Below are positions 1-64,000 of a stretch of DNA of 64,000 bases, piece after piece; the first letter of the stretch is position 1; every line of letters begins with the position of its first letter. The notes under the pieces are model-generated. The model saw only the letters and a list, made by a program, of their open reading frames with translations, was not told the DNA's origin and did no database searches. The position numbers were made by a program, and so were the translations under genes. This DNA comes from Vagococcus jeotgali (GTDB taxonomy: Bacteria > Bacillota > Bacilli > Lactobacillales > Vagococcaceae): contig NZ_CP142146.1 in NCBI RefSeq assembly GCF_035918315.1, positions 1,674,001 to 1,738,000 of the forward strand. Reading direction: 5' to 3'.

Positions 1-2161
1 CAATCATAGATAGTGAAATACGTTGTTTTGAAACATCAACATCAATAATCCAAACATGAACCACATCTCCAACAGCTACTGCATCTGTTGGGTGTTTGAT
101 GTAGGATTCACTTAATCTTGAAATATGAACTAAACCATCTTGTTTTACCCCAATATCAACAAATGCCCCAAAATCAACAACATTACGTACCGTACCATCC
201 AATTCCATTCCAGGAACTAAATCTTTCAAGTTCATAATATCTTTTCTTAAGATAGGAGCATCTAACTCATCACGCATATCTCTACCTGGCTGTCTTAGAG
301 CATCTAAGATATCTGTTAGGGTTTCTGAGCCAACGTCTAGAGTCTTACTCATCTCCTCAATAGAAACATGTGCTAGATGCTGATTAACCTCTTCTGTACC
401 TAGTGCATCTAAAGAAAAGTTTAATTCTTTAGCCAAAGCTTTCACTAAAGGATAACTTTCTGGATGAATCCCTGTATTATCTAACATGTTTTTAGCATCA
501 GGAATACGTAAGAAGCCCACTGCCTGCTCATAAGCTTTTGGTCCTAAGCGAGGCACTTTTTTAAGTTCTGAACGACTATTAAACACACCATTTTCTTCAC
601 GATAAATCACGACATTTTTAGCAGTCGTTTTATTAAGTCCTGCCACATGTTGAAGTAGCTGAGCACTAGCTGTATTGACATTAACACCTACTTGGTTAAC
701 TACCATCTCAACTACAAAATCTAGTTGCTCACTTAAACGTTTTTGTGCTACATCGTGTTGATATTGACCCACACCGACTGCTTTTGGATCAATTTTTACT
801 AATTCAGCTAAAGGATCTTGTAATCTACGACCAATACTAACAGCACTTCGCTCTTCAACTTGTAAACTAGGAAACTCATCCCGAGCTATGTCACTAGCAG
901 AATAGACAGATGCACCTGCTTCACTCACTATGACATAAAAAACTTCTTGCCCTATCTCTTTTAATGTTTCAGCAACAAAAGATTCAGACTCACGACTAGC
1001 TGTCCCATTACCAATAGCTATCATTTCAACTTGATACTCTTTAATTAATTTAATTAATTCTTCTTTAGCTTCTAGCTGCTTTGTAGCATTAGCTGGTTTA
1101 TGTGGATAGATTACTTGTACTGCTAGTAACTTACCTGTTTCATCTACTACTGCTAATTTACAACCAGTTCGATAAGCTGGATCAAAACCTAGTACAATTT
1201 TTCCTTTTAAAGGCGGTTGTAACAATAAATTTTTCAAGTTCTCACCAAATATTGAAATAGCTTGTTCATCAGCTATTTCTGTTAAGTCATTACGAATATC
1301 ACGCTCAACTGAAGGACCTATAAAACGTTTGTAGCTATCCTCATATGCTTGACGGATAATCGGTGTTGCAATACTTGCCTCACTCTTAATAACATGGCGC
1401 TCAAAGTATTGATTCACTCGGTTTTGATCAAATTCTATAGAGATTTTTAAGATACCTTCTTTTTCACCACGATTAGCAGCTAAAACTCTATGAGATGCCA
1501 TTTTGTAAACTGGCTCACTAAAATCATAATACATAGAAAATATTTGTTTCTCATCTAGAGATTTATCTTTTTCAACTGCTCTAAAAATACCTGTTTTCTT
1601 CATCATATTTCTTAGCCATTCACGGTAACTTGGTTCATCACTAATCATCTCTGCGATTATTTCATGAGCACCTGCTAGTACATCTTCAGTTGAATGAACT
1701 TCTTTTGTCACATCAATGTATTCACTAGCTACCAGGTCAATATCTCCTGATTCTGGAAAAGTTAGTAACCAGTTGGCAAAGGGTTCTAGGCCACTTTCTT
1801 TTGCAATCGTCGCTTTAGTACGGCGTTTTTGCTTAAACGGGCGATATAAATCTTCCACTCGTTGCATTTTTTTAGCACTATTGATCTCTTTTTCTAACTC
1901 AGTTGTTAATTTCCCTTGTTCATCGATTAAACGAATCACTTCTTCTTTTCGCTTAACTAATCCTTTGATATAAGCATGACGTTCTTCTATTTCTCTAATC
2001 TGAACTTCATCCAAGCTACCTGTTTGCTCCTTACGGTAACGAGCAATAAAGGGGACTGTATTACCTTCAGCTAATAACTCTAAAACGGCGTGGATGTACT
2101 TAGGCTTAATACTATCCAGTTCTTTTTCTAGAATATGATTGACTTGTTTATCTTGGCTCAT
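1..2161 (-). CDS. tex: Tex family S1 RNA-binding transcription accessory protein (partial)
   Basis: Translating the minus strand from the ATG at 2161 gives MSQDKQVNHILEKELD and an open frame of 720 codons running off the left window edge. The N-terminus has the Tex helical domain (PKYIHAVLELLAEGNTVPFIARYR), and the last visible part is an S1 RNA-binding fold (VHISRLSESYIKHP, then VGDVVHVWIIDVD). Tex proteins are about 720-730 residues, so only a few C-terminal residues should be missing. The start is preceded by TAGGAG about eight bases away. In the family Tex binds nucleic acid and affects transcription; its exact role in Firmicutes is unsettled. It is the last gene on this strand visible here, 19 bp after the next gene. 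Confidence 0.93.
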   Translation of the reverse strand, partial: MSQDKQVNHILEKELDSIKPKYIHAVLELLAEGNTVPFIARYRKEQTGSLDEVQIREIEERHAYIKGLVKRKEEVIRLIDEQGKLTTELEKEINSAKKMQRVEDLYRPFKQKRRTKATIAKESGLEPFANWLLTFPESGDIDLVASEYIDVTKEVHSTEDVLAGAHEIIAEMISDEPSYREWLRNMMKKTGIFRAVEKDKSLDEKQIFSMYYDFSEPVYKMASHRVLAANRGEKEGILKISIEFDQNRVNQYFERHVIKSEASIATPIIRQAYEDSYKRFIGPSVERDIRNDLTEIADEQAISIFGENLKNLLLQPPLKGKIVLGFDPAYRTGCKLAVVDETGKLLAVQVIYPHKPANATKQLEAKEELIKLIKEYQVEMIAIGNGTASRESESFVAETLKEIGQEVFYVIVSEAGASVYSASDIARDEFPSLQVEERSAVSIGRRLQDPLAELVKIDPKAVGVGQYQHDVAQKRLSEQLDFVVEMVVNQVGVNVNTASAQLLQHVAGLNKTTAKNVVIYREENGVFNSRSELKKVPRLGPKAYEQAVGFLRIPDAKNMLDNTGIHPESYPLVKALAKELNFSLDALGTEEVNQHLAHVSIEEMSKTLDVGSETLTDILDALRQPGRDMRDELDAPILRKDIMNLKDLVPGMELDGTVRNVVDFGAFVDIGVKQDGLVHISRLSESYIKHPTDAVAVGDVVHVWIIDVDVSKQRISLSMI

Positions 2162-2180
2162 TAATTATTCGTCTCCTAAT

Positions 2181-4238
2181 TTAAAAATACTGTTTTTTAT
2201 TTGATGAAGCTTTTAAATAATATGTTTCTAAATAAACAGAAAGGGCACTATAAGCCTTTAATCTTAATTTAGCATCTTTTGGAAGTTGGACATATTTTTT
2301 GGAAAAAATTGGATGTTTGACAACACCTTGTAACTCATCCAAGAAATTATTTACATCAGAAATATATGGCTCACACCAATCTAAAAATACCACGTTAGTC
2401 TTATCCTTATGGACAGCCCTAACTTGTTGCCAGCGATATTCTAAAAACTTAAGTTCTGTATGACTTTGTTTGTATGACGTGATTTCCAGTTTCACATCAA
2501 CACTTTCTGCTACATCTGAAGCTTTGAATAACCCTTCAATATCTGCCTCATCTTCTTTTTGATGATTGTATCCTGAGCTAAATAGTTCAGTCTGTTCTAC
2601 TTGCATGACATAAGGGTCTTTTTCATAATACAAATCATCATCATCATAGGCAGGCTCTCTTGTTTCTTCTTCCTGTTGATACATATGAGAAATAAGGTGT
2701 TGGGCATCAAGCATTTCTTTTGCTTCAATCATTCCTGATATCTCTTTTTCTTCTTCTTTTGATTCTGTATCTGTTTTTGACATATTATACTCTAAAATAT
2801 CAATAATAAATGCTTGTAAATCTTTTAATTCTTGATTTAGCTCGTCCATCTCTTGTGTTAAATCATTCATCTCTTCTTGATACAATTGACTATCTTTATT
2901 CAAACGCTTATTGTCTGTCTGCAACTGAGAAAAAGCCATTTTAAACTGGTTTACTTGCATCTGATAATGTTCTTGGCTTACTTGAAGTTTTTCTTCCAGT
3001 AATACAATCTGATTTTTAGCTGCCACTAACTCTTCTTGTTGCTCCACATAATTTTGTGCCTGACTAGAGTACTCCCCGACCATTTCTTTTGACTGGGAAC
3101 GCTCATTTTCTAGCGTTTCTCGTAACGTTGTATAGTCTTTTTGGAGTTGAGCCATCTGCTCTTGTAACACGGCTTGTCTATCTGTTATATCTTTATTTTT
3201 ATTGGTGATTCTCTCATCATGATACTCTTTCATCTGCTCAATATTTTGAGTTAGACGCTCATTCGTTTGAGATAGCTGTTCAATAGTCACCTCGTACTCA
3301 TTAACTTGTTGGGTCAAATCTAAATTCTCCTGTTGATTAATAGCTAGAGCTTGTTCTAGCTCTTTTACCTTTTTATGATTATCAGGATGGCTTTGAAATT
3401 CTTTTAATCGATCACTAAGTTGACGATTTGCCCGGTCTAGTTGCTGATTTAACAAGTCTCTATATTCTAATCTCTTCTTAAAATATCGTGCTTGTTTTCG
3501 ACGTTTATTTTTCTCACTTTCTACCTTTGTTTCAAAATGAGTAATAATTTTTTGAGCTTCTTTTACACTTTCTTTATACTCATCAAGCTCAACGCTATCT
3601 TTAGTCATTTGTTTTAGTCGCTCATAAAGTTCACTGTTTTCATTTTCTAAAGCAAAAAGCTGATCACTAATTTTAATATGTTCAGTGGAATTATTCTCAG
3701 TAGACCTCTCTAACATAACGTTTTGTTTTAATACTCGGTTTTCTAGCTCAATAATAGTATCTTGTTGCTCTTTTACTTGTTGACGTAATAACTCCATCAT
3801 ATGTTGGTCATCATTAGAAACTACTTGCTCTTCTACCTCTGTCAGTACTTTAGCTTGAGTAGGTACATTCTGATTAATACCAAGAGTACTCTCCCCAACC
3901 ATATATTTAATGGTATCAAACAACATCTCCATCTCCATACTCGTTAATAACTCTTTTATTGAAAAAGTCACACATAAAACTGGATAATCTTTATCTGATA
4001 ATGTATCAAAAGCTAAAATAATCTGGTAATCAGGTAAGTAGTGATTCCAATTACTTAAAAATAATTGATTATACCGATAGAAATTCTCCTTTGATTCCTT
4101 AGTAAAAGTCAATTCAAGTTGATTTAGTAAGGTGGGTATTTCCTGATTATTTTCTATGTACAACTGACTACTTTTATCTGGTTCGATTCTCTCTTTTTTA
4201 AATAAACGAATGTCTATTAATGTAAATTCATGATCCAC
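2181..4238 (-). CDS. Large coiled-coil protein of unknown function
   Basis: About 685 residues that I do not recognise. The first 130 residues look globular (HEFTLIDIRLFKKERIEPD), residues about 140-500 are an almost unbroken Glu/Gln/Leu-rich heptad coiled coil, residues about 510-590 are acidic and low-complexity, and the last 90 form a second compact region ending near LSVYLETYYLKASSNKKQYF. There is no signal peptide or membrane segment, so it is probably cytoplasmic. The open frame reaches an ATG at 4268, but that codon lies at the foot of a terminator hairpin and the ribosome site AGAAGGAGG lies inside the extension, so GTG at 4238 (or 4247) is the more likely start. Architecture resembles SMC-like or spacer proteins, but no ATPase motif is visible. 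Confidence 0.75.
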   Translation of the reverse strand: MDHEFTLIDIRLFKKERIEPDKSSQLYIENNQEIPTLLNQLELTFTKESKENFYRYNQLFLSNWNHYLPDYQIILAFDTLSDKDYPVLCVTFSIKELLTSMEMEMLFDTIKYMVGESTLGINQNVPTQAKVLTEVEEQVVSNDDQHMMELLRQQVKEQQDTIIELENRVLKQNVMLERSTENNSTEHIKISDQLFALENENSELYERLKQMTKDSVELDEYKESVKEAQKIITHFETKVESEKNKRRKQARYFKKRLEYRDLLNQQLDRANRQLSDRLKEFQSHPDNHKKVKELEQALAINQQENLDLTQQVNEYEVTIEQLSQTNERLTQNIEQMKEYHDERITNKNKDITDRQAVLQEQMAQLQKDYTTLRETLENERSQSKEMVGEYSSQAQNYVEQQEELVAAKNQIVLLEEKLQVSQEHYQMQVNQFKMAFSQLQTDNKRLNKDSQLYQEEMNDLTQEMDELNQELKDLQAFIIDILEYNMSKTDTESKEEEKEISGMIEAKEMLDAQHLISHMYQQEEETREPAYDDDDLYYEKDPYVMQVEQTELFSSGYNHQKEDEADIEGLFKASDVAESVDVKLEITSYKQSHTELKFLEYRWQQVRAVHKDKTNVVFLDWCEPYISDVNNFLDELQGVVKHPIFSKKYVQLPKDAKLRLKAYSALSVYLETYYLKASSNKKQYF

Positions 4239-4268
4239 TTTGATCACTTCCCTCCTTCTTATCACCAT

Positions 4269-4296
4269 AAAAGGCTGACCTAAAAGTCAACCTTTT
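4269..4296 (-). terminator. Intrinsic terminator after the DUF1149 gene
   Basis: On the minus strand an 11-bp stem (AAAAGGTTGAC with GTCAGCCTTTT, one G-T pair) with a six-base loop is followed by TTTT. It lies downstream of the DUF1149 gene and directly against the start region of the coiled-coil gene. It shares the 14-mer AGGTTGACTTTTAG with the hairpin at 30144. Confidence 0.65.
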
Positions 4297-4375
4297 CATT
4301 TATTTACAAACTTTTTGTCATCAGGGTATCACACTTAAATAAATGGACTACCTATTCCTTTATTTTTTAAGCTGT

Positions 4376-4762
4376 TTAATTTTGTTGTGAAAAATTCAAT
4401 TGAAGTCCTGGTTTATCTAAAGCAATCTCAGTCATATCATAAGTCAATCTTTCAATTAAAACAAATAAAGGACGCGCTAATTCATTTACCTCATCAGGTG
4501 TTAGATCTTCAATTTTTTCAATTTTACGACCAACAATTTGTACAAATTGAGCCACATCTCCTGAAATTTTAAAAACATCCATAGCAATATTAAACTCTAC
4601 TCTTAGACCTAAGACAGAGTTGTTTTGTGCATCAATGTCCATCTCTTCTGTTATCTCAAAAGGATTTAGACTAACGTTAATTGCTGTTTCTTCTTTATGG
4701 TCTTTTGCCAGTGCATCGTAATGAAAATTCTGTACAAATTCTTTTTGTCTCAATAGTTCCAT
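4376..4762 (-). CDS. DUF1149 family protein
   Basis: 128 residues beginning MELLRQKEFVQNFHYDAL, a pattern I recognise from the DUF1149 family of streptococci, enterococci and lactobacilli, whose members have about this length. The middle (LGLRVEFNIAMDVFKISG) alternates like beta strands and the C-terminal half contains a helix (LTPDEVNELARPLFVLIERLTYDM). No signal peptide, membrane segment or catalytic motif is visible, and the function of the family is unknown. It stands alone between a terminator and a 107-bp gap before pdxK; a good ribosome site (AGGAGAG) precedes the ATG. Confidence 0.8.
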   Translation of the reverse strand: MELLRQKEFVQNFHYDALAKDHKEETAINVSLNPFEITEEMDIDAQNNSVLGLRVEFNIAMDVFKISGDVAQFVQIVGRKIEKIEDLTPDEVNELARPLFVLIERLTYDMTEIALDKPGLQLNFSQQN

Positions 4763-4869
4763 ATTATTCTCTCCTAAATCATATACTCATATTTATCATT
4801 TCTAACTACCATTTTACACGATAAACGCTTAAAATGAAAAGTTTAATTTACATTTCTCTAAGTATTTAT

Positions 4870-5658
4870 CTATTCTTTTGCTTGTTGCCAAACGTTGCCC
4901 AATTCAGGAGTAAAGGTCACTCCGTTTTCAATGGCATTAAAAACAAACGTTTTAGCATCAGCCACTGCCTTTTCTATTGGTAACTGATTGACTAGATTAG
5001 CACAAATGGCAGAAGCAAATGTACATCCTGCCCCGTTGATATAGCCATTGTTAATGATGGGATTGTCATATTGAACAAACATGTGGCCATCATATAAAAT
5101 GTCTCTGGCAATTTGTTTGTCCAGTCGCTCTCCGCCCTTTATAACGACATAAGTCACACCCGTTTCAAAAATAATTTTAGCTGCCTCTTTCATCTCATCA
5201 GTCGTTTTAATAGATGATATGCCACTAAGTAGTTCTGCTTCCCTTAAATTAGGTGTTGTGACAGTCGATTTAGGTAACAACACTTTTTTAAAAAAAGGAA
5301 CAATTTCCTTATTTCCTGTGTATTGACTTTCTTTTAACGCTAAAACAGGATCTAATACTACTGGTCTATCTTGAGTAGACAAATACTCTGATATTAATTC
5401 GGCCGTTTCTAAATTAGCTAGCATACCTACTTTGATACCATCTAGCTTTTGTTTTTTGATAAAGTCTAATTCTTTAATGAGTACCTCTTTTTTTAAATCA
5501 TATACCGTCACACCGTCTACCAGCTGATCAATAGTCACCATACAAGTTAATAATTGTTTTGCTTGTAAACCATACTCATAGAAGGTTCTTAAATCAGCTT
5601 GTAAGCCACCACCACTAAGAGTATCTGATCCTGAAATCGCTAGAATCTTCTTCATCAC
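4870..5658 (-). CDS. pdxK: Pyridoxine/pyridoxal kinase of the ThiD/PdxK family
   Basis: 262 residues of the ribokinase-like fold. The N-terminal ISGSDTLSGGGLQADLRTF is the substrate/Mg region of the ThiD/PdxK group, VIKGG lies in the nucleotide-binding region, and GAGCTFASAI near residue 210 carries the anion hole with the Cys typical of Bacillus-type PdxK (ThiD2) proteins. It would phosphorylate pyridoxal, pyridoxine or pyridoxamine to feed PLP; activity on hydroxymethylpyrimidine cannot be excluded. No other thiamine gene is nearby, which favours PdxK. It is the last gene of the tightly spaced run 9187 to 4870, 13 bp after the signal-peptidase-like gene. Start is ATG-ATG; either may be used. 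Confidence 0.85.
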   Translation of the reverse strand: MMKKILAISGSDTLSGGGLQADLRTFYEYGLQAKQLLTCMVTIDQLVDGVTVYDLKKEVLIKELDFIKKQKLDGIKVGMLANLETAELISEYLSTQDRPVVLDPVLALKESQYTGNKEIVPFFKKVLLPKSTVTTPNLREAELLSGISSIKTTDEMKEAAKIIFETGVTYVVIKGGERLDKQIARDILYDGHMFVQYDNPIINNGYINGAGCTFASAICANLVNQLPIEKAVADAKTFVFNAIENGVTFTPELGNVWQQAKE

Positions 5659-5671
5659 TCTACCACCTAAC

Positions 5672-6493
5672 TTACTTTAGTGCCCCTACTCTTGATGGAG
5701 GCCAAATAATGAGAGTCGCTACGCCTTCAATATCTTTAGCCTTAACTAGACCACTAAAACGGCTATCGACATCGTTTTCTCTGTCATCACTTAAAACCAA
5801 ATAGTAGCCTTCTGGAATGACTTCTATTATCTCACCATCATTAGAGAAGTCTGTCATATTAAATGATTTCGTATAATTTTTTGACATGTTTTTTTTATCT
5901 AACTTAAAATCTAAATAATTACTTTTCAAATAAGGCTCTTCATACACCAAGCCATTAATGTATAATGTATCATTCTCCATCTCTAGAGTGTCCCCAGGAA
6001 TGCCAATGATTCTTGACCAATAACTTTTGCCTTCATCATTCACTTTAACCACACTAAAGCGGTTCATATCTTTTTGATGATATAACACCTTCTCACCTAC
6101 TTGAAGCGTGTGTCCCATCTCTTTAGTTTCTACAGTAGTCAAATCAAATATAAAAGAATAAAACACACCCAAACCAATGATAATTAACAATATTAACCAC
6201 AGACATATTTTTAAAAATTGACTGAATTTATTTTTTTTACGACGTTTTTCTTGTTTATCAGTTATTTTTTGATGGAACTTATTTTTTTCTTCTAACTCAC
6301 TAGAAATTTTTTGCTTGTCCAATTCATGGACTAAATGGCGATTAACTTTTTGCTTTTTAACCTGTTTATTTGGTGATTGTGAGATACTTAACTGATCAGA
6401 TTGTTCACCCTGATTTACCTGTCGCATTTTTCTAGCTTGTGACCGACGTTTTCTGTATTGATTTGATGACGTAGTCTTTTTTTTCTTTTTCAC
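5672..6493 (-). CDS. Signal peptidase I homologue lacking the catalytic Ser and Lys (pseudo-signal peptidase)
   Basis: 273 residues: a Lys/Arg-rich cytoplasmic tail (1-90), one membrane helix (about 91-116), then a type I signal-peptidase fold. Box D is clear (RIIGIPGDTL, 161-170) and box E partly so (SDDRENDVDSR, 235-245). The box B motif, normally SMxPTL, reads EMGHTL (125-130), placing Glu125 where the nucleophile Ser should be; the Lys normally directly before the box D Arg is Ser160. Both catalytic residues are therefore absent and the protein should not cleave signal peptides. Streptococcus pyogenes SipA is a known precedent for a non-catalytic SPase-like protein, there acting in pilus assembly. 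No sortase or pilin gene is visible here. The frame is intact, so this looks like an adapted protein, not decay. Confidence 0.85.
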   Translation of the reverse strand: MKKKKKTTSSNQYRKRRSQARKMRQVNQGEQSDQLSISQSPNKQVKKQKVNRHLVHELDKQKISSELEEKNKFHQKITDKQEKRRKKNKFSQFLKICLWLILLIIIGLGVFYSFIFDLTTVETKEMGHTLQVGEKVLYHQKDMNRFSVVKVNDEGKSYWSRIIGIPGDTLEMENDTLYINGLVYEEPYLKSNYLDFKLDKKNMSKNYTKSFNMTDFSNDGEIIEVIPEGYYLVLSDDRENDVDSRFSGLVKAKDIEGVATLIIWPPSRVGALK

Positions 6494-6499
6494 TCATTA

Positions 6500-7195
6500 T
6501 CACGACTCATTCTTCTCTTCCTTTTCTACTTCTCTGTAATGCTCCATTTTTTTACTAAAGAGTTCTCCATTTGATGGTGGTGTATAAGTAATAGCATTTG
6601 CTCCAGCATCAATCGTCTCTTGAATGGAAGCCTCTGTAGGTCCACCAGTAGCCATAATCGGAAATAATGGATATCGTTTTCTGATTTGTCTGACGATGCT
6701 AGCTGTATTTTTCCCACCACTCACATTTAAAATCTGAACGCCAGCATTAATTTTTTCATCTATATCTGTAAATTCACTCGTGATAGTCCCAATAATCGGA
6801 ATATCCACCATTTGAGAAATATCATAAATTGTCTCTTTAGGTGTCGGGGCATTTACCACTACACCTAAAGAGCCATTTGCCTCAGCAAACATACTCATAT
6901 TTACCGAACGATTTCCTTGAGTTAATCCTCCACCAACACCAGAAAAAACTGGAACATCAGCTGATTCGATAATCGCTTTTGTAATAGTTGGGTGTGGCGT
7001 AAAAGGATACACAGCAATAATCGCATCAGCATCAATGTTTCTAATAATGGCAATATCTGTTGAATAACAAATTGATTTAATTCGCTTACCATATATTTTG
7101 ATTCCTGAACAATCCCGAATCACACTAGGAACATGAATCATGTCTTTTCTAAGATTTGTGACAATTTCTGGAGCAATTCTTTTTTCTCTATTCAT
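6500..7195 (-). CDS. TIM-barrel protein of unknown substrate
   Basis: 231 residues with a beta/alpha-barrel look: repeated strand-loop patterns (ADAIIAVYPFTPHPT, PVFSGVGGGLTQGNR, IPIIGTITSEF, GVQILNVSGG) and a late phosphate-binding-like loop (IMATGGPTEASIQETIDAGANAI) like those of NanE, ThiG, TrpA and other (beta/alpha)8 enzymes. I recognise it only as a conserved lactobacillale protein often labelled 'hydrolase' without evidence. The frame opens at a GTG (7204), but AGGTGG sits five bases before the ATG at 7195, which is chosen here. It lies 6 bp from the signal-peptidase-like gene and 24 bp from the glucosaminidase, so it is probably cotranscribed with them. No signal peptide, hence cytoplasmic. 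Confidence 0.6.
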   Translation of the reverse strand: MNREKRIAPEIVTNLRKDMIHVPSVIRDCSGIKIYGKRIKSICYSTDIAIIRNIDADAIIAVYPFTPHPTITKAIIESADVPVFSGVGGGLTQGNRSVNMSMFAEANGSLGVVVNAPTPKETIYDISQMVDIPIIGTITSEFTDIDEKINAGVQILNVSGGKNTASIVRQIRKRYPLFPIMATGGPTEASIQETIDAGANAITYTPPSNGELFSKKMEHYREVEKEEKNES

Positions 7196-7219
7196 CTTCT
7201 CCACCTATACTATCAAATT

Positions 7220-7849
7220 TTAACTATCATACTGATCTAAATCATATTCTTCAATAATACCAATTAACTTACTAGCATACGTTGGATCTGTTGCATAACC
7301 TGAAACTTGGAGGGCTTTTGCTGCTGTTTTATAATCATCAGCTAGTAAGACTCCTTGATAAATATAAGGATCCCAATCTACTCCATTAACAAATAACTGT
7401 GTGTGATCCCTAATACAATCTTCCCAACTAGCATATACTTTGAAATTAGCTTGAATCGTAATCCACTTACCATCTTTAAATTCCTTTGTTTCTAATTTAA
7501 CCGAATCATCATTAGGTGAGAAGGACTTAATTCCAAATAAATTATTGTAAGTTGCGCCTAACTCACTCGTTCCCCAATCCGACTCTAAAATCGCTTGGGC
7601 TAAAATAATACTAGGTAAGACACCATGACTATGCTCCATCTCTTTAGCAACAGGAACTAATTCATCAATAAAACTAAGTTGATCATGTGTTTTATTAGGT
7701 TCTTTGTATTCAATCACCTTAGTATCACTAAGTCCTGCTAAACTAATGAAAAAAACCACAATAGTTGCCACGAGTAAAAGTCCACCAATAATAAAAACTG
7801 GTGGAAACTTCTTTTTACGTCTATTTTTTTTTATTTGTCGTCTTGTCAT
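7220..7849 (-). CDS. Membrane-anchored GH73 endo-beta-N-acetylglucosaminidase
   Basis: 209 residues: basic tail, one membrane helix (about 17-39), then a glucosaminidase domain of the GH73/FlgJ family. PSIILAQAILESDWGTS (79-95) carries the conserved catalytic Glu89, followed by YNNLFGIKS and later YASWEDCIRDHTQLF, both family hallmarks. It should hydrolyse N-acetylglucosaminyl bonds in peptidoglycan from the outer face of the membrane. There are no LysM or GW repeats; the N-terminal helix is the only anchor. It sits 7 bp after the VanY-type carboxypeptidase gene, which makes a shared role in wall trimming likely. Confidence 0.88.
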   Translation of the reverse strand: MTRRQIKKNRRKKKFPPVFIIGGLLLVATIVVFFISLAGLSDTKVIEYKEPNKTHDQLSFIDELVPVAKEMEHSHGVLPSIILAQAILESDWGTSELGATYNNLFGIKSFSPNDDSVKLETKEFKDGKWITIQANFKVYASWEDCIRDHTQLFVNGVDWDPYIYQGVLLADDYKTAAKALQVSGYATDPTYASKLIGIIEEYDLDQYDS

Positions 7850-7856
7850 AATTTAC

Positions 7857-8621
7857 CTACTTCTTTATTTGTTCTACGTATTCTTCCAACACTAAATCAT
7901 GATCTTTCATATATTCAGCATTTTCTTTACCTACGTAGCGAATATGCCATGGCTCATAATTGATCCCTGTGATTTTTTCCTTACCTTTTTGATAACGAAT
8001 GACAAAACCATAATGGCAAACATTTTCATCTAACCATTTTCCTGCTTTTGTTTCTCCAAATTCCTCTTCCAACATATTGCCATCATTGTACCAATCTTCT
8101 TCCAACACATCCATTGCTAAACCTGTATGATGCTCACTAAGCCCTGGTACTGTTAAATACTCCATCGCTCTTTTTTTTGATTCTTCCTCAGAAAAACCTT
8201 GGTCTAAGTAACTTTGAGTATCACGAGCAACAATACTTTCTTGCTCTGCAACGGAGCGGTAAGCAGATATGATCGTTAAGTCAAATCCCGCTTTTTTAGC
8301 TGCTTTGTTTAATGCTTCATATGAATCAAATATTCTGGAATCAATCTGCATTCCGTTTGGTAGTTCTTTTAAATCAGTTGGTTCTTCTTTTATTTTATGT
8401 TTTTCATTAACAACCAACAACTCCCAATCATCCGCACGTCCTGGATATATTGGTTTTTCACTAGTACTGGTTGTTTCATTATCCCTAGTTTCTGAACTAC
8501 TTATCATAGCACTTGAATCACTGGTTTGATGACTAACTAATTCTGGTTTTTTTTGAACGTAGAACACAATTGAAAAGGCTATAAAACACAAAATCAACCC
8601 AAAAAATAACTTCTTTGCCAT
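7857..8621 (-). CDS. VanY-type D-alanyl-D-alanine carboxypeptidase (M15B)
   Basis: 254 residues with an N-terminal membrane helix or uncleaved signal (4-22), a Ser/Thr-rich linker (30-58) and an M15 zinc peptidase domain. SEHHTGLAMD (162-171) supplies zinc ligands His164 and Asp171, EPWH (223-226) the catalytic Glu223 and third ligand His226, and SAYRS (119-123) the substrate Arg. It should trim the terminal D-Ala from pentapeptide stems outside the cell. The family includes housekeeping DacB-like enzymes as well as resistance VanY; no vanHAX genes are nearby, so this one is taken as housekeeping. Only 5 bp separate it from the upstream gene; the best ribosome site (AGGAGA) lies inside that gene's end. 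Confidence 0.88.
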   Translation of the reverse strand: MAKKLFFGLILCFIAFSIVFYVQKKPELVSHQTSDSSAMISSSETRDNETTSTSEKPIYPGRADDWELLVVNEKHKIKEEPTDLKELPNGMQIDSRIFDSYEALNKAAKKAGFDLTIISAYRSVAEQESIVARDTQSYLDQGFSEEESKKRAMEYLTVPGLSEHHTGLAMDVLEEDWYNDGNMLEEEFGETKAGKWLDENVCHYGFVIRYQKGKEKITGINYEPWHIRYVGKENAEYMKDHDLVLEEYVEQIKK

Positions 8622-8626
8622 AGGTA

Positions 8627-9187
8627 CTACTCGTTCTCCTCACTATTCCCACTTTTATCTGTATATGTATTCACTAAGTTTTCATCTAACCATTCAAGTA
8701 AATCCACTTTTGATTCCTCTATTTGTTGTTGGACAACACTTGGCATGAAAAATTCTAAAATATCATCATAACCCCATTCATCATAGGACATAATAATACG
8801 TAAATTAATCACTCTTTTTTGAGAAGTAGTTAAAATATCTTCACTACTAAATCGTTGTTCAGCAATTAATTCGACTTTTGCAATACCTGATTTAATCCAT
8901 GTTGTAGCAATCACAGATTTTAAATGTTTGTATTCCATAACCGCAAAATTTCTCTTTTCTGGAAATACTAAAGTTTGACTAATAATTTTTTGAATTAACA
9001 TCCATTCATAATCTGAAAATAAACCCTTGATTTTTTGCATTTTATCAGTAGGTAATGGCTTATTACCACTCTTCCAATCAGTCCATTTATCTATTGATAA
9101 ATCTAATACATCATGACAAAATAATTCTTCACTCACGTATTGATCTTGAATACGATCTAAAATAATATTAACCATTGCAGTATGCAT
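8627..9187 (-). CDS. Hypothetical protein, first gene of the envelope operon
   Basis: 186 residues that I do not recognise. Residues about 25-60 (DLSIDKWTDWKSGNKPLPTDK) resemble the turn and recognition helix of a small XRE-type DNA-binding domain, but the match is weak. The rest is mixed helix and strand, ending in an acidic tail (KSGNSEENE). No signal peptide or membrane segment, so cytoplasmic. A good ribosome site (AAGGAAGAG) precedes the ATG. It heads the run continuing through vanY, the GH73 gene, the TIM-barrel gene, the pseudo-signal peptidase and pdxK, so a regulatory role is possible but unproven. Confidence 0.65.
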   Translation of the reverse strand: MHTAMVNIILDRIQDQYVSEELFCHDVLDLSIDKWTDWKSGNKPLPTDKMQKIKGLFSDYEWMLIQKIISQTLVFPEKRNFAVMEYKHLKSVIATTWIKSGIAKVELIAEQRFSSEDILTTSQKRVINLRIIMSYDEWGYDDILEFFMPSVVQQQIEESKVDLLEWLDENLVNTYTDKSGNSEENE

Positions 9188-9300
9188 AAGTCTCTTCCTT
9201 TCTTTGTCTTTGCTTTTTACTTATATATTCCATTCTACTATTTTCTTCCCCATTTTGCACCTTTTCCTCTCTATATCTAAAAAAAGCTTAAAGAAAAAAA

Positions 9301-10257
9301 CTACTTTTGATTCAATTCAAAAAAGTTAACTTTAATATCTATGAAACTTTGAATCGTTAATAACAATTGATATAATTTAGCTCTGTTTTCAAACTCTACT
9401 CGGCTAGTAGGTAAAGGTTTTAGTTCATAAATCTGAAACACATCCAATACTTGTTGTTTCAATCCTAGAGCATCATTTGCTTCAGAATAAGATTTAGAGA
9501 TATCAATTAACAACTCATTAACAATCATAGCTATGTCTTCTTCCACCCTGATATGTTGAATCAATTGGTACATATCTTCTAACGTATTAAACTGATGTTT
9601 TCTCATATTAAAATAATTTAGTAAATAGCTGTCTTGATTTAACAGTTTATTTTCTAAATCTTGTTTTGCTAAAGTTCTACCTTGTTTAATTTCTTGTGAT
9701 AATTCTTTAAATAAATCATCACATTTTAGTGTCTGATGAGGACTCATTAACAACTCACCTAATTGCTTTAAAAGTAGTTGAATAGTCTCATCTACTTGGA
9801 CTTTATTTTCCAAGATAGCTGCTTCTTTGTTTGGCATGTATAAATTAGCTACTAAAGCTAAACTTACTCCGATTAATAACAGAAAAAAAGCATTAGCTAT
9901 TAAATACGGACTCATAGACTGTTCATTTAAAAAATGAGTCATTAACACAGAATTAACCGGAATAGCTTCTGGCATTTGCCATTTAGCTGCTATAGGAATA
10001 AATAATAGTAAAAATAAACCAAAAGCTAATGCTGTATAACCTAACAAATGGTAAGTAAACAAAGCAATCAGTGTGGCAACTACAAATGCTACTAATCTAC
10101 CTATTCCAATTTTAAAAGATGATTTTTTTGTATTTGTAACACTTAATATCGCTACAATGCCGGATGTTGCTGGAAACATTAAGCCAAAATAATTGGCAAT
10201 GACAATACCTAATGTGGCACTCACAACTGTTTTAAGTGTTCTAAGACCAATTTTCAT
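9301..10257 (-). CDS. Aromatic acid exporter family protein (YqjA/FUSC-like)
   Basis: About 318 residues. The N-terminal half has roughly five membrane helices starting MKIGLRTLKTVVSATLGI, the typical opening of aromatic-acid-exporter (ArAE_1) proteins; the C-terminal 170 residues are soluble and helical, as in Bacillus YqjA, which has similar length. The open frame begins 23 codons earlier, but AGGAGG lies five bases before the ATG at 10257, so that start is used. It is divergent from a lipoprotein gene with about 120 bp between starts and faces a second, shorter ArAE protein encoded across that gap. Substrate unknown; members are inferred to export hydrophobic or aromatic anions. Confidence 0.8.
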   Translation of the reverse strand: MKIGLRTLKTVVSATLGIVIANYFGLMFPATSGIVAILSVTNTKKSSFKIGIGRLVAFVVATLIALFTYHLLGYTALAFGLFLLLFIPIAAKWQMPEAIPVNSVLMTHFLNEQSMSPYLIANAFFLLLIGVSLALVANLYMPNKEAAILENKVQVDETIQLLLKQLGELLMSPHQTLKCDDLFKELSQEIKQGRTLAKQDLENKLLNQDSYLLNYFNMRKHQFNTLEDMYQLIQHIRVEEDIAMIVNELLIDISKSYSEANDALGLKQQVLDVFQIYELKPLPTSRVEFENRAKLYQLLLTIQSFIDIKVNFFELNQK

Positions 10258-10375
10258 CATATCCTCCTGAATAATTACTTTACTTCTATTAAAAATCAAA
10301 AAAACTTTCTCGTCAAATACTAGCATAAAGCCTAGGTTTCGTTTATCATGGAATAAATAAGGAGGGTAGTGAACT

Positions 10376-11011
10376 ATGAAAAAACAAATTCAACTAGTTA
10401 TCTGTTTTACCTTGTCCCTAATGACACTAGTTGCTTGTGGTATGACTCAAGAACTTGAACAATCCCTTGATACAACAAAAGAGTTGTCTAAACAATTAAC
10501 AAATCAATATGACACAATGCAAAGTACTATTTCACTATCTGAAAAAATAATCAAAGCTTATGAAACAGATATTGAACAATTCGCTGGTGATAATATTTTA
10601 AAAGAAGAAGACAGTGAATTATTTAAAAATTATTCAAAACGCGTTGATATTCTTGAAGAGATAAACAAGGATAAAAAGAAACTTGGCAGTTATAAAAAAG
10701 AACTAGAGCGTATCGTAAATAATCAAGCAGTTGATGTTGATAATGAAGCTCTTACGACCATTAGAGATAGCTTAGATATTATTATTAATAATATTGAAGC
10801 CATAAAACCCTTTATGGAATCTAGTCTAAGCCAAGAAAAAGAACTCTATCAAGATCTAAATGAAGAGGCTATTGTTGAGAAGATGCCTCTATTAGAAAGA
10901 ACAAATGGTTCTATCATTTTACTAGCTGAAGAAACTTGTAGTAATATTTTATACACTAAAGACCTAATTAATAACTTTCAAAAATCTGCACAATCCCCCT
11001 CACACAAATAG
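10376..11011 (+). CDS. Helical lipoprotein resembling the YkyA family
   Basis: 211 residues with a lipoprotein signal: basic start, hydrophobic stretch, lipobox LVAC with the modified Cys at position 21. The mature part is almost all charged helix with coiled-coil character (TTKELSKQLTNQYDTMQS), like the putative wall-binding YkyA lipoproteins, although the family assignment is from general resemblance. AAGGAGG precedes the ATG. It is 11 bp upstream of a small FUSC-type membrane protein, so the two are cotranscribed; a membrane-anchored helical partner next to an exporter-like protein suggests a joint envelope role, which is inference. Confidence 0.75.
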   Translation: MKKQIQLVICFTLSLMTLVACGMTQELEQSLDTTKELSKQLTNQYDTMQSTISLSEKIIKAYETDIEQFAGDNILKEEDSELFKNYSKRVDILEEINKDKKKLGSYKKELERIVNNQAVDVDNEALTTIRDSLDIIINNIEAIKPFMESSLSQEKELYQDLNEEAIVEKMPLLERTNGSIILLAEETCSNILYTKDLINNFQKSAQSPSHK

Positions 11012-11022
11012 GAGTTTGATTT

Positions 11023-11610
11023 ATGAATATCGGAAAAACCCATATCGGTCTAAGAACATTTAAAACAGCAATTGCTGTGATGTGTTGCATTATTTTATTT
11101 CATATCACTCACCGTGGTTCTCCCATGGTCGCTACCTTATCAGCTGTTTTTGCCCTAAGAGAAGATTTATCCTCAACCATGAGTTTTGGTAAATCTAGAA
11201 TTCTTGGCAATACACTTGGTGGTGTTAGTGGCCTACTCTACTACGTCATCTTACAATATTTCACTCATGAGAGCCTTGCACAAATTTTTCTTGTCCCTTT
11301 TTTTGTTATTTTAACTATTGTTGTTTCGACAAGAATGAATAATCAAAATGGTATCATTGGTGGTGTTGCGACACTATTATTTATTTCTTTTTCTATACCA
11401 GATTCTAATTATTTTATCTATGCAATTAATAGAGTAGTTGATACTTTCATCGGTACCTTCATCGCTATTTTTTGGAACTATATCATTAAATCTCCCTTAG
11501 AAGATAAGGAAGAGTCTATTGAAGAAAAAGAACAACAAATCTATGATAAAGAGCAAGAAATCAAACAACTTCAAGAAGATATTAATAAAATTAAAAAATC
11601 TAGTGATTAA
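11023..11610 (+). CDS. Short FUSC/aromatic acid exporter family membrane protein
   Basis: 195 residues, opening MNIGKTHIGLRTFKTAIAVM like the N-terminus of the divergent ArAE protein at 9301 (both share the IGLRT(F/L)KT pattern). About four to five membrane helices fill residues 15-150; the last 40 residues are a highly charged coiled coil (EDKEESIEEKEQQIYDKE) in place of the larger soluble domain of YqjA-like proteins. It follows the lipoprotein gene by 11 bp and is followed by a strong hairpin at 11623. The shared opening motif suggests that the two exporter-like genes of this locus are paralogues. Confidence 0.78.
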   Translation: MNIGKTHIGLRTFKTAIAVMCCIILFHITHRGSPMVATLSAVFALREDLSSTMSFGKSRILGNTLGGVSGLLYYVILQYFTHESLAQIFLVPFFVILTIVVSTRMNNQNGIIGGVATLLFISFSIPDSNYFIYAINRVVDTFIGTFIAIFWNYIIKSPLEDKEESIEEKEQQIYDKEQEIKQLQEDINKIKKSSD

Positions 11611-11622
11611 ATCTAATTTATT

Positions 11623-11672
11623 GTACACCCCTAAAGTTAGGCCAAAAAATCTAACTTTAGGGGTGTACTTTT
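11623..11672 (+). terminator. Hairpin in the IS left end, probably terminating the lipoprotein-FUSC operon
   Basis: A perfect 18-bp stem (GTACACCCCTAAAGTTAG at 11623-11640, complement at 11651-11668), ten-base loop, then CTTTT. It lies 12 bp after the FUSC stop codon, and its left arm is also the IS terminal repeat. A closely similar hairpin follows rex at 62553. Confidence 0.7.
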
Positions 11673-11804
11673 ATGACAAAATATGATTATAATTTTAAGC
11701 TTAAGGTTGTCTAAGGGTATCATAAAAAGGATGTTAGTTACTCTTTATTGATGAAAAAAGATGAATTAAGTCCAGTTAATTTTCAGCTAAAAATGGCAAT
11801 GTAA
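11673..11804 (+). pseudogene. Remnant of an IS3-family OrfA transposase subunit
   Basis: ATG at 11673 reads MTKYDYNFKLKVV, the usual opening of IS3/IS150-type OrfA helix-turn-helix proteins, then a stop at codon 14, followed in the same frame by GYHKKDVSYSLLMKKDELSP and a second stop. A full OrfA has about 100-180 residues plus the OrfB integrase, both missing here. Nothing functional is expected from it. Confidence 0.65.
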
Positions 11805-11895
11805 AAACATAAAAAAAGGAGTAGATTTCTCTACTCCAAAAAGATCTAACTTTTAGGGTTCACTACAATTTGACCTTCTCACTAGATTTTTTATT

Positions 11896-14682
11896 TTACT
11901 CTAATCCTTCTCTAACTTCGTCTGGAAACATCTCTTCTACAATTGCAGCACAACGATTACATAAAGTAGGTAAATCTTTATGACTTCCTACATCCTCTTT
12001 AATCGCGCGACAACGCTGACATGTCTCTCCTGGTGCAGGCTCAACTAAAACAGCAATATCATCAAACTTAACAGCTGCTTCAGGTATTTCTGTATTTGGT
12101 CTTGCTACTTCTAAATCAGATACAATTAAAACTTGGGCAAGATTTGTATTTAATGCTGTTAAAAGCATTCTCATTGGCTCATTAGGGAAAAGTGTGACTT
12201 TGGCTTCAAATGATTTACCAATTAACTTATTATCTCTTGCTTCTTCTAAGGCTTTTAATACTTTACTTCTAATTTCCATGAAATTTTCCCAAAGCTCTAG
12301 AATTTCTTCTTGATTAGCAAATTCTTGATAGCCTGGCATTTCCGTTAACTGAACATATTTTTCTTCTTCTTGTAAGTGAGACCAAATTTCCTCAGCAGTA
12401 TGAGGCATAAGTGGTGTCATTAATTTCGTTAGGTTCACTAAAATATCATAGAATACTGTTTGCATAGCACGACGTTCACGGCTCATTCCAGCTTCAATGT
12501 AAACGACATCTTTAGCAAAATCTAAATAGAAGGCTGATAAATCATTCGTACAGAAGTTAACAAAGGCACGGTAAACTGTCTGGAATGAGTATTTGTCATA
12601 ACCTTGATCACGAATAGTTTTGATTTCTTGATTTAATCTGATCATCATGTATTTGTCAACTGAACGTAAATCTTCATAAGCAACACGATCTACTTTAGCA
12701 TCAAAATCGCTTGTATTAGCTAAAAGGAAACGCATTGTATTTCTAATTTTTCGATAAACTTCTGAGATTTGATTTAATGTGTTCATATCTACTTTTACAT
12801 CAGACTCATAATCCACACTAGCCACCCACAGACGCAGGATATCAGCTCCCATTTGATTAATCACTTTATTTGGTTCAATCGTATTGCCAAGAGATTTACT
12901 TTGTTTACGCCCTTGTGGATCTAGTGTAAACCCTTGTGATAATACAGCTTTATAAGGTGCTACACCATTAATTGCAACACTCGTTGTGATACTTGAGTTA
13001 AACCAACCACGGTATTGGTCAGATCCTTCTAAGTATAAATCGGCTGGAAAACTTAGATCTTCTCTACCACGAAGAACTGCTTCATGAGATGATCCTGAAT
13101 CAAACCAAACATCCATAATATCATCTTCTTTAGTAAACTCTCCATTTGGACTACCTGGATGAGTGAATCCTTCTGGTAATAAGTCTACTGCCTCTTTTTC
13201 AAACCAAATACTTGAGCCATGCTCGCTAAATAAATTTGCTACGTGATCAATTGTTTCTGGTGTGATAATAGCTTCTCCATTTTCAGCATAGAAAATTGGT
13301 AAAGGTACACCCCAGGCTCTTTGCCTTGAAATTACCCAATCACCACGGTCACGCACCATATTATACAAACGGGTACGCCCCCAAGGAATAATCCAATCAA
13401 CACCGTCAATCTCAGTTAAAATATCCTCTCTAAACTTGTCAATTGAAGCAAACCACTGTGGTGTTGCACGGAAAATCACTGGTTTTTTAGTTCTCCAGTC
13501 ATGCGGATAGCTATGAGTAAAGAAGTCGAGTTTCAATAAGTGACCATTTTCGTCTAATAATTCTGTGATTATCGGATTAGCTTTATCATAGAAGATCCCT
13601 TCAAAACCTGGTGCTTCCTCAGTAAATACCCCACGGCCATCAACTGGTGAAATAACGTCAATACCATACTTGCGACAAACAATATAGTCATCCTCACCAT
13701 GTCCTGGAGCTGTATGAACTAATCCTGTACCTGCTTCAAGTGTCACATGATCTCCAGCCAATACTTTTGATTCACGGTCATAAAACGGATGTTTTGCTAC
13801 CATTCCTTCTAAATCAGACCCTTTTAATTCTTTCACAACTGCTACATTTTCCCAACCAATTGCATTGGTTACTGTCTCTAGTAAGTCTTTTGCAACCACA
13901 TATTTTTTACCATCTGCTTCAACAACAACATAAGTAAAGTTTTCATTCACGCTAATCGCTAAGTTAGCAGGTAATGTCCAAGGTGTTGTTGTCCAAATAA
14001 CAAATTGTGTGTCATCATCTAACATATCTTTACCATCTAAAACATCAAAAGCAACATAAATAGATGGAGATTTAACATCTTTATACTCAATTTCTGCCTC
14101 GGCAAGTGATGATTCACTTGATGGTGACCAATAAATTGGTTTTAATCCTTTATAAATATAACCCTTATCAGCCATCTTCCCAAAAACACGAATTTGTGCT
14201 GCTTCATAATCTGGTGTCAATGTAACATATGGGTTTTCCCAATCTGCTGCTACACCTAGTCGTTTAAAATCTTCACGTTGTTTATCTACTTGACTTAAAG
14301 CATATTCTTCACACATTTTTAAATACTCAGCTCTTGGCATTTCCTTGCGCTTAACATCTTTTTTGGTTAGCACTTGCTCAATTGGTAAACCATGAGTATC
14401 CCATCCCGGTACAAAAGGAGCACGAAAACCTGACATAGACTTATAACGAACAATAATATCTTTACTTACTTTATTTAAAGCATGTCCCAAATGGATATTA
14501 CCATTAGCGTAGGGAGGCCCATCATGTAAAATAAATGTTGGCTTGTCAGCATTTATTTTTTGACGTTCTTCGTAAATATCCACTTCTTCCCAATCTTTTT
14601 GCCAGTCTAATTCTCTAACGGGTAAGTTAGCTCTCATTGGAAAACTTGTTTTTCCAAGACGTAGTGTTTCTTTCATTTTCAT
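11896..14682 (-). CDS. ileS: Isoleucyl-tRNA synthetase
   Basis: 928 residues from ATG 14682, which follows AAGGAG by nine bases; the open frame extends upstream only because it runs through the T-box. Class I signatures are present: the HIGH-type motif HLGH in [12 protein letters not shown], and the second motif as KQSKSLGN, where the canonical sequence is KMSKS. The C-terminus has a zinc-binding cluster ([10 protein letters not shown] then CNRCAAI). It charges tRNA-Ile and edits mischarged valine. It lies downstream of divIVA at the end of the division cluster, as in many Firmicutes, and is controlled by the T-box at 14716-14944. The Met-to-Gln change in KMSKS probably still works, since both Lys are kept. 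Confidence 0.97.
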
Positions 14683-14715
14683 ATGCGTAAACTCCTTTTT
14701 AATAGTAATAGACAA

Positions 14716-14944
14716 TAAAAAAACTCCCCCCCTGATAAACAGGGACGAAGTTAGCGTGGTACCACCCAATATTTAGTATACTAAAATAAGCATACTCTCT
14801 TGATAAGGATAACGGGTTTAACCGGAATGACTTACTTTTTTCAGTCATTCTATAAATGAAGGATCTTTTCATTGTCAGGGATTACTAGGTTTCCACTTAG
14901 CCCTAGCTCACTGGAAATGATAACAATGACTTTTCTGTTTCATT
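14716..14944 (-). promoter_or_regulatory. T-box riboswitch controlling ileS
   Basis: The minus strand upstream of ileS holds the T-box core GGGTGGTACCACG (revcomp at 14755-14767), followed by a terminator stem (CCCTG-TTTAT-CAGGG) and a run of seven T. Upstream is a long structured leader with GAGCTAGGGCTAAGTGG and ACCTAGTAATCCC, typical of stem I apex and distal loops. AUC triplets occur in AATCCC and GATCC; one is presumably the isoleucine specifier but I cannot assign it without folding. Uncharged tRNA-Ile should stabilise the antiterminator and allow ileS transcription. Confidence 0.92.
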
Positions 14945-14948
14945 TCGA

Positions 14949-15734
14949 TTAGACACGGTCGCGACTAGCACGCTCTGGTCTATCTGTTTGGTGTTGTTCT
15001 TTTTTTGCTGTTTCTTTTGCAAGTCTAACATTTTCTCTGTATTGCTCTTCTGGTGTTAGTTCTTTTTGTTGTGGTTCTGTGTTAAATGTCGGTTGAACCT
15101 CGATTGCAATACCTTTTGTCTCAGTGACAGGTGCTGTGTTAGCTGATTCAACTGCTTCTAGTACTTCTTTAAAGGCAGCATGATGGCTATCAACATATGC
15201 ACCAAATGGTTTCAAGATTTCATCCCATTCTTCATTTTGAACAATCTGTAATTGAGATTCAATTAATACAGATAAGTTTCTGTGGAATACACGTGTTTTT
15301 TTCTTCAAATCATCTGTTTCAACAGCTAATTGTCTAGCACGCTCGCTTGCTTCCATCAAAATTTCATTGGCTTTGTTAGTCGCACCACTAATCAACTCAT
15401 CGCTCATTTTATTAGCGTGTGCTAGAATATCTTCTGACTGAGCTTGGGCTTGTTGAATGGCTAAATCTGACTCTTTTGAAGCATTCTCTTTTAACTTATC
15501 TGCTGTATCTTGAGCAACAATAATAGATTGATTTAATGAATCTTTTAACTCTGAGAAGTAACTTAATTTTTCATTAGCTTGACGTACTTCTTTTTCATAT
15601 TCTTTGTTTTCTTGTGTTAATTTTTCAACTTCTAAAGCAACTTGATCTAAAAAGTCATCAACTTCATCACGATCATATCCTTTAAATTTTGAATTAAAAC
15701 TTTTATTCGTAATATCTATTGGTTTAATTGACAT
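14949..15734 (-). CDS. divIVA: Cell division protein DivIVA
   Basis: 261 residues. The N-terminal membrane-curvature-binding motif is clear (FNSKFKGYDRDEVDDFLDQV, about residues 13-32), followed by long coiled coils through residue 170 and a Gln/Glu-rich variable tail. DivIVA collects at negatively curved membrane at the septum and poles and recruits division and wall factors. It is the last of the division genes before ileS, 15 bp from ylmH, and its position after sepF-ylmG-ylmH is the standard Firmicute order. Confidence 0.96.
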   Translation of the reverse strand: MSIKPIDITNKSFNSKFKGYDRDEVDDFLDQVALEVEKLTQENKEYEKEVRQANEKLSYFSELKDSLNQSIIVAQDTADKLKENASKESDLAIQQAQAQSEDILAHANKMSDELISGATNKANEILMEASERARQLAVETDDLKKKTRVFHRNLSVLIESQLQIVQNEEWDEILKPFGAYVDSHHAAFKEVLEAVESANTAPVTETKGIAIEVQPTFNTEPQQKELTPEEQYRENVRLAKETAKKEQHQTDRPERASRDRV

Positions 15735-15749
15735 ATTTATACACCCCTA

Positions 15750-16541
15750 CTACTTTCTTAATACTCTAATTTTTAATCTAATGTTATCTTTTCGTGTCTT
15801 TCCTAATGTTTCTAATATTTGAATTCGTCCCATTCCACGAACGGAGATGATATCTAAATAATCCACTGGAAGATCAATTCGTTCCATTTCTACCCAGTTT
15901 AGCTTAACTTTTTTTGATTCTACTGCAAGTTTAGCCTTTTGTCTAGAGATATTATATACTGATGAGATAATATTATCAATTCTTAAAGAACTAACCGTCA
16001 CATCTTCTAACTGCCATTCTTCAATAGGACTTAGAATATCATGCCAGTCTACTTCTTTAAATTTAACACCAAAAGAGCCTATTTTATCAATTTGTTGGTA
16101 TATATAATTAGCCACTGAGCGCTTAACGAATACTTGCCAATTATTCCCATCAGTGATAATGTCACCAATATACTCTCGTTTGATTCCTGTACTCATCAAT
16201 GTTCCCAAGATTTTACCATGAGATAACTGACCAAATTTAACTGGATATTGAATATCATAAATGACAATCTCATAATCTTCTTCTTTTGGTTCATAGTAAG
16301 TTGGGTAAATAATTGCACATTTTCTCTCAGCTTCTATAAATCCTCCAAAAAATGAGAACGACACATCTTCTTGTTTCCCAATCAAAGACTCCAAAATGAA
16401 GGCTTCTCTTGGGTTTAGAAACTCTGTTACTACTGGAGCATATTGCATCTCAACTGTCTCCAACCAATTGTAAACAAGGTCAATAAAAGGATGCTCGTCC
16501 TTGCGAAAATGCTGATACACATTAGCTTGCAAAAAACTCAC
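15750..16541 (-). CDS. ylmH: YlmH family S4-domain RNA-binding protein
   Basis: 263 residues with an S4 RNA-binding domain near 185-240 (SSLRIDNIISSVYNISRQKAK, then VKLNWVEMERID). The N-terminal two thirds match the conserved YlmH architecture. In Bacillus, YlmH has been linked to rescue of stalled large ribosomal subunits; its place in the division cluster is conserved without a clear functional reason. It lies between ylmG and divIVA with short gaps and must be cotranscribed with them. Confidence 0.93.
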   Translation of the reverse strand: MSFLQANVYQHFRKDEHPFIDLVYNWLETVEMQYAPVVTEFLNPREAFILESLIGKQEDVSFSFFGGFIEAERKCAIIYPTYYEPKEEDYEIVIYDIQYPVKFGQLSHGKILGTLMSTGIKREYIGDIITDGNNWQVFVKRSVANYIYQQIDKIGSFGVKFKEVDWHDILSPIEEWQLEDVTVSSLRIDNIISSVYNISRQKAKLAVESKKVKLNWVEMERIDLPVDYLDIISVRGMGRIQILETLGKTRKDNIRLKIRVLRK

Positions 16542-16553
16542 ATCCTTTCCTTA

Positions 16554-16823
16554 TTAAACCATCATTAATATTTTACTTAATAACAAAATTAAGCCTCGTC
16601 CTGCAAGTTGTAAAACGAATACTGCTACAATAATTGTAAAATCAATTGGTCCGACATTCAATCTAACACGTTCAAATAAACTTAAATAGGGACGTGATAT
16701 TTTTATAATGAATTTGCCAAGCGTACTATCATAGGCACCTGGAAACCAAGATAATAAAGCATAAATAACAAGTACCCACGTATATATTTCTATGGCTTTA
16801 GAAACAATAATTATCAATGCCAT
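16554..16823 (-). CDS. ylmG: YggT/YlmG family membrane protein
   Basis: 89 residues with two hydrophobic helices (about 3-25 and 60-85) separated by the conserved YggT loop WFPGAYDSTLGKFIIKISRPYLSLFER. These small membrane proteins occur next to sepF across Firmicutes and cyanobacteria and affect division or thylakoid organisation; no enzyme activity is known. The gene is 19 bp after sepF and 12 bp before ylmH, inside the division operon. Confidence 0.94.
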   Translation of the reverse strand: MALIIIVSKAIEIYTWVLVIYALLSWFPGAYDSTLGKFIIKISRPYLSLFERVRLNVGPIDFTIIVAVFVLQLAGRGLILLLSKILMMV

Positions 16824-16842
16824 CTAATTGAACACATCCTTA

Positions 16843-17439
16843 TTAGTTAGGTAAGTGAGTTGAAACTAAACTCTTTGCAACACTAGAGTCAATATCGACA
16901 TTAGCTGGTGTACAAATGAAAATTTCATCACCTATTCTTTGAATGTCACCATCAATTGCATAAATTGTCCCTGTGACAAAATCTACAACTCGCCTTGCTT
17001 GGAATTCCTCCATCAAGGTAAAGGTGACAATGACTATCTCTTTTCTAAATAGAGCCTCAGCGATATGTTGGCAATCTTTATACGCACGAGGTTCATAAAC
17101 AGAAATTTTACGATTTTGCTTTGGCGTACTAATTCGTTTGTTTGCTGATGAAGGTGACTGATAATTATCCATTTTAACAACTTTTTCGTTTTTATAGCGA
17201 TTAATTGGCTCTTCCGAAATACGATAATTACGAGTGTTCTCAAGTTTTTCTGTGTCATATGATACACCTGATCCCATCTCAGTACTTTCTTGCTGTTTTT
17301 GGTTTACAGGCTCATCATCTATTTCTATTTGCTCATCCTCTTCCACCAGTTCATCTTCAAAAATATGCTCATCGTATTCATCATCCTGACTATTTAAACC
17401 AAAAAATCCAGCAATATCACGATTTTTGAATAATTTCAT
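16843..17439 (-). CDS. sepF: Cell division protein SepF
   Basis: 198 residues from ATG 17439, which has GAGG eight bases upstream; earlier in-frame codons overlap yggS and lack a site. It opens with an amphipathic membrane-binding helix (MKLFKNRDIAGFFGL), continues with an acidic linker to about residue 75, and ends in the conserved SepF core (ISVYEPRAYKDCQHIAEA, VDFVTGTIYAIDGDIQRIG). SepF forms rings, binds the FtsZ tail and tethers it to the membrane. Neighbours yggS upstream and ylmG downstream complete the normal cluster. Confidence 0.96.
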   Translation of the reverse strand: MKLFKNRDIAGFFGLNSQDDEYDEHIFEDELVEEDEQIEIDDEPVNQKQQESTEMGSGVSYDTEKLENTRNYRISEEPINRYKNEKVVKMDNYQSPSSANKRISTPKQNRKISVYEPRAYKDCQHIAEALFRKEIVIVTFTLMEEFQARRVVDFVTGTIYAIDGDIQRIGDEIFICTPANVDIDSSVAKSLVSTHLPN

Positions 17440-17458
17440 CTCCATCACCTCTTTTTTC

Positions 17459-18145
17459 CTATTTTTTAAAAAAATCCGTCCCGACTCGGATAAAAGTAGA
17501 GCCACACTCAATAGCTTCCTCAAAATCTCTACTCATCCCCATGCTTAATTCTGTACAAGGGGCATGTGTCAGCTTTTTACTAGCTATTTGTGTTTGCAAC
17601 TTCTTCATCCCGGAAAAGTAATATTTCAACTCTTCAACAGTTGCATCAATTGGAGCCATAGTCATTAAGCCTACAACTTCAATTTTATCAAATTTCTTTA
17701 AGTCTTGAATAAATGAATTCACTTCTTCTGGAGATATACCTTGTTTTGATTCCTCACCAGATATATTCACCTGTACAAAACATTTGATTGATGTTTCTGC
17801 TCTTTTCTGGATTTCATTCGCCAAACGTTGTGTATCTAAGGCATGGAAATAATCTATTTTATTAATAACGTCTTTTACTTTTCGTCTTTGAAGATTTCCT
17901 ATAAAGTGCCACGTCAGACTAGGGTAACTTTCTAAAGCTTGATACTTTTTTAAAAATTTTTCTGTCCTATTTTCTGCAAGATGAGTCACACCAAGGTCCA
18001 CAACGGCCTTTGTTGTTAACTCATCCACAGACTTGCTCACACAAATCGTTTGAACACTATCAATGGAGCGGTGACTGATTTGACAAACCTTATCAACACG
18101 ACATTGAATATTTTCAATATTTTGTTGTAATTGTTGTATAATCAA
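17459..18145 (-). CDS. yggS: YggS/YlmE family PLP homeostasis protein
   Basis: 228 residues if started at TTG 18145, eight bases after AGGAGG; the longer frame to 18208 overlaps the end of ftsZ and has no ribosome site. Family motifs are present: VCVSKSV with the PLP-binding Lys, HLAENR, WHFIGNLQRRKVKDV, VNISGEESKQGI and LSMGMSRDFEEAI. It binds pyridoxal phosphate without known catalysis and affects PLP and amino-acid homeostasis. It is encoded between ftsZ and sepF, as is usual in Firmicutes. TTG as start is inferred from spacing. Confidence 0.93.
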   Translation of the reverse strand: MIIQQLQQNIENIQCRVDKVCQISHRSIDSVQTICVSKSVDELTTKAVVDLGVTHLAENRTEKFLKKYQALESYPSLTWHFIGNLQRRKVKDVINKIDYFHALDTQRLANEIQKRAETSIKCFVQVNISGEESKQGISPEEVNSFIQDLKKFDKIEVVGLMTMAPIDATVEELKYYFSGMKKLQTQIASKKLTHAPCTELSMGMSRDFEEAIECGSTFIRVGTDFFKK

Positions 18146-18158
18146 TCCACTGTCCTCC

Positions 18159-19427
18159 TTATTTTTTTCTTCTAAAGAATGGCGGTGTACTAATCTCATC
18201 TTCAGCATGGAAATCAGTATCTTGAACTAAACTATCAAAATCCTTTTTCTCGATTGTTTCAAACTCCTCTTGATCTGGAATTTGACGAGTATTTGGCTCT
18301 CTTCTGATATCCCAATCACCAAAAGCACTTGTTTCAGTCACTGTTTCTTCAACTTCTGGAACTTCCCTGTCACGAATAACTTCTTGTGTTTGTCTTACAA
18401 CACGTTGTTGAACAACACCATTTTGTCCCGTCACGTTGCTACGATTCACACCACCACGTTGTTCTTTTCTAGAAGGATCAATTCCTGTTGCAATAACAGT
18501 AACAATAATTTCATCACCTAATTGTTCATTGACAGATGTTCCTAAAATAATATTAACATCACCACCTGTAGCACTAGCTACAATTTCAGAAGCATCTTGT
18601 GCTTCAAATAGTGTCATGTCTAATCCACCTGTAATGTTTAATAGAACTTGTTCAGCCCCCTCAATTGACGTTTCAAGTAAAGGAGAAGCAATTGCTTTTC
18701 TTGTTGCTTCAATAACACGGTCTTCACCATTAGCAACACCAATACCCATAAGAGCTGTTCCTTGATCTTCCATTACTGTTTTCACATCAGCAAAGTCCAA
18801 GTTAACATAGCCTGGAGATGTAATTAAATCTGAAATACCTTGAACACCTTGTCTTAAAACATTATCAGCTTCTCTAAAAGCTTCTAACATTGGTGTACGT
18901 TTATCAACAATTTCTAGTAAACGATTATTTGAAATGATAACTAATGTATCAACATTTTCTTTAAAAGCAGAAATACCTTCTGCTGCAAAACGGCTACGCT
19001 TTGGTCCTTCAAAACTAAATGGACGTGTTACGACACCGACAGTTAAAGCACCTTGCTCTTTAGCAATACCAGCTACAACTGGAGCAGCCCCTGTACCAGT
19101 TCCTCCACCCATTCCAGCAGTAATAAACACTAAATCAGCTCCACTTAGAGCTTCTGCAAGTTGGTCTTCACTCTCAGCAGCTGCTTTTTCACCAACGTCT
19201 GGTAGTGAGCCTGCACCTAAACCTTTAGTAAATTTTGGTCCTAATTGAATCACTGTTTCTGCTTTTGAGTGTTGCAATGCTTGAACATCAGTATTTGCAA
19301 CAATAAATTCTACACCTTTTACGCCTTCATCAATCATACGATTAACAGCGTTACCACCAGCGCCACCGACACCGATTACTTTAATTACGGCCCCAGTGTT
19401 CACTGTGTTATCTAATGAAAATTCCAT
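18159..19427 (-). CDS. ftsZ: Cell division GTPase FtsZ
   Basis: 422 residues. The tubulin signature [10 protein letters not shown] lies near residue 107, the N-terminal nucleotide motif [13 protein letters not shown] near 20, and the synergy loop and GTPase domain continue to about 315. A Gln/Val-rich spacer leads to the conserved C-terminal peptide ([11 protein letters not shown]) that binds FtsA and SepF. It forms the Z ring. It lies 21 bp after ftsA and is followed within 13 bp by yggS. Confidence 0.98.
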
Positions 19428-19448
19428 TATTTGTTTCCCCCTAGTTTA

Positions 19449-20783
19449 TTAGTCAAATATGTTAGATAAGAAACCTTTTACTTTACTACCAAAACCTTCA
19501 CCAGTCTCTGGATCTTCTTGTTTGACTTCTACAATAGGCTCTTGTGGTTTCTCTACGATTTTCTCATGTTTTACTGTATCCATGTGTACTTCGCGATTTG
19601 CTTTTATATGTTTTTTCTTCTCACCTGTTATAGCAAGTTTTGTTACATGATATACTTCATCAAGTTGTGCTACGTATTCTACAATAGCAATTGAATTAGC
19701 ATACACTGGATTTCTAAGCCCCATATGATTTGGTACGTATAATTTAACGTTTGTTCCAAACATATCAGCAGCCAGTTCAACGACACCAGGTAAACTTGCA
19801 GCCCCACCCGTTAAGATAACGCCACCAGGTAAATCTAAGGCATCAATACTATCCAGTAGTGCTTTTGATTTAGAGAAGATTTGCTCAACTCTAGCTTCGA
19901 TGATTTCTGATAAATATCTTTCATCAATTTTCACCGGCTCATTTTTACCGATAACATCCACTGGGAACTCTTCATTTGAAGATGTTCTTTCTGGATAGGC
20001 ATAGCCATAGTTAATTTTTAAAGCTTCGGCATTTGATAAAGATGTATTTAAGACAACAGAGATATCTTTTGTGACAAACTCGCCACCTTCTTGCTCAACG
20101 TGAGCAAACTTCAATTCTCTTTCATACATAACAGATGTGGTTGTTTGACCACCACCCATATCGATAATCGTTGTTCCAAAATCTTTTTCACCATCAGATA
20201 AAATAGATGATGCTAAAGCAAGCGGTGTAATCACCATCTCATCAATCGCAAGTCCTGATTTTTCCACACATTTGCGAATATTATGAACGATTGTTTTAGG
20301 CCCTGTGAATAATAAACCTTTCATATCTAAACGTACACCAATCATCCCTCTTGGATCTTTAATTCCTTCAAAACCATCTACTTTAAATTCTTGAGGAATT
20401 AAAGTAATCACTTGTCTTTCAGGAGGTGTTGATCTAACAACTGCTGCTGATGCTACATTTTTCACATCTTTATCAGTAATCTCTTTTGATTCACTGTTAA
20501 CTGCAATCATACCTTCACATTTTTCAACTTCTAATAAGTTAGCTGGAATACCGACACTGACACTTCTGATTTGTACTCCTGATTTTTCTTCAGCTTGTTT
20601 TACCGCACGTTGAATAGACTGTACCGCTTTATCGATATCAATCACAATACCACGGTCTAATCCGTTTGATTTAGCATTCCCCACACCAATAATGTTCACT
20701 TGATTTTCTATGTATTCAGCTACAACAACTTTCACTGATGTTGTTCCGATATCTAGACTCACATATATACCTGTTTTTGCCAT
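19449..20783 (-). CDS. ftsA: Cell division protein FtsA
   Basis: 444 residues of the actin-like FtsA fold: N-terminal phosphate loop (VSLDIGTTSVKVVVAEY), central phosphate 2 motif (TTIIDMGGGQTTTSV) and adenosine motif (PGGVILTGGAASLPGV). The C-terminal amphipathic membrane anchor is visible (GFGSKVKGFLSNIFD), after a charged linker of about 50 residues. It tethers FtsZ filaments to the membrane and recruits later divisome proteins. It is 21 bp upstream of ftsZ and 134 bp after divIB; that gap holds a pyrimidine-rich stretch without an obvious terminator. Confidence 0.97.
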   Translation of the reverse strand: MAKTGIYVSLDIGTTSVKVVVAEYIENQVNIIGVGNAKSNGLDRGIVIDIDKAVQSIQRAVKQAEEKSGVQIRSVSVGIPANLLEVEKCEGMIAVNSESKEITDKDVKNVASAAVVRSTPPERQVITLIPQEFKVDGFEGIKDPRGMIGVRLDMKGLLFTGPKTIVHNIRKCVEKSGLAIDEMVITPLALASSILSDGEKDFGTTIIDMGGGQTTTSVMYERELKFAHVEQEGGEFVTKDISVVLNTSLSNAEALKINYGYAYPERTSSNEEFPVDVIGKNEPVKIDERYLSEIIEARVEQIFSKSKALLDSIDALDLPGGVILTGGAASLPGVVELAADMFGTNVKLYVPNHMGLRNPVYANSIAIVEYVAQLDEVYHVTKLAITGEKKKHIKANREVHMDTVKHEKIVEKPQEPIVEVKQEDPETGEGFGSKVKGFLSNIFD

Positions 20784-20917
20784 GAAAGGTTTTCCCTCCT
20801 ACTTTTCTAACAGAGTCTTCCTCTATTATGCATAATACCTCACACCATTCTATCATATAAAGGCTTATGAAATAAAGAAGAATACTTCATTTGTTATTTT
20901 TTTTTTCATTGTTAAAA

Positions 20918-21916
20918 TTATTCGTTCCATTCTTCAGCAATACCATCCACTTCATTTGTTTCGTCGCCTGTTATGGTGTCATTTATGTCTGTATCTTCTG
21001 CTGTATCTTGTGTTTCATCTGTTTTTTCATCTTTTTTAAACGGATAAGAATAAATCCCAGAGGCACCAGCCTCCATATCAATCACACCATTTTCTTTCAT
21101 TTCGCGAGCAATCTTATCATAAAATACCATCTTATCAGCGATTGTCGGTGAAAGACCAATAACTTCATTTCCATCTTTCATTTTAAACTTTACACGAAAT
21201 GGATTCGTTTTGGTTGCTAGTGATTCAATGTCAATAATTTTTCCTTTTAAATCTGGAGAAAATGTTTGATAAGCTTTTAAAAAAGCATCCAAACTCTCAC
21301 CTTCTTCAAAATTTAATAAAACTGGGTATTTATTATCAGATTCTCTAACAGCTTCTTCTACTACTTTACCATTTTCTAAAACAGGGTAGCTCGTCTCTTT
21401 ATTTTTAACGATGGCTACTGTTTGGTATTCTGTGATTGTAACATAAAATTGATTTAGTTTCTTTAACTTCAAGTCAGCAGACTTAATTCTTTTATTTTTT
21501 TTTACAATTCGACTCATCTCTGCTTGCCTGTCAAAATATTGAGGCCACAGACTTTTTCCTGTTTGTAAGTCTGATGTAGCTATTACTTCTTCTGGACTAC
21601 CATGCTCTAGCCCACTTAACACTATTCTATCTAGCTTACTAAGAGGAGAGATTATATAAAGGGTAACTAATACAGCTAGTGTCAGACTAATAAGAATAAA
21701 CGATAATCGCCTAACAAGAGTTTTTTCTTCTGACACACTTAACCCATCAAAAGGAGATAAAATTTGCATTTTTGATGATACAGTTGACTGCTTGTTTTGG
21801 TGGCTCTTATGACTTTTTTTCTCAGTAGAACCATTTTCTTGTTTATCTTCTTGTTGACTTGTAATCGTCATCTCATTTTTATCTTGAGAAGAGCTACCAT
21901 CATGTTGCTTTGTCAT
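20918..21916 (-). CDS. divIB: Cell division protein DivIB/FtsQ
   Basis: 332 residues: a hydrophilic N-terminal tail of about 70 residues rich in Gln, Lys and Ser, one membrane helix (about 71-92), a POTRA domain (IVLSGLEHGSPEEVIATSDL), the beta domain, and an acidic C-terminal tail (ETQDTAEDTDINDT). This order matches DivIB of Gram-positive cocci. It acts outside the membrane with FtsL and DivIC in the divisome. It is 21 bp after murG and upstream of ftsA. Confidence 0.93.
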   Translation of the reverse strand: MTKQHDGSSSQDKNEMTITSQQEDKQENGSTEKKSHKSHQNKQSTVSSKMQILSPFDGLSVSEEKTLVRRLSFILISLTLAVLVTLYIISPLSKLDRIVLSGLEHGSPEEVIATSDLQTGKSLWPQYFDRQAEMSRIVKKNKRIKSADLKLKKLNQFYVTITEYQTVAIVKNKETSYPVLENGKVVEEAVRESDNKYPVLLNFEEGESLDAFLKAYQTFSPDLKGKIIDIESLATKTNPFRVKFKMKDGNEVIGLSPTIADKMVFYDKIAREMKENGVIDMEAGASGIYSYPFKKDEKTDETQDTAEDTDINDTITGDETNEVDGIAEEWNE

Positions 21917-21937
21917 TTATCACTAGCCTCCTAACTC

Positions 21938-23029
21938 TTACTTAGTTAAATCTTGAATCACTTGATACATTCTATCAGTAGCATCTGGAATTCCTTCTTG
22001 TTTAGAAGCTTTTGCCATTTTTTCTCTTAAACCTTGATTTAACATCACCTGATCAAGAGTAGTTACTAAGCTTTCTCCAGTTAATGCCGTATCTTTAATC
22101 ATTAATGCCGCCCCTTGATCCACTAAACTTTTTGCATTTTTTGTTTGATGATCATTTGTTACATTGGGACTAGGGATTAAAATAGATGGTAGACCAAGAG
22201 CAGTAATTTCAGCAATACTAGTTGCACCAGCACGCCCTACTACAACATCTCCATTGACTAAAACTTGAATCATATTATCAATGTAAGGCACAACTTTTAC
22301 ATTTTTCAACGTGTCTAATTGTTCCTGATATTCATCAAATTCATCAAAATAAATAGACCCTGAAGCATAAAGAATTTGATAAGGCTTATCTTCTAATAAA
22401 GGAAGAGCTTCTTTCATAGCATTATTGATTGTCTGAGCTCCGCGACTCCCACCAAAAATAATAGCTGTTGGTTTATCAGGATCCAAATCAAAATTCATTA
22501 ATATATTTGATGGCTTAACTCCGGCAACTTCTTGACCTCTAGGATTGCCGACTAACACTACTTTTTCACTTGGAAAATAATCTGCCGCATCTGGAAAACA
22601 AATACCTATTTTATTGACATACTTAGATAAAAATTTATTGGTCATCCCTGCCACACTATTTTGTTCATGAATGATGGTTGGAACACCTAACTTATTTGCT
22701 GCATAAACAACTGAACCACACACATAACCGCCTGTCCCAATCACAACATCTGGTTGAAAATCTTTAATTAGTTTTTTAGCTGATTTAATACTACTTAAAA
22801 ACAAATACATCGTTTTAAAATTATCTAAGGATATAGAGCGCTTGAAACCTTGAATAGAAATAGTTTCAAAAGGAATCCCTTGCTCTGGTACTAGACGACT
22901 TTCTAATCCTTTTTCTGTTCCAATATACAAGAATTCTGCATCTGGGTATTTTTCTTTCATATAATTAACAATGGAGATTGCTGGGTAAATATGACCACCC
23001 GTACCACCACCTGATACTAATACTTTCAT
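21938..23029 (-). CDS. murG: UDP-GlcNAc:lipid I GlcNAc transferase MurG
   Basis: 363 residues. The N-terminal glycine-rich loop [13 protein letters not shown] and the C-terminal UDP-GlcNAc region ([20 protein letters not shown]) are the standard MurG motifs of the GT28 family. It makes lipid II from lipid I at the inner membrane face. Its start overlaps the murD stop by four bases, indicating translational coupling, and divIB follows after 21 bp. Confidence 0.98.
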
Positions 23030-24402
23030 TTATCTTTACCTACTTGCTTATTTATTTCTGCTACAAAATCGTCGCCTCTTGTTTCAAAATCTGGGTACAT
23101 ATCCCAACTAGCACAAGCTGGTGATAGTAATAAAACATCCTCTGATTTCACCTGTTCTAAGGCTTTTTCAACAGCTTCTGCCATCGTATTTACTAATATA
23201 ATGTTTGTCACACCCACATGTCTAGCTGATGTTGCCATCTTATCTTTAGCTTCTCCTAATATTATGATTGATTTCAACCCTTCAAGACTTGGCTCCAATT
23301 CTTCAAAATAATTACCACGATCTAAACCACCAGCAATTAATACTACATGCTCATTATCAAAACCGCTAAGTGCACGCTTAGTAGCTAATATATTAGTTGC
23401 TTTTGAATCATTATAAACTTTAACACCATTATACTCTCCAATAAATTCTGTGCGATGTGGTACTCCTGAAAAATGAGTCAAACCCGTCTTAATAGATTCA
23501 TTTGACACACCATAAATCTTACAAACGGCAATAGCAGCTAAGGCATTCTGGATATTATGGATACCTGGCACGCCAAGCTCTTTTTGCCTCATAATCTTCT
23601 CACCTTTGAAAATTAGATAATCATCTTCTAAGTAACAGCCGTCCTCAACTACTTTTTCTACTGAAAAAGGTAGCACTGTGGCTTTAGTTGTCTTAACTAG
23701 CTCCAACAATTCAACTTGATCACCATTAAAAATCAAAACATCTGACTCTGTCATATTTTGCTGAATATGCCATTTTGCCTTGACGTATTCATCTCTTGTA
23801 CCATGGTAATCAATATGTGCTTCAAATAAATTCGTAATGACGGCAATATTTGGTCTAAATTCAATTGTCCCAACTAGCTGAAAACTAGATAATTCAGTAA
23901 TTAAAACTTGTTCTCTAGTTGCCTCAACAATCACTTCGCTTGCTGGAAAACCTATATTTCCTGCAAGTAAAGCTTTGTTTTTTTCTTCAACATCAAAGAT
24001 AGCCTTAATCATTGATGTTGTCGTAGTTTTACCATTAGTTCCTGTAATACCTATTATTTCTGATTCAGACACATGATAAGCTAATTCAACTTCTGTAATA
24101 ATTGGTATTTCTTTTTCAATTGCTTTTTCGAGAATAGGATTCGTGTATGGAATCCCTGGATTTTTAACAATAAGCTCAATATTATCATTGAGTAAGTCAA
24201 GAGGATGCCCACCTGTCACAACAGTTAAACCTTTTTCTTGTAACTGACGTGCAGCTGGATTATCTGATAATTCTTTAGCATCATTAACGATGACATTAGC
24301 ACCTAAATCATGTAGTAAATTGGCTGCTGCCATACCACTTCTAGCTAACCCCAACACTAAAATATGTTTCCCTTTATAATTATCTGATATTTTCATCCTC
24401 AT
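23026..24402 (-). CDS. murD: UDP-N-acetylmuramoyl-L-alanine--D-glutamate ligase MurD
   Basis: 458 residues of the Mur ligase fold. [15 protein letters not shown] near 115 is the ATP loop; the central part has the conserved [18 protein letters not shown] with its carbamylated Lys region, and the C-terminal domain includes YNDSKATN and [12 protein letters not shown]. It adds D-glutamate to UDP-MurNAc-L-Ala in the cytoplasm. Start ATG 24402 has AGGGG five bases upstream; a second Met two codons later is possible. It overlaps murG and lies 9 bp from mraY. Confidence 0.97.
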
Positions 24403-24411
24403 CGATTCCCC

Positions 24412-25377
24412 TTAGTATAAAATTCCCAGTGTGATGGCTGACATAACCAATCCTACTATCCAAAAAACAATATCTATTTTCCATTCCGACCAGCCACTTA
24501 ATTCAAAGTGATGATGAATTGGAGACATTTTAAAAATTCTTTTTCCCGTTAATTTAAATGAAGCAACTTGTAACATGACACTTAAGGTTTCTAGTACGTA
24601 TACTAAACCAATTAAAAGTAGCGTCCACTCTTGATGTAGTAAAATCGAGATAGCGGCAAGCATACCTCCAAGGGCTAACGATCCGACGTCCCCCATAAAA
24701 ATTTTAGCTGGTTTTTTATTAAAGACTAAAAACCCTAAAAGAGCACCAACTGTTGTTAAACAAATGAGAAGCACACCAATTTGATCCTGGTTATAAGCAA
24801 TAATGGCATACGTTCCAAATGATATAGTCCCAAGTCCTGCTACAAGACCATCAATACCATCTGTTAAATTGACAGCATTTGAAAAACCAACTAACCAAAT
24901 AACTGCAAATACTCCAAAGAAGAATCCTAAATTAACATCACCTAGTAATGGGATAAACAACTCATCCGACATACCATCCATCTTCATAATGGCATAAAGA
25001 ATAATTCCACCAATAATTTGACCAATTAACTTTTGTTTGGAATTCAAACCCATATTACGCTTTTTAAACACTTTAATAAAATCATCCAAAAAACCTAACA
25101 AACCGTAAAGAGTTAAAATGAATATAACACTCCAAAATGATGGTGTTAACTCTTTTTGCCATATCCCCATAATAATAGATGATAAAACAATACTGATTAA
25201 AAAAACCACACCACCCATAGTAGGTGTTCCTGTTTTGGCTAAATGTCCTTGGGGGCCCTCTTCCCTAATTGCTTGACCCATCTTTTTCATTTTAAAATAC
25301 CCTATAAACTGAGGCATTGCCATTAAAACAAAGGCAAACCCCAGTGAGATAGGAATTAATAGTTTCGCTCCACTCAT
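24412..25377 (-). CDS. mraY: Phospho-MurNAc-pentapeptide translocase MraY
   Basis: 321 residues with about ten membrane helices. Conserved motifs include GTPTMGG (45-55), [21 protein letters not shown] and [11 protein letters not shown] with the Asp residues that hold Mg, and the HHHFE motif ([11 protein letters not shown]). It transfers phospho-MurNAc-pentapeptide to undecaprenyl phosphate, giving lipid I. Its start shares a base with the stop of the upstream penicillin-binding protein gene, so the two are coupled. Confidence 0.98.
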
Positions 25378-27272
25378 TACTCTTCTCCTTCGTTTGTTGT
25401 CGTGTCCACTTTAAATGCATGCTTTAGCATACCATTTGAAATTTCTGAAATTAATTCACTTGGTGAACCATACTCACCAGTTATAACTGGTTTTTTCATG
25501 GTGACGTACATGATATACTCTGGATCTTCTGTTGGTGCTATCTGAACTACAGAATAAATATAATCATTTGCTCCAGTTAACAACTGACCATTTTCAAAAA
25601 TCTGTGCTGTCCCTGTTTTAGCTGATACATTCACACCTTCAATATTATAAATCCCATACCCTGTCCCGTACACTTCATCAGTAACAGTATCTTGCATGTA
25701 CTCTAGTACTGTTTTAGCTGTTGAAGCTTTTATTGGCTCTCCTACTACTTCAACTGGAATTTCCTTTTCATTTCCCTCACTATCAATAATTTGTTTAATA
25801 TAGCGAGGACGTAACATTTTACCTTCATTCGTCAAAGCTGTATAAGCCTGCATCATTTGAAGATTTGTCACAGATATAGCTTGACCAAAAGCTGTCATCG
25901 CTGTATCAACTGCATTTTTATCACGAATATCCCCTGGTGCTTCCAATGGTAATCCTGATCCAGTAGAATGACCAAATCCGAAGCGTTGTAGATATTCTAG
26001 CCATGTATTCCCCATCTTTTGCTCGAGTAAAACCATCCCTACGTTACTTGACCAAGAAAGTGCTTGGCGATAAGTTAGCAGGCCTTTCCCATCAGGAATC
26101 CAATCACTAATCGTTGCATCATATAAATCCATTCTTCCAGAATTAAATGTCGCATTAGCATCGTAATTTCCAGAATCAATAGCTGCTGCTACTGTGAAAG
26201 GTTTAATCGTTGATCCCGGTTCATATGGCCTTTGAACTAAAAGATTTTCCCAAACAGGATCTGGCTGTTCTTTTTTAGCAACAAGCCCTTCTTTTGTTTG
26301 CGGATCAAAACTTGGCCTTTGACTAGCTGCCAAAATATCTCCTGTTTTGGCTTCCATAAGTATCGCTGTCATATCTTCTGGATGAGCCTTTTCAAATACA
26401 CTATCCATAACGTCTTCAAGGCGTACTTGTAAATTACTATCAAAAGTCGTATAAATATCTTGACCATCAAGAGCTTCTTGTTCAACTACTTCTGATCCTG
26501 GTAATTCGTTTCCTTTGCTATCCTTTTGGAAATACTTAAAACCATCTGTTCCTCTTAATACCTCATCATACGCATTTTCAATCCCCATACCATTTTTACC
26601 ACTTAATTTAGAATCCTCTGCCTCGGTATTTTCAGGTTGAGCATATCCAATAAAATATGAAGCAAAATTGCCGTTAGGATACATACGATCAGGGTGTTCT
26701 TTAAAATAAATACCAGTAATCTTCTCTTTTTCTAAGGCTTCTTCAATTTTTGTTTTCGTTTCTAAACTTAAATTTTTCCCTTTAGAACCAAACTCAACTG
26801 TATTAATTGGTTTCCCACTATCATTCTTCTTGGGTGTTAGTTGCTCTAACACAAGTTTTTTATCCATACCTGTGTATTTATTTAAAATATCTGCAATTTG
26901 TTCATGATCATCATCGTGAACATAAAGTTCAACACCATTAATACCAATGTAATCTTTGCTTAACTCTGCATATAACGAATAAGAAGCAGCATCTTCTGCG
27001 AGAGGTTGTCCATTACGATCATAAATGGTCCCACGCTTCGCTTTAATGACGCTACTTCCTTGATATATTTTTTGTCTTTCGGCATCAAGACTACCGGTAC
27101 CCACTTTTCCTACCGATATAACATAAGTTAATCTCACGGCAAAAAGCATAAAGATGGCAATAGAAGCATAAAAAAGGATAATCCCCACTTTCTTTCTATT
27201 GCCTGCTGGTGTTAAACTATTTTGTTGAATTTTTTTATTTATATTTTTCAAAAAAAGTTTTATTTTATCCAT
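25377..27272 (-). CDS. pbp2X: Class B penicillin-binding protein (PBP2x/FtsI type) without PASTA domains
   Basis: 631 residues. One N-terminal membrane helix (about 29-51), the class B dimerisation region ([16 protein letters not shown]), and a transpeptidase domain with Ser354 in STIK, SSN at 408-410 and KTG at 552-554. It makes septal peptidoglycan cross-links with FtsW. The protein ends about 50 residues after the transpeptidase fold ([17 protein letters not shown]) with no PASTA repeats, whereas Bacillus PbpB and pneumococcal PBP2x carry them. The stop overlaps mraY directly, so this is a natural end, not an obvious frameshift. It follows ftsL with overlapping stop and start. Confidence 0.94.
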
Positions 27273-27658
27273 TATTTAATTTTCCTTATGTTATCCTCAC
27301 GAAGCTCAATACCTGCTTTTTCAGCTATGTCTTTCACACGTTCAGACTTTAATAGTTCGCTTTTTTCTTGTTCTAATTTATCTATTTCTTTTTGTGTTTC
27401 TTTTTGTGCTACTTGCATCGTTGAAATAGCTTCTTCCTCACGATTAACAGCAGTCGTCATTCGAATAGTTGCCACCGCCATTAATAAAAAGGTCACAATT
27501 AATGATGCAAAGATAATTTTTTCTAACTTACTCACTTTTTTTAACCTACTTTGAGGTGCATTATGCTTTTGCACTTCTTCTAGATGGCGGTCATCCCCAG
27601 AAGGTATCGATGTCTGTTGCTCAGAATAGTCAACAGATTGTTTATTTGGCAAAGACAT
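27272..27658 (-). CDS. ftsL: Cell division protein FtsL
   Basis: 128 residues: a polar N-terminus of about 45 residues, one membrane helix (KIIFASLIVTFLLMAVATI, about 47-65) and a short extracytoplasmic leucine-zipper coil (VAQKETQKEIDKLEQEKSE) ending in the FtsL-like DIAEKAGIELREDNIRKI. It forms a complex with DivIB and DivIC. It is placed exactly between rsmH and the class B PBP gene, as expected for FtsL; sequence conservation in this family is low, so position carries weight. Confidence 0.92.
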   Translation of the reverse strand: MSLPNKQSVDYSEQQTSIPSGDDRHLEEVQKHNAPQSRLKKVSKLEKIIFASLIVTFLLMAVATIRMTTAVNREEEAISTMQVAQKETQKEIDKLEQEKSELLKSERVKDIAEKAGIELREDNIRKIK

Positions 27659-27659
27659 A

Positions 27660-28625
27660 TTAACCCTTCCTTTCAGATGTTATTTTTTTAATTATACGCA
27701 ACTTCGCACTTCGTGATCTATTATTATCTTCTAATTCTTCTTTTGAAGCTGTCATTGGTTTACGATTAACTAAAGCAAAATCTGGTTGGTACTCCACTGG
27801 TATGACAGGTAAACCTGGTGGGAAATCTTGCGGAGTACTGTATTCTTTAAAGATATTTTTTACCAACTTATCTTCTAAAGAATGAAACGTAATCACACTA
27901 ATTCTACCATCTGGTTTAAGTAGCTCAATTGCTTGTTCTAATGACTCTCCAATCACATCTAACTCACTATTAACTTCAATACGAATCGCTTGGAAAATCC
28001 GTTTAGCCGGATGACCACCTTTTCTTCTAGCTGGAGCTGGAATAGCATCTTTAATAATATCTACTAGTTCACCAGTCGTCTCTATTCGTTTTGTTTCTCT
28101 AACTCTTTCAATCCCACGAGCTACTTGTTTTGAAAATTTTTCCTCACCATATCTAAAAAAAATCTTAACTAATTGCTCATAAGTATAATCATTGACAACG
28201 TCTTGAGCTGTCAGAGGTGCTGATTGGTCCATTCGCATATCTAAAGGCGCATCTTGATGATAACTAAACCCTCGCTGGGCTTCATCTAACTGTGGCGATG
28301 ACACACCTAAATCGTAAAGTACCCCATCAACTTCAAAGACCCCTAAGTCATTTAACTCTTGCTTTAAATATCTAAAGTTACTCTGAATAAAGGTAACTTT
28401 ACCTTCTTTTATTTCTTTTTCTAATTTAATTTTTGCATTTTCAATTGCTGTGATATCTTGATCAAAAGCATATAAATGGCCCTTTTTTGATAACTTAGAT
28501 AACAAATACTGACTATGACCCGCACCACCTAGTGTGCAGTCAACATAAATACCATCTTCTTTTATCTCAAGTCCATCGACTGTTTCTGTTAGCAGTACAG
28601 TTGTATGTTTAAAATTTTCTGTCAT
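27660..28625 (-). CDS. rsmH: 16S rRNA (cytosine-1402-N4) methyltransferase RsmH
   Basis: 321 residues. SAM-binding motifs are [16 protein letters not shown] near residue 30 and [21 protein letters not shown] near 105; the C-terminal [16 protein letters not shown] is the family signature. It methylates C1402 in the 16S rRNA P site. The gene is the second of the dcw cluster, between mraZ and ftsL (1 bp gap). Confidence 0.97.
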
Positions 28626-28645
28626 AATTAGTCTCCATTATTTGA

Positions 28646-29077
28646 CTAAAGTCCGAAATCGATTAGGCTTTCTGCAATATCATCAAAATTTTCTTCTGCA
28701 TCTTTTGAAAATGCTAGCCACCGCTCTTCACTCCAAATTTCAATTCGATCTGATACCCCGATAATCACACAGGGTTTTTCAATCGCTGCAAATTCTCTAA
28801 GCTTTAAAGGCAGGTTTATTCGACCTTGTTTATCAATTTCACATTCAGTCGCTGCTGAATAGAAAAATCGGACAAAAGTTCTCGCGTCTTTTTTTGTGAG
28901 TGGCATTTCTTTGACGCTCTCTTCTAATTGTGACCATCTTTCTAGCGTATAACCAAACAGACATCCATCCATTCCTCTTGTTACAATAAACTTATTACCA
29001 AGATCTTCTCTTAGCTTGGAAGGCACAATCAAACGCCCTTTACTATCGATGTTATGCTGAAATTCACCCATAAACAT
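28646..29077 (-). CDS. mraZ: Transcriptional regulator MraZ
   Basis: 143 residues with the duplicated AbrB-like fold: [21 protein letters not shown] in the first half and [21 protein letters not shown] in the second, both with the DxxGR motif. MraZ forms rings and binds repeated TGGGN-like boxes upstream of its own operon, usually as a repressor. GAGGTG lies seven bases before the ATG. It heads the dcw operon; its likely operator is at 29115-29139. Confidence 0.97.
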
Positions 29078-29114
29078 GGTCGGTCACCTCAATCACCATT
29101 CACTAGCATAAGTC

Positions 29115-29139
29115 TACCACATTCCCCCACATTCTACCA
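29115..29139 (-). promoter_or_regulatory. MraZ operator (three direct repeats)
   Basis: On the minus strand three pentamers TGGTA, TGGGG and TGGTA are each separated by exactly five bases (GAATG twice), 38-62 bp before the mraZ start. Direct repeats of TGGGN-type pentamers with 5-bp gaps upstream of mraZ are the known binding pattern of MraZ. No convincing -35/-10 pair was identified around it. Confidence 0.8.
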
Positions 29140-29187
29140 CCGTCTTAAGAAAAAAATAGGAATTCACAGAAGCTTTCCTAGCCAAAT

Positions 29188-29224
29188 AAAAAAAAACCGA
29201 CTTCTAAATATCTAGAGTGTCGAT
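29188..29224 (-). terminator. Terminator after the DUF3397 gene
   Basis: Minus strand: CGACACTCTAGA, loop, TTTAGAAGTCG with a small bulge, followed directly by eight or nine T. It separates the DUF3397 gene from mraZ, implying that mraZ has its own promoter. Confidence 0.7.
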
Positions 29225-29274
29225 TTGTTCATTCAAAGTTGTCCTTTTAGTCCCATAGCCCTCATTTTTCTAAA

Positions 29275-29646
29275 TTATCGTAAAAACATAATGATGCTCA
29301 CAATAATTAACAAAATATAAACTAATAACGTAACAAGAAAGATAATACGCCAAAACATTTTAAAGTAGCGCCTGTAATTGATCTCTTTAAAATGATATGT
29401 TTGAAACACTGCAACAATCATTCCTACTAAGAAGATCATCAAAAAAACATAGGGTAAAAAACTTTCATCAAAGGTACCCACAGATACGTAATGAATTCCT
29501 ATTAAGAAAAAGGGAATTGATATATCTGGTGCTTTGATACCGTAGCGTGTATATAGACCCATTTTTTTCGTTATAATACTACTTAATAAATAGATAACAA
29601 ATGGAAACATGTACCAAAATAACATCATTGCATTAAAGGTTGGCAT
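29275..29646 (-). CDS. DUF3397 family membrane protein
   Basis: 123 residues with four hydrophobic helices (about 8-24, 45-60, 65-85 and 98-122) and a short basic loop (YHFKEINYRRYFK). I recognise it as the DUF3397 family, which sits just upstream of mraZ in many Lactobacillales. Function unknown; the conserved place next to the division cluster is the only hint. GAGGAG lies eleven bases before the ATG. It is closed off by the terminator at 29188. Confidence 0.82.
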   Translation of the reverse strand: MPTFNAMMLFWYMFPFVIYLLSSIITKKMGLYTRYGIKAPDISIPFFLIGIHYVSVGTFDESFLPYVFLMIFLVGMIVAVFQTYHFKEINYRRYFKMFWRIIFLVTLLVYILLIIVSIIMFLR

Positions 29647-29844
29647 TATTTATTTAACTCCTCTTTTCACACTCACACATGAAGTATAGGTAATATCTTA
29701 ATAAAGTAGGTCACAAGACCTTAACAAATCAAAACATCTTTGTAACAAGTATGACACTCCTGTGTTTTTCTCTCTTTTCATTATAAGCAATATTATTTCC
29801 TCTTTCAATTTTTTTTAGATAGTTTTTAAAAATTAAGGATTTAC

Positions 29845-29874
29845 TTGCTATTTTTGCTTAGAACAGTGTAGAAT
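29845..29874 (+). promoter_or_regulatory. Promoter of the DUF4044 small-protein gene
   Basis: TTGCTA at 29845-29850 and TAGAAT at 29869-29874 with an 18-bp spacer lie 38 bp before the GTG start of the small ORF. The remainder of the gap 29647-29844 is AT-rich and shows nothing else recognisable. Confidence 0.6.
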
Positions 29875-29912
29875 ACTAACAGACATATTGTTAAAATAAA
29901 GGTGGGAACACA

Positions 29913-30032
29913 GTGGATAAAAAACCAAAATCAACATTTGAAAAAATTACAACAGTCGTTATTTGGGTGATGTTGTTTGCTATTATCGGTGGTGCTGTCC
30001 TAACAGCCCTTGCTGCTTTAGGAATCATTTAA
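29913..30032 (+). CDS. DUF4044 family small membrane protein (39 aa)
   Basis: A short frame read directly from the sequence: GTG start, VDKKPKSTFEKITTVVIW then a single membrane helix ending LAALGII. The KSTFEKIT opening followed by one helix matches the DUF4044 family of small proteins known in Enterococcus, Lactobacillus and Streptococcus. AAGGTGG lies about eight bases before the GTG. It is encoded opposite to its neighbours, between the DUF3397 gene and recN, with its own promoter. Function unknown. Confidence 0.8.
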   Translation: MDKKPKSTFEKITTVVIWVMLFAIIGGAVLTALAALGII

Positions 30033-30143
30033 AACATAGTAACTCAAAAGTCGTTAGAATTCAACGGACTTATAGATTAGTTAACTCATAACAGGGACAG
30101 GATTTTCCTCCTTACTATGACGAATCATTCAAAACAGACAAAG

Positions 30144-30230
30144 AAGAGGTTGACTTTTAGAGCTCACCTTGAAAATTAGATGAAAAATCTAATTTCCAAG
30201 GCGAACTTTATATTAAGTCAGCCTCTTTTT
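30144..30230. terminator. Nested double hairpin between the DUF4044 gene and recN
   Basis: An outer 13-bp stem (AAGAGGTTGACTT at 30144-30156, AAGTCAGCCTCTT at 30215-30227) encloses an inner stem (CCTTGAAAATTAGAT with ATCTAATTTCCAAGG). On the plus strand it ends in TTTTTT, so it can terminate the DUF4044 transcript. Its right arm overlaps the last codons of recN, so on the minus strand the structure begins inside that gene. Confidence 0.65.
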
Positions 30231-31916
30231 TGACTCCCTTTTAGCCAATGCAAGCAACTCTTTTGCATGTTCTTTTGTAAGTTCCGTCACTTCACTACCT
30301 GATAGCATTCTAGCAATCTCATTCACTCTTTGCTCTTTTGTTAGATCTTGCACGATTGTCTCTGTTCGATTTGTTTTCACTTCTTTTTTAATAAAATACT
30401 GAGTATCCGCAACGGCTGCTACTTGTGGTAAGTGAGTGATACATAGCACTTGAGAATTCAAACCGATCTGGTGAATTTTTTCAGCAATCGCTTGAGCAAC
30501 ACGTCCGCTTACTCCTGTATCAACCTCATCAAACACAATGCTTGTAATTGATTGAGTTTTAGAAAAAATAGTTTTCAAAGCTAACATCATCCTAGACAAC
30601 TCACCACCAGAAGCAACTTTAGCTAATGGTTTTAAAGATTCACCCACATTAGTTGAAATATAAAATTCCACTTTGTCTTGCCCTGTTTCTAGAAAGTCAG
30701 CAGCTTTAGTAAACTTAACTGAGAAGACAGTTTGAGCCATGTAGAGTTCTGATAACTGCTTCATTATGGCCTCTTCCAAACTTTTAGCCGTTACTTCTCT
30801 CATCTGGGTCAGCTCATTTGCTAATACTTGTAATTCTTTTTTTAATTTGTTCAACTTTTGCTCTAAGTCGTCTACACTTAAATTATCAACTGATGTTAAC
30901 GATAACTCCTTGTTAATATCCTCAAAATAATTCAGAATATCTATGACACTCTCACCATACTTACGTTTTAGTTGACGGATGAGATCTAGACGATTATCTA
31001 CTTCAAGTAGTCTCGACTCATCCATTTCTAAACTCTCTAGAGAGTCAGCTATATTGCCTGATGCTTCTTGCAAAGAATAGTAGGCTGTTCGCAACAAGTC
31101 AGCTGTATCTTGGTATACAGTGTCTATCTCCTCGATTTGTTCCATATCGCTCATAGCACTACCTACTAAAGACACAGCACTTATCTCCTCAGACTCTAAA
31201 TAACGTCCGGCTTTAGACAAGGATTCTGAAATTTTTTGGAAATTCATCAGTTTGCGCCGCTCTTCAATTAACTGCTCTTCTTCACCCTCAATTAATTGAG
31301 CAGCCTCTATTTCATTATGTTGAAACATCAACATATCAATCCTTTGGGCTTGTTCTTTTTCATTTTGAGCTAAATTAATGAGTTGATCATTTAATGATTT
31401 ATAGATATGAAACTTTTCACGATAATCCTTTAGTTTTTTATGCAGACCAGATGTTGCATACTGATCTAACAATTTCAAATGATTATGTGGTTGCATCAAT
31501 TCTTGATGTTCATTTTGACCATGAATATCCACTAAAAAACGACCTAATTCTCTCAAAAATTTCGTTGTAACAAGTTGACCATTAACCCGGCAGTTATTAC
31601 GACCAGATCGATAAATCTCTCTTTGGATAACAACCATATCATCTGTTATATCAATACCTCGCTCTTTTAAAAATTGCAAAGCATGAAGGGTATCCTTTAT
31701 ATAAAAGGACCCTTCAATCCGGCACCTTTCTTTCCCGTCTCTAATATAATCAGAAGAGCCTCTACCACCAACAAGTAATCCCATAGCATCAATAATAATT
31801 GATTTCCCTGCTCCTGTTTCACCAGTCAACACTGTCATTCCGTCTTTAAAAGGAATATTCAAATTAGAAATAATCGCAAAATCTTGTACAGTTAACTCTT
31901 GAATCATTTTATTCAC
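30213..31916 (-). CDS. recN: DNA repair protein RecN
   Basis: 567 residues of the SMC-like ABC family: Walker A GETGAGKSI near residue 34, a long central coiled coil, the ABC signature VASGGELSRMMLALK near 437 and Walker B SIVFDEVDTGVSG near 470. RecN acts early at double-strand breaks. It starts 4 bp after the argR stop, the classic argR-recN pairing. The last residues (KRESKKRLT) are encoded within the right arm of the nested hairpin at 30144. Confidence 0.97.
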   Translation of the reverse strand: MNKMIQELTVQDFAIISNLNIPFKDGMTVLTGETGAGKSIIIDAMGLLVGGRGSSDYIRDGKERCRIEGSFYIKDTLHALQFLKERGIDITDDMVVIQREIYRSGRNNCRVNGQLVTTKFLRELGRFLVDIHGQNEHQELMQPHNHLKLLDQYATSGLHKKLKDYREKFHIYKSLNDQLINLAQNEKEQAQRIDMLMFQHNEIEAAQLIEGEEEQLIEERRKLMNFQKISESLSKAGRYLESEEISAVSLVGSAMSDMEQIEEIDTVYQDTADLLRTAYYSLQEASGNIADSLESLEMDESRLLEVDNRLDLIRQLKRKYGESVIDILNYFEDINKELSLTSVDNLSVDDLEQKLNKLKKELQVLANELTQMREVTAKSLEEAIMKQLSELYMAQTVFSVKFTKAADFLETGQDKVEFYISTNVGESLKPLAKVASGGELSRMMLALKTIFSKTQSITSIVFDEVDTGVSGRVAQAIAEKIHQIGLNSQVLCITHLPQVAAVADTQYFIKKEVKTNRTETIVQDLTKEQRVNEIARMLSGSEVTELTKEHAKELLALAKRESKKRLT

Positions 31917-31920
31917 CTTC

Positions 31921-32367
31921 TCATCTCATTGCTACTAACTCTTTTTCAATCATTTTTACTTGGTCATTGTTTCTAGTAATGACTAATATTTTATCGTCAT
32001 TCGTCATAATACTAAACAACTCCTCATGATAAACATGTTCAATCAGTTTGCCAATAGCAACCCCACTACCTGGTGTAGTTACTAAAGAGAGCATATTATT
32101 CATCACTTCTACTTTAACAAAAGACGTTTTAATCATTTTTTCTAAACGACGTTTTTCTATTGTATCTGTTTTAGGTAACCCGTAGCGATAACTTCCATCA
32201 TCATCTACATGCTTAACTAAATTCAAATCCTTAATATCTCTGGAAACGGTAGCTTGGGTTACTGGCACCCCGTGTCTTTGAAGCAAACAAACTAACTCTT
32301 CTTGCTTACTAACACTCTCTTGCCCAATCATTTGTTTTATCCATTTTTGGCGTTCCTTTTTTCTCAA
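31921..32367 (-). CDS. argR: Arginine repressor ArgR/AhrC family
   Basis: 148 residues: N-terminal winged helix (KQEELVCLLQRHGVPVTQATVSRDIKDLNL, Ser-Arg of the recognition helix) and C-terminal arginine-binding oligomerisation domain (SLVTTPGSGVAIGKLIEH). In this synteny (tlyA-argR-recN) it is normally the housekeeping AhrC-like regulator of arginine metabolism. The second half lacks nothing obvious. Four bases separate it from recN. Confidence 0.94.
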   Translation of the reverse strand: MRKKERQKWIKQMIGQESVSKQEELVCLLQRHGVPVTQATVSRDIKDLNLVKHVDDDGSYRYGLPKTDTIEKRRLEKMIKTSFVKVEVMNNMLSLVTTPGSGVAIGKLIEHVYHEELFSIMTNDDKILVITRNNDQVKMIEKELVAMR

Positions 32368-32379
32368 TTCCCCCGCCTC

Positions 32380-33207
32380 TTATCCTTTTAATTGACTATG
32401 AGCTCGTGCTACTAAATCAGGAATAGACTCTTCTCCAAGATAACTACCCATATCAGTTGCTGGTTTTAAGTAAGCTAAAAATTCAATATTTCCATCGCCA
32501 CCAGTAATCGGAGAAAAGTCTAGCTGATAAATATCAAATCCTGACTCCGACATAGTTGTTAGCATCGTCTCTAATACCATTTCATGTACTTTAGAGTCTC
32601 TTACAATCCCTTTTTTACCTACTTGTTCTTTTCCTGCTTCAAATTGAGGTTTAATTAAAGCAACTACTTCACCATCTTCTGCTAAAATTTTTCTTAAAAC
32701 AGGTAAAATTAATCTTAAAGAGATAAAAGATACATCAATAGTAGAGATAGTGGGTTGTCCCATTTTAAAATCTTCAGGCAAAGCATATCTAAAATTTGTT
32801 TTCTCCATTACGATAACTCGCTCATCTTGTCTTAATTTCCAAGCCAATTGATTAGATCCCACATCAAGTGCATAACTCTTTACAGCACCATTTTGTAGAG
32901 CAACGTCTGTAAACCCACCTGTTGATGACCCTATATCTAACAAAATTTTATCAGAAAAATCAATTCCAAAAACATCTTTAGCTTTTTCTAACTTCAACCC
33001 ACCACGAGATACATATTTTAAAACTTGACCTTTCAACCTCAACACAGTATCTACTGGTATCTTCTCACCTGGCTTATCATATCTAATGTTTTTTTCATCA
33101 CACACTAGTCCTGCCATCACTGTTCTTTTTGCTTTTTCTCTAGTGTCACACAAGCCTTGTTGTACTAACAAAACGTCAACACGCTCTTTTCCTACTTTAC
33201 TACTCAT
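32380..33207 (-). CDS. tlyA: TlyA family rRNA 2'-O-methyltransferase (YqxC)
   Basis: 275 residues: N-terminal S4 domain (ERVDVLLVQQGLCDTREKAKRTVMAGLV) and an FtsJ-like SAM domain (ILLDIGSSTGGFTDVALQNGA). Family members methylate ribose in 16S and 23S rRNA, although 'hemolysin' labels are common. Its start overlaps the ispA stop by four bases. In Bacillus dxs lies between ispA and this gene; dxs is absent here, in keeping with the mevalonate route of most lactic acid bacteria. Confidence 0.93.
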   Translation of the reverse strand: MSSKVGKERVDVLLVQQGLCDTREKAKRTVMAGLVCDEKNIRYDKPGEKIPVDTVLRLKGQVLKYVSRGGLKLEKAKDVFGIDFSDKILLDIGSSTGGFTDVALQNGAVKSYALDVGSNQLAWKLRQDERVIVMEKTNFRYALPEDFKMGQPTISTIDVSFISLRLILPVLRKILAEDGEVVALIKPQFEAGKEQVGKKGIVRDSKVHEMVLETMLTTMSESGFDIYQLDFSPITGGDGNIEFLAYLKPATDMGSYLGEESIPDLVARAHSQLKG

Positions 33208-34106
33208 ATTTTCTCCTTTAACTGTTGTAACATGTCATCTAAATACGTTACCTCTTCTGCGTTATATCCTATATGCAACTTAGCTTTTTCTAGCATCTCA
33301 CTTGACTTATGACACTCTTTCTCAAAGGCTATTTTAGCTCCATGAATACCCAGTAATGAAACATAAGTTGATTTACCAAGGCCAACGTCTGAGCCGATTG
33401 GTTTTCCAATATCAGCTTCACTACCCAAAACATCTAATAAATCATCTCTAATTTGAAAAGCAAGACCAATATGCTCTGCATACCCAATTAAAAAGTCTGT
33501 CAGCTCTTTTGGTGTATCACACATTAAACAAGCCATTTTTACTGCTGCTACAATTAAAGCACCTGTTTTTTCACTATGGATTTTTTGTAAAGTACTTAAA
33601 GAAACTTGCTGCTTTTCAGCAGCAATATCAGCCATCTGCCCCGAAATCATACCACTACCTCCTGATGCTTGCGCTAACTCTTTCACTAAAAGGATAGCAT
33701 AATTAGGTTTGATATGAGACGAGCTAATCAAATGAAAGCTCTCCGTTAACAAGCCATCTCCTGCTAAAATAGCTGTACTCTCTCCATAAACAACATGGTT
33801 TGTAGCCTTACCTCGCCTTAAATCATCATTATCCATAGCAGGTAAATCATCATGAATCAATGAATAAGTGTGTACCATTTCAATTGCACCAGCAATATCA
33901 TAGTCTACCAACTCAATGTCTTTTTTTAAAAATAATAAAGTTGATAAGAACAACATCGGCCTAAATCGTTTCCCTCCAGCTTCAATAGAGTAAATCATAG
34001 AAGATGTCAGCTCGTCGTTTATTGTATTCTCTTTTAAAAAGTCAACTATCGTTTGTTGAACTTGTTGACTTTGCTCTACTTGAAATCGAAGATAAGTTTG
34101 TTTCAT
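33204..34106 (-). CDS. ispA: Farnesyl diphosphate synthase IspA
   Basis: 300 residues of the all-helical prenyl synthase fold. First Asp-rich motif LIHDDLPAMD (Asp86-Asp87) followed by DDLRRGKATNH, second motif FQIRDDLLDVLG, and the GGKRFRP diphosphate-binding segment. It condenses IPP with DMAPP/GPP to farnesyl diphosphate for undecaprenyl phosphate and quinones. It follows xseB after 2 bp and overlaps tlyA. Confidence 0.96.
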   Translation of the reverse strand: MKQTYLRFQVEQSQQVQQTIVDFLKENTINDELTSSMIYSIEAGGKRFRPMLFLSTLLFLKKDIELVDYDIAGAIEMVHTYSLIHDDLPAMDNDDLRRGKATNHVVYGESTAILAGDGLLTESFHLISSSHIKPNYAILLVKELAQASGGSGMISGQMADIAAEKQQVSLSTLQKIHSEKTGALIVAAVKMACLMCDTPKELTDFLIGYAEHIGLAFQIRDDLLDVLGSEADIGKPIGSDVGLGKSTYVSLLGIHGAKIAFEKECHKSSEMLEKAKLHIGYNAEEVTYLDDMLQQLKEKI

Positions 34107-34108
34107 AG

Positions 34109-34345
34109 TTAATCTCCTTTAACAGAAAAATCAACTTCTTGCCCATCATCTGTCATCATTTTAGTCAGCGTCACCTCTGCATCAGCTAGAGTATCTTGAC
34201 ACTCTTTACTTAATTCCATTCCTCTTTTAAATTGCTCTAAGGCTTTTTCTAAAGGGACATCTCCGACTTCCAAACTCTTAATGATACTCTCAAGTTCTAC
34301 CATTGATGCCTCAAATGTTTGTTTTTCTTTTTCCACTATATCCAC
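34109..34345 (-). CDS. xseB: Exodeoxyribonuclease VII small subunit
   Basis: 78 residues, with the family signature FEASMVELESIIKSLEVGDVPLEKALEQFKRGMELSK in pieces across 8-48 and an Asp-rich C-terminal tail. It binds the XseA C-terminal region to form the nuclease. It lies 8 bp after xseA and 2 bp before ispA. Confidence 0.97.
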   Translation of the reverse strand: MDIVEKEKQTFEASMVELESIIKSLEVGDVPLEKALEQFKRGMELSKECQDTLADAEVTLTKMMTDDGQEVDFSVKGD

Positions 34346-34353
34346 ACGCCTCT

Positions 34354-35676
34354 CTATTCTACTTTTGCTCTAACTTCTCCATCACTTAAATGAATTATCA
34401 CGTCATCACCCTTATTGACATCGGCCACACTTTTTATGATTGCATCTTCTTTTGTCACATAACTATACCCACGACTCATAGTTTTTAGAGGACTAAGTAA
34501 ATCCAGAGCTTCTATTAAATTATGTAATCGTACTTTTTCATTTTTAATAAAGTGCTCACTTAAAAAATGTAACTGTCTAGTCTGATAAGCGACATCCTTC
34601 TTTAGATGAACCACTTTATCAATCGGATTTTGCCGATCAAGTTTTTTACTCAAATAATCAAACTTTCGCTGATTAAGCATCATGGTTGATTCCATAATTT
34701 GCTTCAATCGTCTATCCAATCCATCTAATTGTAAATAAAAGGATTCATATAATCTTCTTGGTTGTTTGAATATCACTGAAGCTGTTAAATGATTTAATTT
34801 GTCTTGCTTGCGTTTTAACTGCTGGTTAAAACTATTAAACAATCTTGCTTTCTTTTCTGATATTTTTAGTAGTTCATCTTGTAAAACTAGTACAGCTAAT
34901 TCAGCTGCAGCTGTTGGTGTCGCTGCTCTAACGTCTGCTACTAAGTCTGTTAATGTCGTATCTGTCTCATGCCCTACTGATGAAATCACAGGAATTCTTG
35001 ATTCAAAAACTGCTCTCACTACAGCTTCAGTATTAAAGGGCCACAGATCTTCAATTGATCCACCACCACGAGCCACAATAATCGTATCAAAGTCACCTAA
35101 TTCATTAACTTCCTCAATTCGCCTAACCACATCTCCACTAGCTTTGTCCCCTTGAACTAAAGTTGGGAAAACAACAAGTTGAACAATGGGATAACGCCTT
35201 TCAACCGTTGTCATAATATCTCTAACCACCGCTCCACTAGGACTGGTGATGACTGCTATTCGTTTAGGAAATCTTACTAGAGGTTGTTTAAACGACTCTC
35301 TAAACACTCCCTCTTTTTCTAAATCTGATTTTAATTTCTCATAAGCTTGGTACAAGGCGCCAATACCATCAGGCTCCATATGTTCAATATAGATTTGGTA
35401 TTGTCCAGTCGCCTCATAAAGAGAGATTCGACCAATAACCAGAACTTTCATTCCCTCTTCCGGTTGAAACTTCAACTTTTGAAAAGCTGATTTGAACATA
35501 ACAGCTGAAATTTTAGCTTTTTCATCTTTCAAACTAAAATATTGATGACTATTAGCTCTTGGTCTAAAATTGGATATTTCTCCAGTTAAATAAACCGTTC
35601 CTAAATAAGGATCTGCTTCAAATTTACGCTTTAAGTAGGCACTTAAGGCACTTACTGATAAATAATCCACACTCAT
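34354..35676 (-). CDS. xseA: Exodeoxyribonuclease VII large subunit
   Basis: 440 residues: N-terminal OB fold (VYLTGEISNFRPRANSHQYF), catalytic core with IAVITSPSGAVVRDIM, ARGGGSIEDLWPFN and SSVGHETDTTLTDLVADVRA, and a long C-terminal coiled coil for XseB binding. It degrades single-stranded DNA from both ends. It shares one base with folD upstream and is followed by xseB after 8 bp. Confidence 0.97.
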   Translation of the reverse strand: MSVDYLSVSALSAYLKRKFEADPYLGTVYLTGEISNFRPRANSHQYFSLKDEKAKISAVMFKSAFQKLKFQPEEGMKVLVIGRISLYEATGQYQIYIEHMEPDGIGALYQAYEKLKSDLEKEGVFRESFKQPLVRFPKRIAVITSPSGAVVRDIMTTVERRYPIVQLVVFPTLVQGDKASGDVVRRIEEVNELGDFDTIIVARGGGSIEDLWPFNTEAVVRAVFESRIPVISSVGHETDTTLTDLVADVRAATPTAAAELAVLVLQDELLKISEKKARLFNSFNQQLKRKQDKLNHLTASVIFKQPRRLYESFYLQLDGLDRRLKQIMESTMMLNQRKFDYLSKKLDRQNPIDKVVHLKKDVAYQTRQLHFLSEHFIKNEKVRLHNLIEALDLLSPLKTMSRGYSYVTKEDAIIKSVADVNKGDDVIIHLSDGEVRAKVE

Positions 35677-36539
35677 TATAAAGACCTCTTTTGATTCTCT
35701 TCTCTTACTTGTCTAACTGTTTGCTCCATTAACATAGTAATCGTCATGGGACCAACGCCACCTGGTACTGGGGTGATGAAACTAGCAATAGGCTCTACCT
35801 CACTAAAATTAACATCCCCAACTAACTTACCTTCATGATTTCGATTCATCCCTACATCTACTACAACTGCACCTGGCTTGATATAATCTGCTGTGATCAT
35901 TTCAGCTTGTCCTATGGCAACAACTAAAATATCTGCTGTTAATGTTTCAGCTTTTAAATCTTTCGTTTTTGAGTGAGCAATAGTTACCGTAGCATCTTCT
36001 TGTAGCAACAAGTGCATTAAAGGTTTTCCTACAATATTACTACGACCAATAATCACCACTTTTTTACCTGCTAATACTACACCATTTTCCTTTAGTAACG
36101 TTACAATCCCAAACGGTGTACAAGGCACCATGTTAGGACTACCAACAAATAATTTACCTACATTCATCGGGTGGAATCCATCCACATCTTTTTTAGGATC
36201 TATCGCTAGCAAAACATGTTCCTCATTAATTTGCTTTGGTAAAGGAAGCTGAACTAGTAAGCCATCAACTGTATCATCTGCATTATAGGTTGCAATCAAA
36301 CTTAATAATTCTTTTTCTGAAATAGTATCATTTAATTTAACAACTTCAGAGAGTATCCCTATTTTTTTAGCTGCTTTTTCTTTATTTCTAACATAAACTT
36401 GACTAGCTGTATCTTCACCTACTAATATCACAACAAGTTTTGGCAGCCGCTGATTGTTCTCTGACCAACGTGACACTTCTTCTTGTAACTCTAATTGCAT
36501 CTTATTTGCTAGTTGACGTCCATCTAATTTTTTAGCCAT
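35676..36539 (-). CDS. folD: Methylenetetrahydrofolate dehydrogenase/cyclohydrolase FolD
   Basis: 287 residues. VYVRNKEKAAKKIGI contains the catalytic Lys, DGLLVQLPLPKQI and KDVDGFHPMNVGKL line the folate site, and VVIIGRSNIVGKPLMHLL is the NADP-binding turn; PVPGGVGPMTITML closes the family signature. It interconverts one-carbon tetrahydrofolates. The nusB terminator upstream suggests that a new transcript begins in the 48-bp gap before folD, or that some readthrough occurs. Confidence 0.97.
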   Translation of the reverse strand: MAKKLDGRQLANKMQLELQEEVSRWSENNQRLPKLVVILVGEDTASQVYVRNKEKAAKKIGILSEVVKLNDTISEKELLSLIATYNADDTVDGLLVQLPLPKQINEEHVLLAIDPKKDVDGFHPMNVGKLFVGSPNMVPCTPFGIVTLLKENGVVLAGKKVVIIGRSNIVGKPLMHLLLQEDATVTIAHSKTKDLKAETLTADILVVAIGQAEMITADYIKPGAVVVDVGMNRNHEGKLVGDVNFSEVEPIASFITPVPGGVGPMTITMLMEQTVRQVREENQKRSL

Positions 36540-36587
36540 GTCTACTCCCCCTCATTTCTTCTTATTCATTTTATCATAAAATAGTAT

Positions 36588-36625
36588 AAAAAAAAGACTC
36601 TTACAAGTTTCTACTTGTTAGAGTC
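36588..36625 (-). terminator. nusB terminator overlapping its 3' end
   Basis: Minus strand: GACTCTAACAAGT, loop AGAA, ACTTGTAAGAGTC, then eight T. The 13-bp stem includes the nusB stop codon at 36611. It separates asp23-nusB from folD. Confidence 0.8.
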
Positions 36626-37048
36626 GATTTCTGCCATAACAGATGATAACACTCCGTTAATGAAACGTTTTGATTCTTCATCTGTGTATGTTTTTGCTAA
36701 TTCTAAAGCTTCATTTAAGGATACTTTATTTGGCACATCTTGTAGATATAACATCTCAAAAATAGCTAATCTTAAAATAATTAAATCTGCTTTTGCAATT
36801 CGGTTGATTTTCCAACCACGTAAATGCTTTTCAATCACACCATCTAATTCTTCCTGCTTTTCGCTCACCCCTGCTACAACAGCATCAACATATAAAGGAA
36901 TAACAATCTCTTCCTCCTCAGTCAATGAGTTGTCTGCAAGTAGTAATGTATAACGCATAGCATCAGTCATTGATACATCATCTTGGTACATCATTGAAAA
37001 CATCGCTTGAAATGCTACTTCTCTTAATTGGTGTCTAGTTAACTCCAC
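36611..37048 (-). CDS. nusB: Transcription antitermination factor NusB
   Basis: 145 residues if begun at GTG 37048, eight bases after AGGA and directly after the asp23 stop; the longer frame lacks support. The helical NusB fold is recognisable from LTRHQLREVAFQAMFSMMYQD and the C-terminal VPNKVSLNEALELAKTYTDEESKRFINGVL. With NusE it loads on boxA in rRNA leaders for antitermination. The gene is coupled to the asp23 family gene, as in many Firmicutes. Confidence 0.95.
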   Translation of the reverse strand: MELTRHQLREVAFQAMFSMMYQDDVSMTDAMRYTLLLADNSLTEEEEIVIPLYVDAVVAGVSEKQEELDGVIEKHLRGWKINRIAKADLIILRLAIFEMLYLQDVPNKVSLNEALELAKTYTDEESKRFINGVLSSVMAEIDSNK

Positions 37049-37049
37049 T

Positions 37050-37478
37050 TTACTTTTCCTCGTCTTCTGTATCAAATAATTCATCTAAATCTGGCAATGT
37101 GATTTTTTCTGGTACAACACCGACAACATGCACATTAACCTCTGATACTTCTAAATCTGTCATATATAAAACTTGTTGTTTCACTTTTTCTTGCATATCA
37201 ATCGCTACTTTAGGTACAGATACACCATAATCTAAGTAACAATATAAATCAATCTTGATAGCACCTTCATCATTTTTTAAAGAAACACCTTTATCATGAA
37301 CAGAAATACCAAATAATTCTGTTACATTTGAAGCTAAGGTACCACGCATAGCATAAACACCATCAACTTTTGATGCTGCAATACCAACAATTACTTCTAA
37401 CACTTCAGGAGCTACGACAATTTCTCCACCAACTGCTTGATTTTGACTATCTAATACTAAATTTTTATTTTCTGTCAT
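37050..37478 (-). CDS. Asp23/Gls24 family envelope stress protein (YqhY-like)
   Basis: 142 residues with the Asp23 domain: GEIVVAPEVLEVIVGIAASKVDGVYAMRG at 18-46, then DLYCYLDYGVSVPKVAIDMQEKVKQQV. This copy, beside nusB, matches Bacillus YqhY, implicated in lipid metabolism through acetyl-CoA carboxylase, instead of the stress-induced Gls24. The acidic tail (FDTEDEEK) is typical. In Bacillus accBC lies upstream; here pepP does, and efp, often found next to pepP, is not present. Confidence 0.9.
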   Translation of the reverse strand: MTENKNLVLDSQNQAVGGEIVVAPEVLEVIVGIAASKVDGVYAMRGTLASNVTELFGISVHDKGVSLKNDEGAIKIDLYCYLDYGVSVPKVAIDMQEKVKQQVLYMTDLEVSEVNVHVVGVVPEKITLPDLDELFDTEDEEK

Positions 37479-37545
37479 CAGAATTCCTCCTTTAAGTTAC
37501 GCTTAGTCCAACTGATTTATTTATCACTTAGTTGATTCTTATATT

Positions 37546-38610
37546 CTATAAGATGATAAGCTCTTTTGTTGAATGTGTCAATCGGTCCATACCATCTTCA
37601 GTAATCAACATGTCATCTTCAATCCTAACTCCACCAATACCTGGCAAATAAATCCCTGGCTCATTTGTAATGATATTACCTGGAACAAAAGCTTTATCCG
37701 CCACTTTAGAAACATTAGGCCCTTCATGAATCTCTAAACCAATACCATGCCCTGTCGAGTGACCAAACGCTTCACCGTATCCATGTTCTGTAATATAATC
37801 TCTAGCTACTGCATCAAGCTCAATACCTGTCATACCAGGTTTTGCTACATCCAACACACGTTGCTGGGCACCTTTTACAATTTGGTAAATTTCTTTTAAC
37901 TTATCACTTGGTTCACCTAAAGAAATAGTACGAGTCATATCAGATACATACCCGTCATAATAGCATCCAAAGTCAATGGTGATAAAATCACCTTCTTCAA
38001 TAACCTTGTCACTAGCAACACCATGAGGCATAGCTGACCTTAAACCACTTGCTACAATCGTTTCAAATGAAACACCACTAGCTCCTAGACTTCTCATATA
38101 AAAATCTAGCTCGTTTGCAACTTGAATCTCCGTCATACCAGGCTTAATATATGTTAAAATATGCTCAAAAGCTGAATCTGCAATTTGACAAGCTTTACGG
38201 ATTGTTTCAATTTCAGAAACATCTTTCACTTCACGTAATGACTCAATTATACCTGTAACTGGAATTAAATCACACTCAACTAATCTTTCTAATTCTGTAT
38301 ATTGGAAAAACGTTACAGTTTGTTCTTCAAAAGCCATATTAGCTAAAGCTAAATGGTTAACTAAATCTCCTAATTCTTCGTATAAAGGTTTAACATTTTT
38401 AATAATTTTATAACCTTCACACTGCTCACTTGCTTGTTCTGTATATCTAAAGTCTGTGACAAAATAAGCGTGTTCTAAAGTAATCAGTGCTAAACCTGTC
38501 GTCCCAGTAAACCCTGTTAAATAACGCAAGTTAAACTCGTTAGTAATTAAAAAACTATCAAGATCATGCTCTCTCATCTTGCTTCGTAATTTTTCCACAC
38601 GTTCTATCAT
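37546..38610 (-). CDS. pepP: Xaa-Pro aminopeptidase/dipeptidase of the M24B family
   Basis: 354 residues. N-terminal creatinase-like domain (DSFLITNEFNLRYLTGFTG) and C-terminal pita-bread metalloprotease domain with ligands in FITIDFGCYYDGYVSDMTRT, GHSTGHGIGLEIHEGP, TNEPGIYLPGIGGVRIEDD. It should remove residues next to proline from peptides in the cytoplasm; whether it is an aminopeptidase (YqhT/PepP) or prolidase (PepQ) cannot be decided by eye. It stands 67 bp upstream of the asp23 gene. The IS insertion at 38688 lies 77 bp upstream of its start and may carry or displace its promoter. Confidence 0.92.
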   Translation of the reverse strand: MIERVEKLRSKMREHDLDSFLITNEFNLRYLTGFTGTTGLALITLEHAYFVTDFRYTEQASEQCEGYKIIKNVKPLYEELGDLVNHLALANMAFEEQTVTFFQYTELERLVECDLIPVTGIIESLREVKDVSEIETIRKACQIADSAFEHILTYIKPGMTEIQVANELDFYMRSLGASGVSFETIVASGLRSAMPHGVASDKVIEEGDFITIDFGCYYDGYVSDMTRTISLGEPSDKLKEIYQIVKGAQQRVLDVAKPGMTGIELDAVARDYITEHGYGEAFGHSTGHGIGLEIHEGPNVSKVADKAFVPGNIITNEPGIYLPGIGGVRIEDDMLITEDGMDRLTHSTKELIIL

Positions 38611-38679
38611 TTACGTCGCCTCTTTTCGTTGTTCTTCTATACATTATAGCAAATATAATGAATAAATAAAACGAAAAGG

Positions 38680-38687
38680 AAATAAAA
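38680..38687. repeat. Left target-site duplication of the ISL3 element
   Basis: AAATAAAA immediately left of the IS; the same eight bases follow the right end at 40179-40186. Eight-bp AT-rich duplications are usual for ISL3. Confidence 0.85.
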
Positions 38688-40178
38688 GGGTCTATAATAA
38701 ATCGTGTTGATGGATAGTTTCCATTAATACGATTTTTTGTTTTTAAATACAAAAAGGAACATCCAAACATGATAAAATAAAGTCGACAAAAACCAAATTA
38801 TTAGGAGGATGTTCCCATGGATAATCATACTAGAAAATTACTTAATTTAACAGACAAATCTATTATTTTTGAAAAAGATTGGTTAACTGAGGCTACTATT
38901 AGAGGTAGACGCTCAAATATAATAAGGGGAAGACTAACGTCTCCAGACAGAATATGCCCCTCTTGTCATCAGAATACGTGTGTTAAAAATGGTACTTATA
39001 CTACTAAAACACAACTACCAGAGTTTAATAGGGTCACAACTTATTTAGAACTTAAAAGAGAACGATATCTATGTAAAGAATGTCATACAACATTCAGTGC
39101 TGATACTGCGTTAGTCGATGACTATTGTCATATATCGAAAACATTAAAGTATCAAATCGCCTTAGATTTGAAAGAAGATCGTTCAAGAAAAGAGATCGCT
39201 AGATTCCATCATGTTTCTGATAACACGGTACAACGTGTTTTATACGACTTTACCAACCACTGTCTAACCAACTTTCAACATCTACCAAAAGTACTATGTG
39301 TCGATGAATTTAAATCAACTAAGTCATGTCAATCTGGTATGAGCTTTATTTGTGCTGATGCTGAAAGTAAAAAGATTATTGATATTTTACCAGATAGACG
39401 TCTCTTCTCTCTTATTAAGTACTTCCTGAAATACTCCAGAAAAGAGCGGTTAAAAGTGAAGTTTCTCGTCATGGATATGAATGCCAACTACGGTGGCCTT
39501 CTTAAAACTGTATTTCCACATGCAGAGATTGTGACAGATAGATTCCATATCATTCAGCATATCAATCGTTCTTTTAATCAACTAAGAATAAAAGAAATGA
39601 ATCAATTAAAACGTTATGATAATGAAGAAGCAAAACAATACCGGAGAATAAAAAAATATTGGAAACTATTTTTAAAAGACTCTAGTCAATTAAGTGCCAC
39701 TACATATAGTAATTATCCTCTTTTCAATAAAAGTATGACACAAGTTGGTGTCATTGAAGAACTTCTTTCCTATAACTCAACTATAAAAATCGCATATGAT
39801 TATATACAAGAGTTAAAATATGCTTATGAAACAAAGGATTCAGACTTATTTTTAGAATTAACTCATTCTATCTCTAATGAGCTTCCTAAGGAATTTAAAG
39901 CCAAATTCAAAACATTCCAAACCTTCAGGCAAGGTGTTACCAATGCTTTAAATTATTCTTATTCAAATGGTTTTTTAGAAGGAATTAACAACCGAATCAA
40001 AGCTATCAAACGAACAGCCTATGGTTACCGAAATTTCTTAACTTTTAAGCGACGGATTTTCCTTATTCAAGGTCAATCATTTCAATTTAATTAAAAAGAA
40101 GAAGGAGGAAAAATCCCCCTTCTTCTAATGCCCTTATTTTATCAATTTTTAAATATCAACACGATTTGACGAAGAGCC
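38688..40178 (+). mobile_element. ISL3-family insertion sequence, 1491 bp
   Basis: The ends are inverted repeats: GGGTCTATAATAAATCGTGT on the left, and GGCTCTTCGTCAAATCGTGT read inward from the right, 18 of 24 positions identical including a perfect 13-base inner block (AAATCGTGTTGAT). One transposase gene fills the element, followed by a hairpin (AGAAGAAGG-AGG with CCC-CCTTCTTCT). Flanks are perfect 8-bp AAATAAAA duplications, so insertion is recent and simple. It landed in the A/T run behind the rpmA terminator, upstream of pepP. Confidence 0.92.
38817..40094 (+). CDS. ISL3-family transposase
   Basis: 425 residues, full length for the family. The N-terminal zinc-finger region has CPSCHQNTC near residue 48 and CKECHTTF near 92, followed by a helix-turn-helix (SRKEIARFHHVSDNTVQRVLYDF). 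The DDE domain shows KVLCVDEFKSTK (first Asp), LVMDMNANYGGL (second Asp) and, late, SNGFLEGINNRIKAIKRTAYG with the conserved Glu. AGGAGG precedes the ATG by about eight bases. No stop or frameshift is seen, so the enzyme is probably active. Confidence 0.93.
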   Translation: MDNHTRKLLNLTDKSIIFEKDWLTEATIRGRRSNIIRGRLTSPDRICPSCHQNTCVKNGTYTTKTQLPEFNRVTTYLELKRERYLCKECHTTFSADTALVDDYCHISKTLKYQIALDLKEDRSRKEIARFHHVSDNTVQRVLYDFTNHCLTNFQHLPKVLCVDEFKSTKSCQSGMSFICADAESKKIIDILPDRRLFSLIKYFLKYSRKERLKVKFLVMDMNANYGGLLKTVFPHAEIVTDRFHIIQHINRSFNQLRIKEMNQLKRYDNEEAKQYRRIKKYWKLFLKDSSQLSATTYSNYPLFNKSMTQVGVIEELLSYNSTIKIAYDYIQELKYAYETKDSDLFLELTHSISNELPKEFKAKFKTFQTFRQGVTNALNYSYSNGFLEGINNRIKAIKRTAYGYRNFLTFKRRIFLIQGQSFQFN

Positions 40179-40186
40179 AAATAAAA
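40179..40186. repeat. Right target-site duplication of the ISL3 element
   Basis: AAATAAAA, identical to 38680-38687. Confidence 0.85.
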
Positions 40187-40217
40187 AAGCAACCCGCTCC
40201 TAAGAACAAGTTGCTTT
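40183..40217 (-). terminator. rpmA operon terminator
   Basis: Minus strand: AAAGCAAC, 16-base loop, GTTGCTTT followed by TTTATTT. It ends the rplU-prp-rpmA transcript. The ISL3 element inserted exactly at its U-tract, and the duplication AAATAAAA preserves the T-run. Confidence 0.8.
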
Positions 40218-40228
40218 AGATACAAATA

Positions 40229-40513
40229 TTATTTTGCGATTGGGTAAACTGATACTTGAGTTTTGCTACGACCTTTGCGTTCAAAACGAACAACACCGTC
40301 CACTTTAGCAAACAATGTATCGTCTCCACCACGACCAACGTTTTCACCTGGATAAATTTTAGTTCCGCGTTGACGGTATAAAATTGAACCTCCAGTTACT
40401 GTTTGTCCATCAGCACGTTTAGCACCTAAACGTTTTGATTGAGAGTCACGACCGTTAGTTGTAGAACCCCCACCTTTTTTATGAGCGAATAATTGTAAAT
40501 TCATTGTTAACAT
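40229..40513 (-). CDS. rpmA: Ribosomal protein bL27 with Prp-cleaved N-terminus
   Basis: 94 residues from ATG 40513, eight bases after GGAGG. It begins [18 protein letters not shown]: Firmicute L27 carries this N-terminal extension, which the Prp protease removes after LQLF to expose AHKKGGGS. The remainder is normal L27 ([26 protein letters not shown]). It lies in the 50S subunit near the peptidyl transferase centre. It is the third gene of rplU-prp-rpmA and overlaps neither neighbour when the correct start is used. Confidence 0.97.
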
Positions 40514-40526
40514 GACATGCACCTCC

Positions 40527-40853
40527 TTACTCACTTTGAGTCTTTATAAATGTCTTATTGTCGGTCTCAATTGCTTTTAAGCCAATTAATAAGCTTTCAA
40601 CAAGTAAATTAGTTACCCTTATTTGTTCATCAGACAGCTCTTGTAATCTTTCGAAATACAAATAACCAGATTCTGATTCAACTAAAGGTATGTACTCAGC
40701 TAATTGATTAATACTATTGACTGTATTAATTGATAATGCTGACACAGCAGCACACACAATATCATAACCAAAAGGGCCAGACCCTGCATGACCACTTATT
40801 TCAAAAGAAACATAATCACCTGATTTAGACTGTTTAAATTTAGCTTCAATCAC
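40527..40853 (-). CDS. prp: Ribosomal-processing cysteine protease Prp
   Basis: 108 residues of the YsxB/Prp family. [28 protein letters not shown] holds the catalytic His22 and Cys34. It cleaves the N-terminal extension of L27, whose cleavage motif is present in the adjacent rpmA. The gene lies between rplU and rpmA, 13 bp before the true rpmA start, as in other Firmicutes. Confidence 0.96.
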
Positions 40854-40876
40854 AATGAGCCCCCTACTTTCTCATC

Positions 40877-41185
40877 TTAAGCGTTGATAGCGTCGATCAT
40901 AACTTTAGTGTATGGTTGACGGTGTCCTTGTTTACGATGAGAATCTTTTTTAGCTTTATATTTGAAAGTAACAACTTTCTTTTGTTTTCCTTGTTTTTCA
41001 ACAGTTCCTTCAACAGTTGCACCTTCGACGATTGGAGTACCAACTTTCATTGAATCTCCACCTACTAAAACGACTTCATCAAACACAACTTTCTCGCCAG
41101 CTTCTGCGTCTAATTTTTCAACGTAGATTGCTTGACCTACTTCAACTTTTAATTGTTTTCCACCAGTTTTTACAATAGCGTACAT
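40877..41185 (-). CDS. rplU: Ribosomal protein bL21
   Basis: 102 residues starting [18 protein letters not shown] at ATG 41185; the eight codons before it belong to the leader. Near the C-terminus the conserved [20 protein letters not shown] binds 23S rRNA. It is a 50S protein and heads the rplU-prp-rpmA operon behind an L21 leader RNA. Confidence 0.97.
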
Positions 41186-41189
41186 GTTT

Positions 41190-41295
41190 GCTTCGCACCT
41201 CCCTTTCATTGACTATAGACACGCCGTTACAAGTGGCATAAGCTCTTTAAAACTTGCTCCGTGCGGTTGTAGTTGTGGTGCACACAAATACAACA
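41190..41295 (-). ncRNA. L21 leader (ribosomal protein leader RNA)
   Basis: The minus strand between the promoter at 41301 and rplU holds a structured leader with GTGCACCACAACTACAACCG, CGGAGCAAG and GGCATAAGCTC on the complementary strand, and a final GGAGGTGCG ribosome site. Position and sequence agree with the known Firmicute L21 leader, thought to mediate feedback on the operon. Boundaries are approximate. Confidence 0.75.
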
Positions 41296-41300
41296 TTAGA

Positions 41301-41329
41301 ATTATACCAAAATCAAAAAGAAAGGTCAA
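41301..41329 (-). promoter_or_regulatory. Promoter of the rplU-prp-rpmA operon
   Basis: Minus strand TTGACC, 17-bp spacer, TATAAT (revcomp ATTATA at 41301-41306, GGTCAA at 41324-41329). The -35 box lies inside the tetR-side terminator hairpin. Confidence 0.85.
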
Positions 41330-41355
41330 TAGAATATCGACCTTTCTTTTTGATA
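41319..41355 (-). terminator. Terminator of the TetR gene, overlapping the rplU promoter
   Basis: AAAAAGAAAGGTC at 41317-41329 pairs with GACCTTTCTTTTT at 41341-41353, loop of about eleven bases. On the minus strand it ends the TetR transcript 5 bp after its stop codon; its distal arm is the -35 region of the next promoter. Confidence 0.8.
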
Positions 41356-41359
41356 TTTT

Positions 41360-41974
41360 TTATGCAGACTCTGATACAAAAAAGTCAGATAGACCAACTT
41401 CTTCAAATAAATCAGAACGATACATTTTCGCTACCATAGTTGCGATATAATGATTTGCATAAATTTGTCCTTCTACTACCCACGCATCAGAAATTCCAAG
41501 TAGCGAGTAAGCAATAAAGTTATTTATTAATTCTTTCGGCATTTTTCTTACTGGAATTGAATTCCCATAATTAACGTGTTCTAAAAGATAATCATATAGT
41601 CTATCACTGAATAACAGACGATACTTCTCAGCATCATTTTCCTTAAGCAATGTTACAAAAAATTCTGGTGACTGCCCGATATAAGAAAATACTCGATCTA
41701 AAACAATTTGTGGAATTTTTTTATCTTCATCCTCATCATAGGCTTTATAAATGACAACATCATTATAAAAGTCTTCGATGATCTCTTCCATAATTGTTTC
41801 AATAAACGTATCTTTATCTCGGTAGTGTAAGTAGAACGTTCCCCTAGTAACTCCTGCACGATTTGTTAAATCTTTAATATTCATTTCACTTAAACTACGT
41901 GTTTTTAACAAATCTAAAAAAGCCTGTCTCAATTTTTTACGAGTTTTAATCACTCGTGGATCAATTTTCCCCAT
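41360..41974 (-). CDS. TetR/AcrR family transcriptional regulator
   Basis: 204 residues. The DNA-binding domain is typical: TRKKLRQAFLDLLKTRSLSEMNIKDLTNRAGVTRG in pieces over 11-45, then TFYLHYRDKDTFIE. The ligand domain resembles the TetR_C_8-type seen in many Firmicute regulators and shows no residue pattern I can tie to a ligand. AAGGGG precedes the ATG. No adjacent transporter or enzyme gene shares its strand closely, so its target is unknown; the gene is a single transcription unit with its own terminator. Confidence 0.88.
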   Translation of the reverse strand: MGKIDPRVIKTRKKLRQAFLDLLKTRSLSEMNIKDLTNRAGVTRGTFYLHYRDKDTFIETIMEEIIEDFYNDVVIYKAYDEDEDKKIPQIVLDRVFSYIGQSPEFFVTLLKENDAEKYRLLFSDRLYDYLLEHVNYGNSIPVRKMPKELINNFIAYSLLGISDAWVVEGQIYANHYIATMVAKMYRSDLFEEVGLSDFFVSESA

Positions 41975-42209
41975 TTTTCATTCCCCTTAACATTCAAATT
42001 GATTATCTTATTGTTTAAAGCTTCCCAATTCTTTCAACAATACTGAGGTTAGTATATAACAAGTATTTCCTTTTTGTCTAGCATTATTCGTAAGTGTTCA
42101 ATTAAACTCTACATATTCTTCTTATTTCATTTAATAGTCTTATCTGTTTGTTAGGGTTTATAAGGTTTTGGGGAGCCTAAAAAAATATTAAAATTTTTTT
42201 AAAAAAATA

Positions 42210-42238
42210 TTGACTATCGGCTTAAAATTGATTATGAT
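42210..42238 (+). promoter_or_regulatory. Promoter of tRNA-Arg
   Basis: TTGACT at 42210-42215, 17-bp spacer, TATGAT at 42233-42238, preceded by an A/T tract (42180-42209) like an UP element. The rest of the gap from 41975 holds nothing recognised beyond AT-rich sequence and the TetR ribosome site. Confidence 0.85.
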
Positions 42239-42274
42239 AGTTATGTTGTTCGGTAACGAGCACCAAACAAACCA

Positions 42275-42348
42275 GTCGCAGTAGCTCAGCTGGATAGAGC
42301 ATTCGCCTTCTAAGCGAACGGTCGGGGGTTCGAATCCCTCCTGCGACG
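42275..42348 (+). tRNA. tRNA-Arg (anticodon TCT)
   Basis: Acceptor arms GTCGCAG and CTGCGAC pair perfectly; the anticodon stem TTCGC/GCGAA encloses loop CTTCTAA with anticodon TCT (Arg, AGA/AGG codons); the T arm is GGGGG-TTCGAAT-CCCTC. The discriminator base is G. CCA is not encoded. It stands alone with its own promoter and terminator. Confidence 0.96.
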
Positions 42349-42354
42349 TCATAT

Positions 42355-42393
42355 AAAAAAACAGGGTTGCCTTTTGGGGCAATCCTGTTTTTT
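42355..42393. terminator. Bidirectional terminator between tRNA-Arg and trmR
   Basis: AAACAGG-G-TTGCC pairs with GGCAA-T-CCTGTTT, with T-runs in both directions. It closes the tRNA transcript on the plus strand and trmR on the minus strand; the trmR stop codon overlaps its edge. Confidence 0.85.
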
Positions 42394-43081
42394 ATATGCC
42401 TAACTCTATTTCCTCTACATCTTTAGAAATTAATAACACACCATCTCCTAAAGGTAAAATAGTCACAGTTAAATCTGGATGATTAAGAACTGTGTCATAC
42501 AACAAGTTTAATTTTCGGTAAATAGTTCTTTGATTTCTTGGGATATCCTGAATGTCATGCATGACCGTCCCAGCTTGAAACACATCATCCAACATCACGG
42601 AACCACCTTTTTTTATCAACCTTAAACAATCTGGCAAAAATTCAATGTATTTACTTTTAGCACTATCCATAAAAATAAAGTCATAAGGTCCAGTTAAAGT
42701 CGATAAAACATCCTTAGCATCTCCTTCTAAAAGAGTCACCTGCTCACTAATCCCCATTTTTTCAAAGGTCAATTTAGCTTTTCTAATCATGACATCAAAA
42801 CGGTCAATAGTCGTCACATGACTTCCCTCACCCATAGCTTCCACCATTAAACTTGCTGAAAAACCCACAGCTGTTCCAATTTCCAACACATTTTTAGCTT
42901 TAATTTGCTTTAGGAAAAAATTCAAAAAAGTCGCTGTTTCATTAGGAATAATCGGAACTCCTGATTCTGTCGCTTCTTTTTGCACTTCTCCTAACATTCC
43001 TGTCATACCAGGTTGTCTTTTTCTAACTAAAGTCAAAATATCATCCGACAAAACCGAACGATGCATCATTTCATTTCTCAT
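42392..43081 (-). CDS. trmR: Class I SAM-dependent O-methyltransferase, TrmR/YrrM type
   Basis: 229 residues of the COMT-like family. KNVLEIGTAVGFSASLM is the SAM-binding motif, YDFIFMDSAKSKYIEFL and MLDDVFQAG carry the metal-binding Asp residues. The Bacillus homologue YrrM (TrmR) methylates 5-hydroxyuridine at the tRNA wobble position, which is the best guess here; a catechol-type substrate cannot be excluded from sequence alone. It is convergent with tRNA-Arg, sharing a terminator, and divergent from fbp. Confidence 0.87.
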   Translation of the reverse strand: MRNEMMHRSVLSDDILTLVRKRQPGMTGMLGEVQKEATESGVPIIPNETATFLNFFLKQIKAKNVLEIGTAVGFSASLMVEAMGEGSHVTTIDRFDVMIRKAKLTFEKMGISEQVTLLEGDAKDVLSTLTGPYDFIFMDSAKSKYIEFLPDCLRLIKKGGSVMLDDVFQAGTVMHDIQDIPRNQRTIYRKLNLLYDTVLNHPDLTVTILPLGDGVLLISKDVEEIELGI

Positions 43082-43165
43082 AACAAACCCCTTTCTTACT
43101 TACCAATAAATTATACAAATTTCTCAAACGAATTACAATCACACTTTATAATAATTGGTATAGAT

Positions 43166-43194
43166 TTGACTATTTTTTGTTTTTGAACTATTAT
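43166..43194 (+). promoter_or_regulatory. Promoter of fbp
   Basis: TTGACT at 43166-43171, 17-bp spacer, TATTAT at 43189-43194, 31 bp before the chosen ATG. Confidence 0.8.
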
Positions 43195-43224
43195 AATTTA
43201 AAAACTCAGAAAGGTATAGTCGTA

Positions 43225-45135
43225 ATGAATAACAAATATTTATCTTTACTAGCCAAATCTTACCCAACTAAAGAAAGTATCATTAGAGAAATTATTAATT
43301 TAAAAGCAATCCAACGTTTACCTAAAGGTACTGAATATTTCGTTAGTGATCTACACGGGGAATTTAATGCTTTTCAACACATTTTAAGAAACGGTTCAGG
43401 AAGTGTTAAAGAAAAAATCAAAGAAGTATTCAAAGAACAGTTAACATGTTACGAACAAAATGAATTAGCTTCCTTAATTTACTACCCAGAAGAAACATTA
43501 AATCACTTGAATACCGAATTAAATAAAGAATGGTTTGAGGTCACTATTGATCAGTTAATCGAGCTGACAAAACACTCTGGTAGAAAATATACCCGCTCTA
43601 AAGTTAGAAAAGCTCTACCACAAAGATATGCTTATATTATCGAGGAATTACTGTATCAAATTAAGGATAACGACAATAAAACAGACTACTATAATCAGAT
43701 CATATTAGACATTATACAACTAGGCCAATCAGACTCTTTGATTACCGATTTATGCTATACCATTCAAGAACTTGTTGTAGACCACCTTCATGTCGTTGGA
43801 GATATTTATGATAGAGGACCAGAACCAGACAACATCATGGAAGCGCTTATTAATTATCATTCTGTAGATATTCAGTGGGGTAACCACGATGTCATTTGGA
43901 TAGGAGCTGCTGCAGGTTCTCCTATTTGTATTATGGCAATCATTAGAATTTGTGCAAGATATAATAATTTAGATATCATTGAAGATACATATGGTATTAA
44001 CTTACGATCTTTATCAACCTATGCTAATCAGCACTATACTGAAAACAAAGCTTTTATACCTAAGACAGAAACAAGTAAAGACTCAAAAAAACAAGATCTT
44101 TTAGAGATAACCAATATTCATCAAGCATCAGCTATTTTGCAGTTCAAACTAGAAGAACAATTGATAACTAGACGACCTGAATTCAAGATGGAACATCGAC
44201 AATTATTAAATAAAATCGATTACAACACATCTAGTATCTCAATTAAAGGCACACACTACTCCTTAACAAATACCTGTTTCAAGACAATTGATCCAGTTAA
44301 CCCTTCAAAATTAACACAAGAAGAAAAAGTGATTATCGACAAATTAGTCCATAACTTTATTCATTCAGAGAAATTACAGCGACATATTGATTTTCTAATG
44401 AAAAAAGGTAGCATGTACCTGATTTACAACAACAATCTCTTACTACATGGGTGCATCCCTTTAAATGAGGATGGTTCTCTTAAAACATTCACCATTCAAA
44501 ACCAACAGTTAAAAGGCAGGGAATTATTAGACTTTTTTGAAGATAATTTGAGATCTGCTTATAAAAACAAAAAAGAACGTGAAGATTTTGCTACTGATTT
44601 AATTTGGTATTTATGGACTGGGGAATTATCTTCTTTATTTGGAAAAAAAGAAATGACGACTTTTGAACGATATTTCATCCAAGATACTACGACACATCTA
44701 GAGGAAAAAAACCCTTATTACGCTAAACGTGAAGACAAGCAAATTATTCAAAGTATTTTGAAAGAATTCGGTTTATCTAGCGAGCATAGTCATTTGATAA
44801 ACGGGCATACACCCGTTAAAGAAATAAAAGGAGAAAGCCCTATTAAAGCTGAAGGAAAAATGTTAGTGATTGATGGTGGTTTTTCTAAACCTTATCAAAA
44901 AATGACTGGTTTAGCCGGTTACACACTCCTGTATAACTCTTATGGTATGCAACTTGTAGCACACAAGCCTTTTTCTTCCGTTCATGACGTTATTACCCAG
45001 CACGATGACATTATCTCCATTAAACGCCTAGTGGATCAACCAACTAAACGTCAGTTAGTGAAAGACACAACAATTGGTCAACAACTTCAAGAATCCATTA
45101 ACGACCTAACCAATTTACTCAATTTTTTAACTTAA
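43225..45135 (+). CDS. fbp: Class III fructose-1,6-bisphosphatase
   Basis: 636 residues from ATG 43225 (AGAAAGG ten bases upstream; the earlier in-frame Met lies at the -10 box). The metallophosphoesterase motifs are in order: FVSDLHGEFNAFQH near 39, GDIYDRGPEPDN near 185, WGNHDVIW near 205 and INGHTPVKE near 530. The length fits the class III enzymes specific to Firmicutes. It performs the gluconeogenic step fructose-1,6-bisphosphate to fructose-6-phosphate. It is a single gene with its own promoter and terminator. Confidence 0.97.
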   Translation: MNNKYLSLLAKSYPTKESIIREIINLKAIQRLPKGTEYFVSDLHGEFNAFQHILRNGSGSVKEKIKEVFKEQLTCYEQNELASLIYYPEETLNHLNTELNKEWFEVTIDQLIELTKHSGRKYTRSKVRKALPQRYAYIIEELLYQIKDNDNKTDYYNQIILDIIQLGQSDSLITDLCYTIQELVVDHLHVVGDIYDRGPEPDNIMEALINYHSVDIQWGNHDVIWIGAAAGSPICIMAIIRICARYNNLDIIEDTYGINLRSLSTYANQHYTENKAFIPKTETSKDSKKQDLLEITNIHQASAILQFKLEEQLITRRPEFKMEHRQLLNKIDYNTSSISIKGTHYSLTNTCFKTIDPVNPSKLTQEEKVIIDKLVHNFIHSEKLQRHIDFLMKKGSMYLIYNNNLLLHGCIPLNEDGSLKTFTIQNQQLKGRELLDFFEDNLRSAYKNKKEREDFATDLIWYLWTGELSSLFGKKEMTTFERYFIQDTTTHLEEKNPYYAKREDKQIIQSILKEFGLSSEHSHLINGHTPVKEIKGESPIKAEGKMLVIDGGFSKPYQKMTGLAGYTLLYNSYGMQLVAHKPFSSVHDVITQHDDIISIKRLVDQPTKRQLVKDTTIGQQLQESINDLTNLLNFLT

Positions 45136-45138
45136 CAA

Positions 45139-45186
45139 AAAAGATACTTGCTATTCGCACATGTTGTGTCATAGCAAGTATCTTTT
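45139..45186. terminator. fbp/pncB intergenic terminator
   Basis: A perfect 16-bp stem, AAAAGATACTTGCTAT with ATAGCAAGTATCTTTT, 3 bp after the fbp stop; symmetrical, so it can serve pncB from the other side too. Confidence 0.88.
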
Positions 45187-45222
45187 ATTAAAATGAGATG
45201 ATCCATTCCTAAAACGTGTTAA

Positions 45223-46677
45223 CTAATGAACTCTGCCTCTGACTTTTTTTATAATAGCCATTTTGTTATCCCAACATTCCTGGGATAAGTCAACTGGATA
45301 CTTTTGAGGGTTTAGATTACGCTTATACTCTTCCCATAAAGAATTTTTGTTTTCTTGAGCAAACAGTTTAACTTCCATCAAAGAAGGTACCTCATAAACT
45401 CTATTTCCTTGATCATAAATATCACGCAAAATAGGTCTAGCAACGAAATCAGTAACAGTTTTATTGATATAGGTATGAACCGGATGGAACATATATAGTT
45501 CAGATTTTTCTCTAGGATCTTCCGTCCAAAGAGTGACATAATCCCCTTCTGATTTTCCATCTTTTTTTCCAGTAATTCGCCACACTTGTTTTTTCCCTGG
45601 AGTTGATACCTTCTCAGCATTTCCTGACAACTTAATAGTATCTACCATCTTACCTGCGTCATTTTCAATTGATACAATCTTATATACAGCACCCAAAGCT
45701 GGTTGGTCATAGGCTGTAATCAACTTGGTCCCAACACCCCAAACATCAATTTTAGCACCTTGCATCTTTAAATTTAAAATAGTTGCTTCGTCTAAATCAT
45801 TTGAAGCATAAATTTTAACATCAGGATAGCCCGCATCATCTAGTTGATGCCGAACTTTCTTAGAAATATAAGCCATATCCCCACTATCAATTCTAACTCC
45901 TAAAAAATTAATTTTATCTCCCATTTCATCTGCTACCCGAATCGCATTTGGTACCCCTGAGCGTAGCGTGTCAAATGTATCTACTAAAAACACACAGTCT
46001 TTATGGGTTTTAGCGTAAGCTTTAAATCCTTCATAATCATCCAAATATGATTGAATCAAACTATGAGCATGAGTCCCAGCTACAGGAATACCAAAAATTT
46101 TCCCAGCTCTCACATTACTTGTGGCATCAAATCCACCAATATAGGCTGCTCTAGTCCCCCAAATCGCTGCATCAAGCTCATGAGCACGTCTTGTTCCAAA
46201 TTCCATAACGCCATCACCCTCACACACAGAACTAATCCTAGCTGCTTTTGTGGCAATCAAAGTTTGATAATTAACTATATTTAAAATAGCCGTTTCAACA
46301 AGCTGACACTGCGCTAGAGGGCCTTCTACTTGCAGTAGAGGCTCATCAGCAAATACCATCTCACCTTCTACAGCAGAGCGAACCGTACAACTAAATTTAA
46401 ACTCTTTTAAATAGGTTAAAAATGCCTCAGGGTAATCCATCACTTCTCTTAGGTATGTTAAATCAGACTCACTAAACTTTAAGTTGTCTAAATACTCAAT
46501 GATTCTCTCTAATCCAGCAAAAATAGCATAACCATTTTTAAAGGGCATTTTCCTAAAATAACATTCAAACACTGCATGTTTATCAGCTCGTCCTAACTCC
46601 CAATATGTTTTCATCATATTCAGTTGATATAAGTCTGTATGCAACGCTAAACTATCATCTTGGTATCTCTTATTCAT
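45223..46677 (-). CDS. pncB: Nicotinate phosphoribosyltransferase
   Basis: 484 residues from ATG 46677, six bases after GGAG (the frame extends four codons to a TTG). Family motifs: TDLYQLNMMKTYWELGRADKHAVFECYFRK in pieces over 15-45, the phosphoribosyl-pyrophosphate-side segment GTRRAHELDAAIWGTRAAYIGG, and VRIDSGDMAYISKKVR. It makes nicotinate mononucleotide from nicotinic acid in the NAD salvage path. No nadE, often adjacent, is seen. The gene is monocistronic; the 204-bp gap upstream shows only AT-rich sequence and the rplL terminator. Confidence 0.95.
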   Translation of the reverse strand: MNKRYQDDSLALHTDLYQLNMMKTYWELGRADKHAVFECYFRKMPFKNGYAIFAGLERIIEYLDNLKFSESDLTYLREVMDYPEAFLTYLKEFKFSCTVRSAVEGEMVFADEPLLQVEGPLAQCQLVETAILNIVNYQTLIATKAARISSVCEGDGVMEFGTRRAHELDAAIWGTRAAYIGGFDATSNVRAGKIFGIPVAGTHAHSLIQSYLDDYEGFKAYAKTHKDCVFLVDTFDTLRSGVPNAIRVADEMGDKINFLGVRIDSGDMAYISKKVRHQLDDAGYPDVKIYASNDLDEATILNLKMQGAKIDVWGVGTKLITAYDQPALGAVYKIVSIENDAGKMVDTIKLSGNAEKVSTPGKKQVWRITGKKDGKSEGDYVTLWTEDPREKSELYMFHPVHTYINKTVTDFVARPILRDIYDQGNRVYEVPSLMEVKLFAQENKNSLWEEYKRNLNPQKYPVDLSQECWDNKMAIIKKVRGRVH

Positions 46678-46840
46678 AAACTTCTCCAATTCTATCGCCT
46701 TTTTAATATTTTTTACAATGATAAACTAATTAAAACTGACCTAATACTGGCTCTATCATACCATTTTTTTTAAGGGTTTACACAAAAAAATGTTCTTGTA
46801 TTGTTGATAGATACGAGATTTAATATAAAAAATTCCCAAT

Positions 46841-46872
46841 AAAAAAAGAGAAGGGGTTTCCCTTCTCTTTTG
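46841..46872 (-). terminator. rplJL operon terminator
   Basis: Minus strand AAAAGAGAAGGG, loop, CCCTTCTCTTTTTTT. It lies 10 bp after the rplL stop codon. Confidence 0.9.
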
Positions 46873-46881
46873 AAAGTTAAA

Positions 46882-47250
46882 TTATTTAACTGTAACTGAA
46901 GCGCCAACTTCTTCTAATTTAGCTTTGATTTCTTCAGCTTCTTCTTTAGATGCTGCTTCTTTAATTGCTGAAGGAGCTCCATCAACTAAAGCTTTAGCTT
47001 CTTTAAGACCTAAACCAGTTACTTCACGAACTGCTTTGATAACTTTAACTTTTGAATCTCCAGCAGAAGTTAATTCTACGTCAAATTCAGTTTGTTCTGC
47101 AGCAGCACCAGCGTCTGCAGCACCAGCTGCAGCTACAGGAGCAGCAGCAGATACACCAAATTCTTCTTCGATAGCTTTAACTAAGTCGTTTAATTCGATA
47201 ATAGTTGATACTTTTAAATCAGCAATAATTTGTTCAATGTTTAATGCCAT
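46882..47250 (-). CDS. rplL: Ribosomal protein bL7/L12
   Basis: 122 residues: N-terminal dimerisation domain ([28 protein letters not shown]), Ala-rich hinge ([17 protein letters not shown]) and C-terminal domain with [20 protein letters not shown] that binds elongation factors. It forms the ribosomal stalk with L10 and is encoded 59 bp behind it. Confidence 0.98.
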
Positions 47251-47309
47251 GATATGTTTCCTCCATTTTAAATCTTTCGATTATTTAATTTTTTTGTTTT
47301 AAGCAGCAA

Positions 47310-47810
47310 TTAAGCTACTTCTTCTTCTTTTTCTGCCACAGCTTTGACTGCATAAGCCACGTTTCTGACAGGAGCTTGAAGTACAGATAGTAACATAGAA
47401 AGTAAACCGTCGCGGCTTGGTAATTTTGCCAAAGCGTTAATTTCTTCAACTGAAGAAACTTTACCTTCCACAATACCACCTTTAATTTCTAATGCTTCTG
47501 CTTCTTTTGAAAAGTCACTCATGATCTTAGCAGGTGCAACAACGTCTTCCATACTGAACGCTACAGCTGTAGGTCCTACGAACACATCTTCCATTCCTTC
47601 TAAGCCTGCTTGTACAGCAGCGCGACGTAAGATTCCGTTTTTAATAACTTTCATCTCAACGTTTGCCTCACGTAATTGTTTACGTAATTCAGTAACTTCC
47701 TCAACAGTTAGTCCGCGGTAATCAACAACGACTACAGATGCAGATTCTTTGATTTTTTCACTAATCACGTCAACCTCTTGTGCTTTTTTGATGATTGATG
47801 CTTCACTCAT
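47310..47810 (-). CDS. rplJ: Ribosomal protein uL10
   Basis: 166 residues, with [23 protein letters not shown] near 28-50 (the rRNA-binding domain) and a C-terminal helix for L7/L12 dimers. It anchors the stalk to 23S rRNA and, with L12, represses its own operon through the leader at 47830. It precedes rplL. Confidence 0.97.
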
Positions 47811-47829
47811 TTATTTTCACCTCCTGAAT

Positions 47830-47972
47830 TAATAGATGGTGAGATTTCCTAAAATATAAAAAACCCCATGCCACCGTTGACATAGAGGGACTCTTGATCA
47901 TATCTAATCATTGTCCTCGGTAGGAAATTAAGGTCTAAAACCACCTACTGTCTTCGGCATAATATTTAACCT
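47830..47972 (-). ncRNA. L10 leader RNA
   Basis: About 140 bases of structured leader between the promoter at 47978 and rplJ on the minus strand. It contains CCTACCGAGGACAATGATTA and GTCAACGGTGGCATGGGG followed by TTTTTT, so it can form a terminator-like hairpin just before rplJ. Position and content fit the known L10 leader that binds the L10-L12 complex for feedback control. Boundaries approximate. Confidence 0.82.
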
Positions 47973-47977
47973 AGACA

Positions 47978-48006
47978 ACTATAACATTTACAGTTATCTA
48001 GGTCAA
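47978..48006 (-). promoter_or_regulatory. Promoter of rplJ-rplL
   Basis: Minus strand TTGACC, 17-bp spacer, TATAGT (revcomp ACTATA at 47978-47983, GGTCAA at 48001-48006). It lies 28 bp downstream of rplA. Confidence 0.85.
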
Positions 48007-48034
48007 CTATATTTCTGCTTTTTCTTAAATTTTC

Positions 48035-48724
48035 TTAAATTGAAAAATGATCAACTTTTACACCAGGGCCCATTGTTGTTGTAACAGTTAGGTTTTGGAT
48101 GTAGTTACCTTTAGTTGCAGCAGGTTTTGCTTTTAAGATTGTATCATTTAAAGCTGCAAAGTTTTCAATTAATTTAGTATCATCAAATGAAACTTTACCG
48201 ATTGGTACATGAACATTTCCTTGTTTGTCAACACGGTAAGTTACTTTACCAGCTTTTACTTCTTCAACAGCTTTAGTAACGTCCATTGTTACAGTACCAG
48301 TTTTAGGGTTTGGCATTAATCCTTTAGGTCCTAATACACGTCCTAATTGACCAACTTGCGCCATCATGTCTGGTGTTGCTACGACAACGTCAAAGTCAAA
48401 CCATCCACCTTTAATTTTTTCAACCATGTCTGCTTCACCAACAAAATCTGCTCCTGCAGCTTCTGCTTCTTTAGCTTTTTCCCCTTTAGCAAATACTAAA
48501 ACAGATTGTGTTTTACCTGTACCATTTGGTAATACCATAGCACCACGAATTTGTTGATCTGCTTTTTTAGGATCTACATTTAAACGGTAAGCTACTTCAA
48601 CTGTTGCGTCAAAGTTTGCAAAGTTAGTTTCTTTTGCCAAGGCAACTGCCTCTGCTACCGGATATACTTTTGTTTCATCTACTTTTTTTAATGCATCTTG
48701 CATTTTTTTACCTTTTTTAGCCAT
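48035..48724 (-). CDS. rplA: Ribosomal protein uL1
   Basis: 229 residues starting [16 protein letters not shown], with [18 protein letters not shown] near 128-145, the L1 signature for 23S rRNA binding. Part of the L1 stalk that helps release deacylated tRNA. It follows rplK with a gap of about 105 bp lacking a clear terminator, the normal rplK-rplA pair. Confidence 0.98.
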
Positions 48725-48829
48725 TTTGTTTCCTCCTTGATTGTGGTTATAACGGTTGTACCTCCCACGTAATCACATGAATACATGTAATTCGACTGAG
48801 AAGCAACTACTTAGTGAATCTTGTAAGAA

Positions 48830-49252
48830 TTAACCTACAGTGATTCCCATGCTTCGCGCAGTACCTTCTACCATGCGCATAGCTGCTTCAACATCAGCTG
48901 CATTTAAATCTGCCATTTTTGCTTCAGCAATTTCTTTTACTTGCTCTTTAGTTACGTTAGCAACTTTTTTAGAGTTTGGCTCTCCAGAACCTTTTTCCAC
49001 GTTAGCAGCTTTTTTTAATAATACTGCAGCTGGTGGTGTTTTTGTAATGAAAGTAAATGAACGATCTTCATATACTGAGATTACAACTGGAATAATTAAA
49101 CCTGCTTGATCAGCTGTACGTGCATTGAATTCTTTAGTGAATCCCATGATGTTGATACCTGCTTGACCTAAAGCTGGACCTACTGGTGGAGCTGGTGTTG
49201 CTTTCCCTGCAGGAATTTGTAACTTAACTAATTTTTCTACTTTTTTTGCCAC
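48830..49252 (-). CDS. rplK: Ribosomal protein uL11
   Basis: 140 residues from a GTG at 49252 (GGAGG eight bases before), reading [23 protein letters not shown]; the 20 codons upstream in frame are the 5' untranslated region. [19 protein letters not shown] and the C-terminal SMGITV are typical. It forms the GTPase-associated centre with L10. It heads rplK-rplA and is divergent from the GNAT gene. Confidence 0.96.
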
Positions 49253-49356
49253 GAGACATACCTCCTTGAGTCCGTGATGTGGTTTAATGGAGATGAAAAT
49301 TTCTCCTCCCACACTTCTATCTAATCTAGAAGTACGTGTTATACACGCTCTTCAAA

Positions 49357-49384
49357 ATTATACTTTGTTTTATAAAAATTGCAA
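49357..49384 (-). promoter_or_regulatory. Promoter of rplK-rplA
   Basis: Minus strand TTGCAA, 16-bp spacer, TATAAT (revcomp ATTATA at 49357-49362, TTGCAA at 49379-49384). Confidence 0.75.
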
Positions 49385-49572
49385 GACCTTTTTTAAATTT
49401 TTTCAAAACTCTCATATACATCAAATATTTGTTAACTGATTCAATTTACGTAATAAACTGCTTCATTTATTAAACATTGTTGATAATTCACCTAAATGGA
49501 ACTTATTTAAAAATCGTGATACAATACAATCGTGATACGATACAGATGAAATTACCTAGGAGGTTGTTATTA

Positions 49573-50151
49573 ATGATTCGCCCTGCAAGACCAGAAGATG
49601 CTCTAGAGGCAGCTAATTTAATTATGATAGTATTGAAGGATATGGACCTTGATATCTTTAATAGGTTGCCTGAAGAACAAGTAAGAGACTTACTTGTTCA
49701 GTCCTACATGAAAGATGAAGCTTACCGTTACGGTTTCCGTAACGCCTTAGTAAAAGAAATAAATGGATCTGTAGCAGGTATTGTCTTTGGATTTCCCGAT
49801 CATTTAGAAAATGATATCGACAACGCTTTTATTACTGTTTTATCAGAAAATAATCTTTCTGAAGAGTTTAAACTCTTTACTGAACCAGAAGTGTTCCAAA
49901 ATGAGTGGTATATTGATACATTAGTTACCTCACCTGATTTTAGAGGTCAAGGTGTAGCATCTGAGTTATTAAATGCTATTGCTGATTTGGCAAAACAATG
50001 TGATAAACAAGTCCTTGGTTTAAACGTTGACAAAGTTAATGAACATGCTAAACAAATCTACCTTAGAAGCGGTTTTGAAAACGTAGGTGAGTTAACTATT
50101 GCTAATCACGCCTATGAACATTTACAAAAAAAGTTGGATAACATCACATAA
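49573..50151 (+). CDS. GNAT family N-acetyltransferase
   Basis: 192 residues from ATG 49573, nine bases after AGGAGG. The GNAT fold is shown by MIRPARPEDALEAANLI at the start and the acetyl-CoA loop DTLVTSPDFRGQGVASELL near 116-134, followed by GLNVDKVNEHAKQIYLRSGF. Substrate cannot be predicted; the family acetylates amines, peptides or antibiotics. It is monocistronic, divergent from rplK, closed by a terminator. Confidence 0.88.
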   Translation: MIRPARPEDALEAANLIMIVLKDMDLDIFNRLPEEQVRDLLVQSYMKDEAYRYGFRNALVKEINGSVAGIVFGFPDHLENDIDNAFITVLSENNLSEEFKLFTEPEVFQNEWYIDTLVTSPDFRGQGVASELLNAIADLAKQCDKQVLGLNVDKVNEHAKQIYLRSGFENVGELTIANHAYEHLQKKLDNIT

Positions 50152-50158
50152 TTAATAT

Positions 50159-50208
50159 AAGAGTCTACCAAACTGAATGCTCTATTCACGTTTTTGGTAG
50201 ACTCTTTT
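50159..50208 (+). terminator. Terminator of the GNAT gene
   Basis: AAGAGTCTACCAAA pairs with TTTGGTAGACTCTT, then TTTT; an 18-base loop separates the arms. Confidence 0.85.
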
Positions 50209-50247
50209 CATTAAATAAAAATAATAAACAATATCAATAGAAAGGAA

Positions 50248-50299
50248 TGTAGTGAAACCTAAAAGTTAGATTTTTGAAATAGAGAAATCTACTCTTTTT
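50248..50299 (+). repeat. Solo end of the same IS3-family element as at 11621
   Basis: TGTAGTGAAACCTAAAAGTT, then AGAT, then the AGAGAAATCTACTC hairpin remnant and TTTTTT. It matches the right end of the remnant at 11816-11867 (read on the other strand) over roughly 50 bases with few differences. No transposase or second end is nearby, so it is a leftover of excision or decay between the GNAT and ATPase genes. Confidence 0.65.
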
Positions 50300-50361
50300 T
50301 ATTACAGAAATCACCACCTTAAGATATCCGCTATCACTCATTATGTTTGCTAACCTTTCGT

Positions 50362-50412
50362 TTGCCTTTTTCTCTAAGAAAGTTTATACTATATATGAAT
50401 AAACAATCATAT
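50362..50412 (+). promoter_or_regulatory. Promoter and possible operator of the metal ATPase gene
   Basis: TTGCCT at 50362-50367, 17-bp spacer, TATACT at 50385-50390. Overlapping the expected start of transcription is a palindrome, ATATGA at 50393-50398 and TCATAT at 50407-50412, spaced by eight bases. This placement suits a metal-responsive repressor, though the sequence is not a clear PerR, Fur or ArsR consensus. Confidence 0.55.
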
Positions 50413-50454
50413 GAATGCAAACTTATGTTTTAAAAATCGAAAGGGATGATTAAT

Positions 50455-52383
50455 ATGTCACACGAACACACAGCACACACTCATGTATCTAGTTGTTCAC
50501 ATTCTCATAGCGATCAACATGAACACGGAAAAACACCGATAATATTATTTTTTGTTGGACTAGCTATTTTTATCATTAGCTTCTTCTTACCTGCTGGAGT
50601 TTGGAGTAATAGTTTTGCTTTTGCTACGATTATTTTATCTGGCTACCACGTCATTATCGAAGGATTTCAAGATACATATGTCGAAACAAAACGAAATAAA
50701 AAGTTCACACCAAACGTCCATGTTTTAATGGCTCTAGCAGCTCTAGGTGCTTCTTTAATCGGAGATTTTAAAGAAGGAGCATTGTTAATTTTAATTTTCT
50801 CAGCAGCACACTTTTTAGAAGAGTACGTTGAAGGAAAAAGTAAAAGAGAAATAACAGCTTTAATGAATATGAACCCAACTAAGGCTAGGTTAATCGAACC
50901 AGATGGAACAATTAAGGTAGTTGATGTATCTAAACTCAAAATTGGGGATCATCTGCAAGTGTTAAACGGGGATCAAATTCCAACAGATGGTAAAATCTTA
51001 ACAGGCTACACATCCATTGATGAGTCTTCAATTAATGGGGAGAGTATTCCTGCTGAAAAAACAGTCGGTGATGAGGTTTACGGAAGTACCATTAACGGGG
51101 ATGGAACCTTTATTATGGAAGTAACAAAAGATAGTTCTGATACTGTTTTTGCTAAAATTTTAAAATTAGTTAATGAATCTCAAAGTAACCTATCCAAAAC
51201 TGCAACAAAAATTAAACGTTTTGAACCTAAATATGTTACGGCTGTTTTAATAATTGTAGCTATCTACATTATCGCAACTCCTTATTTACTAGATTATACT
51301 TTTGACCAAAGTTTTTATAAAGGAATGGTTTTTCTAACAGTTGCTTCTCCTTGTGCTTTAGCTGCTAGCGATATTCCTGCTACTCTTTCGGCTATTTCTA
51401 ACTTGGCTAAACGTGGCGTTTTATTTAAAGGTGGATCTTACTTATCAAACCTTTCAGATATTAAAGCAATCGCCTTTGATAAAACAGGTACTTTAACTGA
51501 AGGTAAACCAAAAGTAACAGATGTTCATTTTATTGATACAGTCAATAATCAAATATCATTTTACTCAGACATTATCGTAGCTATGGAAAAAAAAGCTAAT
51601 CACCCATTAGCAAATGCGATTATCGAATCCATTGTGACAACCACAGATTTGGACGTTACCATTGAAAATGAAATTGGTAAAGGTCTAATAACACATTACA
51701 ATAAACATACTTATCGCATTGGAAAACCTAGTCAGTTCACTCAAGTACCAAAAGATATCGAAAAATTTAACAATCAATATACTAAAGAAGGTAAAACAGT
51801 TGTTTATTTCTCTGATAATGATGATGTTGTCGGTCTGATTGCTATGATGGATTTACCAAATCCAAAAGCTCAAAAAGTCATTAATTATTTGAAACAAGCA
51901 GGGGTACACACTGCTATGATCACAGGAGATGCTAAGACAACAGGAGAAGCTGTAGCTCACTCTTTAGGGATGGATCAAGTCGTTGGTAACGTGTTACCTG
52001 AAAATAAATCAAAAATCATTACCCAATTACATGATGAGTACGGATTAACTGCTATGGTAGGTGACGGGGTCAATGATGCTCCTGCTCTTGTTAAGGCTGA
52101 CATTGGTGTGGCTATAGGTGAAGGAACTGATGTGGCAATTGATGTAGCTGATGTGGTCTTAATGAAAAATGATTTAACACAATTAAGTTATGCACACCGC
52201 TTGTCTAAAAAATTAGATAAAGTTGTTATGCAAAATATTGTCTTTTCAATGAGTGTCGTGTTACTCTTAGTTACCTTAAATATTTTTGGTAAAATGAATT
52301 TACCAATTGGAGTCTTAGCTCATGAAGGTAGCACAATCGTTGTTCTACTAAATGGCTTACGCTTATTAAAACCACTTCACTAA
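50455..52383 (+). CDS. P1B-4-type heavy-metal-translocating ATPase (Fe/Co/Zn efflux candidate)
   Basis: 642 residues from ATG 50455 (AAAGGG nine bases before). A His-rich N-terminus (MSHEHTAHTHVSSCSHSHSD) replaces the usual metal-binding domain. P-type motifs: AFDKTGTLTEG for phosphorylation, TGDAKTTGEAV and MVGDGVNDAPAL. The membrane metal site reads SPC in VASPCALAASDIPA, not CPC, and the late helix carries HEGST. SPC plus HEG(G/S)T defines the P1B-4 group, which includes Fe(II) exporters such as Bacillus PfeT and streptococcal PmtA and some Co/Zn pumps. It should export a divalent metal. No adjacent regulator is encoded. Confidence 0.9.
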   Translation: MSHEHTAHTHVSSCSHSHSDQHEHGKTPIILFFVGLAIFIISFFLPAGVWSNSFAFATIILSGYHVIIEGFQDTYVETKRNKKFTPNVHVLMALAALGASLIGDFKEGALLILIFSAAHFLEEYVEGKSKREITALMNMNPTKARLIEPDGTIKVVDVSKLKIGDHLQVLNGDQIPTDGKILTGYTSIDESSINGESIPAEKTVGDEVYGSTINGDGTFIMEVTKDSSDTVFAKILKLVNESQSNLSKTATKIKRFEPKYVTAVLIIVAIYIIATPYLLDYTFDQSFYKGMVFLTVASPCALAASDIPATLSAISNLAKRGVLFKGGSYLSNLSDIKAIAFDKTGTLTEGKPKVTDVHFIDTVNNQISFYSDIIVAMEKKANHPLANAIIESIVTTTDLDVTIENEIGKGLITHYNKHTYRIGKPSQFTQVPKDIEKFNNQYTKEGKTVVYFSDNDDVVGLIAMMDLPNPKAQKVINYLKQAGVHTAMITGDAKTTGEAVAHSLGMDQVVGNVLPENKSKIITQLHDEYGLTAMVGDGVNDAPALVKADIGVAIGEGTDVAIDVADVVLMKNDLTQLSYAHRLSKKLDKVVMQNIVFSMSVVLLLVTLNIFGKMNLPIGVLAHEGSTIVVLLNGLRLLKPLH

Positions 52384-52450
52384 ATAAATAATTAAATAAC
52401 AAGATAAATTAAAAATCGTTTTACTCTGAATAATTGGAGATGAACTAAAA

Positions 52451-52487
52451 AACAAAGAGGATGGCTAAAAAAGTCATCCTCTTTGTT
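52451..52487. terminator. Bidirectional terminator between the ATPase and the sugar operon
   Basis: AACAAAGAGGATG-GC, loop, GTCATCCTCTTTGTT; near-perfect stem with T-runs on both strands. It ends the ATPase transcript on the plus strand and the Gfo/Idh operon on the minus strand. Confidence 0.85.
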
Positions 52488-53519
52488 TTAATCTATTTGA
52501 CCTGCTTCATCAAATAATGTTTCAATTAATGCTAACACACGTCTAACCTCTTCGTTTTTAACAACCGGTTCTTGATGATTAACGACAACATCATAAAAGT
52601 TAGCATAAAAATTAGGGAAGTCAGCTGCTACGGGGGGAAAATCAAGCTCAGTCACCGCTTCTTCTGAAGGCGGTGCCATCGTTTTCGTTAGCCCTTGACC
52701 TGCTTTAATCGGAACAAGATTATGGTGGTCAATCGCTCCTGTTTGCTTTACTAGCTTATTAGATAAATCCCAATCATAAATAACCCCTGTTCCTTCGAGT
52801 CCTTTGACGTACCATCTAGGTAATTTAATAAAGTTTGTTGTCCCCACCTCAACAAGAGCCCTAACTCCATTTTCAAAAGTCAGATAAGCAATGAATCCAT
52901 CATCTACTTCGTCTCCCAAAACATAACTCAAATCACAAGAAACTTCTTTGATTGGACTATTCACCATAAATAGTATTTGATCTAATAAATGAACTCCCCA
53001 GTCTAATAGCATACCACCACCATGAACTTTCATGTGGCGCCAATCTCCAGGTATACCATTAGCTCCGTGAACTCGTGTTTCTATTTGAAAGAGATCTCCG
53101 ACTTGCTTTTGATTGTATAAATCCCTAATCATTAAAAAATCGCTATCCCAACGTCTATTTTGATGAACCATAAATGTCTTACCTGTTTCTTTTGAAACAT
53201 CTAATACCTCGTCAAGTTCTTTGACACTCATCATAGCTGGTTTTTCGCAAACAACATGCTTACCCTGCTCCATCGCTTTAATCGCCAGTTCTTTATGACT
53301 ATCATTTGGTGTGGCAATAAGTACAGCATCAATTGTATCATCTCTTAATAACTCATCTAAAGAATGATAAGTCTTAATACCATTTCGTCTTGCTAAATCA
53401 AGTCTATCCACTTTTATATCAAAAGCACCCGTCACACTTACTTGATCTTCTTCTTTAATTAACTGCTGATGATGATAACTACCCATACCACCATAACCAA
53501 TAATACCAATATTTAACAT
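52488..53519 (-). CDS. Gfo/Idh/MocA family NAD(P)-dependent sugar oxidoreductase (last gene of the operon)
   Basis: 343 residues from ATG 53519, six bases after AAGGAGG. Rossmann start MLNIGIIGYGGMGSYHHQQL, then VLIATPNDSHKELAIKAMEQGKHVVCEKPAMM with the conserved EKP Lys, and GGGMLLDWGVHLLDQ with the catalytic-site Asp and His. It should oxidise or reduce a sugar or inositol hydroxyl with NAD(P). It is translated 11 bp after the TIM-barrel gene; a second paralogue lies two genes upstream. Confidence 0.88.
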   Translation of the reverse strand: MLNIGIIGYGGMGSYHHQQLIKEEDQVSVTGAFDIKVDRLDLARRNGIKTYHSLDELLRDDTIDAVLIATPNDSHKELAIKAMEQGKHVVCEKPAMMSVKELDEVLDVSKETGKTFMVHQNRRWDSDFLMIRDLYNQKQVGDLFQIETRVHGANGIPGDWRHMKVHGGGMLLDWGVHLLDQILFMVNSPIKEVSCDLSYVLGDEVDDGFIAYLTFENGVRALVEVGTTNFIKLPRWYVKGLEGTGVIYDWDLSNKLVKQTGAIDHHNLVPIKAGQGLTKTMAPPSEEAVTELDFPPVAADFPNFYANFYDVVVNHQEPVVKNEEVRRVLALIETLFDEAGQID

Positions 53520-53530
53520 AACTCTCCTCC

Positions 53531-54499
53531 TTACACCCACCACATATCTACTGGTTCATCTTTTATCATGATGAATTTTAAATTTGTCACAGCACGAGTA
53601 AATCCTTCTTCAATCGACATTAAAGGATCTTCATGCTCAATACTTAAAACATAGTCATAACCATACATTCTAAGAGTACTAATCATATCTGACCACTCTT
53701 TCAAATCATGTCCACACCCTACTGATCTGAATGTCCATGACCTTGTCGCTACATCGCTATAAGGTTGCATATCAGTTAAGCCATACATATTAATGTTATC
53801 TTGATCTAAGTAAGTGTCTTTTGCATGAAAATGATGAATTGCTTTTTCTTTGCCCAATATTTTAATGGCTGCAACCGGATCAATCCCTTGCCACCATAAA
53901 TGAGATGGATCTAAGTTACATCCAATGTGTTTTCCTGTAGCATCTCTTAATTTCAACATCGTATAAGGAGTATGAGCTAAAAACCCACCATGTAATTCAA
54001 TTCCAATATCAACACCAGCTGATGCACAATCTGCGTTAATACTTTTCCAATAAGGAATTAATTTTTCTTCCCACTGATAATGATAAATATCTGCGTACTC
54101 AGTTGGCCAAGGTAGTACTGGCCAATTGACAGATGTATCTGTTTTATTCCCTCCAGCTACCCCTGAAAAACCGTTAACAACAGGAACATTCATCAAAGAA
54201 GCTAGTTTAATAGTTTTTCTAAGTAATTCATCTGCTTCATGGCTTTCTGCTTGATTAGGAGAAATCGGATTATGGTGAGCACTAAAAGCACTGATGCTTA
54301 GGCCTTTGTCTGCTAATTTATGTAAATAATCAGCTCTTGCCTCACTACTAGCCAGTAATTTATCTACATCACAATGAGCGTTTCCAGGAGAACCTCCTGT
54401 ACCAATCTCAATCATGTCTAGTCCCTTTTCAGAGACAACCTCAATCATCTCCTCAAAAGTTAAATGATTAAACAATGGGGTAAACACACCTAATTTCAT
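53531..54499 (-). CDS. Sugar phosphate isomerase/epimerase-like TIM-barrel protein
   Basis: 322 residues of the xylose-isomerase-like/AP endonuclease 2 barrel. Motifs include [48 protein letters not shown] with metal ligand Glu, [20 protein letters not shown] with the Asp and His, [10 protein letters not shown] and LSIEHEDP. A metal-dependent isomerase, epimerase or keto-sugar lyase is likely. It overlaps the thuA-like gene start-to-stop by four bases, showing translational coupling. Confidence 0.87.
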
Positions 54500-55221
54500 A
54501 ACTTTTCCTCCTCTAATTTTTCTAAAGGTTGCGCATTACCATATGTCGGATACGTATTTTCCGTTGGACTACACCACTTGATAGCATTTTTTATGACGTG
54601 CTGAACTTTAGGATGGTAATATGACGGGTATGTTTCATGTCCTGGTTGGAAATAAAAAATCTTACCGTTGCCACGTCTATATGTACATCCTCCTCTAAAC
54701 ACCTCGCCACCTTGATACCAGTTAATAAAAATTAACTCATCAGGAGCCGGAATATCAAAGTGCTCCCCGTACATTTCTTCTTGCTCTAATTCAATATATT
54801 CCCCAATCCCTTCAACGATTGGGTGAGAAGGATTTACATTCCATATACGACACTTCTCGTTTGCTTCACGCCACTTTAAATCACAAGATGTTCCCATTAG
54901 TTTCATAAAAATTTTAGACATGTGAGCTGAATGTAAGACAATCAGCCCCATACCTTCTAATACACGTTTGTGAACACGATCTACTATACTATCTTGAACT
55001 TCACTATGAGCAATATGCCCCCACCAAATTAGAACATCAGTTTCGTTTAACACATCCTCACTTAATCCGTGTTCATGTTCATCTAAGGTTGCTGTTTTAA
55101 CTGTAAAATCTTCTTGTAAAAAAAATTTTAATTGTTCATGGATACCGTTAGGATAAACTTGTCTAACTTGTTCATCACTTAACTCATGACGGTACTCATT
55201 CCACACTGTAACATGAATCAT
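54496..55221 (-). CDS. ThuA family protein (trehalose-utilisation-like)
   Basis: 241 residues with the class I amidotransferase-like ThuA fold: [13 protein letters not shown] at the start, [16 protein letters not shown] near 85, [16 protein letters not shown] near 112, and [28 protein letters not shown] near the end. In rhizobia ThuA takes part in trehalose and sucrose use through 3-keto intermediates, paired with Gfo/Idh-type ThuB. Here two such dehydrogenases flank it. It overlaps both neighbours by four bases. Confidence 0.87.
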
Positions 55222-56309
55222 TTTTTCGCCTCCTTTTTTAAAAAGACAGGTTCTCCGCTTTTTGCAGACTCATAAACTGCTTCTAATATCTCAGTAACAA
55301 CTAAAGCTTCTTCTGGTTTTACAATGGGTGGTGTGTCATTTAATATCGCATCAATCCAGGACCTAGCTTCTAGATAAGCTGGATCACTTCCTGCACCATC
55401 ATAAAAGTCAACACCACCTGTTTCAAGCTCAATTTTCTTTTCATATAACAAACCACGGTCTTCACCATTTAAAGTCAGTCCATCATGCATATCCGCACCA
55501 CCTTTTGTGCCTGATAAACTTGTTTTAGCTTCACCAATATCTAAACTATTTAAAGCCCAACTAGATTCAAGTGTAATAGTTGCACCGTTTTCCATAGTAA
55601 TGAAACCAAAAGCTGAGTCCTCTACTGTAAATTCCTCTGGGTCCCACGATCCCCAAGCATTAGCTGCATCTTTTGTTTGAGATAATTTATGATAAGTATT
55701 TCCTACTACATATTTTGGTTTATAATTATTCATCATCCAAAGCGTTAAATCTAGCGCATGAGTTCCAATATCAATCAAAGGACCACCACCTTGAGCTTCC
55801 TCATCTAAGAACACACCCCAAGTAGGTACAGCACGTCGCCTAATAGCATGAGCTTTCCCTAGATAAATTTCTCCTAATTCACCGGCCTTGCAAACCTCGT
55901 GCAAATAAGTAGCTGCTGTTGTAAAGCGGTTCTGATAACCAATTGTTAATTTCTTCCCTGTTTCCACCTGTGCTTCAATCATCTCTTTTGCTTCTTGGCT
56001 TGTTTTAGCCATTGGTTTTTCACACATCACATGTTTATCTAACTTCATACCTGCAATTGAAATCTCGGCATGGGTGTTATTGGGTGTACAAACATGGATG
56101 ACATCAATCTCTTTGTTAAGAAGTAATTCTTGATAATCTGTATAAATAAGTGATTCACTTGTCCCGTAATCTTCTTTTGCCTTCCTAGCTCTATCTTCCA
56201 ACACATCACAAAAAGCAACCATTTCAACTTCTTCTATTTTGCTTAGAGCAGGCATATGTTTACCATTAGCAATACCCCCGCAACCAATAATTCCAACTTT
56301 TAATACCAT
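55218..56309 (-). CDS. Gfo/Idh/MocA family oxidoreductase (first gene of the operon)
   Basis: 363 residues. [20 protein letters not shown] is the NAD turn; [18 protein letters not shown] and [11 protein letters not shown] carry the EKP Lys; [21 protein letters not shown] gives the Asp and His of the active site. It differs from the 52488 paralogue by a longer C-terminal domain. The ATG follows directly after a T-run, and its ribosome site (TGGGGA) lies in the 3' arm of the hairpin at 56311-56364. It opens a four-gene coupled operon. Confidence 0.88.
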
Positions 56310-56310
56310 A

Positions 56311-56364
56311 AAAAAATCCCCATCAATGTCGTATTGTGCTTATCATACACAATATTGATAGGGG
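56311..56364 (-). promoter_or_regulatory. Hairpin covering the ribosome site of the sugar operon (terminator or attenuator)
   Basis: Minus strand: CCCCTATCAAT pairs with ATTGATGGGG; nested inside, ATTGTG pairs with CACAAT around TATGATAAG. TTTTTTT follows and the ATG of the first operon gene comes next. It can terminate the araC transcript, and its 3' arm holds the ribosome site. The inner palindrome may also be a regulator site with an embedded TATGAT -10 box; no good -35 was found. Confidence 0.6.
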
Positions 56365-56383
56365 TTTCTTCCTGTATTTAAAG

Positions 56384-57262
56384 TCAATTATTCCCGAATA
56401 TTGACTTATGATATTTTAGAGGAGACATGCCAACTTGCTCTTTAAAAACATGATGGAACGTCTTAACACTATTAAATCCTGATTTTTCAGATACTTCAAT
56501 CATAGGCATTTTCTCTTTACTCAACATACTTTTAGCCTGACTAATCCGGTACTCTGTTAAAAATTGAATAAATGTCTGTCCTGTATTTTTTTTAAAAAAG
56601 CGTGCAAAATAGTGAGGACTAAACCCTACATGTTTAGCTACATCCTCTAAAGTAATATTTTCTTGAGAATGAGTTTCTATATAAATAAAAATATTATTTA
56701 GACGCTCAAGTGTTTCTTTTTGATTAACTGCTTCAACAAAATTACCTATCTCTAAAGTCTTTGCCTTCTTAGGTATCTCTCTAAAATAAAAGACGAGTAA
56801 TTGATGAAGCAGACCGATTAAAGAAAATTCATAACCGATACGTCTTTTCATAGGTTCTTCAAATAACATTTCTAAAATCTCTTGAATACTCACCGTGACA
56901 TTTTTCGGCCAGTTTACACTATGATTTTCACTAGTTTCAAATAAACGTATCAACTCCTTATAATCTAGTTTTTCTAAATATTGATCTCTAAAAAGGAGTA
57001 AGTCAAATTGATAAACTAAACGAACACTATCAGGAGAAGCTAAAAAATAATGAGACTCTCCACTACCAAATACAAAAATTTCACCTTCACGTACCTGAAT
57101 CAATTGTTCATCATAACCAATATAAGCTGATCCACTTTTCACATAAATAATCTCAATTTCCTTATGCCAATGAGGTGGGACAACTGTTTTACCTAAGTCT
57201 TCAAATGAGCGAAAAGGTAGCATATTATCCCAACTTGGAATTTCTAAATATAAACTCAACAC
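56384..57262 (-). CDS. AraC family transcriptional regulator with cupin sensor domain
   Basis: About 292 residues with start GTG 57262 (or TTG 57259); AGGAG lies five to eight bases upstream. The longer frame passes through the rny terminator and is not believed. N-terminal cupin: VVPPHWHKEIEIIYVKSGSAYIG with metal or sugar-binding His. C-terminal double helix-turn-helix: ITLEDVAKHVGFSPHYFARFF and MIEVSEKSGFNSVKTFHHVFKEQVGMSPL. It is placed just upstream of, and on the same strand as, the Gfo/ThuA operon, which it most likely activates in response to the sugar. Confidence 0.88.
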   Translation of the reverse strand: MLSLYLEIPSWDNMLPFRSFEDLGKTVVPPHWHKEIEIIYVKSGSAYIGYDEQLIQVREGEIFVFGSGESHYFLASPDSVRLVYQFDLLLFRDQYLEKLDYKELIRLFETSENHSVNWPKNVTVSIQEILEMLFEEPMKRRIGYEFSLIGLLHQLLVFYFREIPKKAKTLEIGNFVEAVNQKETLERLNNIFIYIETHSQENITLEDVAKHVGFSPHYFARFFKKNTGQTFIQFLTEYRISQAKSMLSKEKMPMIEVSEKSGFNSVKTFHHVFKEQVGMSPLKYHKSIFGNN

Positions 57263-57280
57263 ACCCACTCCTAACTCAAA

Positions 57281-57314
57281 AAAAGAGGATGACTCAAAAG
57301 TCATCCTCTTTTTT
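57281..57314 (-). terminator. rny terminator
   Basis: Minus strand AAAAAGAGGATGACT, loop TTTG, AGTCATCCTC then seven T. It lies 64 bp after the rny stop and only about 11 bp before the araC ribosome site. Confidence 0.85.
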
Positions 57315-57377
57315 TGCTTACCCAAGCACTTGTCATAGCTAGGGGTAAAACAACTTTTGACCCATACTATTTTCTTT

Positions 57378-58931
57378 TTATTTCGCGTAATCAACAGCTC
57401 TAACTTCACGTACCACTGTCACTTTAATGTGTCCAGGATACTCTAATTCGTCTTCGATACGTTTTCTAACATCACGAACTAGTAGAATCGCCTCATCATC
57501 AGAAACCTCTTCTGGTTTAACTAACACTCTAATTTCACGACCGGCTTGAATTGCAAAACTTCGCTCAACTCCAGGGAAGTCATTAGCAATATGCTCTAAA
57601 CGTTCTAAACGTTTGATATAATTTTCTAGTGATTCACTTCTAGCACCTGGTCTAGCAGCTGACAATGCATCAGCAGCTGCTACTAAAACTGAAATAACAG
57701 AAGTTGCTTCAATATCACCATGATGGGATGCAACAGCATTAATCACAACAGTATTTTCTTTGTACTTACTAACAAGTTCAGTTCCAATCTCCACATGAGA
57801 GCCATCTACTTCATGATCTAGTGCTTTACCAATATCATGTAGTAAGCCAGCTCGTTTTGCTAGTGTCACATCTTCGCCAACCTCTGCTGCTAATACACCA
57901 GCTAGTTTAGCAACTTCAATCGAATGATTTAAGACATTTTGTCCATAGCTAGTTCTAAACTTCAATCTACCTAGAACCTTAATTAAATCTGGATGAAGCG
58001 AGTGAACCCCAACCTCAAATGCAGCATTCTCCCCGTATTCACGAATACGTTCATCCATTTCTTTACGAGATTTTTCAACCATTTCTTCAATACGAGCAGG
58101 ATGAATACGGCCATCTTGAATTAATTTTTCTAAAGTCATCCGAGCGATTTCACGTCTGATTGGATCAAAACCTGATAAAACCACTGCTTCAGGAGTATCA
58201 TCAATAATTAAGTCAATACCTGTTAACGTTTCTAGTGTTCTGATATTACGTCCCTCTCGACCAATGATGCGACCTTTCATATCATCATTTGGTAAGTTAA
58301 CGACTGTTACAGTTAATTCTGAAATTTGATCAGCTGCACTTCTTTGAATCGCTAAAGATAGTATATTACGTGCTTTACGATCAGCTTCTTCTTTAGCACG
58401 TTGCTCACTTTCTTTAACCATCACTGCTCTTTCATGAGTTAGTTCTTCTTTTGTTTCTGTCATGATGATCTCTTTTGCTTCATCTTGCGATAATTCTGCG
58501 ATTCGCTCAAGCTCATCTTGTTGTTTCGATATTAAAACTGATACTTCTTTTTCTCGTTCATCAATTAATTGTTTTTTCGAATCAACTTTTTCTTCTTTTT
58601 CCTCTACTGAACGCTCACGCTTTTCTAAGAAATCATCTTTACGATCAAGATTACTTTCTCGTTGCAGCAAACGATTTTCTTGACTCTTAAGCTCAGATCT
58701 TTCTTCCCTTAGTTCACCCTCTACTTCTAGTCGATGTCGTTGATTCTCTTCCTTCGCCTCCAACAAATACTCTTTTTTAAGAGTTTCAGCTTCTTTTTGC
58801 GCCTGTTCGATAATGCCACTAGCAGTATTATTAGCTCCTGCTATCGATTTCTCATACCGAGCCTTTACAATAACATAGCCAATTGCTAGACCTACAATTA
58901 AACCGATGATAGTGAGGAGTACCGTAGTCAT
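57378..58931 (-). CDS. rny: Ribonuclease Y
   Basis: 517 residues from ATG 58931, eight bases after GGAGG. One N-terminal membrane helix ([21 protein letters not shown]), a long coiled coil to about 200, a KH domain ([21 protein letters not shown]) and an HD domain ([23 protein letters not shown]). It starts bulk mRNA decay at the membrane. It is monocistronic with a good promoter at 59038 and a terminator at 57281. Confidence 0.97.
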
Positions 58932-59037
58932 AAAAAACACCTCCATACTATCTTTCTTTATTTTATTTTGTTTACTTTATAAAATAAAACTTTTTTAATG
59001 AAAAAATATAAATATATAGATAAACTATACACTATCC

Positions 59038-59066
59038 ATTCTAAGCTTTGTTATATGGAGTGTCAA
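59038..59066 (-). promoter_or_regulatory. Promoter of rny
   Basis: Minus strand TTGACA, 17-bp spacer, TAGAAT (revcomp ATTCTA at 59038-59043, TGTCAA at 59061-59066), about 105 bp before the start codon. The -35 is part of a hairpin (GGAGTGTCAA with TTG-TCATGACTCC). Confidence 0.85.
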
Positions 59067-59187
59067 CTTAAAAAGTAAATTGTCATGACTCCCTAACTAC
59101 TTTGCTAAACAACAAAATCAAATTAAAACAGAGGTTTTTTTACTATTAATAGGCATAAAGTTTTAAAGTTCTTGTTTTCTTTTGAGT

Positions 59188-59202
59188 TTATTATCATTAT
59201 AA
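59188..59202 (-). promoter_or_regulatory. PerR/Fur-like box in the recA-rny gap
   Basis: Minus strand TTATAATGATAATAA matches the PerR consensus TTATAATNATTATAA in all but one base. It lies in the 346-bp gap between rny and recA, about 120 bp upstream of the rny promoter. No ORF lies in this gap; besides this box it holds the rny promoter, one hairpin and the recA terminator. The match could be chance in AT-rich DNA. Confidence 0.4.
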
Positions 59203-59235
59203 GGATTGTTATTAAATTAGGTGTTTTCTACATAT

Positions 59236-59268
59236 AAAAAACTCACCTAATTTAAAGGCGAGTTTTTT
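59236..59268 (-). terminator. recA terminator
   Basis: Minus strand AAAAAACTCGCC, TTTAAATTA loop, GGTGAGTTTTTT. It starts 10 bp after the recA stop codon. Confidence 0.85.
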
Positions 59269-59277
59269 GAATTTATA

Positions 59278-60327
59278 TTATTCTTTATCTAAATCTAGAG
59301 CTATGTCTTCTGTTACTTCTTCCTCAACTACTTCTACATCATCAATATTATAAGCAATACGTACTTTATTATAGATTTCCTCCATCATGTCAGGGTGATC
59401 TGCTAAATATTTCTTAGCATTTTCTCTTCCTTGACCGATGCGCTCTTCTTGGTATGAATACCAAGCACCACTCTTATTGACAATATCTTCTTCAGATGCC
59501 ATATCAAGTAGTTCTCCTTCTTGAGAAATGCCTTCTCCGTACATAATGTCAACTTCAGCTACTTTAAATGGTGGCGCTACTTTATTTTTCACTACTTTTA
59601 TCTTAGTACGATTCCCAATAATATCTGTTCCCGTTTTTAATTGTTCTGCACGGCGTACTTCTAAACGAACTGTTGCATAAAATTTCAAAGCACGGCCACC
59701 AGGTGTTACCTCTGGATTACCAAACATAACCCCAACTTTTTCCCTAATTTGGTTGATGAAGATAGCTATTGTTTTAGTTTTATTAATCGTTCCAGATAAT
59801 TTTCTTAATGCTTGTGACATCAAACGAGCTTGAAGCCCAACATGAGCATCCCCCATCTCGCCATCTATCTCAGCTCTTGGTACTAAGGCTGCCACAGAAT
59901 CGACTACTACAATGTCAATCGCACCACTAGAAACTAGAGCCTCAGCAATATTCAATCCTTGCTCGCCTGTATCTGGTTGTGATAGTAATAACTCATCAAT
60001 ATTAACTCCTAAAGCTTGAGCATATTTTGGATCCAAGGCATGCTCTGCATCAATAAATGCGGCTGTTCCACCTTCTTTTTGTACAGCTGCAATAGCATGT
60101 AGAGCTACTGTTGTCTTACCTGAACTCTCAGGCCCATAAATTTCAATGATTCTTCCACGAGGGTAGCCACCTACACCTAATGCTGAGTCAAGAGCAAGTG
60201 AGCCACTAGAAATCGTTGAAATTTGCGTGTCAACTTTTTCTCCTAATTTCATTACAGAACCTTTACCAAAATCTTTTTCTATTTTCTTTAAAGCAGCATC
60301 TAAGGCTGCTTGGCGATTATCTGACAT
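59278..60327 (-). CDS. recA: Recombinase RecA
   Basis: 349 residues from ATG 60327, eight bases after GGAGG (upstream in-frame codons rejected). Walker [15 protein letters not shown] near 66, the DNA-binding loop [22 protein letters not shown], Walker [13 protein letters not shown] and an acidic tail ([17 protein letters not shown]). It directs homologous recombination and SOS induction. It has its own promoter at 60364 with a LexA-like box just upstream, and is separated from cinA by 90 bp. Confidence 0.98.
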
Positions 60328-60363
60328 ATGTAATACCTCCAGTTTCATTTCTCTTCACTTGTT

Positions 60364-60392
60364 ATCATACTTTTTTTAAATAGAAAAAGCAA
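60364..60392 (-). promoter_or_regulatory. Promoter of recA
   Basis: Minus strand TTGCTT, 17-bp spacer, TATGAT (revcomp ATCATA at 60364-60369, AAGCAA at 60387-60392). Confidence 0.8.
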
Positions 60393-60400
60393 TAGGAAAG

Positions 60401-60414
60401 CGAACAAATATTCG
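60401..60414 (-). promoter_or_regulatory. LexA/DinR-like SOS box upstream of recA
   Basis: CGAACAAATATTCG (plus strand) fits the Gram-positive SOS box CGAACNNNNGTTCG with one mismatch, and lies nine bases upstream of the recA -35. Extended to AAAGCGAA and TTCGCTTT, it forms a hairpin that may double as a weak cinA terminator. Confidence 0.6.
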
Positions 60415-60417
60415 CTT

Positions 60418-61632
60418 TTATTTTACTGCATTGCGAATTAAGTTATAGCCATGCTTTAAGGCTCCATTTTTAATATATGCCAAATCACGTTTAATAACTC
60501 GTTCTTCTTTTATAATGTTATCTTTGCTAATAAGGCTAAAATAAATAATTCCCTCAGGCAAGCGCTCTTCAACTTTTGATAGATCTCCTAGAATGACTAA
60601 ACAATAATTTGAGCCAAACAACCGATTTCCTAATTTGCCAATTAAAGTATCCATCTCTTTAGCTTCAGCTATTAGATTTGCAGCTAGTACTTTTTCAAGT
60701 GCTTTTATATTAGGGACTGCGATAGACCCTACTAAAACACCTTTAGCACTTGATGTGTGAGTCCCTTGTAAATAGATATCACCACCTGTTACTAAGTCAA
60801 TAATTGATAACGTTTTGTTTTTCCGAGATAGCTCATTTATAGCAACCTCTTGAATAGTCAGATTTTCTCCGTAACCATAGAAAAATTCCCCAACTTTTTC
60901 CATAATACTTACTTCCATCTTATCAAGTAACACTTTGGCATCAACGTCCGTCACAGCTTGTGCGGTAATTCTTAACATCACTTCATTTGACTTAGCATAA
61001 GGTGCTATAGTGGGATTGCTTTGATGGTCAATCAATTCAGCTAAATCTGTCACAATTTGAGACTCTCCAATATTAATAAAACGAAAATACCTTGATTTTA
61101 AATGTAGGTGACTTGGTGATAACTCTATTAAAAGCGGGATAACTTCTTGCCTAAACATCGTCTCTAATTCCCTTGGTGGTCCAGGTAGCGTTAAATAATA
61201 AGTATCTCGATGCTTAATAAGTGAACCACAAGCCAGGCCAGTTGGATTTTGGATTGTTACGCCATCAGCAAAAGTTAGTGCTTGCTTTTTATTGTTTTCT
61301 GGCATGATTTTATCAGTAGATGAAAACAAATGAGTAATCTTCTCAAGAGCTACTTCATCATACACTAAGTTTTCTCCAATAAATTTACTCAAACTCTCTT
61401 TTGTTAAATCATCTGTTGTTGGTCCTAAACCACCACATAAAATAACTAATTCACTTCTTGATGAAGCTAGCTTGATTGTTTCAAGTAGCCGATTTTGATT
61501 ATCGCCAACTGTCGTTTCAAAATAAACCTCATAACCTAAATCTGCTAGTTCTTTTGATAAGAAAGCGCCGTTCGTATTAATAATTTGTCCCAGTAATAAT
61601 TCTGTACCGACTATAATTAACTCTGTTTTCAT
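60418..61632 (-). CDS. cinA: Competence/damage-inducible protein CinA with degenerate amidase domain
   Basis: 404 residues from ATG 61632. The N-terminal MoaB-like (COG1058) domain is intact: GTELLLGQIINTNGAFL, LCGGLGPTTDDLTKE, LPGPPRELETMF. The C-terminal domain should carry the AES(L/C)TGG motif of nicotinamide-nucleotide amidase, but here reads IIDLVTGG, replacing the active Ser and neighbouring Glu, and it also lacks the usual GGxxxYS stretch. The amidase is therefore probably inactive. It sits upstream of recA, the usual cinA-recA order, and divergent from rex. Confidence 0.9.
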   Translation of the reverse strand: MKTELIIVGTELLLGQIINTNGAFLSKELADLGYEVYFETTVGDNQNRLLETIKLASSRSELVILCGGLGPTTDDLTKESLSKFIGENLVYDEVALEKITHLFSSTDKIMPENNKKQALTFADGVTIQNPTGLACGSLIKHRDTYYLTLPGPPRELETMFRQEVIPLLIELSPSHLHLKSRYFRFINIGESQIVTDLAELIDHQSNPTIAPYAKSNEVMLRITAQAVTDVDAKVLLDKMEVSIMEKVGEFFYGYGENLTIQEVAINELSRKNKTLSIIDLVTGGDIYLQGTHTSSAKGVLVGSIAVPNIKALEKVLAANLIAEAKEMDTLIGKLGNRLFGSNYCLVILGDLSKVEERLPEGIIYFSLISKDNIIKEERVIKRDLAYIKNGALKHGYNLIRNAVK

Positions 61633-61736
61633 ATCCATCCCCCACTACTTATAAAATACGCTAATCTTATTTCATTCTATCACAGACTTTCAACGAACAT
61701 ATTTTTAAAAACTTCTATTAACCTCATTTTGATACT

Positions 61737-61754
61737 GTGTGATATTATTCGCAA
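61737..61754 (+). promoter_or_regulatory. Rex-like operator between cinA and rex
   Basis: GTGTGA, TATTAT, TCGCAA fits the Rex operator TTGTGA-N6-TCACAA with two mismatches in the half sites. It lies about 140 bp before the rex start in the 262-bp divergent gap; the rest of that gap shows no clear promoter. Confidence 0.5.
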
Positions 61755-61894
61755 TTTTTCATTTAACCCTCATGCTAGAGTGATAAATTCCTAAAAATAC
61801 AAGCTTTATTATTGATTTTATCAGCCATCACAGGTATTCTTATGAATGAAATAGGCAAAGTTCTATTAAGGAAAAAAGTGAGGAATTGAACGAT

Positions 61895-62530
61895 ATGAAA
61901 GAAACAAATATTCCAAAGGCAACTGCCAAAAGGCTTCCATTATACTATAGATACTTGAAATTTTTACATACGTCGGGGAAAAAAAAGGTATCATCAACTG
62001 AATTAAGTGAAGCGATTAAAGTAGATAGTGCTACTATCCGTCGTGATTTTTCTTATTTTGGAGAGTTGGGAAAACGTGGTTATGGTTATGACGTCGAAAA
62101 ATTGATGGATTTTTTTGCTAAAACACTTAGTGAAGACCGTTTAACTAATGTTGCTTTAGTCGGTGTTGGTAACTTAGGACATGCCTTAATTAATTACAGA
62201 TTTCATCAAAGTAACAGTATTCGTATTAGTGCTGCCTTTGACGTTAAAGAAGATATTGTTGGACGTATATTAGATGGTGTCCCTGTTTATCATTCTGATG
62301 AGTTGATTGAACAAATCAGTGATCAACATATTGAAGTCGCTATTCTAACTGTCCCACCAGAATCAGCTCAAGAAAATGCTGAAAAATTGGTTGAGGCTGG
62401 TATCAAAGGGATTATGAATTTTACACCTATTAGTTTAGATGTTCCAAAAGGTGTTCAAATTCAAAATGTTGATTTAACTAATGAAATGCAAACATTAATT
62501 TACTTCTTATCAAATTATAACGAAGAGTAA
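61895..62530 (+). CDS. rex: Redox-sensing transcriptional repressor Rex
   Basis: 211 residues from ATG 61895 (AGGA ten bases upstream; the frame extends three codons to a TTG). N-terminal winged helix ([20 protein letters not shown], then [24 protein letters not shown]), C-terminal Rossmann domain with [16 protein letters not shown]. It senses the NADH/NAD ratio and represses fermentation and respiration genes. It is divergent from cinA and followed by a strong hairpin. Confidence 0.96.
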
Positions 62531-62552
62531 AAAGAGGTTCTGTAGTACCCAC

Positions 62553-62603
62553 ACACCCCACAAAGTTAGAACTAAACATCTAACCTTGTGGGGTGTATTT
62601 TTT
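62553..62603 (+). terminator. rex terminator of the IS-end-like hairpin family
   Basis: ACACCCCACAAAGTTAGA pairs with TCTAACCTTGTGGGGTGT (one mismatch in 18), followed by ATTTTTTT. The arm closely resembles the hairpin at 11623 (ACACCCC, then AAAGTTAG). Confidence 0.85.
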
Positions 62604-62611
62604 TATTTTAG

Positions 62612-63235
62612 TTAAATATTAAATAAAATAACTAATAAATTCATTCCAACATGAGCTATTATTGGTGAGATGAGACTTTTTGAGTAATGGTAAATGAAAT
62701 AAAATAAAATGCCTAATCCTGTGTAAGTTAAAATATGTCCCCCGCCATGCATCAAAGCAAATAAAAGCGAACTGATCAAAATAGAAAAAGTTACAGGTAA
62801 CTTTTGATTTAGAAAATTAATCATACTATAACGAAATACACACTCTTCCATAATAGGAACAAATACAATCGGAATAAGTAACAACCAACTATTTCCTTGA
62901 CTAATAGGCAATTGATTTAGCATATTAAAAGGAATTTGTGTCCTTTGGATAACAAAATGACTCAACCAAATCATAAAAAATTGAAATAAAACTCCTACTA
63001 ACATACCAAATATACCACTTAATAAAATTTTACTAGTCAACACTTTTGATAAACTAATTTTTTGAGCCGTTTGATAATATATATATACGACTAAACTGGT
63101 ACATATCATATAAATTAACAGTATTATCACTATTTGAATTAGTAAGTTAGGAAAAAATGCGGTGACATATACCGGCATATTAATGGCGAACAGAAAGAAA
63201 AAAACACTCCAAAGCATATTTTTATTAATCGACAT
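62612..63235 (-). CDS. CPBP family intramembrane glutamic endopeptidase
   Basis: 207 residues with about six membrane helices. The CPBP/Abi motifs are present: IMEECVFRYSMINFL (EExxxR), FALMHGGG, and the last ISPIIAHVGMNLLVILF with the second His and Asn. These Rce1-like proteases process peptides or bacteriocins or give immunity; this one has no neighbouring bacteriocin gene, so its substrate is unknown. It is convergent with rex, sharing the hairpin at 62553, and divergent from groES. Confidence 0.9.
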   Translation of the reverse strand: MSINKNMLWSVFFFLFAINMPVYVTAFFPNLLIQIVIILLIYMICTSLVVYIYYQTAQKISLSKVLTSKILLSGIFGMLVGVLFQFFMIWLSHFVIQRTQIPFNMLNQLPISQGNSWLLLIPIVFVPIMEECVFRYSMINFLNQKLPVTFSILISSLLFALMHGGGHILTYTGLGILFYFIYHYSKSLISPIIAHVGMNLLVILFNI

Positions 63236-63297
63236 AAACTAACCCCTCTCACTTCTAAAATATAATAGCATACTCTTTAAAAATATGCGCATTTTAC

Positions 63298-63364
63298 TTG
63301 CAAAAAAAATAGTTAATAGGTATTATAGTAAGTGTAATTAGCACTTGAATATATCGAGTGCTAA
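63298..63364 (+). promoter_or_regulatory. groESL promoter with CIRCE operator
   Basis: TTGCAA at 63298-63303, 17-bp spacer, TATTAT at 63321-63326, followed by CIRCE at 63338-63364: TTAGCACTT, nine bases, GAGTGCTAA (consensus TTAGCACTC-N9-GAGTGCTAA, one mismatch). HrcA should repress from here. No CtsR-like repeat was seen. Confidence 0.92.
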
Positions 63365-63392
63365 AATTTGAAATATTACGGGGGGATACACA

Positions 63393-63677
63393 TTGTTAAA
63401 ACCATTAGGAGATCGTGTTATGATTAAGGTACAAGAAGCAGAGGAAACTACTGCTAGCGGGTTGGTATTAACATCTGCATCAAAAGAAAAATCTCAAACA
63501 GGAACAATTGTTGCTATTGGAAATGGACGTACATTAGATAATGGAACAGTTTTACCTATGAGTGTTGAAGTCGGTCAAACCGTCGTATTTGAAAAATATA
63601 CTGGTCAAGAAATCACAGATGCAGGCGAAGATTTCTTAATTCTTCATGAACAAGATATCATCGCAATCGTAGAATAA
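63393..63677 (+). CDS. groES: Co-chaperonin GroES
   Basis: 94 residues from a TTG codon seven bases after GGGGG, reading [21 protein letters not shown]. The GroEL-binding mobile loop and roof follow in normal order, ending [14 protein letters not shown]. It caps the GroEL ring. It is 31 bp upstream of groEL, under CIRCE control. Confidence 0.97.
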
Positions 63678-63684
63678 TAAATAA

Positions 63685-64000
<316 letters not shown>

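Follow-up and report, generated by a model that had tools for sequence, protein, structure and literature searches.

A signal peptidase homologue in a conserved gene row

The window analysed here is a 64,000-nucleotide stretch of the Vagococcus jeotgali genome (contig NZ_CP142146.1, positions 1,674,001 to 1,738,000). On its minus strand lies a gene for a type I signal peptidase (SPase) homologue that is predicted to be catalytically dead. The features of the protein and its neighbouring genes are as follows.

5672..6493, minus strand: predicted catalytically dead SPase homologue, 273 aa; open reading frame with a GTG start, 108 bits to PF10502, one of a clade of seven orthologues
6218..6493, minus strand: N-terminal basic cytoplasmic tail, residues 1-92, with 29 K/R and 9 D/E ahead of the membrane helix
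6161..6217, minus strand: single predicted transmembrane segment, residues ~93-111; hydropathy peak 2.74, within a long model helix (52-115)
6119..6121, minus strand: box B residue Glu125 (GAG), where SPases have the catalytic Ser; from alignments and a codon check
6014..6016, minus strand: box D residue Ser160 (TCA), where SPases have the catalytic Lys; from alignments and a codon check
5771..5773, minus strand: Asp241 (GAT) at the E. coli Ser278 position, box E; from the homologue alignment
5861..5944, minus strand: residues 184-211, in the interval from box D to box E, by pairwise identity newly constrained in the seven orthologues
6500..7204, minus strand: conserved upstream operon gene with weak aldolase-type (TIM-barrel-like) matches, used as a synteny anchor; 6 bp gap to the SPase-like gene
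7220..7849, minus strand: operon gene for a membrane-anchored glucosaminidase domain protein (PF01832; synteny)
7857..8621, minus strand: operon gene for a VanY/LdcB-type carboxypeptidase (PF02557; synteny)
4870..5658, minus strand: downstream gene for a phosphomethylpyrimidine/pyridoxal kinase (PF08543, NF009078); 13 bp gap
4376..4762, minus strand: downstream DUF1149 gene (PF06619; synteny), used as a synteny anchor

The SPase-like frame runs through 273 codons with no internal stop in a tight operon. A preliminary description of this DNA had reported an intact SPase I homologue with a basic cytoplasmic tail of some 90 residues, and both statements held: the frame is open from its GTG start, the protein scores above the cut-offs of two SPase models, and the tail comprises 92 residues. 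Across the genus, the row reads VanY, glucosaminidase, conserved gene, (SPase-like gene), kinase and DUF1149, and no active SPase gene was found among the row neighbours of the SPase-like gene. The product of 6500-7204 is 76-91% identical across the genus and has no Pfam match, only the weak aldolase-type ones. Positions 2181-4268 of the window encode a 695-aa coiled-coil-like protein, also with no Pfam match, and the protein at that place is poorly conserved across the genus (23-39% identity).

Elsewhere in the window's genome (2,016,295 bases, single contig) are genes for two more SPases, whose SxMxPTL and KRVIG motifs are intact. With these present, housekeeping cleavage is independent of the SPase-like gene.

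Loss of catalytic residues within a retained fold

The SPase-like protein scored 108 bits against Pfam PF10502 (cut-off 22.9) and 109 bits against TIGR02227 (cut-off 47), and its best alignment to a solved SPase had an E value of 2e-20. Three alignments were made, with solved SPases, with 79 homologues and with a mostly phage-contig set, and in each of them the nucleophile Ser aligned with Glu125 and the general-base Lys with Ser160, as had been claimed from the sequence. A different placement of Ser and Lys was looked for as a refutation, and no alignment gave one. Sequencing error was rejected as an explanation, since no Ser codon can be turned into GAG, and no Lys codon into TCA, with fewer than two base changes, and since the orthologues are disarmed too.

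A third active-site residue, which the preliminary description had not mentioned, has also been lost. Asp241 occupies the equivalent of E. coli Ser278, a position that holds Ser in all 66 canonical homologues, and within the GDNR motif Gly is replaced by Ser235 and Asn by Asp237. The Lys and the Ser278 equivalent covary: among 80 homologues, both are present in 68 and absent from 11, and one has the Lys only. Thirty-five positions are conserved in the 66 canonical SPases, and 24 of these are retained by six or all seven of the orthologues. The conserved positions lost in all seven (G123, P128, K160 and S241) all lie near the catalytic site.

We considered whether the protein might still cleave its substrates through an active site that has moved or is unusual, given that Ser and Lys residues lie near the site (K124 and S160) and that the canonical Ser is kept in five of the seven orthologues. 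However, neither K124 nor S160 is conserved among the seven, no conserved Ser/Lys pair substitutes for the dyad across them, and every copy has lost Gly123 and Pro128 along with the Lys and the Ser278 equivalent. The His found at the Lys position in SipW/ER-type enzymes is absent as well, that position being Ser in the window protein and Leu in the six orthologues. Continued cleavage thus seems extremely improbable, and the alignments support the assignment of the window protein as an SPase I homologue not expected to cleave.

An initial structural model had a mean pLDDT of 57; a second, built from a deeper alignment of 26 sequences, reached a mean pLDDT of 83. Compared by VIA-align with S. 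aureus SpsB bound to a substrate peptide, the second model gave a Z score of 17.3 (140 residues aligned at 2.3 A and with 35% identity), and compared with Streptococcus pyogenes SipA it gave a Z score of 14.6, although the underlying alignment consisted mostly of canonical SPases and may bias the model towards the SPase fold. The preliminary description had proposed a structural comparison with SipS and SipA; here the predicted fold matches that of SpsB, and SipA was matched as well. Like SpsB and the canonical Gram-positive type I SPases (S26, PF10502/TIGR02227), the window protein has a predicted SPase fold, a single N-terminal membrane helix and alignable boxes B to E, but it differs from them in lacking the catalytic Ser, the Lys and the Ser278 equivalent, in its degenerate box B and in its long basic tail.

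Orthologues, gene loss and probable origin in Vagococcus

A search for orthologues with alignment of the boxes, which had also been suggested beforehand, found an orthologue at the same place in six of the 13 other Vagococcus genomes. Together with the window protein, these form one clade (support 99/94), and the Lys is missing from every member. The Ser278 equivalent is likewise missing from all seven, with Ala, Val or Asp in its place. The nucleophile Ser, in comparison, is kept in five copies and is replaced by Ala in one (G011) and by Glu in the window protein; M126, R145 and the GxPG core are kept in all seven. Consequently, the double loss of Ser and Lys described initially applies to the window species and one other, but the loss that extends across the genus is that of Lys and the Ser278 equivalent. 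Since the nucleophile Ser persists in five of seven copies, the Lys was probably lost first and once, with Ser lost later and twice, an order that we infer from the tree.

The gene is absent from seven of the 14 Vagococcus genomes, and its role must therefore be dispensable. In five of these genomes the upstream gene adjoins DUF1149, with the SPase-like gene and the kinase both missing, and in two more the SPase-like gene alone is missing. The gene-less genomes include the five closest to that of the window as judged by the upstream gene (89-91% identity).

Within the same family, two genomes (loci L018 and L028) carry an apparently active SPase in which the Ser, the Lys and the Ser278 equivalent are intact. 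These proteins resemble the window protein in having a long basic tail, a DUF1149 neighbour, a lengthened interval from box D to box E and a YT...IxG...GT..IP stretch, and they form the sister group of the seven-protein clade with moderate support (89/67, midpoint root). They differ from it in their intact active site and in their position after an ABC ATPase and a membrane protein in an EcsAB-like layout, of which Pfam confirmed the ATPase only. From sequence and tree position, these tailed SPases are likely orthologous to the dead lineage. No SPase was found within ~1.5 kb of DUF1149 in 30 Enterococcaceae loci, with family inferred from titles and kinship labels.

Five orthologues (L005, L006, L007, L008 and L009) share an N-terminal tail motif close to MDMNxNPVWxVL, which is absent from the window and G001 proteins. 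The motif was set aside as a clue to docking: a search of the window's genome, run without a positive control, gave no match, and other matches in the five carriers were insignificant only.

Selection and a shift of constraint

The pattern of change across the orthologues indicates that selection is still acting on the SPase-like lineage, in the form of low dN/dS, open frames and a move of constraint from box B to residues 184-211. For the closest pair (G006 and G009), dN was 0.17 while synonymous change was saturated (NG86 dS 3.5; 1.0-1.9 for neighbouring genes), and the frames are open in all seven orthologues. The gene is nevertheless the fastest-changing of those compared in the row, at 75% identity in this pair versus 85-97%.

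Constraint is distributed differently in this lineage than in SpsB and the canonical SPases, having apparently relocated to residues 184-211. At matched overall identity, box B had a mean pairwise identity of 0.34 in the clade versus 0.60 in canonical pairs, whereas residues 184-211 reached 0.58 in the clade versus 0.29-0.32 in canonical SPases. The mean difference between the two regions (184-211 minus box B) was +0.24 in the clade versus -0.29 in 1,717 canonical pairs; the pairs are non-independent, and the comparison is a description and not a formal test. Five residues within the segment are invariant in the seven orthologues (K190, N192, F196, K197 and N202).

These observations bear on the main rival explanation, that the gene is a relaxed relic of a former SPase, drifting without catalysis towards deletion and furthest along in the window species. 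The rate of change and the loss of the gene from half of the genomes are both expected of such a relic, and the losses in the closest species make it plausible. In addition, Ser, Gly235 and Asn237 are all missing only from the window copy, whose active site has diverged further than those of the other six, and selection on it may be relaxed in this species. Drift would, however, be even along the protein, and the window protein is 0.55 identical to its orthologues over residues 184-211, 0.27 over box B and 0.40 over the domain. A conserved segment beside a diverged box B is not a pattern that even drift would leave. An open frame of 273 codons in a tight operon also argues against a relic, as does the low dN/dS between the two closest orthologues, whose synonymous sites are saturated, and overall we judge it unlikely.

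The same comparison touches on the suggestion in the preliminary description that the protein may bind exported substrates. Binding in the old cleft gained no specific support: box B is the least conserved part, and it is residues 184-211 that became conserved. A related possibility is a regulatory or decoy subunit that competes with the two active SPases for signal peptides, hands such peptides on to them or forms a pair with either enzyme. A predicted fold and membrane topology the same as those of SpsB with its substrate would suit such a subunit, as would the two active SPases in the cell, the Ser kept in five of the seven orthologues and the M126, R145 and GxPG core common to all. Yet box B forms part of the peptide-binding groove and is poorly conserved here, and no active SPase gene adjoins this one, which leaves a regulatory or decoy role decidedly unlikely in our estimation.

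Comparison with other non-catalytic SPase homologues

S. pyogenes SipA (PDB 4n31 and 4k8w) has an SPase fold in which the Ser is replaced by Asp48, the Lys by Gly85 and the Ser278 equivalent by Arg145, and it has no peptidase activity (PMC4049620). It is required for pilus polymerisation and retains its peptide cleft, and its gene belongs to a pilus operon whose sortase is of class B (PMC4049620). The window protein is like SipA in that the same three residues are replaced on a predicted SPase fold, but its gene is not linked to pilus genes, its cleft loop (box B, a proxy for part of the cleft) is its least conserved part and its sequence match to SipA is far weaker than to an active SPase (E 2e-4 versus 2e-20). 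The likeness to SipA that had been drawn beforehand is therefore one of analogy only, since the sequence is far nearer to active SPases, the tree places it in another clade than the other Lys-less SPase-like proteins of our panel and its presence does not track tandem sortases.

A SipA-like factor for assembling pili or another surface polymer could draw on the genome's three tandem sortases and LPXTG protein, and on the structural match to a homologue that lacks Ser and Lys and is needed for pilus polymerisation (PMC4049620). The report that no sortase or pilin is present was correct for the neighbourhood, with none seen in ~2.2-11 kb of the window, but not for the genome, which has five sortase matches. 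The three in tandem lie beside the LPXTG protein between PolC-like and ProS-like genes (L131:6552-10830; G000:C1, ~1,386.5-1,390.8 kb), ~290 kb from the SPase-like gene, which sits in an unrelated operon. From gene layout the tandem sortases look like putative class C enzymes, as opposed to the class B sortase of SipA pili (PMC4049620). Furthermore, orthologues occur in genomes with two sortases only (G001 and G002), while genomes with 8-11 sortases (G004, G007 and G010) lack the gene, and sortase numbers across the 14 Vagococcus genomes do not track its presence. A role in pilus assembly consequently appears very unlikely.

The S. aureus gene spsA adjoins the active spsB; the window gene, by contrast, adjoins no active SPase gene, its active counterparts lying elsewhere in the genome. 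SpsA is a second SPase homologue without two catalytic residues and is dispensable (PMC12445088), and phagosomal escape is altered in an spsA mutant (PMC5025175). It is like the window protein in missing both catalytic residues, a likeness drawn from its description and not from its sequence. In our analysis the window protein is comparable to SipA and SpsA in its lost catalysis, yet we have not filed it as a member of either.

Other Lys-less SPase-like proteins in our panel form a clade separate from that of the window protein, which suggests from sequence that dead SPases may have arisen more than once near surface systems. This second clade (support 100/98), most of whose members lack the Lys, sits in WxL surface-protein clusters and comprises L206:5735-6397, L207:5408-6091, L208:5559-6179 and a tandem pair at L209:5381-6106 and 6119-6826. 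Among those aligned, the Lys position holds V, R, F and R. The surrounding WxLIP/WxL proteins were recognised by Pfam for L206, L207 and L209 and by gene layout for L208. A further SPase homologue, L089:423-923 (G002:C6), keeps Ser and Lys, has Ala at the Ser278 position and groups with the WxL-cluster proteins, its branch being long. WxL proteins were rejected as a partner of the SPase-like gene, since they are present in all 14 Vagococcus genomes and do not track it.

A proposed non-cutting envelope protein

The explanation we favour, with a degree of confidence slightly better than even, is that a catalytically dead SPase persists, encoded in an envelope operon, as a binding or scaffold protein that does not cut and is anchored on the outer side of the cell's membrane. 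Such a protein would be unusual but not unprecedented. In its favour we counted the loss of the dyad and of the Lys-stabilising Ser, the retention of fold and core, the confinement to one lineage and one gene row, the selection, the shift of constraint and the two intact SPases that make the gene unnecessary for housekeeping; against it we counted that the gene changes fastest among those compared in the row and is absent from half of the Vagococcus genomes.

In this scenario, the protein probably descends from a tailed SPase beside DUF1149 that still cut, and the Lys would have been lost ahead of the Ser. Conservation points to residues 184-211 as a putative interface, and the present role would be to hold another envelope protein through that surface rather than to handle peptide in the old active site. 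Candidate partners are the glucosaminidase or carboxypeptidase of the operon, another exported protein or an active SPase. More tentatively, a genus-level pseudo-SPase may have evolved a new interaction surface at 184-211 while its active site was being dismantled, and so have come to serve, without catalysis, as a dedicated partner either of the Sec/SPase exit or of its own cell-wall-hydrolase operon; we hold this stronger form to be possible but rather doubtful.

Dead SPases are already known in SipA and SpsA. This lineage presents an apparent stepwise series, from a tailed relative that should cut, through Lys-less proteins that keep the Ser, to proteins with neither residue, and the gene has been lost in related species. 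Such a series lets one ask which part of the protein stays under selection, and from the sequences compared here constraint appears to have left the cleft loop.
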